Virus record (IMG/VR): IMGVR_UViG_3300035698_007952
Coordinates: 1-35,582 of that record
Length of the DNA: 35,582 nt
Direction: 5' to 3' (one strand)
From: a virus
The notes below the pieces were generated by a model, which had not been told where the DNA came from, did no database searches, and worked only from the letters and a program-made list of their open reading frames with translations. Shown piece by piece: positions 1 to 35,582 of this stretch (within the stretch, counting starts at the first letter, position 1; the number at the start of each line of letters is the position of its first letter). The translations under genes and the position numbers were made by a program.

Positions 1-33
1 ATCGTTACAATACACATTCAATCCAAAATAAAT

Positions 34-66
34 AAAAAAAGGGAAACATTAATTTGTTTCCCTTTT
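34..66. terminator. Bidirectional hairpin terminator
   Basis: GGGAAAC (41-47) pairs with GTTTCCC (56-62) around an 8-base loop. A T-run follows on the + strand and an A-run precedes it, so it can end transcription from both sides. It sits just past the 3' end of the minus-strand glycosyltransferase. The same stem and loop recur exactly at 25138-25159. Confidence 0.8.
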
Positions 67-70
67 CTTT

Positions 71-892
71 TTAGTAGAAAGTTCTACCTTCTTTTTTTAA
101 TGCTTCTAGTTGTGCTTCTGTTGGTTTTCCCCAATTTGGGTCATCTAAAAGTTCCCGGATGATTTCTCTAAATTCATCCCCAGCACCATAAGTTAATTTA
201 TGTTTATCACTATCAGACAAATTAATATCCTTTGTTGTGGTTCCTTCTGTTTCGTTGTGATGTTCAACAGTTGATATACCTACAAATACGTGATGTATTT
301 TATGATGTTGTAAAACAACACTATACCAGTTGTCACAGAACCAAAACTTGATTCGTTCATCCAACTTACCTATTTTATCGAAAACGTTCCTAGACTGAAA
401 TAAACACCATCCAGCCACTTGTTGTCTTACACTATATCCTACTTCCACTTTTCCTAGTTTTCCATAATGCCATGCTTCTCTTGGATTAGCAGGTGATGCT
501 GAAAAGTATTTCCAAGTTTCAGCATCATGTTCTCTTTGTACATTTGCGATACCTAATATGTGTGATGCCCAAAGTGGTCTGAAAACTAAATCATTATTAC
601 ACAAACAGGTCCACTCAGCAGAACCTTGTTCAAGACCTAAGTTCAAATAAGTGTGATACCCAAATTCTACCTCAGGGTAAATTACCTTTAAAGTGTGTCC
701 TTTTGTATCTTGGACGTATTGTACATTCTTTTCAGATTCTACAACAACAGCATTGAACTTGACAATATTTGAATCTTCACTATCAAATAGTGTTTCTAAA
801 CTAGTTATTGTTTCTTTTAAAAGGTCTGGGTTCTTAGCGTATGATATGATTATTACATCAACCTCAGTAGGTTGTAAAGTTTTTTCTGACAT
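71..892 (-). CDS. Family 2-type glycosyltransferase
   Basis: A 273-residue protein of the GT-A fold, predicted to transfer a sugar from a nucleotide-sugar donor. Seen: an N-terminal beta strand with DVIIISYAK (about residues 12-20), the metal/nucleotide-binding CNNDLVF near residue 98, GWCLFQSR near 161, an acidic WFCDNWY near 184, and a later HH pair typical of GT2 domains. It is the first of two glycosyltransferases in the window and one of only two minus-strand genes. It is transcribed divergently from the replication block, with a bidirectional terminator at its end. In a phage it may decorate virion proteins, DNA or host surface glycans; the acceptor cannot be read from sequence. No membrane segment is evident. 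Confidence 0.75.
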   Translation of the reverse strand: MSEKTLQPTEVDVIIISYAKNPDLLKETITSLETLFDSEDSNIVKFNAVVVESEKNVQYVQDTKGHTLKVIYPEVEFGYHTYLNLGLEQGSAEWTCLCNNDLVFRPLWASHILGIANVQREHDAETWKYFSASPANPREAWHYGKLGKVEVGYSVRQQVAGWCLFQSRNVFDKIGKLDERIKFWFCDNWYSVVLQHHKIHHVFVGISTVEHHNETEGTTTKDINLSDSDKHKLTYGAGDEFREIIRELLDDPNWGKPTEAQLEALKKEGRTFY

Positions 893-959
893 TGTTCGTT
901 AGATTTAAAATAAATGCTTCTTCTTTCTTATTTAATAGGTATGATAAAGCAAATATTTT

Positions 960-1208
960 ATGGATATAAAAATAAATAATATTTTAGAAATGTCGCTTGC
1001 TAATGACGATGTAACTTCTTTTGTTGATGTTTTAGGAACATTAAAAGTAGCAATACAGAGTCAGAGTAAGAAAATAGGTTTTAAAAAGAACGGAAAGATT
1101 AGTATAGAACTAACAGATGAATCAATAGAATTCATAATGATAATGTGCGAAACAGCTGGTATCATGACAGAAGATGAAATTCAAGAACAACCAACAACAC
1201 AAGAATAG
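960..1208 (+). CDS. Small hypothetical protein before the polymerase
   Basis: An 82-residue acidic protein with no recognised domain. It begins MDIKINNILEM and ends in a Gln/Thr/Glu-rich tail (EIQEQPTTQE), which looks disordered. Its TAG stop is immediately followed by the ATG of the first polymerase piece, so the two are almost certainly co-transcribed and probably translationally coupled. It is first in the rightward replication operon, opposite the divergent glycosyltransferase, so the 67-base gap before it probably holds an early promoter. Function unknown. Confidence 0.6.
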   Translation: MDIKINNILEMSLANDDVTSFVDVLGTLKVAIQSQSKKIGFKKNGKISIELTDESIEFIMIMCETAGIMTEDEIQEQPTTQE

Positions 1209-2717
1209 ATGATTTTAGACATTGAACAAAATAAGTATTCAAACTCAGTAAAGATTTCTTATATAGATTCTGACAGAAACAGACAAATCTTAGATATTAA
1301 GAAAAGGGAATTCTGGAAGTGGAAATATTATTCTGGACCGAACGAAGATACTAATTTCAAATCCTGGGATGGTAAGAGTGTTATTCGAATGTCTTACAGG
1401 GATGATGAAAATGTAGATAAGAAAAGTATTTGGGAATGGATGAATTCACAACCAGAACTTAAAGATGTTCTATATGAATTCAACATGCCAAAGATTCTAT
1501 TTTGTGATATTGAAACAGATATTCATGATGGTTTCCCAGATGTTACATTAGCTGCAGAAAAGATTACAGCGATAACAGTTTGTTGGAAAGATGATAATGG
1601 AAACATTCAAGTTATTATATTAGGAGAGAAAGAAAACTTCGACTATGATAAACAAAAGAAAATGAATGAATTCTTAACAGATTACTTCAAAGATGTAACT
1701 GATTTGAAAATCATCATGAAATTTATTCATATACCAGATGAAAAGAAATTACTAGAAGCATTCGTTAAAATATGTTCTAAGTTTCATGTTATCACTGGTT
1801 GGAACTTCATCAATACTTTTAGAATGAATTGGATGAACGATAATGGATTTGACTGGCCTTTCTTATCAAAGAGAATGGATAACCTTAACGTTGATTATAA
1901 ACCAATTTCCCCAACAGGTAACGTATCTAAGAAAAAAGATGTTGGTAAAGTACCAAGTCACTTTGCTGTTGTTGATTACATGTATTACTTTGATGCATTT
2001 GATAGAAGTATTAAGGTTAAAGAATCTAAAAGTTTAGATTTCGTTTCAGGTAAAGTTCTTAACGTTAAAAAATTAAAGTACGGAAACTATCCAGTAATGA
2101 ATGGTGATGTACTTAAAGAAATGTATGCTAATGATTATGACACTTATTGTTTATACAATGCAGTTGATACAATCTTAGTTTTACTTATACATGAAAAAAG
2201 ACAACCTTTTAGTGCAATCTTAGCACAAGGTAATGGTTCCGGTAATCATATTGATAAAGCAGATTCAGCTGTAAATGTTACCGAAGGATTAATGACTAGA
2301 GCATACATTCAAAAGAACAAAGTTCTACCTTTGATTGATATGTCACAAAGAGAAAAAGAAGCGTATGAAGGTGCATTTGTAAAGGCACCACTTGCTGGTT
2401 TGCATACAATAGTAGCATGTTTGGATTTTAGTTCACTATATCCATCATTATCTAGATTTTTAGAATTAGGTTTTGAAAACTTCGATAGGAAAATTCTTGG
2501 TGATATGAAAAAGTTTGATAATTACAAACCAGCATCTATCAAACTAGACAGACCTAAGAATGATGAAATTGTTAGTGTTACTGGTTGTGTATTTAAGAAA
2601 GGTCAATCAACATTGAAAACAGTATATGATGATTTATACAAAGCCAGAAAGATAAATCAGTACAGAGCAAAATTATGTGCAAAAATATCACATGAATTAA
2701 AAGAAAAACTTAAATAA
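1209..2717 (+). CDS. 43A: DNA polymerase gp43, N-terminal piece (exonuclease and palm motif A)
   Basis: A 502-residue family B replicative polymerase fragment. Seen in order: Exo I FCDIET (D100, E102), Exo II GWN then FDWPFL (N199, D215), Exo III YNAVD (D320) and palm motif A LDFSSLYPS (D406). It therefore carries the 3'-5' proofreading domain and the first catalytic aspartate. It ends in the fingers helix soon after KARKINQYRAK. Motifs B and C are absent here and lie in the two genes from 3704 onward, beyond the sliding clamp gene. The join between the C-terminus here and the N-terminus of the next piece appears to lose no conserved block, so this looks like a functional two-subunit split; split gp43 genes are known in some T4 relatives. 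Odd: Exo II has about ten extra residues between GWN and FD. Confidence 0.9.
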   Translation: MILDIEQNKYSNSVKISYIDSDRNRQILDIKKREFWKWKYYSGPNEDTNFKSWDGKSVIRMSYRDDENVDKKSIWEWMNSQPELKDVLYEFNMPKILFCDIETDIHDGFPDVTLAAEKITAITVCWKDDNGNIQVIILGEKENFDYDKQKKMNEFLTDYFKDVTDLKIIMKFIHIPDEKKLLEAFVKICSKFHVITGWNFINTFRMNWMNDNGFDWPFLSKRMDNLNVDYKPISPTGNVSKKKDVGKVPSHFAVVDYMYYFDAFDRSIKVKESKSLDFVSGKVLNVKKLKYGNYPVMNGDVLKEMYANDYDTYCLYNAVDTILVLLIHEKRQPFSAILAQGNGSGNHIDKADSAVNVTEGLMTRAYIQKNKVLPLIDMSQREKEAYEGAFVKAPLAGLHTIVACLDFSSLYPSLSRFLELGFENFDRKILGDMKKFDNYKPASIKLDRPKNDEIVSVTGCVFKKGQSTLKTVYDDLYKARKINQYRAKLCAKISHELKEKLK

Positions 2718-2749
2718 TTACATTTAAGTATAAACAGAAAAGTAAACAG

Positions 2750-3532
2750 ATGAAAAAAGTATTATTAAAAACGGTAGATTTAGTAAAGTTCAATAACTTT
2801 ATAGATACCTTGATTCCATTAAATGACACTGGTACAATCTATTTTAAGATTGACAAAGACACAATTAGTACAGATTCACACAATTCAGGTGGAACTATTA
2901 TTAAGAGTTTGAATTACGGTATTGGTGATATTTGTGGTGAATCAAACTTAGATAAAGTTGACAAACCAATTAAACTTTGTTTCTATGAAGGAAAGAAAGT
3001 AAAAAAAGCATTCTCTTTCCTAAGTGGAAATGAAATCAAATGTGAAATCACTTTCGCAGAATTAGAAGGTGAATATTTTGCAGAAACAATGATTATATCT
3101 AGTCCAAAGGTTTCTATCACATTAGATGCTGCAGACCCAACATTATTCGAATTCGCAAACGTTCCAGAAGAAGCAATTGTAGAATGTAAAAATGTTGACA
3201 ATGCTGATTGTAATTTCAGAATTACAGCAAACGAAGTTTTACAAATCCAAAAGTTTTTCGACTTTGATTCAAACGAAGAAATTGAATTCCAAGTTAATGG
3301 TGAAGTGAAAGTTTGTTCTGAAGGTGCGTATGAACAAGTAATCTCAGATGAATTTGAAGGTTTAGAAGGTGGTGGAATGAATTCATACAAAATTTCTAAA
3401 GACCTCTTCAAATTATTAGACCAAAATTCTTATGTAGTATATCCTGTTCTTGATGATACTAAAATAGTATTCAAAGCAGAAGACAACACAATGCAAGTTG
3501 TTATCACTTTACACGAAGATATAGAATTGTAA
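2750..3532 (+). CDS. 45: DNA polymerase sliding clamp (gp45-like)
   Basis: A 260-residue protein called as the trimeric processivity clamp of T4-type phages (T4 gp45 is 228 residues). Support: it begins with a short Lys-rich strand, runs as alternating beta segments with many acidic residues, and lies inside the polymerase gene block. The C-terminal strands (VVYPVLDDTKIVFKAED) look like the last clamp domain. In T4 the clamp also couples to the late sigma factor gp55, for which a candidate lies at 17704. Odd context: it sits between two halves of the polymerase gene, so the locus has been rearranged. No sequence motif is diagnostic by itself, so the call rests on fold pattern, size and position. 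Confidence 0.7.
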   Translation: MKKVLLKTVDLVKFNNFIDTLIPLNDTGTIYFKIDKDTISTDSHNSGGTIIKSLNYGIGDICGESNLDKVDKPIKLCFYEGKKVKKAFSFLSGNEIKCEITFAELEGEYFAETMIISSPKVSITLDAADPTLFEFANVPEEAIVECKNVDNADCNFRITANEVLQIQKFFDFDSNEEIEFQVNGEVKVCSEGAYEQVISDEFEGLEGGGMNSYKISKDLFKLLDQNSYVVYPVLDDTKIVFKAEDNTMQVVITLHEDIEL

Positions 3533-3555
3533 AATTTGGGAATATAAAAGTATTT

Positions 3556-3643
3556 GATTAAATAAAGAAAGGAACTATAATAGGACTCGAATCCTAAGTT
3601 CCTTTCTTTAAAATAATTAAACTTAATGTATTTAACACACCCA
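3556..3643 (+). repeat. Dispersed hairpin repeat, copy A
   Basis: GATTAAATAAAGAAAGG opens the element. A perfect 14-base stem (3563-3576 with 3597-3610) encloses a loop that holds a second near-palindrome, TAGGACTCGAATCCTA. A conserved tail follows (AATGTATTTAACACAC). Copy B at 14944-15026 shares the opening, inner palindrome and tail with a few changes. The stem has no clean T-run, so it may be a processing or stability structure rather than a classical terminator. It follows the clamp gene. Confidence 0.7.
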
Positions 3644-3688
3644 AATTATAGAGGATTGTATCAAATAAGAAGTAAAAATTTCAATAAT

Positions 3689-3696
3689 TATAAATA
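3689..3696 (+). promoter_or_regulatory. T4 late promoter-like TATAAATA
   Basis: An exact match to the T4 late -10 consensus TATAAATA, ending 7 bases before the ATG of the second polymerase piece. At that spacing the transcript would be almost leaderless, and a polymerase gene is normally early, so this may be coincidence in AT-rich DNA. Confidence 0.3.
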
Positions 3697-3703
3697 CATT
3701 TGA

Positions 3704-4444
3704 ATGATTAAAATAAGAGATATGACAACTGATGAAATAGAGAACTTTGATTATAGTTCTCTATCAGAATCTGATTTAGAATCAGCAATTAGACAATTAG
3801 ATGATGAATCCAATATAAAAAGTACATTAGAACAATCTAATAAGTTAGTACTTAACTCTATTTATGGAGCAATGGCATCGAATTACTTCTATTGGGCAAA
3901 TAAGGATTTAGCAGAAACTGTAACTATTCAAGGTCAAGATGCAATTAAGTATGCAGAAAAGGCCTTAGATTCCTATTTCCACAATACCTTTCATAAAGAT
4001 AAAGTAGTTCTTGCAAAATTAAAAGAACTATGTGATGATGTTATTTTAGACCCACAACCTTGTACAAAACCAACTGTAATTTATATTGATACAGATAGTG
4101 TTGATAAAGACACAATTATTAGTACAAATAAAGGAAATATTAGAATAGAAGATTTGTATAACGAAAATTCTATTAATGCAGGGGGAACCAAAAGTGGGCA
4201 CGAATCTGTTGAAACTAACAGAACAGTATTGAATTGGTCAGAATATAATGGACTGTACCAAGCACCAGTAAAAAGAATTATTAGACACAAGGTTTCTAAA
4301 TCAAAATGGAAACTTAAAACTAAATCTGGAAAGGAAGTGATTGTAACTAATGACCACTCTATGATTGTATTTAGAAATGGAATTAAACTAGAAGTTAAAC
4401 CATCTGAAATATTAAAAACTGATAAAATATTGTCAATTAGGTAA
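3704..4444 (+). CDS. 43B: DNA polymerase gp43, middle piece fused to intein N-half
   Basis: A 246-residue protein. Residues 1-131 are polymerase: fingers motif B KLVLNSIYG (K47, N51, Y54) and the first part of palm motif C, YIDTD. Residue 132 (Ser) starts an intein N-half of 115 residues: block A SVDKDTIIST, a RHK strand, and block B TNDHSMIV with the block B histidine. It ends ILSIR then a stop. The missing part of motif C (SAYVTFEE) follows an intein C-half in the next gene. Without trans-splicing this protein lacks the second palm carboxylate context and the thumb, so it should be inactive. Intein strands resemble those at the pol-c site of archaeal family B polymerases. No endonuclease domain is present. 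Confidence 0.9.
   Translation: MIKIRDMTTDEIENFDYSSLSESDLESAIRQLDDESNIKSTLEQSNKLVLNSIYGAMASNYFYWANKDLAETVTIQGQDAIKYAEKALDSYFHNTFHKDKVVLAKLKELCDDVILDPQPCTKPTVIYIDTDSVDKDTIISTNKGNIRIEDLYNENSINAGGTKSGHESVETNRTVLNWSEYNGLYQAPVKRIIRHKVSKSKWKLKTKSGKEVIVTNDHSMIVFRNGIKLEVKPSEILKTDKILSIR
4097..4441 (+). other. Split intein N-half in polymerase motif C
   Basis: 115 residues, Ser at position 1. The block A-like start, block B T-x-D-H, and the strand LEVKPSEI are all visible. The break falls after block B, at the usual canonical split position where an endonuclease domain would sit. Partner: 4522-4650. Expected spliced extein: YIDTD joined to SAYVTFEE. Confidence 0.88.
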
Positions 4445-4452
4445 CTTTGTAG

Positions 4453-4485
4453 TTTATATAGATTAATATAGAAAGTCTATATAAA
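4453..4485 (+). other. Hairpin between polymerase intein halves
   Basis: A perfect 10-base stem, TTTATATAGA (4453-4462) with TCTATATAAA (4476-4485), around a 13-base loop. It occupies nearly half of the 77-base gap between the two intein-bearing genes and ends 36 bases before the next ATG. There is no T-run, so it is unlikely to be a terminator. It might affect translation of the downstream half or mark a deletion scar. Function unproven. Confidence 0.5.
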
Positions 4486-4521
4486 ATATGAATTTAAAAG
4501 AACAAGTAGAAATAATAGTAA

Positions 4522-4650
4522 ATGAAATACGAAATAGCAGAAATAGAATACATTGAGTGTATAGGAGAATTTGATGATGAATATGTTTATGATATAGAAG
4601 TTGATGATGATACCCATACATTTATTGCAAATGATATATTGGTTCATAAT
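4522..4650 (+). other. Split intein C-half, polymerase
   Basis: 43 residues ending DILVHN with terminal His-Asn, followed by Ser+1. Block F carries the DTHTF pattern. It complements the N-half at 4097-4441; together they make a mini-intein of 158 residues, the expected size for one lacking an endonuclease. Confidence 0.88.
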
Positions 4651-5472
4651 TCTGCTTATGTGACTTTTGAAGAAGTTGCAGAAAGAATCAATTGGACAGG
4701 TAATGCAACAGATTTAGTTTTGACTATTAATGAAACTAGATTAGCGGATTATCTTAAAAGAGTATTCAATAAGTATGCAGAATCTTACAACACTGATAAT
4801 TACTTAGATTTCGAATTAGAAACAATCGCAAAATCAGGTATATGGGTTAAGAAAAAGAAATATACACAAGACATTGTTTGGGCAGATGGTAAGTTTTATG
4901 AAAGTGGAACTTATACAAAAACAACTGGTCTTGAAATTATTCGATTAACCACACCTCCGTTTTGTAGACCAGAATTATCAACATTGGTACAATGGATTTT
5001 CGATAAAGGAAAATCATTTACACAACGAGATATTACAATAGAATTATTAAAATTAAAGAAACGTTTCGCAATTGCCGATATAGAAGAGATTTGCATTACA
5101 ACAGGTATTGGTGATTATGAAAAGTATATCTTAGATGATAAAGATAGTTTAAATTATGCAAGTGGTTGTGGTACACATGTTAGGGGTGCTGCTATATACA
5201 ACATGTATCTTAATAATTCTACATACGCAAACAAATACGAACCTTTAAAGACAGGTGATAAAGTAAAATGGTATTATGCCAAATCTCATAATAAAGAATA
5301 TAATGTATTCTCTTATAAAAGGGGTTCTTATCCAAAGGAGTTTGCACCAGAAGTAGATATTGATTTAATGTTTGAAAAGACTGTTATCAATCCGTTGAAT
5401 AACATACTTCAAGCAATGACAGGTATTAATAAACTATCTGGCTCATTAAAAATCAAAAAACGTTTATTCTAA
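4522..5472 (+). CDS. 43C: Intein C-half fused to DNA polymerase gp43, C-terminal piece
   Basis: A 316-residue protein. The start is fixed by an in-frame TAA directly before the ATG. Residues 1-43 are an intein C-half: block F YVYDIEVDDDTHTFIAND and block G ILVHN, ending His-Asn. Ser44 is the +1 nucleophile and opens the extein SAYVTFEE, completing motif C (DTDS) from the upstream gene. The rest is palm and thumb, including KKKKYTQDIVW, the lysine-rich block that follows motif C in family B polymerases. It is closely followed by uvsX, 14 bases on. Trans-splicing would give a 404-residue subunit that must then assemble with the 502-residue exonuclease/palm piece. Confidence 0.9.
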   Translation: MKYEIAEIEYIECIGEFDDEYVYDIEVDDDTHTFIANDILVHNSAYVTFEEVAERINWTGNATDLVLTINETRLADYLKRVFNKYAESYNTDNYLDFELETIAKSGIWVKKKKYTQDIVWADGKFYESGTYTKTTGLEIIRLTTPPFCRPELSTLVQWIFDKGKSFTQRDITIELLKLKKRFAIADIEEICITTGIGDYEKYILDDKDSLNYASGCGTHVRGAAIYNMYLNNSTYANKYEPLKTGDKVKWYYAKSHNKEYNVFSYKRGSYPKEFAPEVDIDLMFEKTVINPLNNILQAMTGINKLSGSLKIKKRLF

Positions 5473-5486
5473 AAATAATTTAAAAT

Positions 5487-5795
5487 ATGGCTAAAACAGT
5501 TAAGAAACACAAAGATGAAGATGGGATATTTGCTGAATTAACAGCATTGAATCCTTTCGGGACTAATTCTTTCGGAACAGATGATACCTATAAAAACAAT
5601 GTGTGGATTGATACAGGTTCATGGATTCTTAATGCTGCAATGAGTGGTTCAATTAAGAAAGGTATTCCAGGAAAGAAAATAACAGCACTAGTTGGTGAGT
5701 CAGGTTGTTTACCGAAAGAAGAAGTTGTTCGATTATATATACTAAAGAGTATAGATAATTATGATAGAGAAATTATTAACGAGGAGCCTATCTAA
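5487..5795 (+). CDS. uvsX-N: UvsX recombinase N-terminal piece fused to intein N-half
   Basis: A 102-residue protein. Residues 1-73 are the N-terminus of a RecA/UvsX strand-exchange ATPase, ending in the first half of the Walker A P-loop (ALVGESG). Cys74 begins a very short intein N-half, CLPKEEVVRLYILKS plus about 14 residues, before the stop at 5793. The second half of the P-loop (SGKT) lies at the start of the extein in the gene at 6195. Alone, this piece cannot bind ATP. In T4 UvsX promotes recombination-dependent replication together with the gp41 helicase and gp46/47 nuclease, all encoded nearby. The mature protein would be 411 residues (T4 UvsX is 391). Confidence 0.88.
   Translation: MAKTVKKHKDEDGIFAELTALNPFGTNSFGTDDTYKNNVWIDTGSWILNAAMSGSIKKGIPGKKITALVGESGCLPKEEVVRLYILKSIDNYDREIINEEPI
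5706..5792 (+). other. Atypically short split intein N-half (UvsX)
   Basis: 29 residues starting at Cys1, holding only the block A region. Block B is in the downstream partner at 6195. Split sites this early are the hallmark of the rare atypical split inteins such as AceL-TerL. Cys1 with Ser+1. Confidence 0.85.
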
Positions 5796-5819
5796 CACTA
5801 AATCTTTATTTTGTGTTAA

Positions 5820-6011
5820 GGACGAAAACAAAAAATAAGAGTATATTCTAAAGGCGAGAAACTAAATATATTTCAGTTTTTAGAATATGCTATTATTCAC
5901 TGGAATTTTAATGATAAAGTGGAAAGCGAGTATTTAGAACACTTGTATGAATATTATTGTACTTTGTATATGGAATTTAATGTTAATATGTTAACAAGAA
6001 AAGGAGAATAA
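5820..6011 (+). pseudogene. Startless reading frame in the UvsX gap
   Basis: An open frame of about 63 codons between two stops. It contains protein-like segments (KLNIFQFLEYAIIHW and YLEHLYEYYCTLYMEF) but has no good start codon. It lies between the UvsX halves, overlapping the start of the endonuclease remnant in another frame. It may be the eroded front of the same inserted gene or a different passenger. No family recognised. Confidence 0.35.
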
Positions 6012-6192
6012 CAAAACAACATTTAAACCAATATGGGATAAAAATTTAACTTGGGACAATGTCAAAGAAAACGATGACCATAAAATAAAAGTAGCAAAAA
6101 ACAAGGGATATGAAATTATAGTTGTTTGGGATTTTGAGAGTTTTGACATCAAAATACAAAAAATACAAAACACTATCGACATTAAACAATAA
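5995..6192 (+). pseudogene. Homing endonuclease remnant (Vsr-like C-terminus) in the UvsX gap
   Basis: A 65-codon frame without a start codon ends 2 bases before the ATG of the UvsX C-terminal gene. It reads LTWDNV, then HKIKVAKNKGYEIIVVWDFE. The KIKVAK-x-x-GY-x-[IV]-IV-[IV]W segment matches the end of a fuller remnant inside the helicase gap (10168-10389). A GY..IIVVW strand is typical of the core of Vsr/EDxHD-type endonucleases that travel with fractured, split-intein genes. The catalytic N-terminal half is missing, so it is dead. Together with the frame at 5820-6011 it accounts for the 399 bases between the UvsX halves. Confidence 0.6.
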
Positions 6193-6194
6193 AT

Positions 6195-6662
6195 ATGAAA
6201 ATAGAAATTATTAAAAAAGAGTTAACTCATTGTGGATATGACATCGACAAGTTAACTGATGTGGAATTAACTAAGTTATTTAATACTCATTGCGAAGAAC
6301 ATTCTGAATTAGTTAAAGTACAAGATTTAATTGAAAATAAACTATCTAACTTTATAGTTATAGATACACCAGATGGATTTCAAGAAATTAGTACTATTTA
6401 TAATAAAAAGGAAAGACCTATATATGAAATAGTATTGACTAATGGATTTAAAGGACTATCTTCTAATGACCACTTATATGAAACACCAACTGGATGGGTT
6501 AAAGCCGAAGTACTTAAAAAATCTGATTTAGTATTGACTAAAGATGGAGTTTACGAGGTATCTACTATAAATAAAAAAGACAAAGAATTAGTATATGATT
6601 GGACAGTAGAACACGAAAACCATAGATACTGGTCTGGTGTTGGAGGTATTAGTTCCCATAAT
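6195..6662 (+). other. Long split intein C-half (UvsX)
   Basis: 156 residues including block B and the terminal SSHN. Combined with the 29-residue N-half it forms a 185-residue intein. Having block B in the C-half defines the atypical split. Spliced extein: GESG joined to SGKT. Confidence 0.87.
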
Positions 6663-7679
6663 AGCGGTAAAACCTTTCTAACACTGAATGCTGTTTTCAT
6701 GGCACAACAAATGGGATTTACACCTATTTATTACGATACAGAGGGTGCAATTGACCCAGAATCTTGTGAAAAGTTTGGTATTGATTTAGAAAACTTTAGA
6801 TATGAACCAGTATCTGATGTTGAATTACTTAAATCAATGTTTGCAGTTTTCATTAAAAGTCTAAAGGACTTGAAAGTAGCAGGTAAACCATCAAAGAAGA
6901 AATATATGTTGATTCTTGATTCAGTTGGTATGTTAGCAAGTGCTAAAGAGATTGAAGATGCAAGAACACAAAATCATACTGCAGATATGACTAGAGCGAA
7001 ATCAATTCGTTCTTTCTTTAGAATTATCACATCAGATTTGAATTCACTAAGTATTCCAATGATATTCACAAACCACGTAGGGGTTAATATTGGTGGATAT
7101 GGAGACCCAGTTGTTCAAGGTGGTGGAGGTGGTGTATTATTTTCACCAAGTGTTACGTTATTCTTATCAAGAGCAAAATTGAAAGATGATAAAGATGATG
7201 ATAAAAAACAAACAGGTGTTATAGTCACAGCAAAGACTGGTAAGAATAGATTCGCACAACCTAAAGTAATTAAATTCCCTATTTTCTTTGATAGACCATT
7301 TAATAAATATGCAGGTGTTCAAGATTATTTCGGATGGGATTCCGTAGGTATTGCTAAAGGTAATATCATTACTGAAAAGGAATATAATAAGTTGACCGGT
7401 GCAGCAAAAGAAAAAGTAAGACCTTTCTCACCTAATGATAGTGAAGAGGTTATGTTCTTTGAACCAAAAGAATCTGCAAGAAAGTATATAATTGAACATT
7501 TAGGTGAAGCAGTTGATACTAGAAACTTATGGACATCTAGAGTATTTGACCCATTAGAAGATAGATTTGATGCATTAATCAGAAAAGATTTCGAATTTGG
7601 TTCACAAGAAGTAGAAGATGAAATCAATTCTTTACTAGATGAAGAAGAAGAAGCATTCTATGCTGAAAAAGTAGATTAA
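6195..7679 (+). CDS. uvsX-C: Intein C-half fused to UvsX recombinase C-terminal piece
   Basis: A 494-residue protein. Residues 1-156 are a large intein C-half: NFIVIDTPDGFQEI (52-65), block B LSSNDHLYET (88-97), and block G GISSHN (151-156). Residue 157 (Ser+1) opens the extein with SGKTFLTLNAVF, completing the Walker A loop. The RecA core continues with Walker B YMLILDSVG, a MIFTNHVG strand and the Gly-rich loop VQGGGGGVLFSPS, and ends in an acidic tail (EEEEAFYAEKVD), common in recombinases. The first 50 or so intein residues are predicted helical and Lys/Glu-rich, possibly residual linker or endonuclease-associated sequence. A terminator hairpin follows. Confidence 0.9.
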   Translation: MKIEIIKKELTHCGYDIDKLTDVELTKLFNTHCEEHSELVKVQDLIENKLSNFIVIDTPDGFQEISTIYNKKERPIYEIVLTNGFKGLSSNDHLYETPTGWVKAEVLKKSDLVLTKDGVYEVSTINKKDKELVYDWTVEHENHRYWSGVGGISSHNSGKTFLTLNAVFMAQQMGFTPIYYDTEGAIDPESCEKFGIDLENFRYEPVSDVELLKSMFAVFIKSLKDLKVAGKPSKKKYMLILDSVGMLASAKEIEDARTQNHTADMTRAKSIRSFFRIITSDLNSLSIPMIFTNHVGVNIGGYGDPVVQGGGGGVLFSPSVTLFLSRAKLKDDKDDDKKQTGVIVTAKTGKNRFAQPKVIKFPIFFDRPFNKYAGVQDYFGWDSVGIAKGNIITEKEYNKLTGAAKEKVRPFSPNDSEEVMFFEPKESARKYIIEHLGEAVDTRNLWTSRVFDPLEDRFDALIRKDFEFGSQEVEDEINSLLDEEEEAFYAEKVD

Positions 7680-7694
7680 TAAACATTTTTAAAT

Positions 7695-7731
7695 AATAAA
7701 TCCCGCATTTCTTTGATTTGTGGGATTTATT
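7695..7731 (+). terminator. Hairpin terminator after uvsX
   Basis: AATAAATCCC (7695-7704) pairs with GGGATTTATT (7722-7731), extended inward by G-T, C-G and A-T pairs. A weak T-rich stretch follows. It separates the recombinase from the small gene at 7777. Confidence 0.65.
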
Positions 7732-7776
7732 TGTTATATTAGTAGTGTAATAAGAAGTCAACATAACTATACTACT

Positions 7777-8130
7777 ATGAAAAATCAAAGAGGATTATCA
7801 GTCGATTGTGAAAGTTTAGAGGAATTACTTGAAGCAATTGGTAAATTACCTGAGACCATCAGAAGTCTCAAAGTTCAATCAACACTATGTCACTTTCAAC
7901 CATCTATAGTTGAATTAGAATATTCCACTGATTTAGTTGAAAAATCAAAAGAAATTATTTTAGAAGCATTGAAAGAAGAAAAACCTAATAATAAAATAAA
8001 TTCTTTCAGACTTTGCTCGTATTATGGACATGGAAAAGATACTGACCCATTCTACATTACACTCAGTTCTACAGGTAGTAGAAAATTTGCTAATGATATG
8101 AGTTCAGGTAAGTATGGTTCATTAGATTAA
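7777..8130 (+). CDS. Hypothetical 117-residue protein
   Basis: An unrecognised small protein. The start is placed at the ATG of MKNQRGLSVD; an earlier in-frame start at 7720 would translate through the terminator hairpin and is unlikely. It has a Leu-rich helical front (ESLEELLEAIGKLPET) and a more polar end (YYGHGKDTDPFYITL). It is flanked by the uvsX terminator and a TTAAATA motif that overlaps its own stop codon. Function unknown. Confidence 0.6.
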   Translation: MKNQRGLSVDCESLEELLEAIGKLPETIRSLKVQSTLCHFQPSIVELEYSTDLVEKSKEIILEALKEEKPNNKINSFRLCSYYGHGKDTDPFYITLSSTGSRKFANDMSSGKYGSLD

Positions 8131-8133
8131 ATA
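8127..8133 (+). promoter_or_regulatory. Late promoter-like TTAAATA
   Basis: TTAAATA overlaps the TAA stop of the upstream gene (GAT TAA ATA) and ends 17 bases before the ATG at 8151. It has the same position and form as the motifs before the portal, capsid and baseplate genes. Confidence 0.4.
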
Positions 8134-8150
8134 GAATAAAAAAGAATTAC

Positions 8151-8720
8151 ATGTATACATATAAACACTTCCTTAATGAAGGAATAGAAAGACAGAGTAA
8201 ACAAATCCTTACAGATTTGAATGACTATTTGAAAGGTTCTAAAGCAAATTCACCAGGATTACAATATACATTCAAAGAGATTTTAAAATCGGCATTAACA
8301 GATGTGAACGACCACACAGGTTCTGCAAAAGTTGATAGTATTTTTCCTAATGCAAAACTAGACACCGCAATCAAAACAGAGGATTCTAAAGATTACTTCT
8401 TAGGTAAATGGGATGAACTTGGTAGAGATTATGCTAAAATTGCAAAATGGGATTCATATTATCTGTATCAAGCATTTGATGAATATGCAAAGAAAAATCT
8501 TTCTAATTTTGACATTATGACAATATTAGATGAATCATTAGAATCTGAAGTTGCTGAGGGGTTAAACGAAGAAATGTATGATTTCGTTAGGGATATGAAA
8601 AGTATGTTTGGCACTGAAAGATATACTAGAGTTGAGATAGAAGATGAATTGGGTAGAAATCTTTCAAAAGAAGAAAGGGATGCCTTAGTAAAAGCAAAGG
8701 TTATAAAAATCTACAGATAA
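8151..8720 (+). CDS. Possible packaged head protein with prohead protease site
   Basis: A 189-residue protein with no recognised domain. Its N-terminus, MYTYKHFLNEG, resembles the short propeptides of T4 internal head proteins, which the prohead protease removes after a hydrophobic-x-Glu motif; here FLNE|G would cut after residue 10. The rest is charged and mostly helical (KKNLSNFDIMTILDESLES). A late-type TTAAATA motif precedes it and a strong terminator follows, making it a single-gene late unit inside the replication block. Packaging into the capsid is inference from the propeptide-like start and promoter only. Confidence 0.55.
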   Translation: MYTYKHFLNEGIERQSKQILTDLNDYLKGSKANSPGLQYTFKEILKSALTDVNDHTGSAKVDSIFPNAKLDTAIKTEDSKDYFLGKWDELGRDYAKIAKWDSYYLYQAFDEYAKKNLSNFDIMTILDESLESEVAEGLNEEMYDFVRDMKSMFGTERYTRVEIEDELGRNLSKEERDALVKAKVIKIYR

Positions 8721-8751
8721 TAAATAACAACACATAAATAAGAAAATCAAA

Positions 8752-8780
8752 GGGAACTAAAATATTAGTTCCCTTTTTTT
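8752..8780 (+). terminator. Strong rho-independent terminator
   Basis: A nine-base stem, GGGAACTAA (8752-8760) with TTAGTTCCC (8765-8773), around the loop AATA, followed by seven T. It ends the 8151 gene before the helicase. Confidence 0.9.
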
Positions 8781-8805
8781 GTTTTAATATACAAATAACT
8801 TGTAT

Positions 8806-10128
8806 ATGATAAACACCAACGAATTCGAAAAGATTTTTTTACTATACGCTCTAGATAATCCAGTTTATTTAGAGCCAGTAGAACTAGGTTTCTTTTCGGT
8901 ACCTGAAATAGACTTACTTGCTACAATATCTAAAAGATACTATGCTAAATTTAAGAAACCACCATCGAAAGATAATTTGTGGATGCTTATTAGTACAGGT
9001 GAATTAGAAGAACGATGTCCTAAAATCTTTTTTGATGAAATATTCAAGAAAAATATTAAGGATTTTGATGTTGAATGGGTAGAAGAAACAGCTCAATCTT
9101 GGATTAAATGGAAACACTTAGATTCGTCTATTGTTGATACTGTTGAATATATTAACACAACAAAGGTTACACCTGAAAATGTAGGTGAAATTGTTCAAAG
9201 TGTTAAGAATATGATTAATGGTCGTAACAACATTACTTTTGATGATGATTTAGGTACAGACTTTTTCGAATACCAATCCCACGTTCGGAACCCAGAAGAC
9301 CAAATAAGTTCAGGTTATGATTTCATTGATAAGAATATTGGTGGTTATTCAAAAGGAACATTAACTGTTTATGTTGCACCACCAAACACAGGTAAATCGT
9401 TATTCCTTTGTCAAGATGCAGCAAACTATTGTAAACAAGGTAAAAATGTTTTATATATCTCATTAGAGATGGGTGGTCAAAAAGTTCACAAGAGAATTGG
9501 TGCTGATATTTTCAATATCAGTGTGAATGATTACGATAAGAAAGCAGATGATGCTGATTTCATGAATCAAAAGATTCGAAATTTCAAAGACCTTAGTGTT
9601 GTTGCCCCTGGTGCATTGACAGTAAAGAATTATGAAACTAGTAATGCGACAGCTGATGATATAGATAACTTCATTGGAAAGGTACAAGATATTACAGGTA
9701 TCGTTTATGATGTAGTATTAGTCGATTATGTAAACATTATGAAGGATAAGAGAAATCCTAATTCTGAATCTACATACTTGAAGATTAAAAATATTAGTGA
9801 AGATATGAGAGCAGTTGCACAAAGAAGAAATATAGTATTGTTAAGTGCAACACAAACTAACAGATGTTTAAGTTTAGATACTAAAGTACAAACTAAAGAG
9901 GGAGAAATGGAAATATCTAAAATAAAAGAAGGTGACTTTATTATGGGAACAGAAGATTGGGTTAAAGTTACTAAAGTTTACCCAATAGAAACACTACCTA
10001 AAGTATTGAAACTTAAAACCAAATCAGGAAAAGAAATTGTTTGTGGTCCTAATCACTTATTCCCAATAGGAGATAAATTAGTAAAAGCATCCGACTTAGT
10101 AATTGGAGACAAATTAACAAGTAAATAG
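8806..10128 (+). CDS. 41-N: Replicative helicase gp41 N-terminal piece fused to intein N-half
   Basis: A 440-residue protein from the ATG at 8806 (a TTG two codons earlier is less likely). It is a DnaB/RecA-type hexameric 5'-3' helicase: an N-terminal helical domain, Walker A APPNTGKS, the strand NVLYISLEM, Walker B VVLVDYVNIM, then LLSATQTNR at the helicase H4-like motif. Directly after this Arg an 87-residue intein N-half starts: CLSLDTKVQT, KVLKLKTKSGKEIVC, block B GPNHLFPI, and a stop after DKLTSK. The remaining C-terminus of the helicase lies in the gene at 10400. The intein closely recalls the split gp41-1/gp41-8 inteins from phage metagenomes. Trans-splicing would give about 436 residues (T4 gp41 is 475). 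Confidence 0.92.
   Translation: MINTNEFEKIFLLYALDNPVYLEPVELGFFSVPEIDLLATISKRYYAKFKKPPSKDNLWMLISTGELEERCPKIFFDEIFKKNIKDFDVEWVEETAQSWIKWKHLDSSIVDTVEYINTTKVTPENVGEIVQSVKNMINGRNNITFDDDLGTDFFEYQSHVRNPEDQISSGYDFIDKNIGGYSKGTLTVYVAPPNTGKSLFLCQDAANYCKQGKNVLYISLEMGGQKVHKRIGADIFNISVNDYDKKADDADFMNQKIRNFKDLSVVAPGALTVKNYETSNATADDIDNFIGKVQDITGIVYDVVLVDYVNIMKDKRNPNSESTYLKIKNISEDMRAVAQRRNIVLLSATQTNRCLSLDTKVQTKEGEMEISKIKEGDFIMGTEDWVKVTKVYPIETLPKVLKLKTKSGKEIVCGPNHLFPIGDKLVKASDLVIGDKLTSK
9865..10125 (+). other. Split intein N-half, gp41 helicase
   Basis: 87 residues, Cys1, block B GPNHLFP, ending in a dead-end loop at the canonical split site. N-extein ...SATQTNR. Partner 10400-10513. Confidence 0.92.
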
Positions 10129-10167
10129 GTGTTTGTGTTGCAGATAATAGCATACAAAAAATCATAG

Positions 10168-10389
10168 AGCAAGACTATTATAGAGTTTAATGGTGACTAT
10201 TGGCACTGCAATCCTATGATTTATGAACATGACCAATTAGTAAAATTTCCAAATAGAACAATACCCGCTAATACTAAATGGGAAGAAGATAAAAAGAAAA
10301 TTAAAGTTGCTAAAGATAATGGATATGATGTTATTGTTATTTGGGAAAAAGATTTTAGAAATAATAAACAAAAGTATTACAACAATTAA
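10168..10389 (+). pseudogene. Homing endonuclease remnant (Vsr/EDxHD-like) in the helicase gap
   Basis: A 73-codon open frame preceded by a stop at 10165 and lacking a proper start. It reads IIEFNGDYWHCNP, then TKWEEDKKKIKVAKDNGYD and VIVIWEKD. The E-F-N-G-D-Y-W-H-C-N-P motif carries the Glu, Asp and His expected for the Vsr-like homing endonuclease family found between split-intein gene halves. The N-terminal part of the domain is missing, so it is a decayed copy. It lies precisely between the helicase intein halves and shares its C-terminal segment with the remnant at 5995-6192. Confidence 0.75.
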
Positions 10390-10399
10390 AAAGAATATT

Positions 10400-10513
10400 A
10401 TGTATTTAGATGAAATAATAGAAATAGAAACAATAGACAATATAGATACCGTAGATATTGAAGTATCAGGTAAAGATAGATTATTTTATGCTAATAATAT
10501 TTTAACTCACAAT
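10400..10513 (+). other. Split intein C-half, gp41 helicase
   Basis: 38 residues ending LFYANNILTHN, with Ser+1. With the 87-residue N-half it makes a 125-residue mini-intein, near the minimum size for a splicing domain. Confidence 0.9.
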
Positions 10514-10765
10514 AGTGGTTTTGAGAGTTCTAATATAGGATTACAACACATTGCAGAATCAGCTGGTCTTGCAGCAACATGTGATAACATCTTAGCGATT
10601 ATACAAACTCCGGAAATGAATCTAGAAAATTTCTATTGGTTGAAACTCCTAAAAGTTAGAGATGGGAGAGGGAAAAATATCAAGTGTAAAATAGATATTG
10701 ATTATGAATATATGAGATTACGCGAAACTAATACTGTCATTCTGGATACCGGTGATGATGGTTAG
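10400..10765 (+). CDS. 41-C: Intein C-half fused to gp41 helicase C-terminal piece
   Basis: A 121-residue protein. The start is at the ATG of MYLDEIIEIE, which gives a 38-residue intein C-half of the usual gp41 type; upstream in-frame ATGs from 10307 overlap the endonuclease remnant in another frame and are unlikely. Block F is TVDIEVSGKDRLFYANN and block G ILTHN, then Ser+1. The extein SGFESSNIGLQHIAESAG is the helicase C-terminal RecA-fold end, completing T-N-R-S-G. It continues through DNILAIIQTPEM and ends VILDTGDDG. It is followed by a hairpin and another endonuclease remnant. Confidence 0.9.
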   Translation: MYLDEIIEIETIDNIDTVDIEVSGKDRLFYANNILTHNSGFESSNIGLQHIAESAGLAATCDNILAIIQTPEMNLENFYWLKLLKVRDGRGKNIKCKIDIDYEYMRLRETNTVILDTGDDG

Positions 10766-10777
10766 GGAAACAGTATA

Positions 10778-10806
10778 AAATGTTTTTGATTAAATAAAAA
10801 ACATTT
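10778..10806 (+). terminator. AT-rich hairpin after the helicase
   Basis: AAATGTTTTT (10778-10787) pairs perfectly with AAAAACATTT (10797-10806) around GATTAAATA. The stem is A/T-rich with no T-run after it, so termination strength is doubtful. Confidence 0.4.
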
Positions 10807-10819
10807 AGAAAATTAATAA

Positions 10820-10990
10820 ATTCAAAAATATACAATTTCAGAATCACCACTAACATTAGAGTTGAATGGACACAAGCCACACAATGGGATAATTGTAGTA
10901 ATTGACGGAGTTTCTTATAAATCAATAGCACATGCTGCAAAACTTTTAAATAGTTCACATTATAAAATAAAACGCATGTTGACAGAATAA
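10820..10990 (+). pseudogene. Homing endonuclease DNA-binding tail remnant
   Basis: A 56-codon frame with no ATG at its front. It reads ELNGHKPHNGIIVVIDGV, then SYKSIAHAAKLLNSSHYKI and KRMLTE. The pattern V-x-D-G-x-x-Y-x-S-I-x-x-A-A-x-x-L-N-x-S-x-x-x-I is that of the small helix-turn-helix modules (NUMOD1/IENR type) at the C-terminus of GIY-YIG and HNH homing endonucleases. The nuclease domain is gone. It lies just downstream of the reconstructed helicase gene, so a second, different endonuclease family seems to have visited this locus. Confidence 0.55.
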
Positions 10991-11036
10991 AATATTTTGT
11001 CGAAAAATGACCTTTAATAAGTATAATTAACTAAAG

Positions 11037-11522
11037 ATGGCTGAAAAGAAAACAAATATACAAACAAATATACAAACAAATTATTACTTACAAGGTAGGT
11101 ATGAAAATGGAGAAATAAACACTGATAAGATTTCTTTTGAACCAGATACTGGAAGTAGAATGTATTCTGACAATTCTCAGGATTCTGTTAATAAAGCAGG
11201 TGACTTAGAAGCATTAGAAATTGCAATATCAGACAATGGAACGATTAAGAAAATCATAGATGATATTCCTTTAGAAAGAACTATAAATTTACCAATAGAA
11301 AGTGTAAATAAGATTTATTCTTATTGTATGATACTATTGAAGTCTAATGATAGATTAAAGAAACTTACAAAGATTGAAATGTTTTCTCTTATTACAGATT
11401 ACATTAATCTTAATGAAAAGGAAACAAAGTATTTTTACAAGAACCTTTCAATCATGTTTAAAGCAGATTTATTAGATGAACTAAAAAAAGCAAGTCTTTA
11501 TAAAGACAATAAATTATTTTAA
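11037..11522 (+). CDS. Hypothetical 161-residue protein before gp47
   Basis: A protein of unknown function. It opens with a polar, low-complexity region including a short direct repeat (NIQTNIQTN). The second half is helical (INLPIESVNKIYSYCMILLK and FSLITDYINLNEKETKYF). Its stop is one base before the gp47 start, so it is co-expressed with the gp47 nuclease. Position between helicase and gp47 hints at a role in replication or recombination, but no motif confirms it. Confidence 0.65.
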   Translation: MAEKKTNIQTNIQTNYYLQGRYENGEINTDKISFEPDTGSRMYSDNSQDSVNKAGDLEALEIAISDNGTIKKIIDDIPLERTINLPIESVNKIYSYCMILLKSNDRLKKLTKIEMFSLITDYINLNEKETKYFYKNLSIMFKADLLDELKKASLYKDNKLF

Positions 11523-11523
11523 T

Positions 11524-12576
11524 ATGTCAAAAGTATTTACCCTGAGTGATACTCACCTAGGTGCAAGGTCAAACTCAACAGAGTGGATGGATATAATGGA
11601 AGAAGCACACTTTGATTTTATTATACCAACCATTAAGAAACATTTTAAACCAGGAGACATCATCATACATTGTGGTGATGTCTTTGACAATAGAACTTCT
11701 GTTAATGTTAAATCATTAGACTTGGGTATTAGAATTTATGAAGAGTTGGGTAAGATTGGTCCAGTTCATATTATTGCAGGTAACCATGATATATATTATA
11801 AATCTAACACAGAATTATCTAGTTTAGATTGTTTAAAATATATTCCAAATATTACTGTTCATAAAGATGTTTCTATCTTAGAACACGATAATAATAAATT
11901 TTTAATGATGCCTTGGCAAAAGGGAATTAAAGAAGAAGCTGAAACATTACAAGAATACCAAAAAGAACAAAATTGCGAATATGCATTTATGCATGGAACT
12001 TTCTCTTTAATCAAATATAACAAGTATGTTAGTATTGATAAAGAGGATGGTGCTAATCCAAAAAGTGCTGATGGTTATAAACGTGTTTATACGGGACACA
12101 TACATTGGTCCCAGCAGAAAGGAAACATAAATGTCATCGGAACACCTTATCAAATAACTAGAGGTGACTCAGGGAACTTAAAAGGTATGTTTGTTCTAGA
12201 CTTAGAAACAGGTAAAGATAAATTCTATGAAAATCCTATTTCACCTAAGTTTATTCAATTCACAATTGATAAAGTGGATAAAGAACAGTTGCTAGAAATA
12301 CACAAGTTAAGTAAAAATAACTTTGTTGATATTAATATAAATGAAAAACTTTTATATAGCAATTCATCTAAACTCACAAAGGTATTCCAAAAGATAGGTG
12401 AACACGCAAGAGTATTAAACATTTTTCCTATTGGACAAGACTATGGTGATATTGACGATAGTTCAGCATCTTTAGATGCAAAGGAACTAATCAATAAAGA
12501 AATAGATAACAGATTCGAAGGAGAAGATAACAAGAAAGCAAAAAAGATATTTGAAGACTTGTTTAAAACAATATAA
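11524..12576 (+). CDS. 47: Recombination nuclease subunit gp47 (SbcD/Mre11-like)
   Basis: A 350-residue metallophosphoesterase nuclease (T4 gp47 is 339). All five metal-binding motifs are visible: SDTHLG (8-13), HCGDVFD (near 50), AGNHDIYY (near 86), MHGTF (near 158) and YTGHIHW (near 189). It pairs with the gp46 ATPase, encoded two genes on, to resect DNA ends for UvsX-driven recombination-dependent replication. Two small genes lie between gp47 and gp46 here. The C-terminal region is charged and likely binds gp46. Confidence 0.93.
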   Translation: MSKVFTLSDTHLGARSNSTEWMDIMEEAHFDFIIPTIKKHFKPGDIIIHCGDVFDNRTSVNVKSLDLGIRIYEELGKIGPVHIIAGNHDIYYKSNTELSSLDCLKYIPNITVHKDVSILEHDNNKFLMMPWQKGIKEEAETLQEYQKEQNCEYAFMHGTFSLIKYNKYVSIDKEDGANPKSADGYKRVYTGHIHWSQQKGNINVIGTPYQITRGDSGNLKGMFVLDLETGKDKFYENPISPKFIQFTIDKVDKEQLLEIHKLSKNNFVDININEKLLYSNSSKLTKVFQKIGEHARVLNIFPIGQDYGDIDDSSASLDAKELINKEIDNRFEGEDNKKAKKIFEDLFKTI

Positions 12577-12586
12577 AAACAATATT

Positions 12587-13009
12587 ATGAATAAAGTAAA
12601 TCGAGTATTTCTAGGAGGTACATGTAATAATACTACATGGCGAAATGAAATAGAATCAGAAGTTAATAATGTTGAACTATTCAATCCAGTTGTAGAAGAT
12701 TGGACTCCAGAATGTCAACAAATTGAAATTGATGAAAAAGAAAACAAGTGTAATATTCATTTATATGTTATTACTAAAGAAATGACAGGTGTATTCTCTA
12801 TTGCAGAAGCTGTTGACAGTGTTCATAATAAAAAAGTAAAAACCATTTTTCAATTAGTACCTAGAGGTTTTGGTAAATTTCAATTGAAAAGTTTACATGC
12901 AGTTGTTGATTTAATAAAGTCTAGAGGTGGTATTACAATCGTAGATGATAGTTTACAACCAACTATTAATATATTAAACCATTCTGTTAATCTATTTGGT
13001 TCTGTATGA
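12587..13009 (+). CDS. Nucleoside 2-deoxyribosyltransferase-like protein
   Basis: A 140-residue protein. The start is set at the ATG of MNKVNRVFLGGTCNN, just after gp47; an earlier in-frame ATG at 12551 would lie within gp47. The N-terminal VFLGGTCNNTTWRNEI matches the opening strand and loop of the nucleoside 2-deoxyribosyltransferase-like family (Rossmann-type fold), and the central strand NIHLYVITKEMTGVFSIAEA fits its second conserved block with a catalytic-type Glu. Such enzymes exchange or hydrolyse bases of deoxynucleosides, so it may act in nucleotide salvage. It overlaps the next gene by an ATGA junction. Confidence 0.7.
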   Translation: MNKVNRVFLGGTCNNTTWRNEIESEVNNVELFNPVVEDWTPECQQIEIDEKENKCNIHLYVITKEMTGVFSIAEAVDSVHNKKVKTIFQLVPRGFGKFQLKSLHAVVDLIKSRGGITIVDDSLQPTINILNHSVNLFGSV

Positions 13010-13246
13010 GTTGGTGGCCAGAAAGCACATTTAATAAAATAGCCAAGGTAGAAGTTGGTAAAGAATATAGTTTCAAAGACTATTTTGTTGAAAAAAATCA
13101 AACTTACTTTAGTTGCAAAAATTGAATATCCAGCATTGATATATTCTAAATTACCATTATTAGTTTGGTACCATAAAGACTTTGGATATTTGACAGGTAG
13201 AGGAAATGAACAGAACATACTAAAGATTTACAAAAAGTTTACTTAG
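13006..13246 (+). pseudogene. Small gene apparently broken by a frameshift at an A-run
   Basis: An ATG overlapping the previous stop opens a frame (MSWWPESTFNKIAKVEVG) that ends after 39 codons at 13125. A second frame, lacking an ATG, continues with protein-like sequence (KIKLTLVAKIEYPALIYS, then WYHKDFGYLTGRGNEQN) to 13246. Removing one A from the seven-A run at 13091-13097 joins them into one protein of about 80 residues. A further protein-like stretch in the original frame (KDLQKVYLDELKKLVKIIEE) runs from about 13225 to 13318, so a second compensating shift is possible. It could be a pseudogene, a sequence error or programmed shifting. Family unknown. Confidence 0.55.
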
Positions 13247-13282
13247 ATGAACTAAAGAAACTTGTGAAAATAATAGAAGAAA

Positions 13283-14941
13283 ATGAAATTGATAAAATTA
13301 GAATATCGAAACTTTAATTCGTATGGGAATAAGATAAATACTGTTGACTTTACAGACCAAGGTAGTATGATTATGATGATAGGTCAATCTGGTCATGGTA
13401 AATCTTCTATTAGAGAAGTTATTTCTTATTTGATTTACGGTAAAGTTCAAGATAAAAAACTAGGTGATTTACCAAACAGGGTTAACAAAGCATTGTGGGG
13501 TAAAATTACATTAAGTGCAAAAGGTTCTATCATAGTGATAGAAAGAGGTATTGCACCGAAAGTATTAAGGGTTACGATTGATACTATTGAACAAGAAGTT
13601 GCAGGTGACAGTAACATTCAAGGTATAATCGAAAATGATTATATGAAGATACCTCAATCAACTTTTGATAATGTTATTTCAATATCAGTTGATAAGTTCA
13701 AATCGTTTTTAACGATGCGACCAACAGACAAAAGAAAAATACTAGACCAAATTTTCGGTATATTATTCTTCAACAAGATTCACGACTCGTTAAAGGATTG
13801 TGTAAAGGAATTCACTTTAGAAGTTAAGAATTTAGATGGTCAGGTTCGAGTTTTACTTGATAACAAGAAAACAATAGTTGATAAGATTAAGAAAATAGAC
13901 ATAGAAAAGTCTAATGACATAACTAACAAACTAGAAGAGATAGTATCTCAGATAGATTCGCTAAATGAAAATTTAATTGAACTACAATCTAATTCAACTA
14001 AAATAACAGATAAATCAACACAAGCATTCGAAAAGATGCAAATTCTTAATAAAACTAAGAATGAACATGCATATAAGATTCAAGATTGTGATAAGGATTT
14101 GAAATTGTATGAGAATGAGCGTTGTCCTACTTGTCATTCAGATTTAAACGATGATGTACACAAAAAACATCAAGAAAAGTTAAAAGATGACAAGATAGTT
14201 TTCGAAAACAAGTTACAAGAAACTAAAGATGTAATTGATAAACTTAAATTAGTTACCATAAAAATAGATAACAAGAAACGTGAGTTGAATGATACTATTT
14301 ATGACCTTAGATTGAGTTTAGATAAATTAAAGTCTAATAAGGAAACATTATCTAAACCTAAACAAGAAACAAGTGAATTTGATTCTGTTTTGGAACAAAC
14401 TATAGCAAAGATAGATGAAATCTTGACAACGATAGAAGATAATAAAAAGAATGAATATTTGTACACTGAGTTGAGTAAAATATTTGGTGAGGATGGTGTT
14501 AAGTTACAAATAATGAAAAACTTCTTACCTAGTTTCAACAAATCAATAAATGATATTAGTAAGAAATTACATTTCCCATATAAGATTGAGATAGATGAAA
14601 AGTTTAACAGTAAATTGTTATCTATTGGTGAAGAAATCAATGCAAAGACATTAAGTACAGGTGAACGTAAGAAAGCAGATTTCGCTGTTTTAATTTCATT
14701 GATTCACATTATGAAAAGAAACTATCCTAACATAAATTTATTATTCTTAGATGAAATACTTGCATCGTTGGATGCAAATTCTATACACGAAGTTTTATCA
14801 TTAATAAGAGATATAGTAGATGAATTAAATTTGAATGTGTTTGTTATCAATCATTCAATATTACCATCTGAATTATTCGATTTTAAATATTCTGTTAATA
14901 AGGTTGCTGGATTTAGTGAAATAACAGTAGAGGAGTGTTAA
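13283..14941 (+). CDS. 46: Recombination nuclease ATPase gp46 (SbcC/Rad50-like)
   Basis: A 552-residue SMC-like ATPase (T4 gp46 is 560). Seen: Walker A GQSGHGKSS (residues 34-42), long coiled-coil arms with a central zinc hook CPTC (near 283), ABC signature LSTGERKKAD (near 456) and Walker B LLFLDEILASLD (near 484). It forms the gp46/gp47 complex that processes DNA ends. It is followed by copy B of the hairpin repeat, matching copy A after the clamp gene. Confidence 0.94.
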   Translation: MKLIKLEYRNFNSYGNKINTVDFTDQGSMIMMIGQSGHGKSSIREVISYLIYGKVQDKKLGDLPNRVNKALWGKITLSAKGSIIVIERGIAPKVLRVTIDTIEQEVAGDSNIQGIIENDYMKIPQSTFDNVISISVDKFKSFLTMRPTDKRKILDQIFGILFFNKIHDSLKDCVKEFTLEVKNLDGQVRVLLDNKKTIVDKIKKIDIEKSNDITNKLEEIVSQIDSLNENLIELQSNSTKITDKSTQAFEKMQILNKTKNEHAYKIQDCDKDLKLYENERCPTCHSDLNDDVHKKHQEKLKDDKIVFENKLQETKDVIDKLKLVTIKIDNKKRELNDTIYDLRLSLDKLKSNKETLSKPKQETSEFDSVLEQTIAKIDEILTTIEDNKKNEYLYTELSKIFGEDGVKLQIMKNFLPSFNKSINDISKKLHFPYKIEIDEKFNSKLLSIGEEINAKTLSTGERKKADFAVLISLIHIMKRNYPNINLLFLDEILASLDANSIHEVLSLIRDIVDELNLNVFVINHSILPSELFDFKYSVNKVAGFSEITVEEC

Positions 14942-14943
14942 TA

Positions 14944-15026
14944 GATTAAATAAAGAAAGGGAATTATTGGACTAGAATCCTATCCCTTTCTAAAATTAAT
15001 TTAAACTAATGTATTTAATCACACGA
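14944..15026 (+). repeat. Dispersed hairpin repeat, copy B
   Basis: Opens GATTAAATAAAGAAAGG like copy A. The stem AGAAAGGGA (14954-14962) pairs with TCCCTTTCT (14983-14991) around an inner GGACTAGAATCC, with the tail AATGTATTTAATCACAC. The stem bases differ from copy A but pairing is kept by matching changes on both arms, which suggests the structure is what matters. It contains a TTAAATA late-type motif at 14946-14952. Confidence 0.7.
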
Positions 15027-15028
15027 CA

Positions 15029-15438
15029 ATGGAGCGAGTCAACTTCATATTATTTCTACAAAACAACAAATCTTATAATCTAATAAATTCGGATATGGGA
15101 TTTGATATTGGTACGTTTGTAACGGTAGATAGTAATGGTAACAAATATAGTGTATCTATTAATGACCAAAGATATATTTCGGGGAATTAGTACCTATAAA
15201 TATTGATAAAGTAGTTGTTAAAGATGTTGATGGTAATAAATTTAGTGTAACAATTGACGACCCAAGATACCTTTCTGGTGAGTTAGTTGCAATATCTAAA
15301 GGTAGGTGGACTTGGAATAAGATAATAACTATTAATAGTACAGATAAATCTACAAAAGAATGGACAGAACACTACAATTTAAAGAAGATTAAATACTTAA
15401 AAGAATACTTAGATAAACAAAACATAGACTATGAGTGA
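15029..15438 (+). pseudogene. Small duplicated-domain gene with a frameshift at a G-run
   Basis: The ATG frame at 15029 (MERVNFILFLQNNKSYNL) reads 53 codons to a stop at 15190. The next frame continues from 15184 to 15438. Adding one G to the GGGG at 15181-15184 joins them into about 135 residues. The join makes sense because the product would hold two similar modules: DSNGNKYSVSINDQRYISG, then DVDGNKFSVTIDDPRYLSG followed by ELVAISKGRW. It overlaps the start of the next gene by 8 bases. Function unknown; single-base loss, sequence error or a programmed shift are all possible. Confidence 0.6.
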
Positions 15439-16234
15439 AACTTATAACAATTATCAGAATAAGGATGATGTGTTATTCAGAAACATTCTCGTTGGTACGA
15501 TTCATGCTATTGATGATAGGATATTCTGGAACAATGTCATAGATAATGAAAAAACCAAAGTTGATGTCCCAGCATATTTTACAATTGCTGGTTCCGAAAG
15601 GTTTATGAGTGATATATTTCTGAATTCTGATGAATTGAAAAAGGAAGGTAAGGCAACAGGACTTTATGAAAAATATCCTAGAGCAACATTGAATTTAACC
15701 GGGGTTACGTTGCAACAAGAGTATTTGACAAACAAATATAAGAGAGCAAACTTCATCAAACAAACAAGTGATAACGAAATAAAAGAATATAATGCTGAAT
15801 TTATTGAAGCACCATTCAAAATGGATTTCGAAATCACTATTCATGTTGATTCTATCGTAGATATTTTTAAGTGTATCAATGGTGTATTCGCTAACATGTA
15901 CAAGAATGTATATTTCTTCGTAGATGTTTTTAGTGTAAAAGTACCTTGTTATTTTGCAATACCAGAGGATTTAAACAAAGAAAGATTAGTTAATTTTGGG
16001 TTATCTGACAAGAAAGATATTACTATTACTTTTCCAATTGAGGTCGAAGCATCTTATCCATTGTTCAAAGAACAAACGGAAATATTTGCTGGTGACAGAA
16101 TGGAAGGTGTGATGCAAAATCTTTATATTGTATCAGAACCAAAAAAAGATACAGATTCAGCAGGGCGGAACATTATAGTAGAAAAAGATGTATGGCCGAC
16201 TGGAAATAATACATCTCCAAACTATACTGATTAA
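15431..16234 (+). CDS. 15: Probable tail completion/sheath stabiliser (gp15-like)
   Basis: A 267-residue protein resembling the T4 gp15 family (272 residues), which caps the tail tube and sheath at the head-proximal end. Supporting pattern: VPAYFTIAG near residue 45, a YPRATLNLTGV strand, EAPFKMDFEITIHVDSI (near 125) with INGVF after it, VKVPCYFAI, and a late DITITFPIEVEASYP strand. These parallel the order of strands in gp15. It sits between gp46 and late genes, and its stop overlaps a TTAAATA motif. Confidence is moderate because no catalytic or metal motif exists to anchor the call. Confidence 0.5.
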   Translation: MSETYNNYQNKDDVLFRNILVGTIHAIDDRIFWNNVIDNEKTKVDVPAYFTIAGSERFMSDIFLNSDELKKEGKATGLYEKYPRATLNLTGVTLQQEYLTNKYKRANFIKQTSDNEIKEYNAEFIEAPFKMDFEITIHVDSIVDIFKCINGVFANMYKNVYFFVDVFSVKVPCYFAIPEDLNKERLVNFGLSDKKDITITFPIEVEASYPLFKEQTEIFAGDRMEGVMQNLYIVSEPKKDTDSAGRNIIVEKDVWPTGNNTSPNYTD

Positions 16235-16237
16235 ATA
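16231..16237 (+). promoter_or_regulatory. Late promoter-like TTAAATA
   Basis: Overlaps the stop of the gp15-like gene (GAT TAA ATA) and ends 29 bases before the ATG at 16267. Confidence 0.45.
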
Positions 16238-16266
16238 AACAAATAAGAAAAATAAAAGACAATAAA

Positions 16267-17637
16267 ATGAGAATTAATATTATTGAAAAATTCGGACTAT
16301 ATGAGAGACTAAGCGATTTAGCTAAAGGACTTACCGAACATGAAGAATCTCAAACAATTTGTAACAAAGCAATTCACGATTTAAAAAGTGGATTCACAAA
16401 TTCTAAATTCAACTTATATGTTGAGCAATTGAAACAATATGATTGGATAGTAGAAGTTGAAAACTTTGTAGAAAATGTTGAAGAATTCATGAACGAAAAT
16501 AAGTATGGTTTAGAGTTAGAAAGAATCATGACTAAATTGGATGGTATTTCAACATACGCACCGATTGTAGAATCAATTAAAGAAATCATCGCACTTGATG
16601 AAAATGAAATCAAAGGTAACATTTCTAAATTGGCTAAATTCAAATTCGAACCAAACGTAAAGAGATTAGTTGAAAACTTCGAAGCTGCAGAATTTAATGT
16701 TCAAAGTAACGAAAAAGCATCTATCGCTGGTTCAACAGTTTCACCTGTTATGCAATTAGAAGAAGGATTTGTGTTTACATCTAAAAGTGGAAACTTCATG
16801 GTATCAAACGATGTTACTTCTATTGAGAAATACGATGGTAAAGTTTCTAAAGAGTTTGCAATGTCAAATGAAGCATTAAGTATGTTTACTTACAAAGGTG
16901 ATAATACTTTTGAAGCACAATTACCAAAAGCAACAATCAAAGTAGTTACAAGTGATGAAGGAAACGACATGACAATTAACGAAAGTAAGATTGAAAACAA
17001 AGAACAATTAACAAGAGTTTTAAAGACTGCAGGATTAGTTCAATACACAGATACAAAAACTAGAGCAATCGTTGAGTTTATGTATGAGAAAGCAAATTCA
17101 TTCATTGAAATTGATTTCGCTAAAAGTGTTGAAACTGTTAATGAGAACTTTGAGATTTTCAAAATGGCAAACAATGAAGTTTCTATTTCTAAGTTTGACA
17201 AGAAAACTAGAGGATTCGTTTTAGAATCATTAGACCTAGAAGATGTTGAAGATTTATCAGAATCATTAAACAAGAACTATAATTTAGACTTTAACAACAT
17301 TTTAGAAGGTTTACATATCAATGTACAATCTTTAGAATTCAAAAGTTTAGTTGAAGGTATCGACACTAGTAAAATTGTTGATATGACTAAATCAGATGAA
17401 ATCTATTCTAAAATTGATGAAGCTGTTGCAAAATATAACGAACTTAATGTTGAAAACAGAAAGAACGTTGAAACAGAATTCATTCAATTACAAGAAATGG
17501 AAACTAAGTTAAAAGGTGAAGAGGTTATATTTTTAGTTGAAACCAAAAAAGCACTAGTTGAAAAACTAGATGAAGGTGAAGAACTAACTAAATCACTTGA
17601 ATTGTTAAACGAAGAACTGGTTACTAAACTAGCTTAA
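16267..17637 (+). CDS. Hypothetical 456-residue probable virion protein
   Basis: A large acidic protein, rich in Glu, Lys and Asn, with no recognised domain. Residues 1-150 and 330-456 are mostly helical (EELTKSLELLNEELVTKLA at the end). The centre (about 165-245) looks beta-rich (EEGFVFTSKSGNFMVS). A late-type promoter motif precedes it and a terminator follows, so it is probably a monocistronic late gene; structural or core roles are the likeliest. It contains a protease-like INES motif around residue 240, but without other evidence cleavage is uncertain. Confidence 0.65.
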   Translation: MRINIIEKFGLYERLSDLAKGLTEHEESQTICNKAIHDLKSGFTNSKFNLYVEQLKQYDWIVEVENFVENVEEFMNENKYGLELERIMTKLDGISTYAPIVESIKEIIALDENEIKGNISKLAKFKFEPNVKRLVENFEAAEFNVQSNEKASIAGSTVSPVMQLEEGFVFTSKSGNFMVSNDVTSIEKYDGKVSKEFAMSNEALSMFTYKGDNTFEAQLPKATIKVVTSDEGNDMTINESKIENKEQLTRVLKTAGLVQYTDTKTRAIVEFMYEKANSFIEIDFAKSVETVNENFEIFKMANNEVSISKFDKKTRGFVLESLDLEDVEDLSESLNKNYNLDFNNILEGLHINVQSLEFKSLVEGIDTSKIVDMTKSDEIYSKIDEAVAKYNELNVENRKNVETEFIQLQEMETKLKGEEVIFLVETKKALVEKLDEGEELTKSLELLNEELVTKLA

Positions 17638-17664
17638 TAAGTATAAACAAGTATAAACACATAA

Positions 17665-17690
17665 GGGGAGCATTCAAGTTCCCCTTTTTT
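17665..17690 (+). terminator. Rho-independent terminator
   Basis: GGGGA (17665-17669) pairs with TCCCC (17680-17684), extended inward by G-T and C-G pairs, then six T. It separates the 456-residue gene from the late sigma factor. Confidence 0.85.
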
Positions 17691-17703
17691 AACCCAAAAA
17701 AGA

Positions 17704-18465
17704 ATGGCAAAATCTAAGAATTATCTTAACAAGAAAGACCTGTTAGAGGAAATCTACCTATCAAGAGAACAAGATGAATTAACACCAGCATGTCTGAAAA
17801 TGTTAATGTTATTGGCTCAAAAAACAATTAGAAAACTTTATTATAAATGCGAAGATGATAAGCAACATGCTTTATCGGAAGCATATTTTGACCTTGCTAA
17901 GAATTGGAGGAAATTCAATCCAGACTTTGCCCGTTATCATGGGTATGCTGATTTACAACCAGGTGATGAAATCAGAGTCAAACCTGAAAAAGGTTCTGAT
18001 AGAACTGCTGCAGCAACAGTTGTCACAAACTATCCAATGGAAACATTAATACAAGCAGAAGAAGCTAGACTATTAAGTATAGGTAAAAGAGATTTATCTC
18101 ATGTTATTGATGAAGACACCATGACAGTTACATTTTCTTTTCTAAGAAAGGGAATAAGAGTAGTAAAAGCAGGAACTAAGATAAATAACCCTATTGAGGA
18201 TTATGATACTTGTTCTATTGACGTTACAGGAACTAATAGAATACTTTTAGACTATATCGTTAAGAAAAACCTTAGAGAGACTCTAATGTATGATAAAGAA
18301 GACATTATCATCAAAGACCCTAATTCATTTTCATTCTTTACATCTTCTTGTATTAATGGATATGCTAAAGGTTGGAAAAGACTTTACCCAAAGAAATCAA
18401 AAGGATTGTTACTAAGTATTGATTCAGGTTTCAATACAGATGGTGATGGGATGCACAACTTCTAA
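17704..18465 (+). CDS. 55: Late sigma factor gp55-like, with a large internal insertion
   Basis: A 253-residue protein (T4 gp55 is 185). The front YLNKKDLLEEIYLSREQ (7-23) and LYYKCEDDKQHALSEAYF (45-62) with LAKNWRKFNPDFA (64-76) match the gp55 core-binding helices, and NSFSFFTSSCINGYAKGWK (207-225) matches the following -10-recognition helix (in T4, roughly N-P-H-A-Y-I-T-Q-A-C-F-N-A-F). Between them are about 130 extra residues (77-206), beta-rich at first (LQPGDEIRVKPEKG) with charged helices later; no intein junctions are seen there. gp55 directs RNA polymerase to late promoters with the help of gp45 and gp33. The TTAAATA motifs in this window would be its targets. A gp33 gene was not recognised. 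Confidence 0.75.
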   Translation: MAKSKNYLNKKDLLEEIYLSREQDELTPACLKMLMLLAQKTIRKLYYKCEDDKQHALSEAYFDLAKNWRKFNPDFARYHGYADLQPGDEIRVKPEKGSDRTAAATVVTNYPMETLIQAEEARLLSIGKRDLSHVIDEDTMTVTFSFLRKGIRVVKAGTKINNPIEDYDTCSIDVTGTNRILLDYIVKKNLRETLMYDKEDIIIKDPNSFSFFTSSCINGYAKGWKRLYPKKSKGLLLSIDSGFNTDGDGMHNF

Positions 18466-18466
18466 G

Positions 18467-18663
18467 ATGCTTAGATTTATTAAACAACTTTTCTGCAGAC
18501 ACGAATTCGTTTACGAATCTGTTATAGATGATTCTTGTAAGGAATTAGCAAAAAGAATCCATGGACTGATTATTACGCATTTTACGCATTAGAATGGAAA
18601 ATAACAACTGCAACTTGTACCAAGTGTAATAAACAACACGAAACAATTGTACCTATCACATAA
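18467..18663 (+). pseudogene. Small zinc-binding-type gene with a frameshift at an A-run
   Basis: An ATG one base after the sigma factor stop opens MLRFIKQLFCRHEFVYES, with a Cys-x-x-His, and reads 41 codons to 18592. The -1 frame then reads NPWTDYYAFYALEWKITTAT and C-T-K-C-N-K-Q-H to 18663. One extra A in the five-A run at 18550-18554 would unite them into a 65-residue protein with C-x-x-H and C-x-x-C pairs, a plausible small zinc-binding protein. It ends 4 bases before a terminator. Either a single-base loss, a sequence error, or -1 slippage on the A-run. Confidence 0.6.
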
Positions 18664-18667
18664 ACAC

Positions 18668-18699
18668 AACCACTATTGTTAATTCAGTAGTGGTTTTTT
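18668..18699 (+). terminator. Rho-independent terminator
   Basis: AACCACTA (18668-18675) pairs with TAGTGGTT (18688-18695) and runs into a six-T tract. Confidence 0.88.
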
Positions 18700-18706
18700 G
18701 TGTCTA

Positions 18707-18713
18707 TTAAATA
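18707..18713 (+). promoter_or_regulatory. Late promoter-like TTAAATA
   Basis: Ends only 4 bases before the ATG at 18718. If used, the transcript would be leaderless or start inside the gene, so it is the least convincing member of the set. Confidence 0.25.
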
Positions 18714-18717
18714 GTGT

Positions 18718-19197
18718 ATGAGTATAAAGAACTTAAAACCAACGAAAAATGCAAGAACTAAACAAGGATATTTCACTGTTAGAGAATCTACAAAATATGT
18801 TGGGAAAGATAAAACAGTAATTTATCGGTCAGGATGGGAACAACGTTTTTGTACTTGGTGTGAAAGAAGTCCTAATGTATTAAAATGGGCATCAGAATCA
18901 GTAGTAATCAAATATTATTGTCCTATTGATAACAATATTAAAAATTATTATCCAGATTTCGTTGTGAAATTGGCTGATGGTAGAACTTGGTTAGTAGAAA
19001 TCAAACCAGCACAAGAATATAAAAAACCCCCGACTAAACCAAAAAGAAAAACTAAAAAGGCAATGACAAGTTTTGAATACTTGATGAAACATTTCCTAGT
19101 AAATACTTCTAAATTCAAATCAGCCCGAGCTTTTTGTGAAACCAAAGGATGGATATTTTTTGTTGCTGATGAAACCTGGTTTAAAATTAAGAAATGA
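18718..19197 (+). CDS. 4: Head completion protein gp4-like (TnsA-type nuclease fold)
   Basis: A 159-residue protein (T4 gp4/50 is 150). The central block matches the TnsA-like endonuclease N-domain seen in this family: VIYRSGWEQRFCTWCERSP (residues 35-53), SVVIKYYCPID, YYPDFVV with the catalytic-type Asp (near 81), and LVEIKPAQE with the E-x-K pair (near 97). A Lys-rich linker and a C-terminal CETKGWIFFVADE follow. gp4 completes the packaged head so that the tail can attach. It overlaps the next gene at an ATGA-type junction, so the two are translationally coupled. Confidence 0.8.
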   Translation: MSIKNLKPTKNARTKQGYFTVRESTKYVGKDKTVIYRSGWEQRFCTWCERSPNVLKWASESVVIKYYCPIDNNIKNYYPDFVVKLADGRTWLVEIKPAQEYKKPPTKPKRKTKKAMTSFEYLMKHFLVNTSKFKSARAFCETKGWIFFVADETWFKIKK

Positions 19198-19802
19198 TAC
19201 TAAAAGAAATACAAGATATTAAAAAGAATAAAGGTCTTGCAACTGCAGAAAAAGAATCAAATGCTTGGTTTAATAATGCAAAGAAAAATCCTATGGACCC
19301 AACGGTTGTGTTTTGTGAAAACAAACTATTACAAGTGGGAAAACTGAATCAATTTAGTTATAATCCAAAGGGAAAAGATACTTTAGATTATTACGATAAA
19401 AAACCTTTGGTTCTGAGTTTAGGTTTTATGTACAGACATAAACAAAGGTATGAAATGGGAATTAATTTGAATTTTATTCCAGCACCATACAAATGGTACA
19501 TTCTAGATACTATACAAAAAACGTATAATGGGTTTTTCCAAAGACAACGAGATGGTAAAGCATCAAATGATGCTTATAAACAACCTCAGATAATGTATAG
19601 GTACGGTGTAGTGAAAGCATTGCTAGCCCAATATGGTTATGAATTCGCTATGAGAACTTACATTCCAAGTAGAAAATCTAAAGTGTATTGTATCAATTAT
19701 AATAGTTGGGTTCCGGCATCTTTTCTATCAATAGAAAGTTTTGAGGGCATTACTCATGACCAGATGATACAAGAGTTTCGAAAAGCGAAGAATTCTAGGT
19801 AG
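19194..19802 (+). CDS. Conserved-looking myovirus structural protein, function unassigned
   Basis: A 202-residue protein. The centre, FSYNPKGKDTLDYYDKKPLV then LSLGF and GINLNFIPAPYKWYILD, has the P-K-x-x-D-x-L-x-Y-Y-D-x-x-P-L-V ... N-x-x-F/Y-I/L-P pattern that I recall from a family found beside head-completion and portal genes of T4-type phages, but I cannot assign it to one numbered T4 gene; a DNA end protector or neck role is possible. It is translationally coupled to gp4 (ATG overlaps the TGA). The charged C-terminus (MIQEFRKAKNSR) is basic. Confidence 0.7.
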   Translation: MILKEIQDIKKNKGLATAEKESNAWFNNAKKNPMDPTVVFCENKLLQVGKLNQFSYNPKGKDTLDYYDKKPLVLSLGFMYRHKQRYEMGINLNFIPAPYKWYILDTIQKTYNGFFQRQRDGKASNDAYKQPQIMYRYGVVKALLAQYGYEFAMRTYIPSRKSKVYCINYNSWVPASFLSIESFEGITHDQMIQEFRKAKNSR

Positions 19803-19809
19803 TTAAATA
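19803..19809 (+). promoter_or_regulatory. Late promoter-like TTAAATA before the portal
   Basis: TTAAATA overlaps the end of the previous gene and ends 24 bases before the portal ATG. Confidence 0.5.
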
Positions 19810-19833
19810 ATACAATAAAAGATAGAAACAAAC

Positions 19834-21447
19834 ATGGCATCAATATTCAATAGACAAGGCGTAAATAGTAACAATCAGAATACTAACACGAAGTCATTTA
19901 GAAACGCAGCACTTAGAAAATTATCTGGTCGAGGATATGATTTCAAAGATAGTGTAATATCTAATTCTGAAGCGATTGGTTCAATCGAAAATGAAATAGG
20001 TTGGGAAAATAATAACAACATGTTACGTTATGGTTATGACAGTAATAATGCAGAGTTATATGATTTTTCATATTCAGATGTATATTCTAAAAAAAATATT
20101 CCATTTTTTGACCAGAATTATCCAGCCAAAATTAAACAACTTAGAAAGTATGCACTTCAAGATGAAATCGAAATGATTCTTGATACGTTGACGGATGAAA
20201 TTGTTGTTTATAATTCTGACAGATATTTTGCACAGGTTTCTTTTGAAAGTGACCCTAACATGAAAGATGAATTTTCTGAAATCATTAGAGAGAACTTAAA
20301 TGACAATTTTAAAAAGATATACAACCTATTCGGATTCAAAAACGAAAACACAGCATGGCATTTCGTTAAGAAATTTTTAGTTGATGGTTATTTAGCATAC
20401 GAAATTATTTGGGATAGTACAAAAACAAACATTATCGGATTCAAAGAATTAGATGCTGTTTCATTAACACCAAAAATTTATGAAGATGGTACTAGAGGTT
20501 GGGTTCAATATCCATTAGACCATGTTAAGAAAAGAGAATTATCTGATGCTCAGGTTATATTTCTTTCTTATTCAGCAATTAACAACGAAAACAGAGTTTC
20601 TTATACTGAAAGATTAATACGTTCATTCAACTTATTAAGAATCATGGAACAAACTAGAATTATCTGGGCAGTTGTAAATAGTTCATATAAAACTAAATTC
20701 ATCATCCCAGTTGGTGGTAAATCAAAAACGATGGCCAAACAAACGTTAGGTTCATTGATGCAGTCTTATAGAGAGAATGTAGATTTTGATAATGAATCAG
20801 GTGAATTACAAATAAACGGAAAGGCAATGATGCCATTCTCAAAAGAATATTGGATTCCTGAAGGAGACCAAGGAACACCTCAAATTGAAAACATCGGAAA
20901 TGATGGTCCGGATTTATCAGATACAGAATCTTTAAAGTATTTTATTGATAAATTGATTACCGTTTCTAAAATCCCAAGAAATAGATTTGTTAAAGATGAA
21001 TCACCTACTTGGGAATCCTCACCAGAGGGTTACACAAGAGAAGAAATATATTTTGGTAGATTTATAGACAGGTTAAGAGGTAAAATACAAGAAGTGTTAT
21101 TAAGACCTGTTATTTTACAAACAAAAAGAGATATAAAGGAATTAGCTGATAGTCCTATGTTCGATTCAATGGTGAATTTGGACTGGTCTAAATATGATAT
21201 ATTCGAAAAACTTAAAGAAACTGAGTTACTACAAAGAGAATTAGACTTAATTAGTTCTGCTAAAGATTCATTAATTGATTATGATGCAGAAGGTAATGAA
21301 GTAAGGTTCTTTAGTTCAGAATTCTTAGTAAGAAAATATTTGAAATCGTTATCAGATTCGGATTTAAAACAAAATGCGAAATTGAAAGCAAAAGAAGACA
21401 AACAAATGGAAGATAACTTACCCACAGAGGAAGAAATCGACTATTAA
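19834..21447 (+). CDS. 20: Portal protein (gp20-like)
   Basis: A 537-residue protein (T4 gp20 is 524) forming the dodecameric ring through which DNA is packaged and to which the neck attaches. Seen: an Asn-rich N-terminus, then YPAKIKQLRKYALQDEIEMI (96-115) leading into DTLTDEIVVY, the wing-like KKFLVDGYLAYEIIWD (near 178), and LDAVSLTPKIYEDGTRGW. The crown region carries RNRFVKDESPTWESSPEGYT and GRFIDRLRGKIQEVLLRPV. The end is acidic (DNLPTEEEIDY). A late-type motif precedes it, and the gene is followed by the protease-scaffold and capsid genes, the usual T4 20-21-22-23 order. Confidence 0.92.
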   Translation: MASIFNRQGVNSNNQNTNTKSFRNAALRKLSGRGYDFKDSVISNSEAIGSIENEIGWENNNNMLRYGYDSNNAELYDFSYSDVYSKKNIPFFDQNYPAKIKQLRKYALQDEIEMILDTLTDEIVVYNSDRYFAQVSFESDPNMKDEFSEIIRENLNDNFKKIYNLFGFKNENTAWHFVKKFLVDGYLAYEIIWDSTKTNIIGFKELDAVSLTPKIYEDGTRGWVQYPLDHVKKRELSDAQVIFLSYSAINNENRVSYTERLIRSFNLLRIMEQTRIIWAVVNSSYKTKFIIPVGGKSKTMAKQTLGSLMQSYRENVDFDNESGELQINGKAMMPFSKEYWIPEGDQGTPQIENIGNDGPDLSDTESLKYFIDKLITVSKIPRNRFVKDESPTWESSPEGYTREEIYFGRFIDRLRGKIQEVLLRPVILQTKRDIKELADSPMFDSMVNLDWSKYDIFEKLKETELLQRELDLISSAKDSLIDYDAEGNEVRFFSSEFLVRKYLKSLSDSDLKQNAKLKAKEDKQMEDNLPTEEEIDY

Positions 21448-21469
21448 AAATGTGTTCATTTGAAAATGA

Positions 21470-21476
21470 TTAAATA
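21470..21476 (+). promoter_or_regulatory. Late promoter-like TTAAATA before the prohead protease
   Basis: TTAAATA followed by ATATAAA, ending 31 bases before the ATG at 21508. Confidence 0.5.
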
Positions 21477-21507
21477 ATATAAATTGAAGCAAAATTAATT
21501 CACAGAA

Positions 21508-23388
21508 ATGAAAGATTATTTATTAATAGAAAAATCGAAATTTTCAATAGCACCACCAAAAGATGCAACAGGAAATGACAAGTACACACTTGAAGGAGTG
21601 TTTACTGAATTCGATTCAGAAAATAGAAACGGAAGGGTCTATACAAAAAAAGAATTTCAACCACACTTTGATGCTTTGAAAAAAGTAATTGATAGTGGGA
21701 CTTGTGTAGGTGAACTTGACCACCCAAAACAATTTGAAACTACATTGAGAAATGTAGCACACAAAATTGAAGATATTTGGATGGACGAAGCTAACAACCG
21801 AGTAATGGGTAGAATTAAACTTTTAGATACCGATGCAGGTAAACAAGCAAAAGCATTAATAGATGGAGGTATTCCATTACACATATCATCAAGAGCAGCA
21901 GGAACTGTTACGGAAAATAAAACTGTTAAAATGCATAAGTTATTCACTTATGATTTAGTTGACACTCCAGGTTTCGCAAATGCACGTTTAGGTGGTATCA
22001 ATGAATCATTTGGTATGTTGAATGAAAGTGCAGAACTTGATGAATTTAGTGATTTCGCTATATATGAAGTTGAAAAGCAAATCAAGTCGGATAATATGGT
22101 TGAATTAAATAACAAAAATAAAGAATTTGAAAAAATGGAATACATCAAAGAAAATGAATTCAATAAGTATACCGATTTCACAAAAGAAGCAATAGATGGA
22201 GTAAAAAGTGACATTGCTGAAATGAAAGAAATTCAGGAAAGTATCATTGAACAAAACGACAGTATTGTTGATGAATATAACAATGCAGATTTTAAATCAA
22301 AATTAAGTAATATTGACAAGAAATTGACAGGTATTGCTGAATGGGCAGACCACGTAAAAGAAGAATTCGATGCTATTAAAGAATCGAAAGAAAAAGACGG
22401 TGGTAAAAAATTAGATGCTAGTGACGAAACTGTTGAATACCATGTTGGTGAAACAGTAGATGGTAAAGTTGTTAGAGCAATCGAAAAAACTGATGATGGT
22501 AAAACAACTATCTATTTCGAAGATGAAGACGAACCAATGATTATGGAAGCACAAGCACCGCTTGCTAGTACAGATTCATTACAAGTTGGACAACCTTATA
22601 AAGACAAAGGAACAATCACTGCAATTGAAGTTCAAGAAGATGGTAGTACTAAAGTTTTTATTGATGCAACTGATGAACCAATCATTATTGCTAAAACACC
22701 AGTAGATGACATTCTTGATGACACTACAATGCAAGAAAAATTAGATACTATGGAAACTAAGTATGCTGATTTAGAAGTAAAGTTTGAAGCAATGGTAAAA
22801 TGGTCTAATCACACTACAACTACTGTAAGTGCATTAGAAAAATGGTCTGACCATTCATCTGATAGTGTGTCTAAATTAGAAGAAAACGCTGATTCTGTTA
22901 CAAAATGGTCTGAGCACGTTACCGAAACAGTTACTAAACTTGAAGAAGGTGTAACAGTAAAAGAAGAAGAAAATACAACCGAAAAAATCAACGAAAATAA
23001 AGTAAGTGATTTTAAGGAGAGTATATATAGTAAGCTAGAGGGAATCTTAGAAGCTAAGGAGCAAAAAGCAACTGATAAAAAATCTCTAAATGAATCTGAA
23101 TCTAATGAAAAGTTAGTCGAGAACGAAAATCCTTTATGGATGGAGTTAATGCCAGCAAAATATGCTGAAACTTGGAAAGGTTTAGATGAAAGCGAAAAAG
23201 GAAGAATTACTAAAAGAGCAAGTCTTTTTGATTTCGTTAAAGAATCAGCAATCAAAGATTTTTGGAACAATGAGTTCACTAAAGAAAATTTGATTAAAGA
23301 GGAAAAAGTAGAAGTAAATATTGAAGTACAACAATCACAATTAGCAGAATCTAGATTAGCGAAAGTTAAAGGTTTTACAATGTTGTAA
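21508..23388 (+). CDS. 21-22: Prohead protease (gp21-like) fused to a scaffold-like domain (gp22-like)
   Basis: A 626-residue protein. Residues 1-165 are the assembly protease: GELDHPKQF with catalytic His72, HISSRAAG with Ser127/128, and YDLVDTPGF with Asp149 or Asp152. Self-cleavage-like motifs INE|S (166) and LNE|S (173) follow directly. The remainder is acidic and scaffold-like: coiled coil (200-290), a tandem pair of beta-modules (about 311-350 and 358-396, sharing VG..., DG.T..., DEP.I), then W-x-x-H coiled-coil repeats at W432, W446 and W467, and a conserved-looking end (WKGLDESEKGRITKRASLF, FWNNEFTKEN). In T4 protease (gp21) and scaffold (gp22) are separate genes of 212 and 269 residues. 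Here one protein would be built into the core and cut itself free. Confidence 0.85.
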   Translation: MKDYLLIEKSKFSIAPPKDATGNDKYTLEGVFTEFDSENRNGRVYTKKEFQPHFDALKKVIDSGTCVGELDHPKQFETTLRNVAHKIEDIWMDEANNRVMGRIKLLDTDAGKQAKALIDGGIPLHISSRAAGTVTENKTVKMHKLFTYDLVDTPGFANARLGGINESFGMLNESAELDEFSDFAIYEVEKQIKSDNMVELNNKNKEFEKMEYIKENEFNKYTDFTKEAIDGVKSDIAEMKEIQESIIEQNDSIVDEYNNADFKSKLSNIDKKLTGIAEWADHVKEEFDAIKESKEKDGGKKLDASDETVEYHVGETVDGKVVRAIEKTDDGKTTIYFEDEDEPMIMEAQAPLASTDSLQVGQPYKDKGTITAIEVQEDGSTKVFIDATDEPIIIAKTPVDDILDDTTMQEKLDTMETKYADLEVKFEAMVKWSNHTTTTVSALEKWSDHSSDSVSKLEENADSVTKWSEHVTETVTKLEEGVTVKEEENTTEKINENKVSDFKESIYSKLEGILEAKEQKATDKKSLNESESNEKLVENENPLWMELMPAKYAETWKGLDESEKGRITKRASLFDFVKESAIKDFWNNEFTKENLIKEEKVEVNIEVQQSQLAESRLAKVKGFTML

Positions 23389-23411
23389 AATATACTTCGA
23401 AAAGTTAAAGA

Positions 23412-23418
23412 TTAAATA
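23412..23418 (+). promoter_or_regulatory. Late promoter-like TTAAATA before the capsid gene
   Basis: TTAAATATAAA, ending 17 bases before the major capsid ATG, a leader length compatible with strong late expression. Confidence 0.55.
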
Positions 23419-23435
23419 TAAAAAAAGTTGTTAAA

Positions 23436-25109
23436 ATGAACAAACATCAATTATTAGAAAACTGGTCTCCAGTTATCGAACAAACGGTTGGAACAGGTAT
23501 AGATGATACTAAAAAAGTATTAATCGCTACAATCTGTCAAATCCAAGAAAACTACGAAGCAAGGCTTCATGGTGGACTAAATGAAAACAACGCTTATGCA
23601 ACATTAGGTTCTGTAAACGGTATGGGTGCTGTATCTTTACCATCTGCAACTGGAAACGGTTGGGGTTCAGGAGCAGGCCAAGCATCAAACGGTTCAGGTG
23701 ACGTACCATACTCACTTTTACCAATAGCAATTCAAGTTGCTAAACAAACTATTGGTTTGGAATTAGTACCAACTATCCCAATGTTTAACTCTCCTGTTGG
23801 AATGTTATCTTATATGGATTTCGTTTACGCAGGTGGTAAAAACGGATATGCTGTACAAAATTCATTGTACCCATCTAACACAGACGGTTCAACTCCAAAT
23901 TCACCAATTTATATCAAAATACCTTTAGATTCTTATGATTTTGCAACTAAAGGAGCGACAGGTACTATTGATGCAACTCCAGTAACAATATTAGGACAAT
24001 CAAGAATTGATGGTTACGCTATCGTGAAATTACCAAATGACTTAGGTGCTGGTGTTTCTGTAGCAACATTAATTCCTTCTGCAACTCCAAGTACTAATGA
24101 TTTAGTATTCTTAGGTGGTACTGCAGGTATCACAGGAAAAGCAGAATTAGTGAAAGCACTAGAAGACCACGTTATTGATTTCTCAACAAACCAAGGTGCT
24201 GCGGCATACAACGGTGTTAAGAAAATGTCAAGAAACGAAGGTGAAACAACTCCAGCAAACGTTGGAAACTTACAATTATTCTCTAAATCAGTAGAGGCTA
24301 AAACTGTACAAGCAGCAGCAGCGGTTACTAGAGAGCAATTAATGGACCTTAGACAATTCGGTATTGATGCAGTAGCACAATCTAACCAATTCTTAGCAAA
24401 TGAAATGACGCAAGTTATTAATGCTGACATCTTAGGTGAGATTTTCGGATTAGGTTTAACTAACCATACAAATATCCAAGCAGTTAGTGGTAGAAACTAT
24501 CACTTAATCTTAGATTCTGCAGCTGGTGACTACCAAGTAGGTGTTGGAGCAGGAACACAATTAACAGGATTCTGGAACTACTTCCCAGTAGGAACTGAAG
24601 TTAAAGGTGTTGATGTAGCAAACTTAGGTGCTGAGAACTTAGGAACAAGACAAAGAAGATTAATGTCTAGAATGTTAATGTCTGCTAACATCATTTCTGT
24701 AAGAGGAAGAAGAGGACCAGCTACATTCGCTGTTTGTTCTGGTGGTGTTGCAAGTGGATTCCAAGATTGTGCAGGTTTCGTACCTTACCCAATCGCAAAC
24801 ACTATTAACCAAGTACCAGGTGCTTTATACCCACTAGGAACATTGGCAGGTGTTGCAATCTACGTAGACCCTGGCATGGGATGGGAAGATGGAAGAATTG
24901 CATTAGGAAGAAAAGGAGACGGTAACACACCAGGTCTTGTATTCATGCCTTACGTAATGGCTGACACAGTTGAAACAATTGCAGAAGGTACTATGGGACC
25001 AAAAATGCAAATGAAATCTAGATACGCTCTAGTTCACGCTGGACATCACCCAGAGACTATGTACTTGACAATCGGTACAGAAAACTTTGTAGATGGTGGT
25101 TGGGCATAA
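23436..25109 (+). CDS. 23: Major capsid protein (gp23-like)
   Basis: A 557-residue HK97-fold capsid protein (T4 gp23 is 521). The N-terminal 50 residues look like a cleaved delta domain ending GGLNE|N (E50), fitting the prohead protease. The mature part opens NNAYATLGSVNGMGAVSLPS; later landmarks are IQVAKQTIGLELVPTIPMFN, PVGMLSYMDFVYAG, the E-loop region, the core helix AAVTREQLMDLRQFGIDAVA and FVPYPIANTINQVPGALYPL. Its codon usage is more C-rich in third positions than the neighbours (many TAC, AAC, CCA), as expected for a highly expressed gene. It is followed by a strong terminator. Confidence 0.94.
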   Translation: MNKHQLLENWSPVIEQTVGTGIDDTKKVLIATICQIQENYEARLHGGLNENNAYATLGSVNGMGAVSLPSATGNGWGSGAGQASNGSGDVPYSLLPIAIQVAKQTIGLELVPTIPMFNSPVGMLSYMDFVYAGGKNGYAVQNSLYPSNTDGSTPNSPIYIKIPLDSYDFATKGATGTIDATPVTILGQSRIDGYAIVKLPNDLGAGVSVATLIPSATPSTNDLVFLGGTAGITGKAELVKALEDHVIDFSTNQGAAAYNGVKKMSRNEGETTPANVGNLQLFSKSVEAKTVQAAAAVTREQLMDLRQFGIDAVAQSNQFLANEMTQVINADILGEIFGLGLTNHTNIQAVSGRNYHLILDSAAGDYQVGVGAGTQLTGFWNYFPVGTEVKGVDVANLGAENLGTRQRRLMSRMLMSANIISVRGRRGPATFAVCSGGVASGFQDCAGFVPYPIANTINQVPGALYPLGTLAGVAIYVDPGMGWEDGRIALGRKGDGNTPGLVFMPYVMADTVETIAEGTMGPKMQMKSRYALVHAGHHPETMYLTIGTENFVDGGWA

Positions 25110-25137
25110 TACCTAACACATACAAATAAAACTAAAA

Positions 25138-25166
25138 GGGAAACATTAATTTGTTTCCCTTTTTTT
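25138..25166 (+). terminator. Rho-independent terminator after the capsid gene
   Basis: GGGAAAC (25138-25144) and GTTTCCC (25153-25159) with seven T after. Identical stem and loop to the element at 41-62. Confidence 0.92.
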
Positions 25167-25170
25167 ATGA

Positions 25171-25177
25171 TTAAATA
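25171..25177 (+). promoter_or_regulatory. Late promoter-like TTAAATA
   Basis: Lies 5 bases beyond the capsid terminator T-run and ends 18 bases before the ATG at 25196, restarting transcription for the next gene. Confidence 0.5.
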
Positions 25178-25195
25178 TTTAAAATATACATCAAC

Positions 25196-26221
25196 ATGAC
25201 AAATATAGATAACACATTAAACGAAGAAGATTTAGGATTTTTAAAAGCATACCTAGATACTGAGGAAAAGAAACGAGCATTCCTTATTACTTATATGTAC
25301 ATTCTTAATGTAGGTATGGGAGATGGAATATCAGAAGAAAATGTATCTGTTGATAGTCTTGAACTTGCAATAAACGAAAGCGAATCAGATAAAGAGCCAA
25401 TAGAACTAAATGAAGGTCTTATAGGGAACGTATTATCATTCATGAAAGGTAAGAATGCAATAGGGAAGTATTATAAGGGTTTAGATGGTGCAGCGAAACA
25501 ATATATCAAATCTGCGAAGAATATTGATAAAATGGACCAAGATAAGAAAGCCGGTAAAAGAGATGTTGCATTAAAACAATACAATGCTACAGTTAAAGCA
25601 TTAAACGATGTAAAGAATGATATTGATGAATTGAAAAAAGATTCTATGATACTACAAAAGTATGATTCTTTCTCGAATAACAAATATAAAATTAAACTAT
25701 TTTTAACAGGTCGTAAAGCAGACATTAGTTTATCTAAACTAAAAGGATATGAAGATAAGATTGATGACATCAAAAGAAAGAATCAAGAACTTAAAACAGA
25801 TATTGATGCAGCAAACAAAGAAGCAGACGATAAGAAAGAAGATGAACCTAAAGAAGATGAACCAAAAACAGGTGAAGATGTACAAGGTGATTTAGATAAG
25901 AAAATCAAAGATTCAGAAGATAATGAAAAGGCAACAGAGGAATCTGGAAAGAATGCTGAAAAGAAAGAAAAACTTATCAAACAAAAGGATGATTTAAAAG
26001 TTGAAAAGAAAAAACTTGAAAATTTAGTTAAAAGAAACAAAGACAATCCATCAGAAGCAAGAAACTTAGAATTATTGAAGTTGCAAAAACAAATGAACAC
26101 ATTAACTACTCAGATAGAGAAACTTAGTGAAAGTGTTCTACCTTTATCATTTTATTATGAATTATCAGACCTTAAAGAATCTATACAATGCTTAGAAAAC
26201 TCAATAGACGAAAGACTGTAA
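25196..26221 (+). CDS. Probable prohead core or internal head protein
   Basis: A 341-residue, very charged, mostly coiled-coil protein. No enzymatic motif. Protease-type cut motifs are visible near the front: INE|S after residue 61 and LNE|G after residue 73, so a propeptide might be removed as in T4 core and internal proteins. The middle (about 200-290) is nearly all Lys/Glu/Asp (ADDKKEDEPKEDEPK), then a heptad-rich helix (LVKRNKDNPSEARNLELLKL). It directly follows the capsid gene with its own late-type promoter. The role as core/scaffold or packaged protein is inferred from position, charge and cut sites. Confidence 0.6.
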   Translation: MTNIDNTLNEEDLGFLKAYLDTEEKKRAFLITYMYILNVGMGDGISEENVSVDSLELAINESESDKEPIELNEGLIGNVLSFMKGKNAIGKYYKGLDGAAKQYIKSAKNIDKMDQDKKAGKRDVALKQYNATVKALNDVKNDIDELKKDSMILQKYDSFSNNKYKIKLFLTGRKADISLSKLKGYEDKIDDIKRKNQELKTDIDAANKEADDKKEDEPKEDEPKTGEDVQGDLDKKIKDSEDNEKATEESGKNAEKKEKLIKQKDDLKVEKKKLENLVKRNKDNPSEARNLELLKLQKQMNTLTTQIEKLSESVLPLSFYYELSDLKESIQCLENSIDERL

Positions 26222-26829
26222 GGAAAAACTTTCATACAGACGTAACATATCAAAGAATATTACTTGACAAGGCATCATTACAAGAAAGAACTGTATTCAC
26301 AACTAATAAAGTTGGACAAAGGTTCTTCGATGATGATTTGTTTTGTAATATATTGATTCAAAGAGATAAGTTTATGATGAATAAACTTACAGGACACCAA
26401 ACCAAACGATTATTTCCATTTTATCCTAGTTATATCCCTTTAGTGGACGCTAAAATAATATTATCGAAAGATGAATACTATTGGACTGCAAATACGATTG
26501 AATATCCTTGTATAAGATGCGATAAAACAACTACAGCGTTCTTAGGTGATTTTAAATTGAAAAATGTTTTGTGTGGTCAATGTATAGAGGACCACTATAT
26601 AAATAAAAAAGGAATATTCGATAAACGTTTACACGACCACGAATATTCCAAATATCATCAAAATTTCTATATCATCAACAAAGAACACCAAAGTAAAATT
26701 TTTAGTAAACTCATTAAGAGAGAGAAATCTTTATATTCTGATGATAATACATTAAGAAAGGGTTTGAAAATAAGTTACACAACTAAATTACAAACTATTG
26801 AAAAGGTTTTTAAGTCCTTGACAAAATAA
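26188..26829 (+). CDS. Hypothetical protein with two C-x-x-C zinc-type pairs
   Basis: A 213-residue basic protein. It overlaps the preceding gene by 34 bases. A treble-clef or ribbon-type site is suggested by YPCIRCDKTTT (near 109) and VLCGQCIEDHYI (near 132). The N-terminus is rich in Arg/Lys (MLRKLNRRKTVRKNF), and the C-terminus is helical and basic. Nucleic-acid binding is plausible but not shown. Its last 20 bases overlap the convergent minus-strand gene, with no terminator between them. Confidence 0.6.
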   Translation: MLRKLNRRKTVRKNFHTDVTYQRILLDKASLQERTVFTTNKVGQRFFDDDLFCNILIQRDKFMMNKLTGHQTKRLFPFYPSYIPLVDAKIILSKDEYYWTANTIEYPCIRCDKTTTAFLGDFKLKNVLCGQCIEDHYINKKGIFDKRLHDHEYSKYHQNFYIINKEHQSKIFSKLIKREKSLYSDDNTLRKGLKISYTTKLQTIEKVFKSLTK

Positions 26830-27478
26830 ACTTCAAGAGGTATGGTATTATTGTACCTTTTGAATGTAATGATATTGTTGTTTTAACTTCTAGTACATTG
26901 TTTTCTTCGTCATCTACATACATTGTTTCCGAATGAAATGAACCTAAATAATCAACAACACCTTTTTTAGATATTGTAAAGTGTTCGATGATATTACAAT
27001 TACACATTTCGATATAAACGTGTAGATTTTTTCTACGGTCTTTAATCTCTTTACGATGTACTATAATACTATCTTTAATGAAAGTAATACCCATTTGTAA
27101 TTCAAGGTACTTGCGTTTCAACTTACTTAGACTTCTATCTACAATTTCATCAACTTCTTGCATTTCATAAGAGGCATCAGGTAATTCATAGATATAATTG
27201 AATAGTTTTTCACTTTCTTTATCTTTGTTGACAATCTCATACGTAGATATGAAACATTCCATATCCTTGAATCTTTTTTCAAGTGTATATAATTCTTGAA
27301 ACAAAAATCCTTTATTCACATTTTCATCCATTCTTTGGAAATATGAAAGTAATTTATAGTGTTTATGTTCAACATCAATAGGTTCTTCAATGAACCATGT
27401 GTTTGGAAATACGTTTTCGGTATAATGTTTGTCTTCGAACGTAATTTTTTCTGCATCAATAAAATATTCTGTGCTCAT
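26810..27478 (-). CDS. Hypothetical 222-residue protein, minus strand
   Basis: An unrecognised acidic protein, MSTEYFIDAEKITFEDKHY onward, with long amphipathic helices in the middle (ELYTLEKRFKDMECFIS, VDRSLSKLKRKYLELQMG) and beta-type strands near the end (CNCNIIEHFTISKKGVVDYL). It is one of only two minus-strand genes in the window and runs divergently from gp44, so the 48 bases between them must hold two promoters or the start of a shared control site. Probably an early accessory gene. No sign that it is mobile. Confidence 0.6.
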   Translation of the reverse strand: MSTEYFIDAEKITFEDKHYTENVFPNTWFIEEPIDVEHKHYKLLSYFQRMDENVNKGFLFQELYTLEKRFKDMECFISTYEIVNKDKESEKLFNYIYELPDASYEMQEVDEIVDRSLSKLKRKYLELQMGITFIKDSIIVHRKEIKDRRKNLHVYIEMCNCNIIEHFTISKKGVVDYLGSFHSETMYVDDEENNVLEVKTTISLHSKGTIIPYLLKFILSRT

Positions 27479-27526
27479 TTGGGTTTTAATTAGTGTAAAA
27501 ACTATTTATAAGATACAATATTTAAT

Positions 27527-28480
27527 ATGAGTTTAAAGAACAACATTTGGGTTGAAAAGTACAGACCACAGACATTAGAAGATTTAATTATTCCTGAAAG
27601 AGTGTACAATAAGTTCAAAGATGGTAAGTTGAATAACCACGTTTTGTTACATGGTAGTCCAGGACTAGGTAAAACAAGTTTAGCAAAGATTATTGCAAAA
27701 GGATGTGTGAGTTTACCTATTAACTGTTCACTAGATACAAGTGTTGACAACGTAAGGACTAAAATTACAGAATTTTGTTCTAATATTTCGATTATACATG
27801 GGAAGACCGCACAAAAAGTAGTAATACTTGATGAGTTTGATGGTGTTTCTGATGCATACCTTAAAGCAATGAGAGGTGTAATTGAGAAATTCGCTGGAAC
27901 AACACGTTTTATTGCAACATGTAACTACATTCAAAAGATTCCGGACAATGTTCAATCTAGATTTGATTGTATAAATTTCGATTTCCCTAAAGAAGAAGAA
28001 AAATACTTAAAGAAAAAATACTTAATGCGTTTCAATGAAATTTGTAAAGCAGAAGGTATGACAGTTGAACCTAAAGTAATGGGTAAAATTGTATTGAAAC
28101 ATTTCCCAGATTTAAGAAGTACTATTACTTTCTTACAAGGAATGTACGAAGAGGGTAAAACAACTATTACCGAAGATGATTTGACAACCTTTAAAGGTGA
28201 ACACAAAGATTTATTCGATAATATCACAGACAACGGTCAAACATTCATAGATTTATACTCTTTCACATACAAAAACTATGTGAACAACGAAGATGGTGTG
28301 TTTTCATCATTAGGAAAAGATTTCGTAGATTACTTAATTAAGAAGGGAGTAGATTCTAACAAAGTAGGTAACGTAATTGTAGAAGTTGCTGACTACACTT
28401 ACAAGTCTAATTTTGTTATTGACAAATTCGTTACATTATCAGCTTGTTTACAAAAAATAAAACGTACATTAAATGACTAA
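27527..28480 (+). CDS. 44: Clamp loader large subunit (gp44-like AAA+ ATPase)
   Basis: A 317-residue protein (T4 gp44 is 319). Seen: the clamp loader signature NNIWVEKYRPQTLEDLI (4-20), Walker A HGSPGLGKTSLAK (near 43), Walker B VVILDEFDGV (near 99), sensor 1 FIATCNYIQKIP (near 127), and an arginine-finger SRFD (near 144) in the SRC-like position. With the small subunit it opens the gp45 clamp and loads it at primer ends. It overlaps the following RNase H gene by 8 bases, and that gene overlaps gp62, so the three are tightly coupled. Confidence 0.93.
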   Translation: MSLKNNIWVEKYRPQTLEDLIIPERVYNKFKDGKLNNHVLLHGSPGLGKTSLAKIIAKGCVSLPINCSLDTSVDNVRTKITEFCSNISIIHGKTAQKVVILDEFDGVSDAYLKAMRGVIEKFAGTTRFIATCNYIQKIPDNVQSRFDCINFDFPKEEEKYLKKKYLMRFNEICKAEGMTVEPKVMGKIVLKHFPDLRSTITFLQGMYEEGKTTITEDDLTTFKGEHKDLFDNITDNGQTFIDLYSFTYKNYVNNEDGVFSSLGKDFVDYLIKKGVDSNKVGNVIVEVADYTYKSNFVIDKFVTLSACLQKIKRTLND

Positions 28481-29795
28481 GTTCACATTAATAATTGATG
28501 GTAATTATTTTTTATATTCTACATTGAGTGTAATTCAATTGTTCGACAAAAAGAATGTTATGTTCTTAAAAACGAATGATGAAGAGACCTTGAGAAAGGA
28601 TAGTAATTTTCTATTAGAAAAGTTAGCACAGGTATATGCAAAAGATATTAGAAGTATCAGTCCTATATTAGAAGATGTTATTATCACTGTTGATGATTCT
28701 AATTCTTGGCGTAAGGATTTATACCTTTCAAAGAATTACAAAGGAATAACAAAAACGTTATCTTTAGAAGAACGAATTGCGTATTTCAAAGATAATATTG
28801 CAGAACCAGGTGAAGGTTGGCCAGGTGAAGATGCTGAACTAATAAAATTCTTAAATGAAAAGAAAGTTCCAACTACTGCAAACAAAGATTTAAAATATAA
28901 AGGTAATAGAAACAAGGATGAAAGTTTAAATTGGAATCACATTTTCAAAACGTTCGATAACTTTCTAAAAGGTGTAGCAGTACATTCTGGTGTTAAGTTT
29001 AAAACAATCCCTGGTTGTGAAGCTGATGATTTAATCTTTGTACATTCAAGTTATTTGAATAGTAAAGGGAAAAGTACAATCATATATTCTGGTGATGGGG
29101 ATTTAAAACAATGTGTAGGTTTTGATAAATCTAAAAACACATTCACGATTCAATATCAAAAACAAAATAGAAAGATTTGGGTTGATAGAGAAACTGCTTT
29201 ATATCTTAAAGAAAATAAAACTTCATATACTGTTGATTGTATAAAATCAGTGGTAGTAAATACCTCTTGTAAGCTAATAGTAGTTAATCCATTTGAGGTC
29301 GTTTTAAGCAAAGTTCTTGGTGGTGACATATCAGATAATATATTTTCTATTATCGTTGAACCACGACAGTATAAAACGGGTAAGATGAAGGGTGAGTGGA
29401 AAGAAGTGAAAGTTTCAGACTCTGTCATTACTAATATACAAAAAGAAATCGAATTTTCCAAATATAATGTAGAAGATTTGTTCCGTTCTGAGTTTAAAAG
29501 GAAACTAGCAAGTTCAACTATTAGAAACTTCAAATCACAAAACAGATATAGTTTAGAAGACATCGAAAACAACGTAGATGTTAATACGAATTTAGTTCTT
29601 TTACACAAAGACACAATTCCATCTGATTTATATTCTGCAATTTTTGATTGGTGTGAAATGGTTGAAAAGAAAAAGAAATGTGAATTGAAAAAACAATTTG
29701 ATTACAAGCATTTGCTTCAAGCAATTCCTATGTATGATAAGAAATTACAAGACAACGCTAATAGCGCCAGTATATTTAAAGAATTAGGTTTATGA
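28473..29795 (+). CDS. rnh: RNase H / 5' flap nuclease (T4 Rnh-like)
   Basis: A 440-residue FEN-type 5'-3' nuclease that removes RNA primers from Okazaki fragments. Metal-binding acidic motifs are in order: LIIDGNYFLY (6-15), VIITVDDSNSWRKDLY (near 69), PGCEADDLIFVHS (near 183), IYSGDGDLKQCVGF (near 203), and LGGDISDNIFSI (near 285) in the helix-2-turn-helix-like region. It is longer than T4 Rnh (305 residues), with extra sequence between the second and third motifs (about 85-150) and a longer C-terminus. The unusual position between gp44 and gp62 breaks the adjacent 44-62 order of T4. Confidence 0.85.
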   Translation: MTKFTLIIDGNYFLYSTLSVIQLFDKKNVMFLKTNDEETLRKDSNFLLEKLAQVYAKDIRSISPILEDVIITVDDSNSWRKDLYLSKNYKGITKTLSLEERIAYFKDNIAEPGEGWPGEDAELIKFLNEKKVPTTANKDLKYKGNRNKDESLNWNHIFKTFDNFLKGVAVHSGVKFKTIPGCEADDLIFVHSSYLNSKGKSTIIYSGDGDLKQCVGFDKSKNTFTIQYQKQNRKIWVDRETALYLKENKTSYTVDCIKSVVVNTSCKLIVVNPFEVVLSKVLGGDISDNIFSIIVEPRQYKTGKMKGEWKEVKVSDSVITNIQKEIEFSKYNVEDLFRSEFKRKLASSTIRNFKSQNRYSLEDIENNVDVNTNLVLLHKDTIPSDLYSAIFDWCEMVEKKKKCELKKQFDYKHLLQAIPMYDKKLQDNANSASIFKELGL

Positions 29796-30235
29796 TAGTA
29801 ATTAAGTCACCATTTGATATTTTGAATCATCTAGGTAAAGAATCTTATTATGAAATATCAAACATAGATAAGAAACGTAATGCATTCATCGTTAATAGAA
29901 TGTTATCTAGAGCATTGCCCGAAGTTTCATTTAATATGACACACATGAGAGTTGTACCAGAAAGTACAGTAGACTTTTGGAATCAAGCATTTTTCGATTT
30001 CGGTAAGATAGCACAAGGTATGAAAATGTTAGCATACATTAGAAAAGTACTAAGGGTTTCAATGGCCGGTGCAAAAAAGAAAGCAAAGTCAAAGATAGAT
30101 AAAGACCTCGCTAAATCTTATATGCAAATATCTAAAATAGGAACAAAAGAGTTCAATGTTTTAGTAGAATACTACGAAAAAGACTTGATTAAATATTTAA
30201 ATAAGTTTTCGAAAATGTTGGAAACGACTAAATAA
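29792..30235 (+). CDS. 62: Probable clamp loader small subunit (gp62-like)
   Basis: A 147-residue protein. The block NAFIVNRMLSRALPEV (near 28-43), followed by FNMTHMRVV, fits the F-x-V-N-R-x-L-S pattern I know from gp62 of T4 relatives. The expected pairing with gp44, the immediate operon context and size (T4 gp62 is 187 residues) support it. The middle is basic (MAGAKKKAKSKIDKDLAKSY). It overlaps rnh by 4 bases (ATGA). It has no ATPase motif, as expected. The weak sequence signal leaves room for doubt. Confidence 0.6.
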   Translation: MIVIKSPFDILNHLGKESYYEISNIDKKRNAFIVNRMLSRALPEVSFNMTHMRVVPESTVDFWNQAFFDFGKIAQGMKMLAYIRKVLRVSMAGAKKKAKSKIDKDLAKSYMQISKIGTKEFNVLVEYYEKDLIKYLNKFSKMLETTK

Positions 30236-30244
30236 CAATCAATT

Positions 30245-31015
30245 ATGAAAATAAAAGAAAAATTTTGGGTAGGAACGTTCATATCTTTATGGGTTCTAGT
30301 AAGTACAGTCAGCACATTTCACGCTGTTGAATTCTTTGGATTATCAAACAACTTATTCTTCTCTTGGTGTATTGCAATAGGATTTGAAATTGGTGCAATG
30401 GCATCATTAGGTGGATTACTTTTAGATAAAGGTAATAAAACAATAGTATGGGTTTTATTCATAATATTGACAGCATTTCAGATACATGGAAACATGTACT
30501 ATGCTTGGACACACGCTGGAGACTTAACTAATTGGACTAACTTGCTTGATTTAGCTGATGAAGACCCTAACTTTACAAAAAGAGTATTTTCTTTTATTAG
30601 TGGTGGTATTCTACCTTTAATATCATTAGGATTCATTAAGTCTTTAATGGATTATATGAAACCTAAAATTGAGGGTGCAAGTGATGCTACAAGTGAGGGT
30701 GTATTAAAAATACCTGAAGATACCATTCCTTATAATAAAGATTATTGGTTAGGTAATACCCCTGGTTCAAAGGACATAGAATCATTTGGTGCAAGTGGAC
30801 AAACAGGACCAAGTGATGTTGAGGTGTTAAAAGGAATTAACAATACGACAGGTGAAGAATTTGATTGTGAACCAATGACAGCAGAAAAGGAAGCTAAACT
30901 GTTTCCTTATATAGAAAAGAAACCATCTGAATTAAATACAAAGAGAGTGCCTAATAAACTAGGTGACATTATTGAAAATGCAGAAAAGACTGTTGAATCA
31001 ATAGGAGAAAAATAA
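30245..31015 (+). CDS. Membrane protein with four predicted helices
   Basis: A 256-residue protein. Hydrophobic segments lie at about 8-28 (TFISLWVLVSTVST), 38-60 (LFFSWCIAIGFEIG), 66-86 (IVWVLFIILTAF) and 118-137 (SGGILPLISLGF), leaving a long, polar, probably cytoplasmic C-terminus (from about 140). No family recognised. The polar tail is Gly/Ser/Thr-rich (GASDATSEG; GASGQTGPSD) and ends with charged residues. It precedes the collagen-like and glycosyltransferase genes. A role at the host membrane, such as lysis control or superinfection exclusion, is possible but no holin signature is visible. Confidence 0.6.
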   Translation: MKIKEKFWVGTFISLWVLVSTVSTFHAVEFFGLSNNLFFSWCIAIGFEIGAMASLGGLLLDKGNKTIVWVLFIILTAFQIHGNMYYAWTHAGDLTNWTNLLDLADEDPNFTKRVFSFISGGILPLISLGFIKSLMDYMKPKIEGASDATSEGVLKIPEDTIPYNKDYWLGNTPGSKDIESFGASGQTGPSDVEVLKGINNTTGEEFDCEPMTAEKEAKLFPYIEKKPSELNTKRVPNKLGDIIENAEKTVESIGEK

Positions 31016-31024
31016 GAACAATAA

Positions 31025-32062
31025 ATGTCTAGTACTACTAAATGTGTAATAAGAATAGATGAAAGAGGACCAAGAGTTGAATCTAATGGTACAGTAATCG
31101 CAAGTGATTTAAAATTAACTTTAAAGGATTATATCCCAGAAGTTTCTAATTGGACTACTTGGAATGGAATATTAAATGTAGGTGATGAAATCAACATAAC
31201 AACACCTTATAAATTTATCGCTGTAAGAGCAAGAAATACAGGAACAGAAACAAAAAGCGCTATTAATGGTGGTTCTGATGGAAGTGTTAACTTAGTTAGT
31301 GCATGTTTACCAGCAAACAATTCACTTTCAAGTAATTGTGGTTGTAATGGTGGTGACGAAGTTTCATCAGAAGTTGTTTTAGATTTCGAAATGAATCAAT
31401 TCACTAATTATGATTTATCTTTAGATACTTTGTATAGTGACAATGAATATATTTTTGATTGTACACATGGACCAACAGCAATGGGAGTTACAGGATGGAT
31501 TGGATGCACGGGTTGTACTGGAGCAACAGGATATACTGGACCAGCAGGAGCAACAGGCGCCACTTGTTCATTAGAAGATAATACACCAGCAAAAGGTGTT
31601 TATAATTTCATTTTCAGTGGTGTAATGAGAGATAACAAATTTATCTTTAAAACAGATGATGCTGAAAATAATTATAAATGTGGTTTAGAATACCATGCTT
31701 ATGTGAAAGCAGATAACAATAAAATACTTTTCGTATTTGATGATACACATGGTAAATGGGTGATTGTCAGACTAGACGAAAATATAAGTGATATTATAAA
31801 AAATATTATTGGATATAATGTCATTGAACTAATAGAGTGGTCAGAAACAAATGAAAACTATAAAGATAGTAATATTTCAATCCCTACTTCTATTGGATAT
31901 ACTGGTACTAACACGTATGAAGGTTCTGTTTCTGAACTAGATGCTGATATGCCAGTAACATTTAAGTTGAATAGTTTGTTTATAATGGAATCTAAGACCT
32001 TTACGGGTAAGATTACATCAAGAGTAAATAATCTAGATGTAAACGTAATGTTAGCAATATGA
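31025..32062 (+). CDS. Collagen-like virion protein
   Basis: A 345-residue protein with a short Gly-x-y tract at residues about 157-180, including GCTGCTGATGYTGPAGATGAT-type triplets (8 units). Such tracts form trimeric collagen-like stalks in phage fibres. An N-terminal beta region (1-60), a Cys/Gly stretch (SNCGCNGGDEVS, near 101) and a C-terminal beta domain (about 190-345) flank it. It is likely a fibre or decoration protein. It is not a full-length receptor-binding protein because no chaperone domain is seen. The neighbouring glycosyltransferase could modify its hydroxyl residues, but this is inference. Confidence 0.7.
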   Translation: MSSTTKCVIRIDERGPRVESNGTVIASDLKLTLKDYIPEVSNWTTWNGILNVGDEINITTPYKFIAVRARNTGTETKSAINGGSDGSVNLVSACLPANNSLSSNCGCNGGDEVSSEVVLDFEMNQFTNYDLSLDTLYSDNEYIFDCTHGPTAMGVTGWIGCTGCTGATGYTGPAGATGATCSLEDNTPAKGVYNFIFSGVMRDNKFIFKTDDAENNYKCGLEYHAYVKADNNKILFVFDDTHGKWVIVRLDENISDIIKNIIGYNVIELIEWSETNENYKDSNISIPTSIGYTGTNTYEGSVSELDADMPVTFKLNSLFIMESKTFTGKITSRVNNLDVNVMLAI

Positions 32063-32089
32063 TTAATTTAATACCTAAATATATACAAA

Positions 32090-32347
32090 ATGAGTGAACA
32101 AGAAAAAAGAGTAACAAATTTACAACAAGCATTGTCTATATTAGCACAAGGTTGTGAACTAGGAAGAAGTAAAGGAATTTACGACTGGGCAGACTTAAAT
32201 TTAATCGGTCAAGCACTAAGTGTTGTTGATGCCGTTCAAAAAGATGCTGCAGATAAACATGCACAAAATGTTACTGAAAGTAATGATGGTGATGCACCTG
32301 AAATTGAATCAGAAACTGCACCTATTATTTTAGACCCTAAAACCTAA
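32090..32347 (+). CDS. Small hypothetical protein
   Basis: An 85-residue acidic protein. A helical first half (LQQALSILAQGCELGRSKG) is followed by a predicted disordered acidic tail (NDGDAPEIESETAPIILD). It lies between the collagen-like and glycosyltransferase genes with 4 bases to the next ATG. The CTAAATATA just before it resembles the late motif. Function unknown. Confidence 0.6.
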   Translation: MSEQEKRVTNLQQALSILAQGCELGRSKGIYDWADLNLIGQALSVVDAVQKDAADKHAQNVTESNDGDAPEIESETAPIILDPKT

Positions 32348-32351
32348 GTAC

Positions 32352-33578
32352 ATGAAAGATAGTGTAGTATTAACTATGATAGTAAAGAACGAAGAGCACG
32401 TAATTGAACGTGCTCTCAATTCTTGCTACAAGATGGTTGATTCTTATTGCATAGTAGATACAGGTTCAACAGACAACACCAAACAAAAGATTAAAGATTT
32501 CTTTGATAGTAAAGGGATAGAAGGTAAAATTGTTGATTTTGAATTTACTAACTTTGAAGAATGTAGAAACCAAAGCATAGAACATGCAAAAGATTTAGGC
32601 ACATACGGATTTTGGATGGATGCTGACGAAGAATTGAAATTAGACAAAACGTTTAATAAATTAATTTTTCTTCAACAACTAGAAAAAACAAAACCAGACC
32701 AATTAGTAATTGATTGTGAATATGGTAAAATGAAATACCAAAGAGCACAATTTTATAAACTTAGTTCAAATTGGTATTGGTATGGACCTGTTCATGAGGT
32801 CTTAAAAACAGAAAAGAAAAATGTAAAGATTGAACCGTTTGTATTTGGTCACACATTTATCACACCAGATGGTAATTCTTGGCAAACAGATGATTTGTCT
32901 AAGAAATATGAAGACCACGCTAAAATACTTTTACAATATCAAAAAGATAACAACTGGGAAGACCCTCGTTGGACATTTTATTTAGCACAATCATATAGAG
33001 ATGCTGCAAACATCGTTCTAGAAAAATTACCTAAAGATGAAAGAGGATTAGAACTTTGTGGTAAAGGTATTCATTACTATGAAGAAAGAACTAAAGTAAA
33101 AGGTGGATTTTATCAAGAAGTCTACTATTCACAATTACAACTTGCAAGATTAAGTTTTCATACAAGTACTAATGAATACATTATGCAATTGTTGATGACT
33201 TGTGAAGAATTGAACGTAGATAAAAGATGTGAGCATTTATTCAATCTAGCATCATTCTTACAATCAAGTCAATTACATCAAAATGCAATGATGTATCTTA
33301 AAAAAGCATTATTGTATATTAAAGAAGGTTCTAACAATTGTCTATTTATAGAAAAATTTGTTTACGACTGGGCAATATATGATATGTATGGTGTTTCTTT
33401 ATTTTACACAGGTGATTTAGAGAACTCATTGAAATATTTCAAATACGCACAAAAAAAGATTAAAGAAAATGGAAACGGCACAGATACTGACTTTGAAAGG
33501 GTTTCAAATAACGTTAAATCCGCTGAGGCTGAGATACAAAAACGTAGTAATATTTCTCAAAAAGGAATCAGAATCTAA
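32352..33578 (+). CDS. Family 2 glycosyltransferase with TPR-like C-terminus
   Basis: A 408-residue protein. The GT-A domain shows SVVLTMIVKNEEHVIERAL (4-22), CIVDTGSTDNT (near 33), FEECRNQSIEHA (near 67) and the metal-binding GFWMDADEEL (near 87), then NWYWYGPVHE (near 138) with the acceptor-side His-Glu. Residues about 190-390 form helical pairs of TPR type (e.g. RWTFYLAQSYRDAAN; LFYTGDLENSLKYFKYAQKK), commonly seen in this SPBc2/TPR-linked GT2 group. Likely acts on protein or cell-wall acceptors; the substrate is unknown. It is the second glycosyltransferase in the window. Confidence 0.85.
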   Translation: MKDSVVLTMIVKNEEHVIERALNSCYKMVDSYCIVDTGSTDNTKQKIKDFFDSKGIEGKIVDFEFTNFEECRNQSIEHAKDLGTYGFWMDADEELKLDKTFNKLIFLQQLEKTKPDQLVIDCEYGKMKYQRAQFYKLSSNWYWYGPVHEVLKTEKKNVKIEPFVFGHTFITPDGNSWQTDDLSKKYEDHAKILLQYQKDNNWEDPRWTFYLAQSYRDAANIVLEKLPKDERGLELCGKGIHYYEERTKVKGGFYQEVYYSQLQLARLSFHTSTNEYIMQLLMTCEELNVDKRCEHLFNLASFLQSSQLHQNAMMYLKKALLYIKEGSNNCLFIEKFVYDWAIYDMYGVSLFYTGDLENSLKYFKYAQKKIKENGNGTDTDFERVSNNVKSAEAEIQKRSNISQKGIRI

Positions 33579-33765
33579 TGATGATGTAATCTTTTCTTTT
33601 GGGGAAAATAAACTTAAATTGTATCGAAATCCTTACGGTCCCATTTATTATAGAAATGGTGATAAGAATGACTTATGTTTCAATATAAACGGATTTCGTA
33701 AGATATTAAATAAATTTGAAATGAATGAAGATTCTATAACAGTTACTTTTCACAATGGACAATAA
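33469..33765 (+). CDS. Small hypothetical protein, start uncertain
   Basis: A frame of 98 codons, overlapping the end of the glycosyltransferase by 110 bases if the ATG at 33469 is used. The protein-like part starts near 33560 (ESNDDVIFSFGENKLKLY, then RNPYGPIYYRNGDKNDLCF) and has no ATG of its own. Either it uses a non-ATG start, the long overlap is real, or its true front has been lost. Its last bases overlap the next gene's ATG. Function unknown. Confidence 0.45.
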   Translation: METAQILTLKGFQITLNPLRLRYKNVVIFLKKESESNDDVIFSFGENKLKLYRNPYGPIYYRNGDKNDLCFNINGFRKILNKFEMNEDSITVTFHNGQ

Positions 33766-34114
33766 ACAAATAACATATTTCAATTCAACACAAAAGTTGT
33801 TACAGAACTTAGAAAACTGTACAGCTAAAGAAATAGATAGTGATTTTGTACAAGAAGCATTGAAGACTTTAATTAGTATCATGCAAACACAAAACTCATT
33901 CATTGAATATCTTGTTGAACTAGATGATAACATGGAACTAGTTGAAGACGATACTCCTATTATTAAAGGTATGATATGCTACATTCGTGGTAGAAAGAAA
34001 TTCGGTAAAATCATTAATATTGATGCAGAATCTAACATTTACACATTGAAAGTGTTAGGTTCTACCGAAAAAAGTGGAATACTAAGAGTGACTAAAAAGG
34101 ACTTTAATATTTAG
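33755..34114 (+). CDS. Hypothetical 119-residue protein
   Basis: A small acidic protein, MDNKQITYFNSTQKLLQNL onward. A helical first half (FVQEALKTLISIMQTQNSFI) leads to a beta-rich end with a basic strand (MICYIRGRKKFGKIINID), which looks like a small barrel. No family identified. It overlaps the previous gene by 11 bases. The TTAAATA motif downstream of its stop serves the next gene. Confidence 0.6.
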   Translation: MDNKQITYFNSTQKLLQNLENCTAKEIDSDFVQEALKTLISIMQTQNSFIEYLVELDDNMELVEDDTPIIKGMICYIRGRKKFGKIINIDAESNIYTLKVLGSTEKSGILRVTKKDFNI

Positions 34115-34115
34115 A

Positions 34116-34122
34116 TTAAATA
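34116..34122 (+). promoter_or_regulatory. Late promoter-like TTAAATA before the baseplate gene
   Basis: Follows the previous stop and ends 21 bases before the ATG at 34144. Confidence 0.5.
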
Positions 34123-34143
34123 CAATACATAAAATTTTACAAT

Positions 34144-35175
34144 ATGAACAAAGACAACGAAAAATTATCACCACAAGAACAAGCATTACGTGGAATGGAT
34201 AATGAACCAAAGATAACAGAATCAGACGCACAAGGTTTATCAGATTTAGAAAATGCTGCAAGTACTCCTATTGTTGTACCTGAGGAAAAGGTTACATCTC
34301 TAGGTAAATCTGAACGAATTGATTATTCTAAACAATCAGTTGATGAAACAGAATTAAGACATGGATTCTTTTCTGTAAAAACAGAAGATTTCCCATCAAA
34401 AGGTAGATTCTACCCAGTAGGTACTAAAGTTAGAATCAAAGCTGCAACAACAAAAGACATTAGAACTTTTTCTGCACTTGATGAAAACAATCCTTATGAA
34501 GTAGATGAAGCACTTGTTGAATTATTAAGTAATTGTGTACGAGTTTCGTTTCCTCAAAGAGTTGCATCTTGGAAAGATATTCTAGAAGAGGATAGATTAA
34601 ACCTAATCCTTAGTATCAGAGAATTAACATTTGCTAATGGTGAAAACAAAATCGCATTTAAAGTAAAGTGTGAATCTTGTGGAACAGAAAACGAAATGTC
34701 AATCACTAATGAAAACTTTCAAAAGAGAGAGATTAATGAAAAAATTGCTAAATACTACTCTAGTACTGAAAGACAATTCAATATTATAACAAAAACTTGG
34801 GGAACTATTAACATGAAACCACCAACAATTGGTATCATGAGAGTTCTTAATAAGTATATCAAGTCTTTACAAGAAAATAAAGAAAATATCAAGGAATATT
34901 TACCGTTCTTGAAAACCCTACCTTATATGGTAGAGGAATGGAGAGGTTTCAGTCTTGATAACATAAATAACTACAGAATGGAATTCCTTAGATGGGACAC
35001 AGATAAATTCTTAGCATTCAGTAAGTTGGTGGAATTAGCACAAATTTCTGTAAAAGAAAAAATGTTAAAACTATGCGATAAATGTCATGACCCAATTGAA
35101 GCAGAAATTGAATTACCAACAGGTATTAAAGGACTATTCATTGAGGACAACATCTTAGATGATGAATTGATGTAA
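34144..35175 (+). CDS. 26: Baseplate hub/assembly protein (gp26-like, T4_baseplate family)
   Basis: A 343-residue protein (T4 gp26 is 208, so longer by a disordered N-terminus of about 75 residues). Core: FPSKGRFYPVGTKVRIKAAT (83-102), then LSNCVRVSF and a D-R-x-x-L-I-L-x-I-R block (EEDRLNLILSIRELTF, near 151), followed by KVKCESCGTENEM and a second pair LKLCDKCHDPIEAEIELP, giving two C-x-x-C zinc-type sites. This order matches the T4 baseplate family that acts in hub assembly. It is preceded by a late-type motif and followed by a strong terminator. Whether it is the structural subunit or a chaperone-like factor is open. Confidence 0.65.
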   Translation: MNKDNEKLSPQEQALRGMDNEPKITESDAQGLSDLENAASTPIVVPEEKVTSLGKSERIDYSKQSVDETELRHGFFSVKTEDFPSKGRFYPVGTKVRIKAATTKDIRTFSALDENNPYEVDEALVELLSNCVRVSFPQRVASWKDILEEDRLNLILSIRELTFANGENKIAFKVKCESCGTENEMSITNENFQKREINEKIAKYYSSTERQFNIITKTWGTINMKPPTIGIMRVLNKYIKSLQENKENIKEYLPFLKTLPYMVEEWRGFSLDNINNYRMEFLRWDTDKFLAFSKLVELAQISVKEKMLKLCDKCHDPIEAEIELPTGIKGLFIEDNILDDELM

Positions 35176-35200
35176 AACTAGTCAAAACCAGTTTATATAA

Positions 35201-35231
35201 AGACTATCAAGAAATTGGTAGTCTTTTTTTT
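35201..35231 (+). terminator. Rho-independent terminator with GAAA tetraloop
   Basis: AGACTATCAA (35201-35210) pairs with TTGGTAGTCT (35215-35224, one G-T pair) around GAAA, followed by eight T. Confidence 0.92.
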
Positions 35232-35234
35232 GGG

Positions 35235-35241
35235 TTAAATA
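35235..35241 (+). promoter_or_regulatory. Late promoter-like TTAAATA
   Basis: Lies 3 bases after the terminator and ends 18 bases before the ATG of the last gene. Confidence 0.5.
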
Positions 35242-35259
35242 TAGTACAATAATTAGTAT

Positions 35260-35582
35260 ATGAGAACACCAACAGTTAGACTTAGATTGAAAGATGTATT
35301 TAAGGCATTTCAAATAGATTTAAGGGCATTTTATAAGAATAGGGTTTATGTACAACACCATTTACATATACAACCTTCTGAAATTGACAACCTATGTTAT
35401 TATGAATATCAATGGATGGTTAAAGACCTTGTAGAGATGTTGAAAGAGCAAAACGGGGATAAATCAGGTAGTCAAGAACAAGCAAACGAACAGATGGATA
35501 AAATGAAATCTTCTGCAAGTAAATACACGAAAGGGTTTGGTGGTAACAATATGCCAAAATTAGGCAGTTTCAAAATGCCGAA
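35260..35582 (+). CDS. Partial gene, possible baseplate assembly protein
   Basis: Starts MRTPTVRLRLKDVFKAF and runs open to the window end (107 codons seen; the 3' part is missing). The helical front, with QPSEIDNLCYYEYQWMVKDL (near 38-57), then a Gln/Ser/Lys-rich linker, is followed by KYTKGFGGNNMPKLGSFKM. The P-S-E-I-D-x-L-x-x-Y-E-x-x-W motif resembles small tail-assembly proteins next to gp26-like genes in other myoviruses (gp51-like position), but this is a positional guess. Confidence 0.6.
   Translation, partial: MRTPTVRLRLKDVFKAFQIDLRAFYKNRVYVQHHLHIQPSEIDNLCYYEYQWMVKDLVEMLKEQNGDKSGSQEQANEQMDKMKSSASKYTKGFGGNNMPKLGSFKMP

What the first reader, a model, noticed from the sequence alone, without database searches (positions are those of the whole stretch)
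1209..5472. DNA polymerase encoded in three pieces with two different kinds of break
Motifs run Exo I-III and A in piece 1, B and half of C in piece 2, rest of C and thumb in piece 3. The break between 1 and 2 (fingers) has no intein and would leave a two-subunit enzyme; the break between 2 and 3 has a split intein in Y-I-D-T-D|S. The sliding clamp gene is lodged in the first break. Combining a non-covalent split with a trans-splicing split in one polymerase is very unusual.
Basis: partly seen in the sequence, partly recalled or inferred. Interest (0 to 1): 0.85.

Follow-up and report, generated by a model that had tools for sequence, protein, structure and literature searches.

The report
Phage DNA polymerase in three pieces
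A bacterial virus encodes its DNA-copying enzyme as three separate proteins, two of which should be welded together by a self-splicing split intein while the third simply docks; this is real, but the same layout was already deposited for Aeromonas phages, so it is a further and well-documented case rather than a new kind of system.

Summary
A T4-type PolB (gp43) is encoded as 43A (1209-2717), 43B1 with an N-intein (3704-4444) and 43B2 with a C-intein (4522-5472). The ORF at 2750-3532 is a sliding clamp by fold (Foldseek to PCNA, E 3e-12). The claim that the combination is very unusual is not supported. Aeromonas phage Aes509 is annotated with exactly gp43A / gp43B1+N-intein / gp43B2+C-intein. 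Tenacibaculum PTm1, Prevotella Lak-C1, LR756500 and several IMG/VR contigs share it. Published work on homologues covers both mechanisms: the Aes123 PolB1 split intein trans-splices, and 43A+43B of phage 25 co-purify and are active. The first break is old: all 34 members of a well-supported clade of mostly giant phages keep 43A and 43B as separate genes. The clamp is not lodged in the break; it is a conserved neighbour of 43B. The second break is young and mobile: the closest outgroup has the same intein unsplit, the next has none. All three split inteins of the window (pol, uvsX, gp41) carry remains of one Vsr-like homing-endonuclease family. New member of a known kind.

The parts
1209..2717 (+). 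43A: N-terminal domain, 3'-5' exonuclease, palm part with motif A, first finger helix of a T4-type PolB (502 aa)
   Evidence: phrog_2062 1.1e-53, phrog_262 7.6e-53; Foldseek to RB69 gp43 6e-22; AF2 helix 468-501 ends the piece
2750..3532 (+). sliding clamp (gp45/PCNA fold, 260 aa)
   Evidence: no convincing sequence hit; AF2 pLDDT 87; Foldseek to PCNA 3.4e-12, TM about 0.7; homologues next to 43B in most clade loci
3533..3703 (+). spacer between clamp and 43B1 with a strong hairpin; related copy at 14944-15024
   Evidence: fold z -4.96; 98% identical to L090, absent in L091; second copy 81%
3704..4096 (+). 43B1 extein: second finger helix, motif B, palm up to motif C ...YIDTD
   Evidence: phrog_1918, phrog_27191; motif positions
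4097..4444 (+). N-intein, 115 aa, Ser1, block B VTNDHS, then stop
   Evidence: PF14890; matches Aes intein structure 9HTH, 3.2e-11
4445..4521 (+). second break: 77-nt spacer with remnant of a homing-endonuclease reading frame
   Evidence: compared with 210-nt spacer of L090, whose frame resembles the N terminus of the L092 endonuclease
4522..4650 (+). C-intein, 43 aa, ends ILVHN
   Evidence: PF14890; PolB16 intein 8cpo 5.6e-7
4651..5472 (+). 43B2 extein: Ser+1, rest of palm and thumb; C terminus GSLKIKKRLF is a possible clamp-binding tail (inference)
   Evidence: phrog_1918 2e-42, phrog_262 8e-42
5487..7679 (+). UvsX recombinase in two pieces (5487-5795, 6195-7679) with a second split intein (short N-intein) and an endonuclease remnant at 5995-6189
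   Evidence: phrog_97; HEG profile E 8e-4
8800..10765 (+). gp41-type helicase in two pieces (8800-10128, C part within 10307-10765) with a third split intein and an endonuclease remnant at 10168-10386
   Evidence: phrog_19; HEG profile E 3e-20; intact 399-aa endonuclease at the same place in L090
27527..28480 (+). clamp loader large subunit (gp44-like), consistent with a T4-type replisome
   Evidence: phrog_168 1.4e-65

Best explanation
This is the T4-type replicative polymerase of a phage from a mostly giant-phage lineage, built from three translation products. 43B1 and 43B2 join through a split intein placed directly after the catalytic YIDTD of motif C (Ser1 and Ser+1 nucleophiles, no catalytic cysteine), giving a continuous 43B that reads YIDTDSAYV. 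43A (exonuclease, motif A, first finger helix) and spliced 43B (second finger helix, motifs B and C, thumb) then hold together non-covalently across the finger tip and the palm. The clamp, encoded next to 43B, serves the assembled enzyme. The finger break is old and fixed in the lineage. The motif-C intein is a mobile element; its break most likely arose when a Vsr-like homing endonuclease gene split it, and the endonuclease then decayed. Shown here: gene anatomy, motif and intein completeness, clamp fold, conservation, phylogenetic order, endonuclease remnants, recent transfer of the intein. Inferred from published homologues: trans-splicing and A-B association.
For: Pieces tile the polymerase. 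Intein halves are complete and match 9HTH, the crystal structure of the trans-splicing Aes123 PolB1 intein. Co-purification and activity of 43A+43B of phage 25 are reported in PMC2988022. Same layout in Aes509, PTm1, LR756500, Lak-C1, L090, L091, L092. Tree: A and B separate in 34 of 34 (SH-aLRT 100) and 24 of 24 (100/100). Window, L090 and L091 (split intein) are sister to L111 (same intein in one 563-aa ORF), then L010 (no intein). dN/dS 0.05-0.25. Endonuclease remnants in all three intein breaks. AF2 of 43A alone folds the exonuclease well but leaves 388-464, with motif A, at pLDDT under 50, as expected if that half-palm needs 43B. Relatives with complete genomes have no other PolB.
Against: No splicing, binding or activity was tested. 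The contig is incomplete, so another polymerase in this phage is possible. The intein state changes at least 11-12 times on the tree, so loss, re-fusion and transfer cannot be told apart from repeated splitting everywhere. PTm1 and MA9V are long branches and the root is a midpoint. Low pLDDT at 388-464 may also reflect a shallow alignment of 14 sequences. The endonuclease remnant in the pol break itself is short (66 codons, in L090).
Confidence: 0.9

Rival explanations
1. All three pieces work as a non-covalent complex and the intein halves are dead or only cleave, so the enzyme is a heterotrimer.
For: Non-covalent assembly of split gp43 is known for two pieces. Intein halves could decay.
Against: Ser1, block B, HN and Ser+1 are intact; intein halves are under purifying selection; the unspliced product would carry 115 and 43 extra residues next to the catalytic aspartates.
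Confidence: 0.05
2. The pieces are remnants of an inactivated polymerase and an intact one lies elsewhere in the genome.
For: Only 35.6 kb of this phage is held.
Against: dN/dS 0.05-0.25 in all pieces; same architecture in independent contigs; relatives PTm1, MA9V-2, LR756500, Lak-C1 hold no other PF00136 match.
Confidence: 0.03
3. The first break was created by insertion of the clamp gene into a continuous polymerase gene in this lineage.
For: In window, L090, L091, L111 and PTm1 the clamp lies directly after 43A and upstream of 43B.
Against: 43A and 43B are separate in all 34 clade members, often kilobases apart, with the clamp staying next to 43B.
Confidence: 0.04

Closest known systems
Aeromonas phage Aes509 (and AS-gz) gp43A / gp43B1 / gp43B2
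   Same: Same two kinds of break: fingers break without intein, motif-C break with Ser1/Ser+1 split intein; annotated as such in JN377902
   Different: Intact Vsr-like endonuclease between B1 and B2; 43A and 43B1 are neighbours without a clamp gene between them; only 24-32% identical in sequence; falls in the other half of the tree
Tenacibaculum phage PTm1 split DNA polymerase
   Same: 43A, clamp homologue, 43B1 with N-intein, 43B2 with C-intein in the same order
   Different: Extra ORFs in both breaks (DUF7487 ORF before 43B1; ORF annotated VSR endonuclease between B1 and B2)
Prevotella phage Lak-C1 and LR756500
   Same: Three pieces with both breaks
   Different: 43A about 10 kb (LR756500) or over 200 kb (Lak) from 43B; ORFs between the intein halves; Lak read here with TAG recoded
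Aeromonas phage 44RR / 25 split gene 43
   Same: Non-covalent 43A/43B split (PMC2988022)
   Different: No intein in the description; short untranslated spacer or seg-type endonuclease in the break instead of a clamp gene
Aes123 PolB1 split intein (9HTH)
   Same: Insertion in motif C, Ser nucleophiles, 120/39 versus 115/43 aa halves
   Different: One non-catalytic Cys in the window's C-intein; activity untested
Fractured genes with split inteins and a Vsr-like endonuclease family (Dassa et al. 2009; not readable here, from memory)
   Same: Split inteins in phage replication genes with endonucleases between the halves
   Different: Only decayed endonucleases remain in this window

Membership tests
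T4-type family B DNA polymerase (gp43) | Exo I-III and polymerase motifs A, B, C in order, complete across pieces | tested here: met
Split intein | Nucleophile at position 1, block B TxxH, C-terminal HN, nucleophilic +1 residue, halves in separate ORFs | tested here: met
   Ser1, VTNDHS, ILVHN, Ser+1; PF14890
Split intein | Ligates exteins in trans | not testable with these tools
   Shown for homologue Aes123 PolB1 (PMC11923092)
Three-piece gp43 of Aes509 type | Fingers break without intein plus motif-C break with split intein | tested here: met
Three-piece gp43 of Aes509 type | 43A associates with spliced 43B into an active enzyme | not testable with these tools
   Reported for two-piece 43A+43B (PMC2988022)
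Fractured gene (split intein with endonuclease in the gap) | Intact endonuclease ORF between the intein halves | tested here: not met
   Pol gap only 77 nt; remnants only in all three gaps; intact in relatives L090, L092, L111
44RR-type split gene 43 | Short untranslated intercistronic element separating 43A and 43B | tested here: not met
   The clamp gene lies between them
Sliding clamp (gp45/PCNA) | Clamp fold | tested here: met
   pLDDT 87 and Foldseek E 3.4e-12
Sliding clamp (gp45/PCNA) | Ring assembly and polymerase binding | not testable with these tools
   no complex prediction available

The most novel reading that the evidence does not exclude
A large clade of mostly giant phages uses an obligate two-subunit replicase (43A plus 43B, with a clamp gene fixed beside 43B) as its ancestral state, on which a motif-C intein repeatedly cycles through absent, unsplit, endonuclease-split and bare-split forms; the window, L090, L091 and L111 catch this cycle at three replication and recombination genes within one close group.
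Probability: 0.55. Interest if true: 0.5.

Novelty: new member of a known kind. Interest (0 to 1): 0.38.

Why it matters
It corrects the reading of the fingers break from an oddity to a shared trait of a whole clade, and gives a close natural series (no intein, unsplit intein, split with endonuclease, split with decayed endonuclease) for testing how split inteins arise. The window's intein is a further Ser/Ser split intein candidate of possible use in protein engineering.

Tried and rejected
Clamp alignment A4 was too diverse for a collection scan; clamp identity was settled by structure instead. The tail match NEIRNRRN between the pol spacer frame and the L092 endonuclease was not counted as independent evidence, because that stretch overlaps the conserved C-intein start in another frame; only the N-terminal match was used. 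The hairpin spacer at 3533-3703 was considered as a 44RR-like split-causing element and rejected: similar copies lie after other genes (14944-15024; L090 1678 and 17606). No terminator-like site passed the simple scan and promoter-like sites are at chance level. No Rfam match, so no group I intron was detected in the breaks. Dassa 2009 could not be read. Frequencies among fetched loci are not population estimates: scans are capped and the 43B1 query favours intein carriers.

Full report
Observation. Three ORFs at 1209-2717, 3704-4444 and 4522-5472 tile one T4-type family B DNA polymerase: 43A covers Pfam DNA_pol_B positions 16-138, 43B1 155-243, and 43B2 the last third of phrog_262. Motifs Exo I-III and A lie in 43A, B and YIDTD of C in 43B1, the rest in 43B2. 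The AF2 model of 43A resembles RB69 gp43 (E 6e-22), ends in one long helix (468-501), and is poorly defined mainly where the half-palm lacks its partner. By sequence, 43A 465 aligns with RB69 466 (to within the numbering of the variant shown) and 43B1 16 with residue 526 of a T4-type polymerase, so the first break lies near residues 500-515, between the two finger helices, with nothing obviously missing.

Second break. The intein starts with Ser after YIDTD and ends ILVHN before Ser+1. The N half matches 9HTH, the Aes123 PolB1 intein structure, and that intein trans-splices in vitro (PMC11923092). The halves are 115 and 43 aa, close to the typical split of about 100 and 40 aa described there.

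Clamp. ORF 2750-3532 has no convincing sequence relative in the annotated libraries, but a model from 14 homologues (pLDDT 87) matches PCNA and 9-1-1 clamps (E 3e-12, TM about 0.7). A clamp homologue is found next to 43B in most loci of the clade, so the clamp belongs with 43B rather than being an insertion into the polymerase gene.

How common. The identical two-break scheme is annotated in Aeromonas phage Aes509 (gp43A, gp43B1 with N-intein, Vsr endonuclease, gp43B2 with C-intein) and is present in AS-gz, PTm1, LR756500 and Lak-C1, and IMG/VR contigs L090, L091, L092, L098/L044. A T4-phage review reports that 43A and 43B of phage 25 co-purify and have polymerase activity (PMC2988022). MIJ3 is a published case of the intein break alone (PMC6892783).

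Order of events. On a tree of 70 polymerases the 34 rows that group with the window (SH-aLRT 100) all have 43A and 43B as separate ORFs; a careful tree of 40 rows gives 24 of 24 (100/100). Several further finger breaks appear on the other side (Aes509, L056/L057, L065/L075, L066/L070). The state of break 1 needs 3-4 changes, the intein state 11-12. In the window's own group, L010 has no intein, L111 has it unsplit in one 563-aa ORF, and window, L090 and L091 have it split. Break 1 is therefore old, and in this group the splitting of the intein is the younger event.

Mobility and endonuclease. Between window and L090 the intein halves are 95-99% identical while the flanking exteins are 74-81%; dS is 0.19 and 0 in the intein halves against 0.8-1.5 in the flanking polymerase exteins and 43A, so the intein was exchanged recently. 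The 210-nt pol spacer of L090 holds a 66-codon frame that resembles the start of the L092 endonuclease (blastp E 2e-4 in a 21-protein set; first of 2001 against 2000 shuffles); the window keeps a further-deleted version. A profile of these endonucleases hits the window at exactly two places, 10168-10386 in the gp41 gap (3e-20) and 5995-6189 in the uvsX gap (8e-4); the best decoy is 0.3. L090 has an intact endonuclease in the gp41 gap, L111 in the uvsX gap, and L091 has single uvsX and gp41 ORFs of 406 and 434 aa, taken as intein-free. Intact endonucleases of this set score weakly with DUF559/MTES_1575, and the Aeromonas one is annotated as Vsr.

Function. All pieces show dN/dS of 0.05-0.25 where it could be computed, and relatives deposited as complete genomes have no other PolB. 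The most likely mode is therefore trans-splicing of 43B followed by non-covalent assembly with 43A. Splicing, association and activity remain untested for this phage.

Verdict. Real, correctly read in anatomy, but a new member of a known kind.

Noticed in passing
window 5487-5795, 5796-6194, 6195-7679: UvsX split by an intein with a short N half (about 29 aa, CLPKEEVV...) and an endonuclease remnant in the gap; an atypical early split.
   Followed up: partly
window 8800-10128 and 10129-10765: gp41-type helicase split by an intein; 221 nt of the gap are 99.5% identical to L090, which still has the full endonuclease that the window has mostly lost.
   Followed up: yes
window 3553-3640 and 14944-15024; L090 1678, 9838, 17606: Dispersed hairpin element of about 90-100 nt shortly after stop codons (TTTGATTAAATAAAG plus a GGAAC/GTTCC-type stem), present at the clamp-43B1 spacer of window and L090 but absent in L091.
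   Followed up: partly
L005 8544-8738 and 9001-9525; L100 10010-10150 and 10202-10753: 43B1 is interrupted once more near motif B, possibly by a group I intron (compare phage 25), so the AS-gz polymerase gene would be in four pieces.
   Followed up: no
L047 3737-5776 and 9935-11470: 43B (with unsplit intein, 679 aa) lies upstream of 43A, the reverse gene order.
   Followed up: no
L014 14672-15685; L092 7588-8574: Ribonucleotide reductase large-subunit C-terminal pieces carrying a C-intein, further split-intein genes near the polymerase.
   Followed up: no
window starts at 1209, 2750, 3704, 4522: No Shine-Dalgarno-like sequence before the starts; this would fit a Bacteroidota host, as would the relatives on Tenacibaculum, Chryseobacterium and Prevotella.
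   Followed up: no
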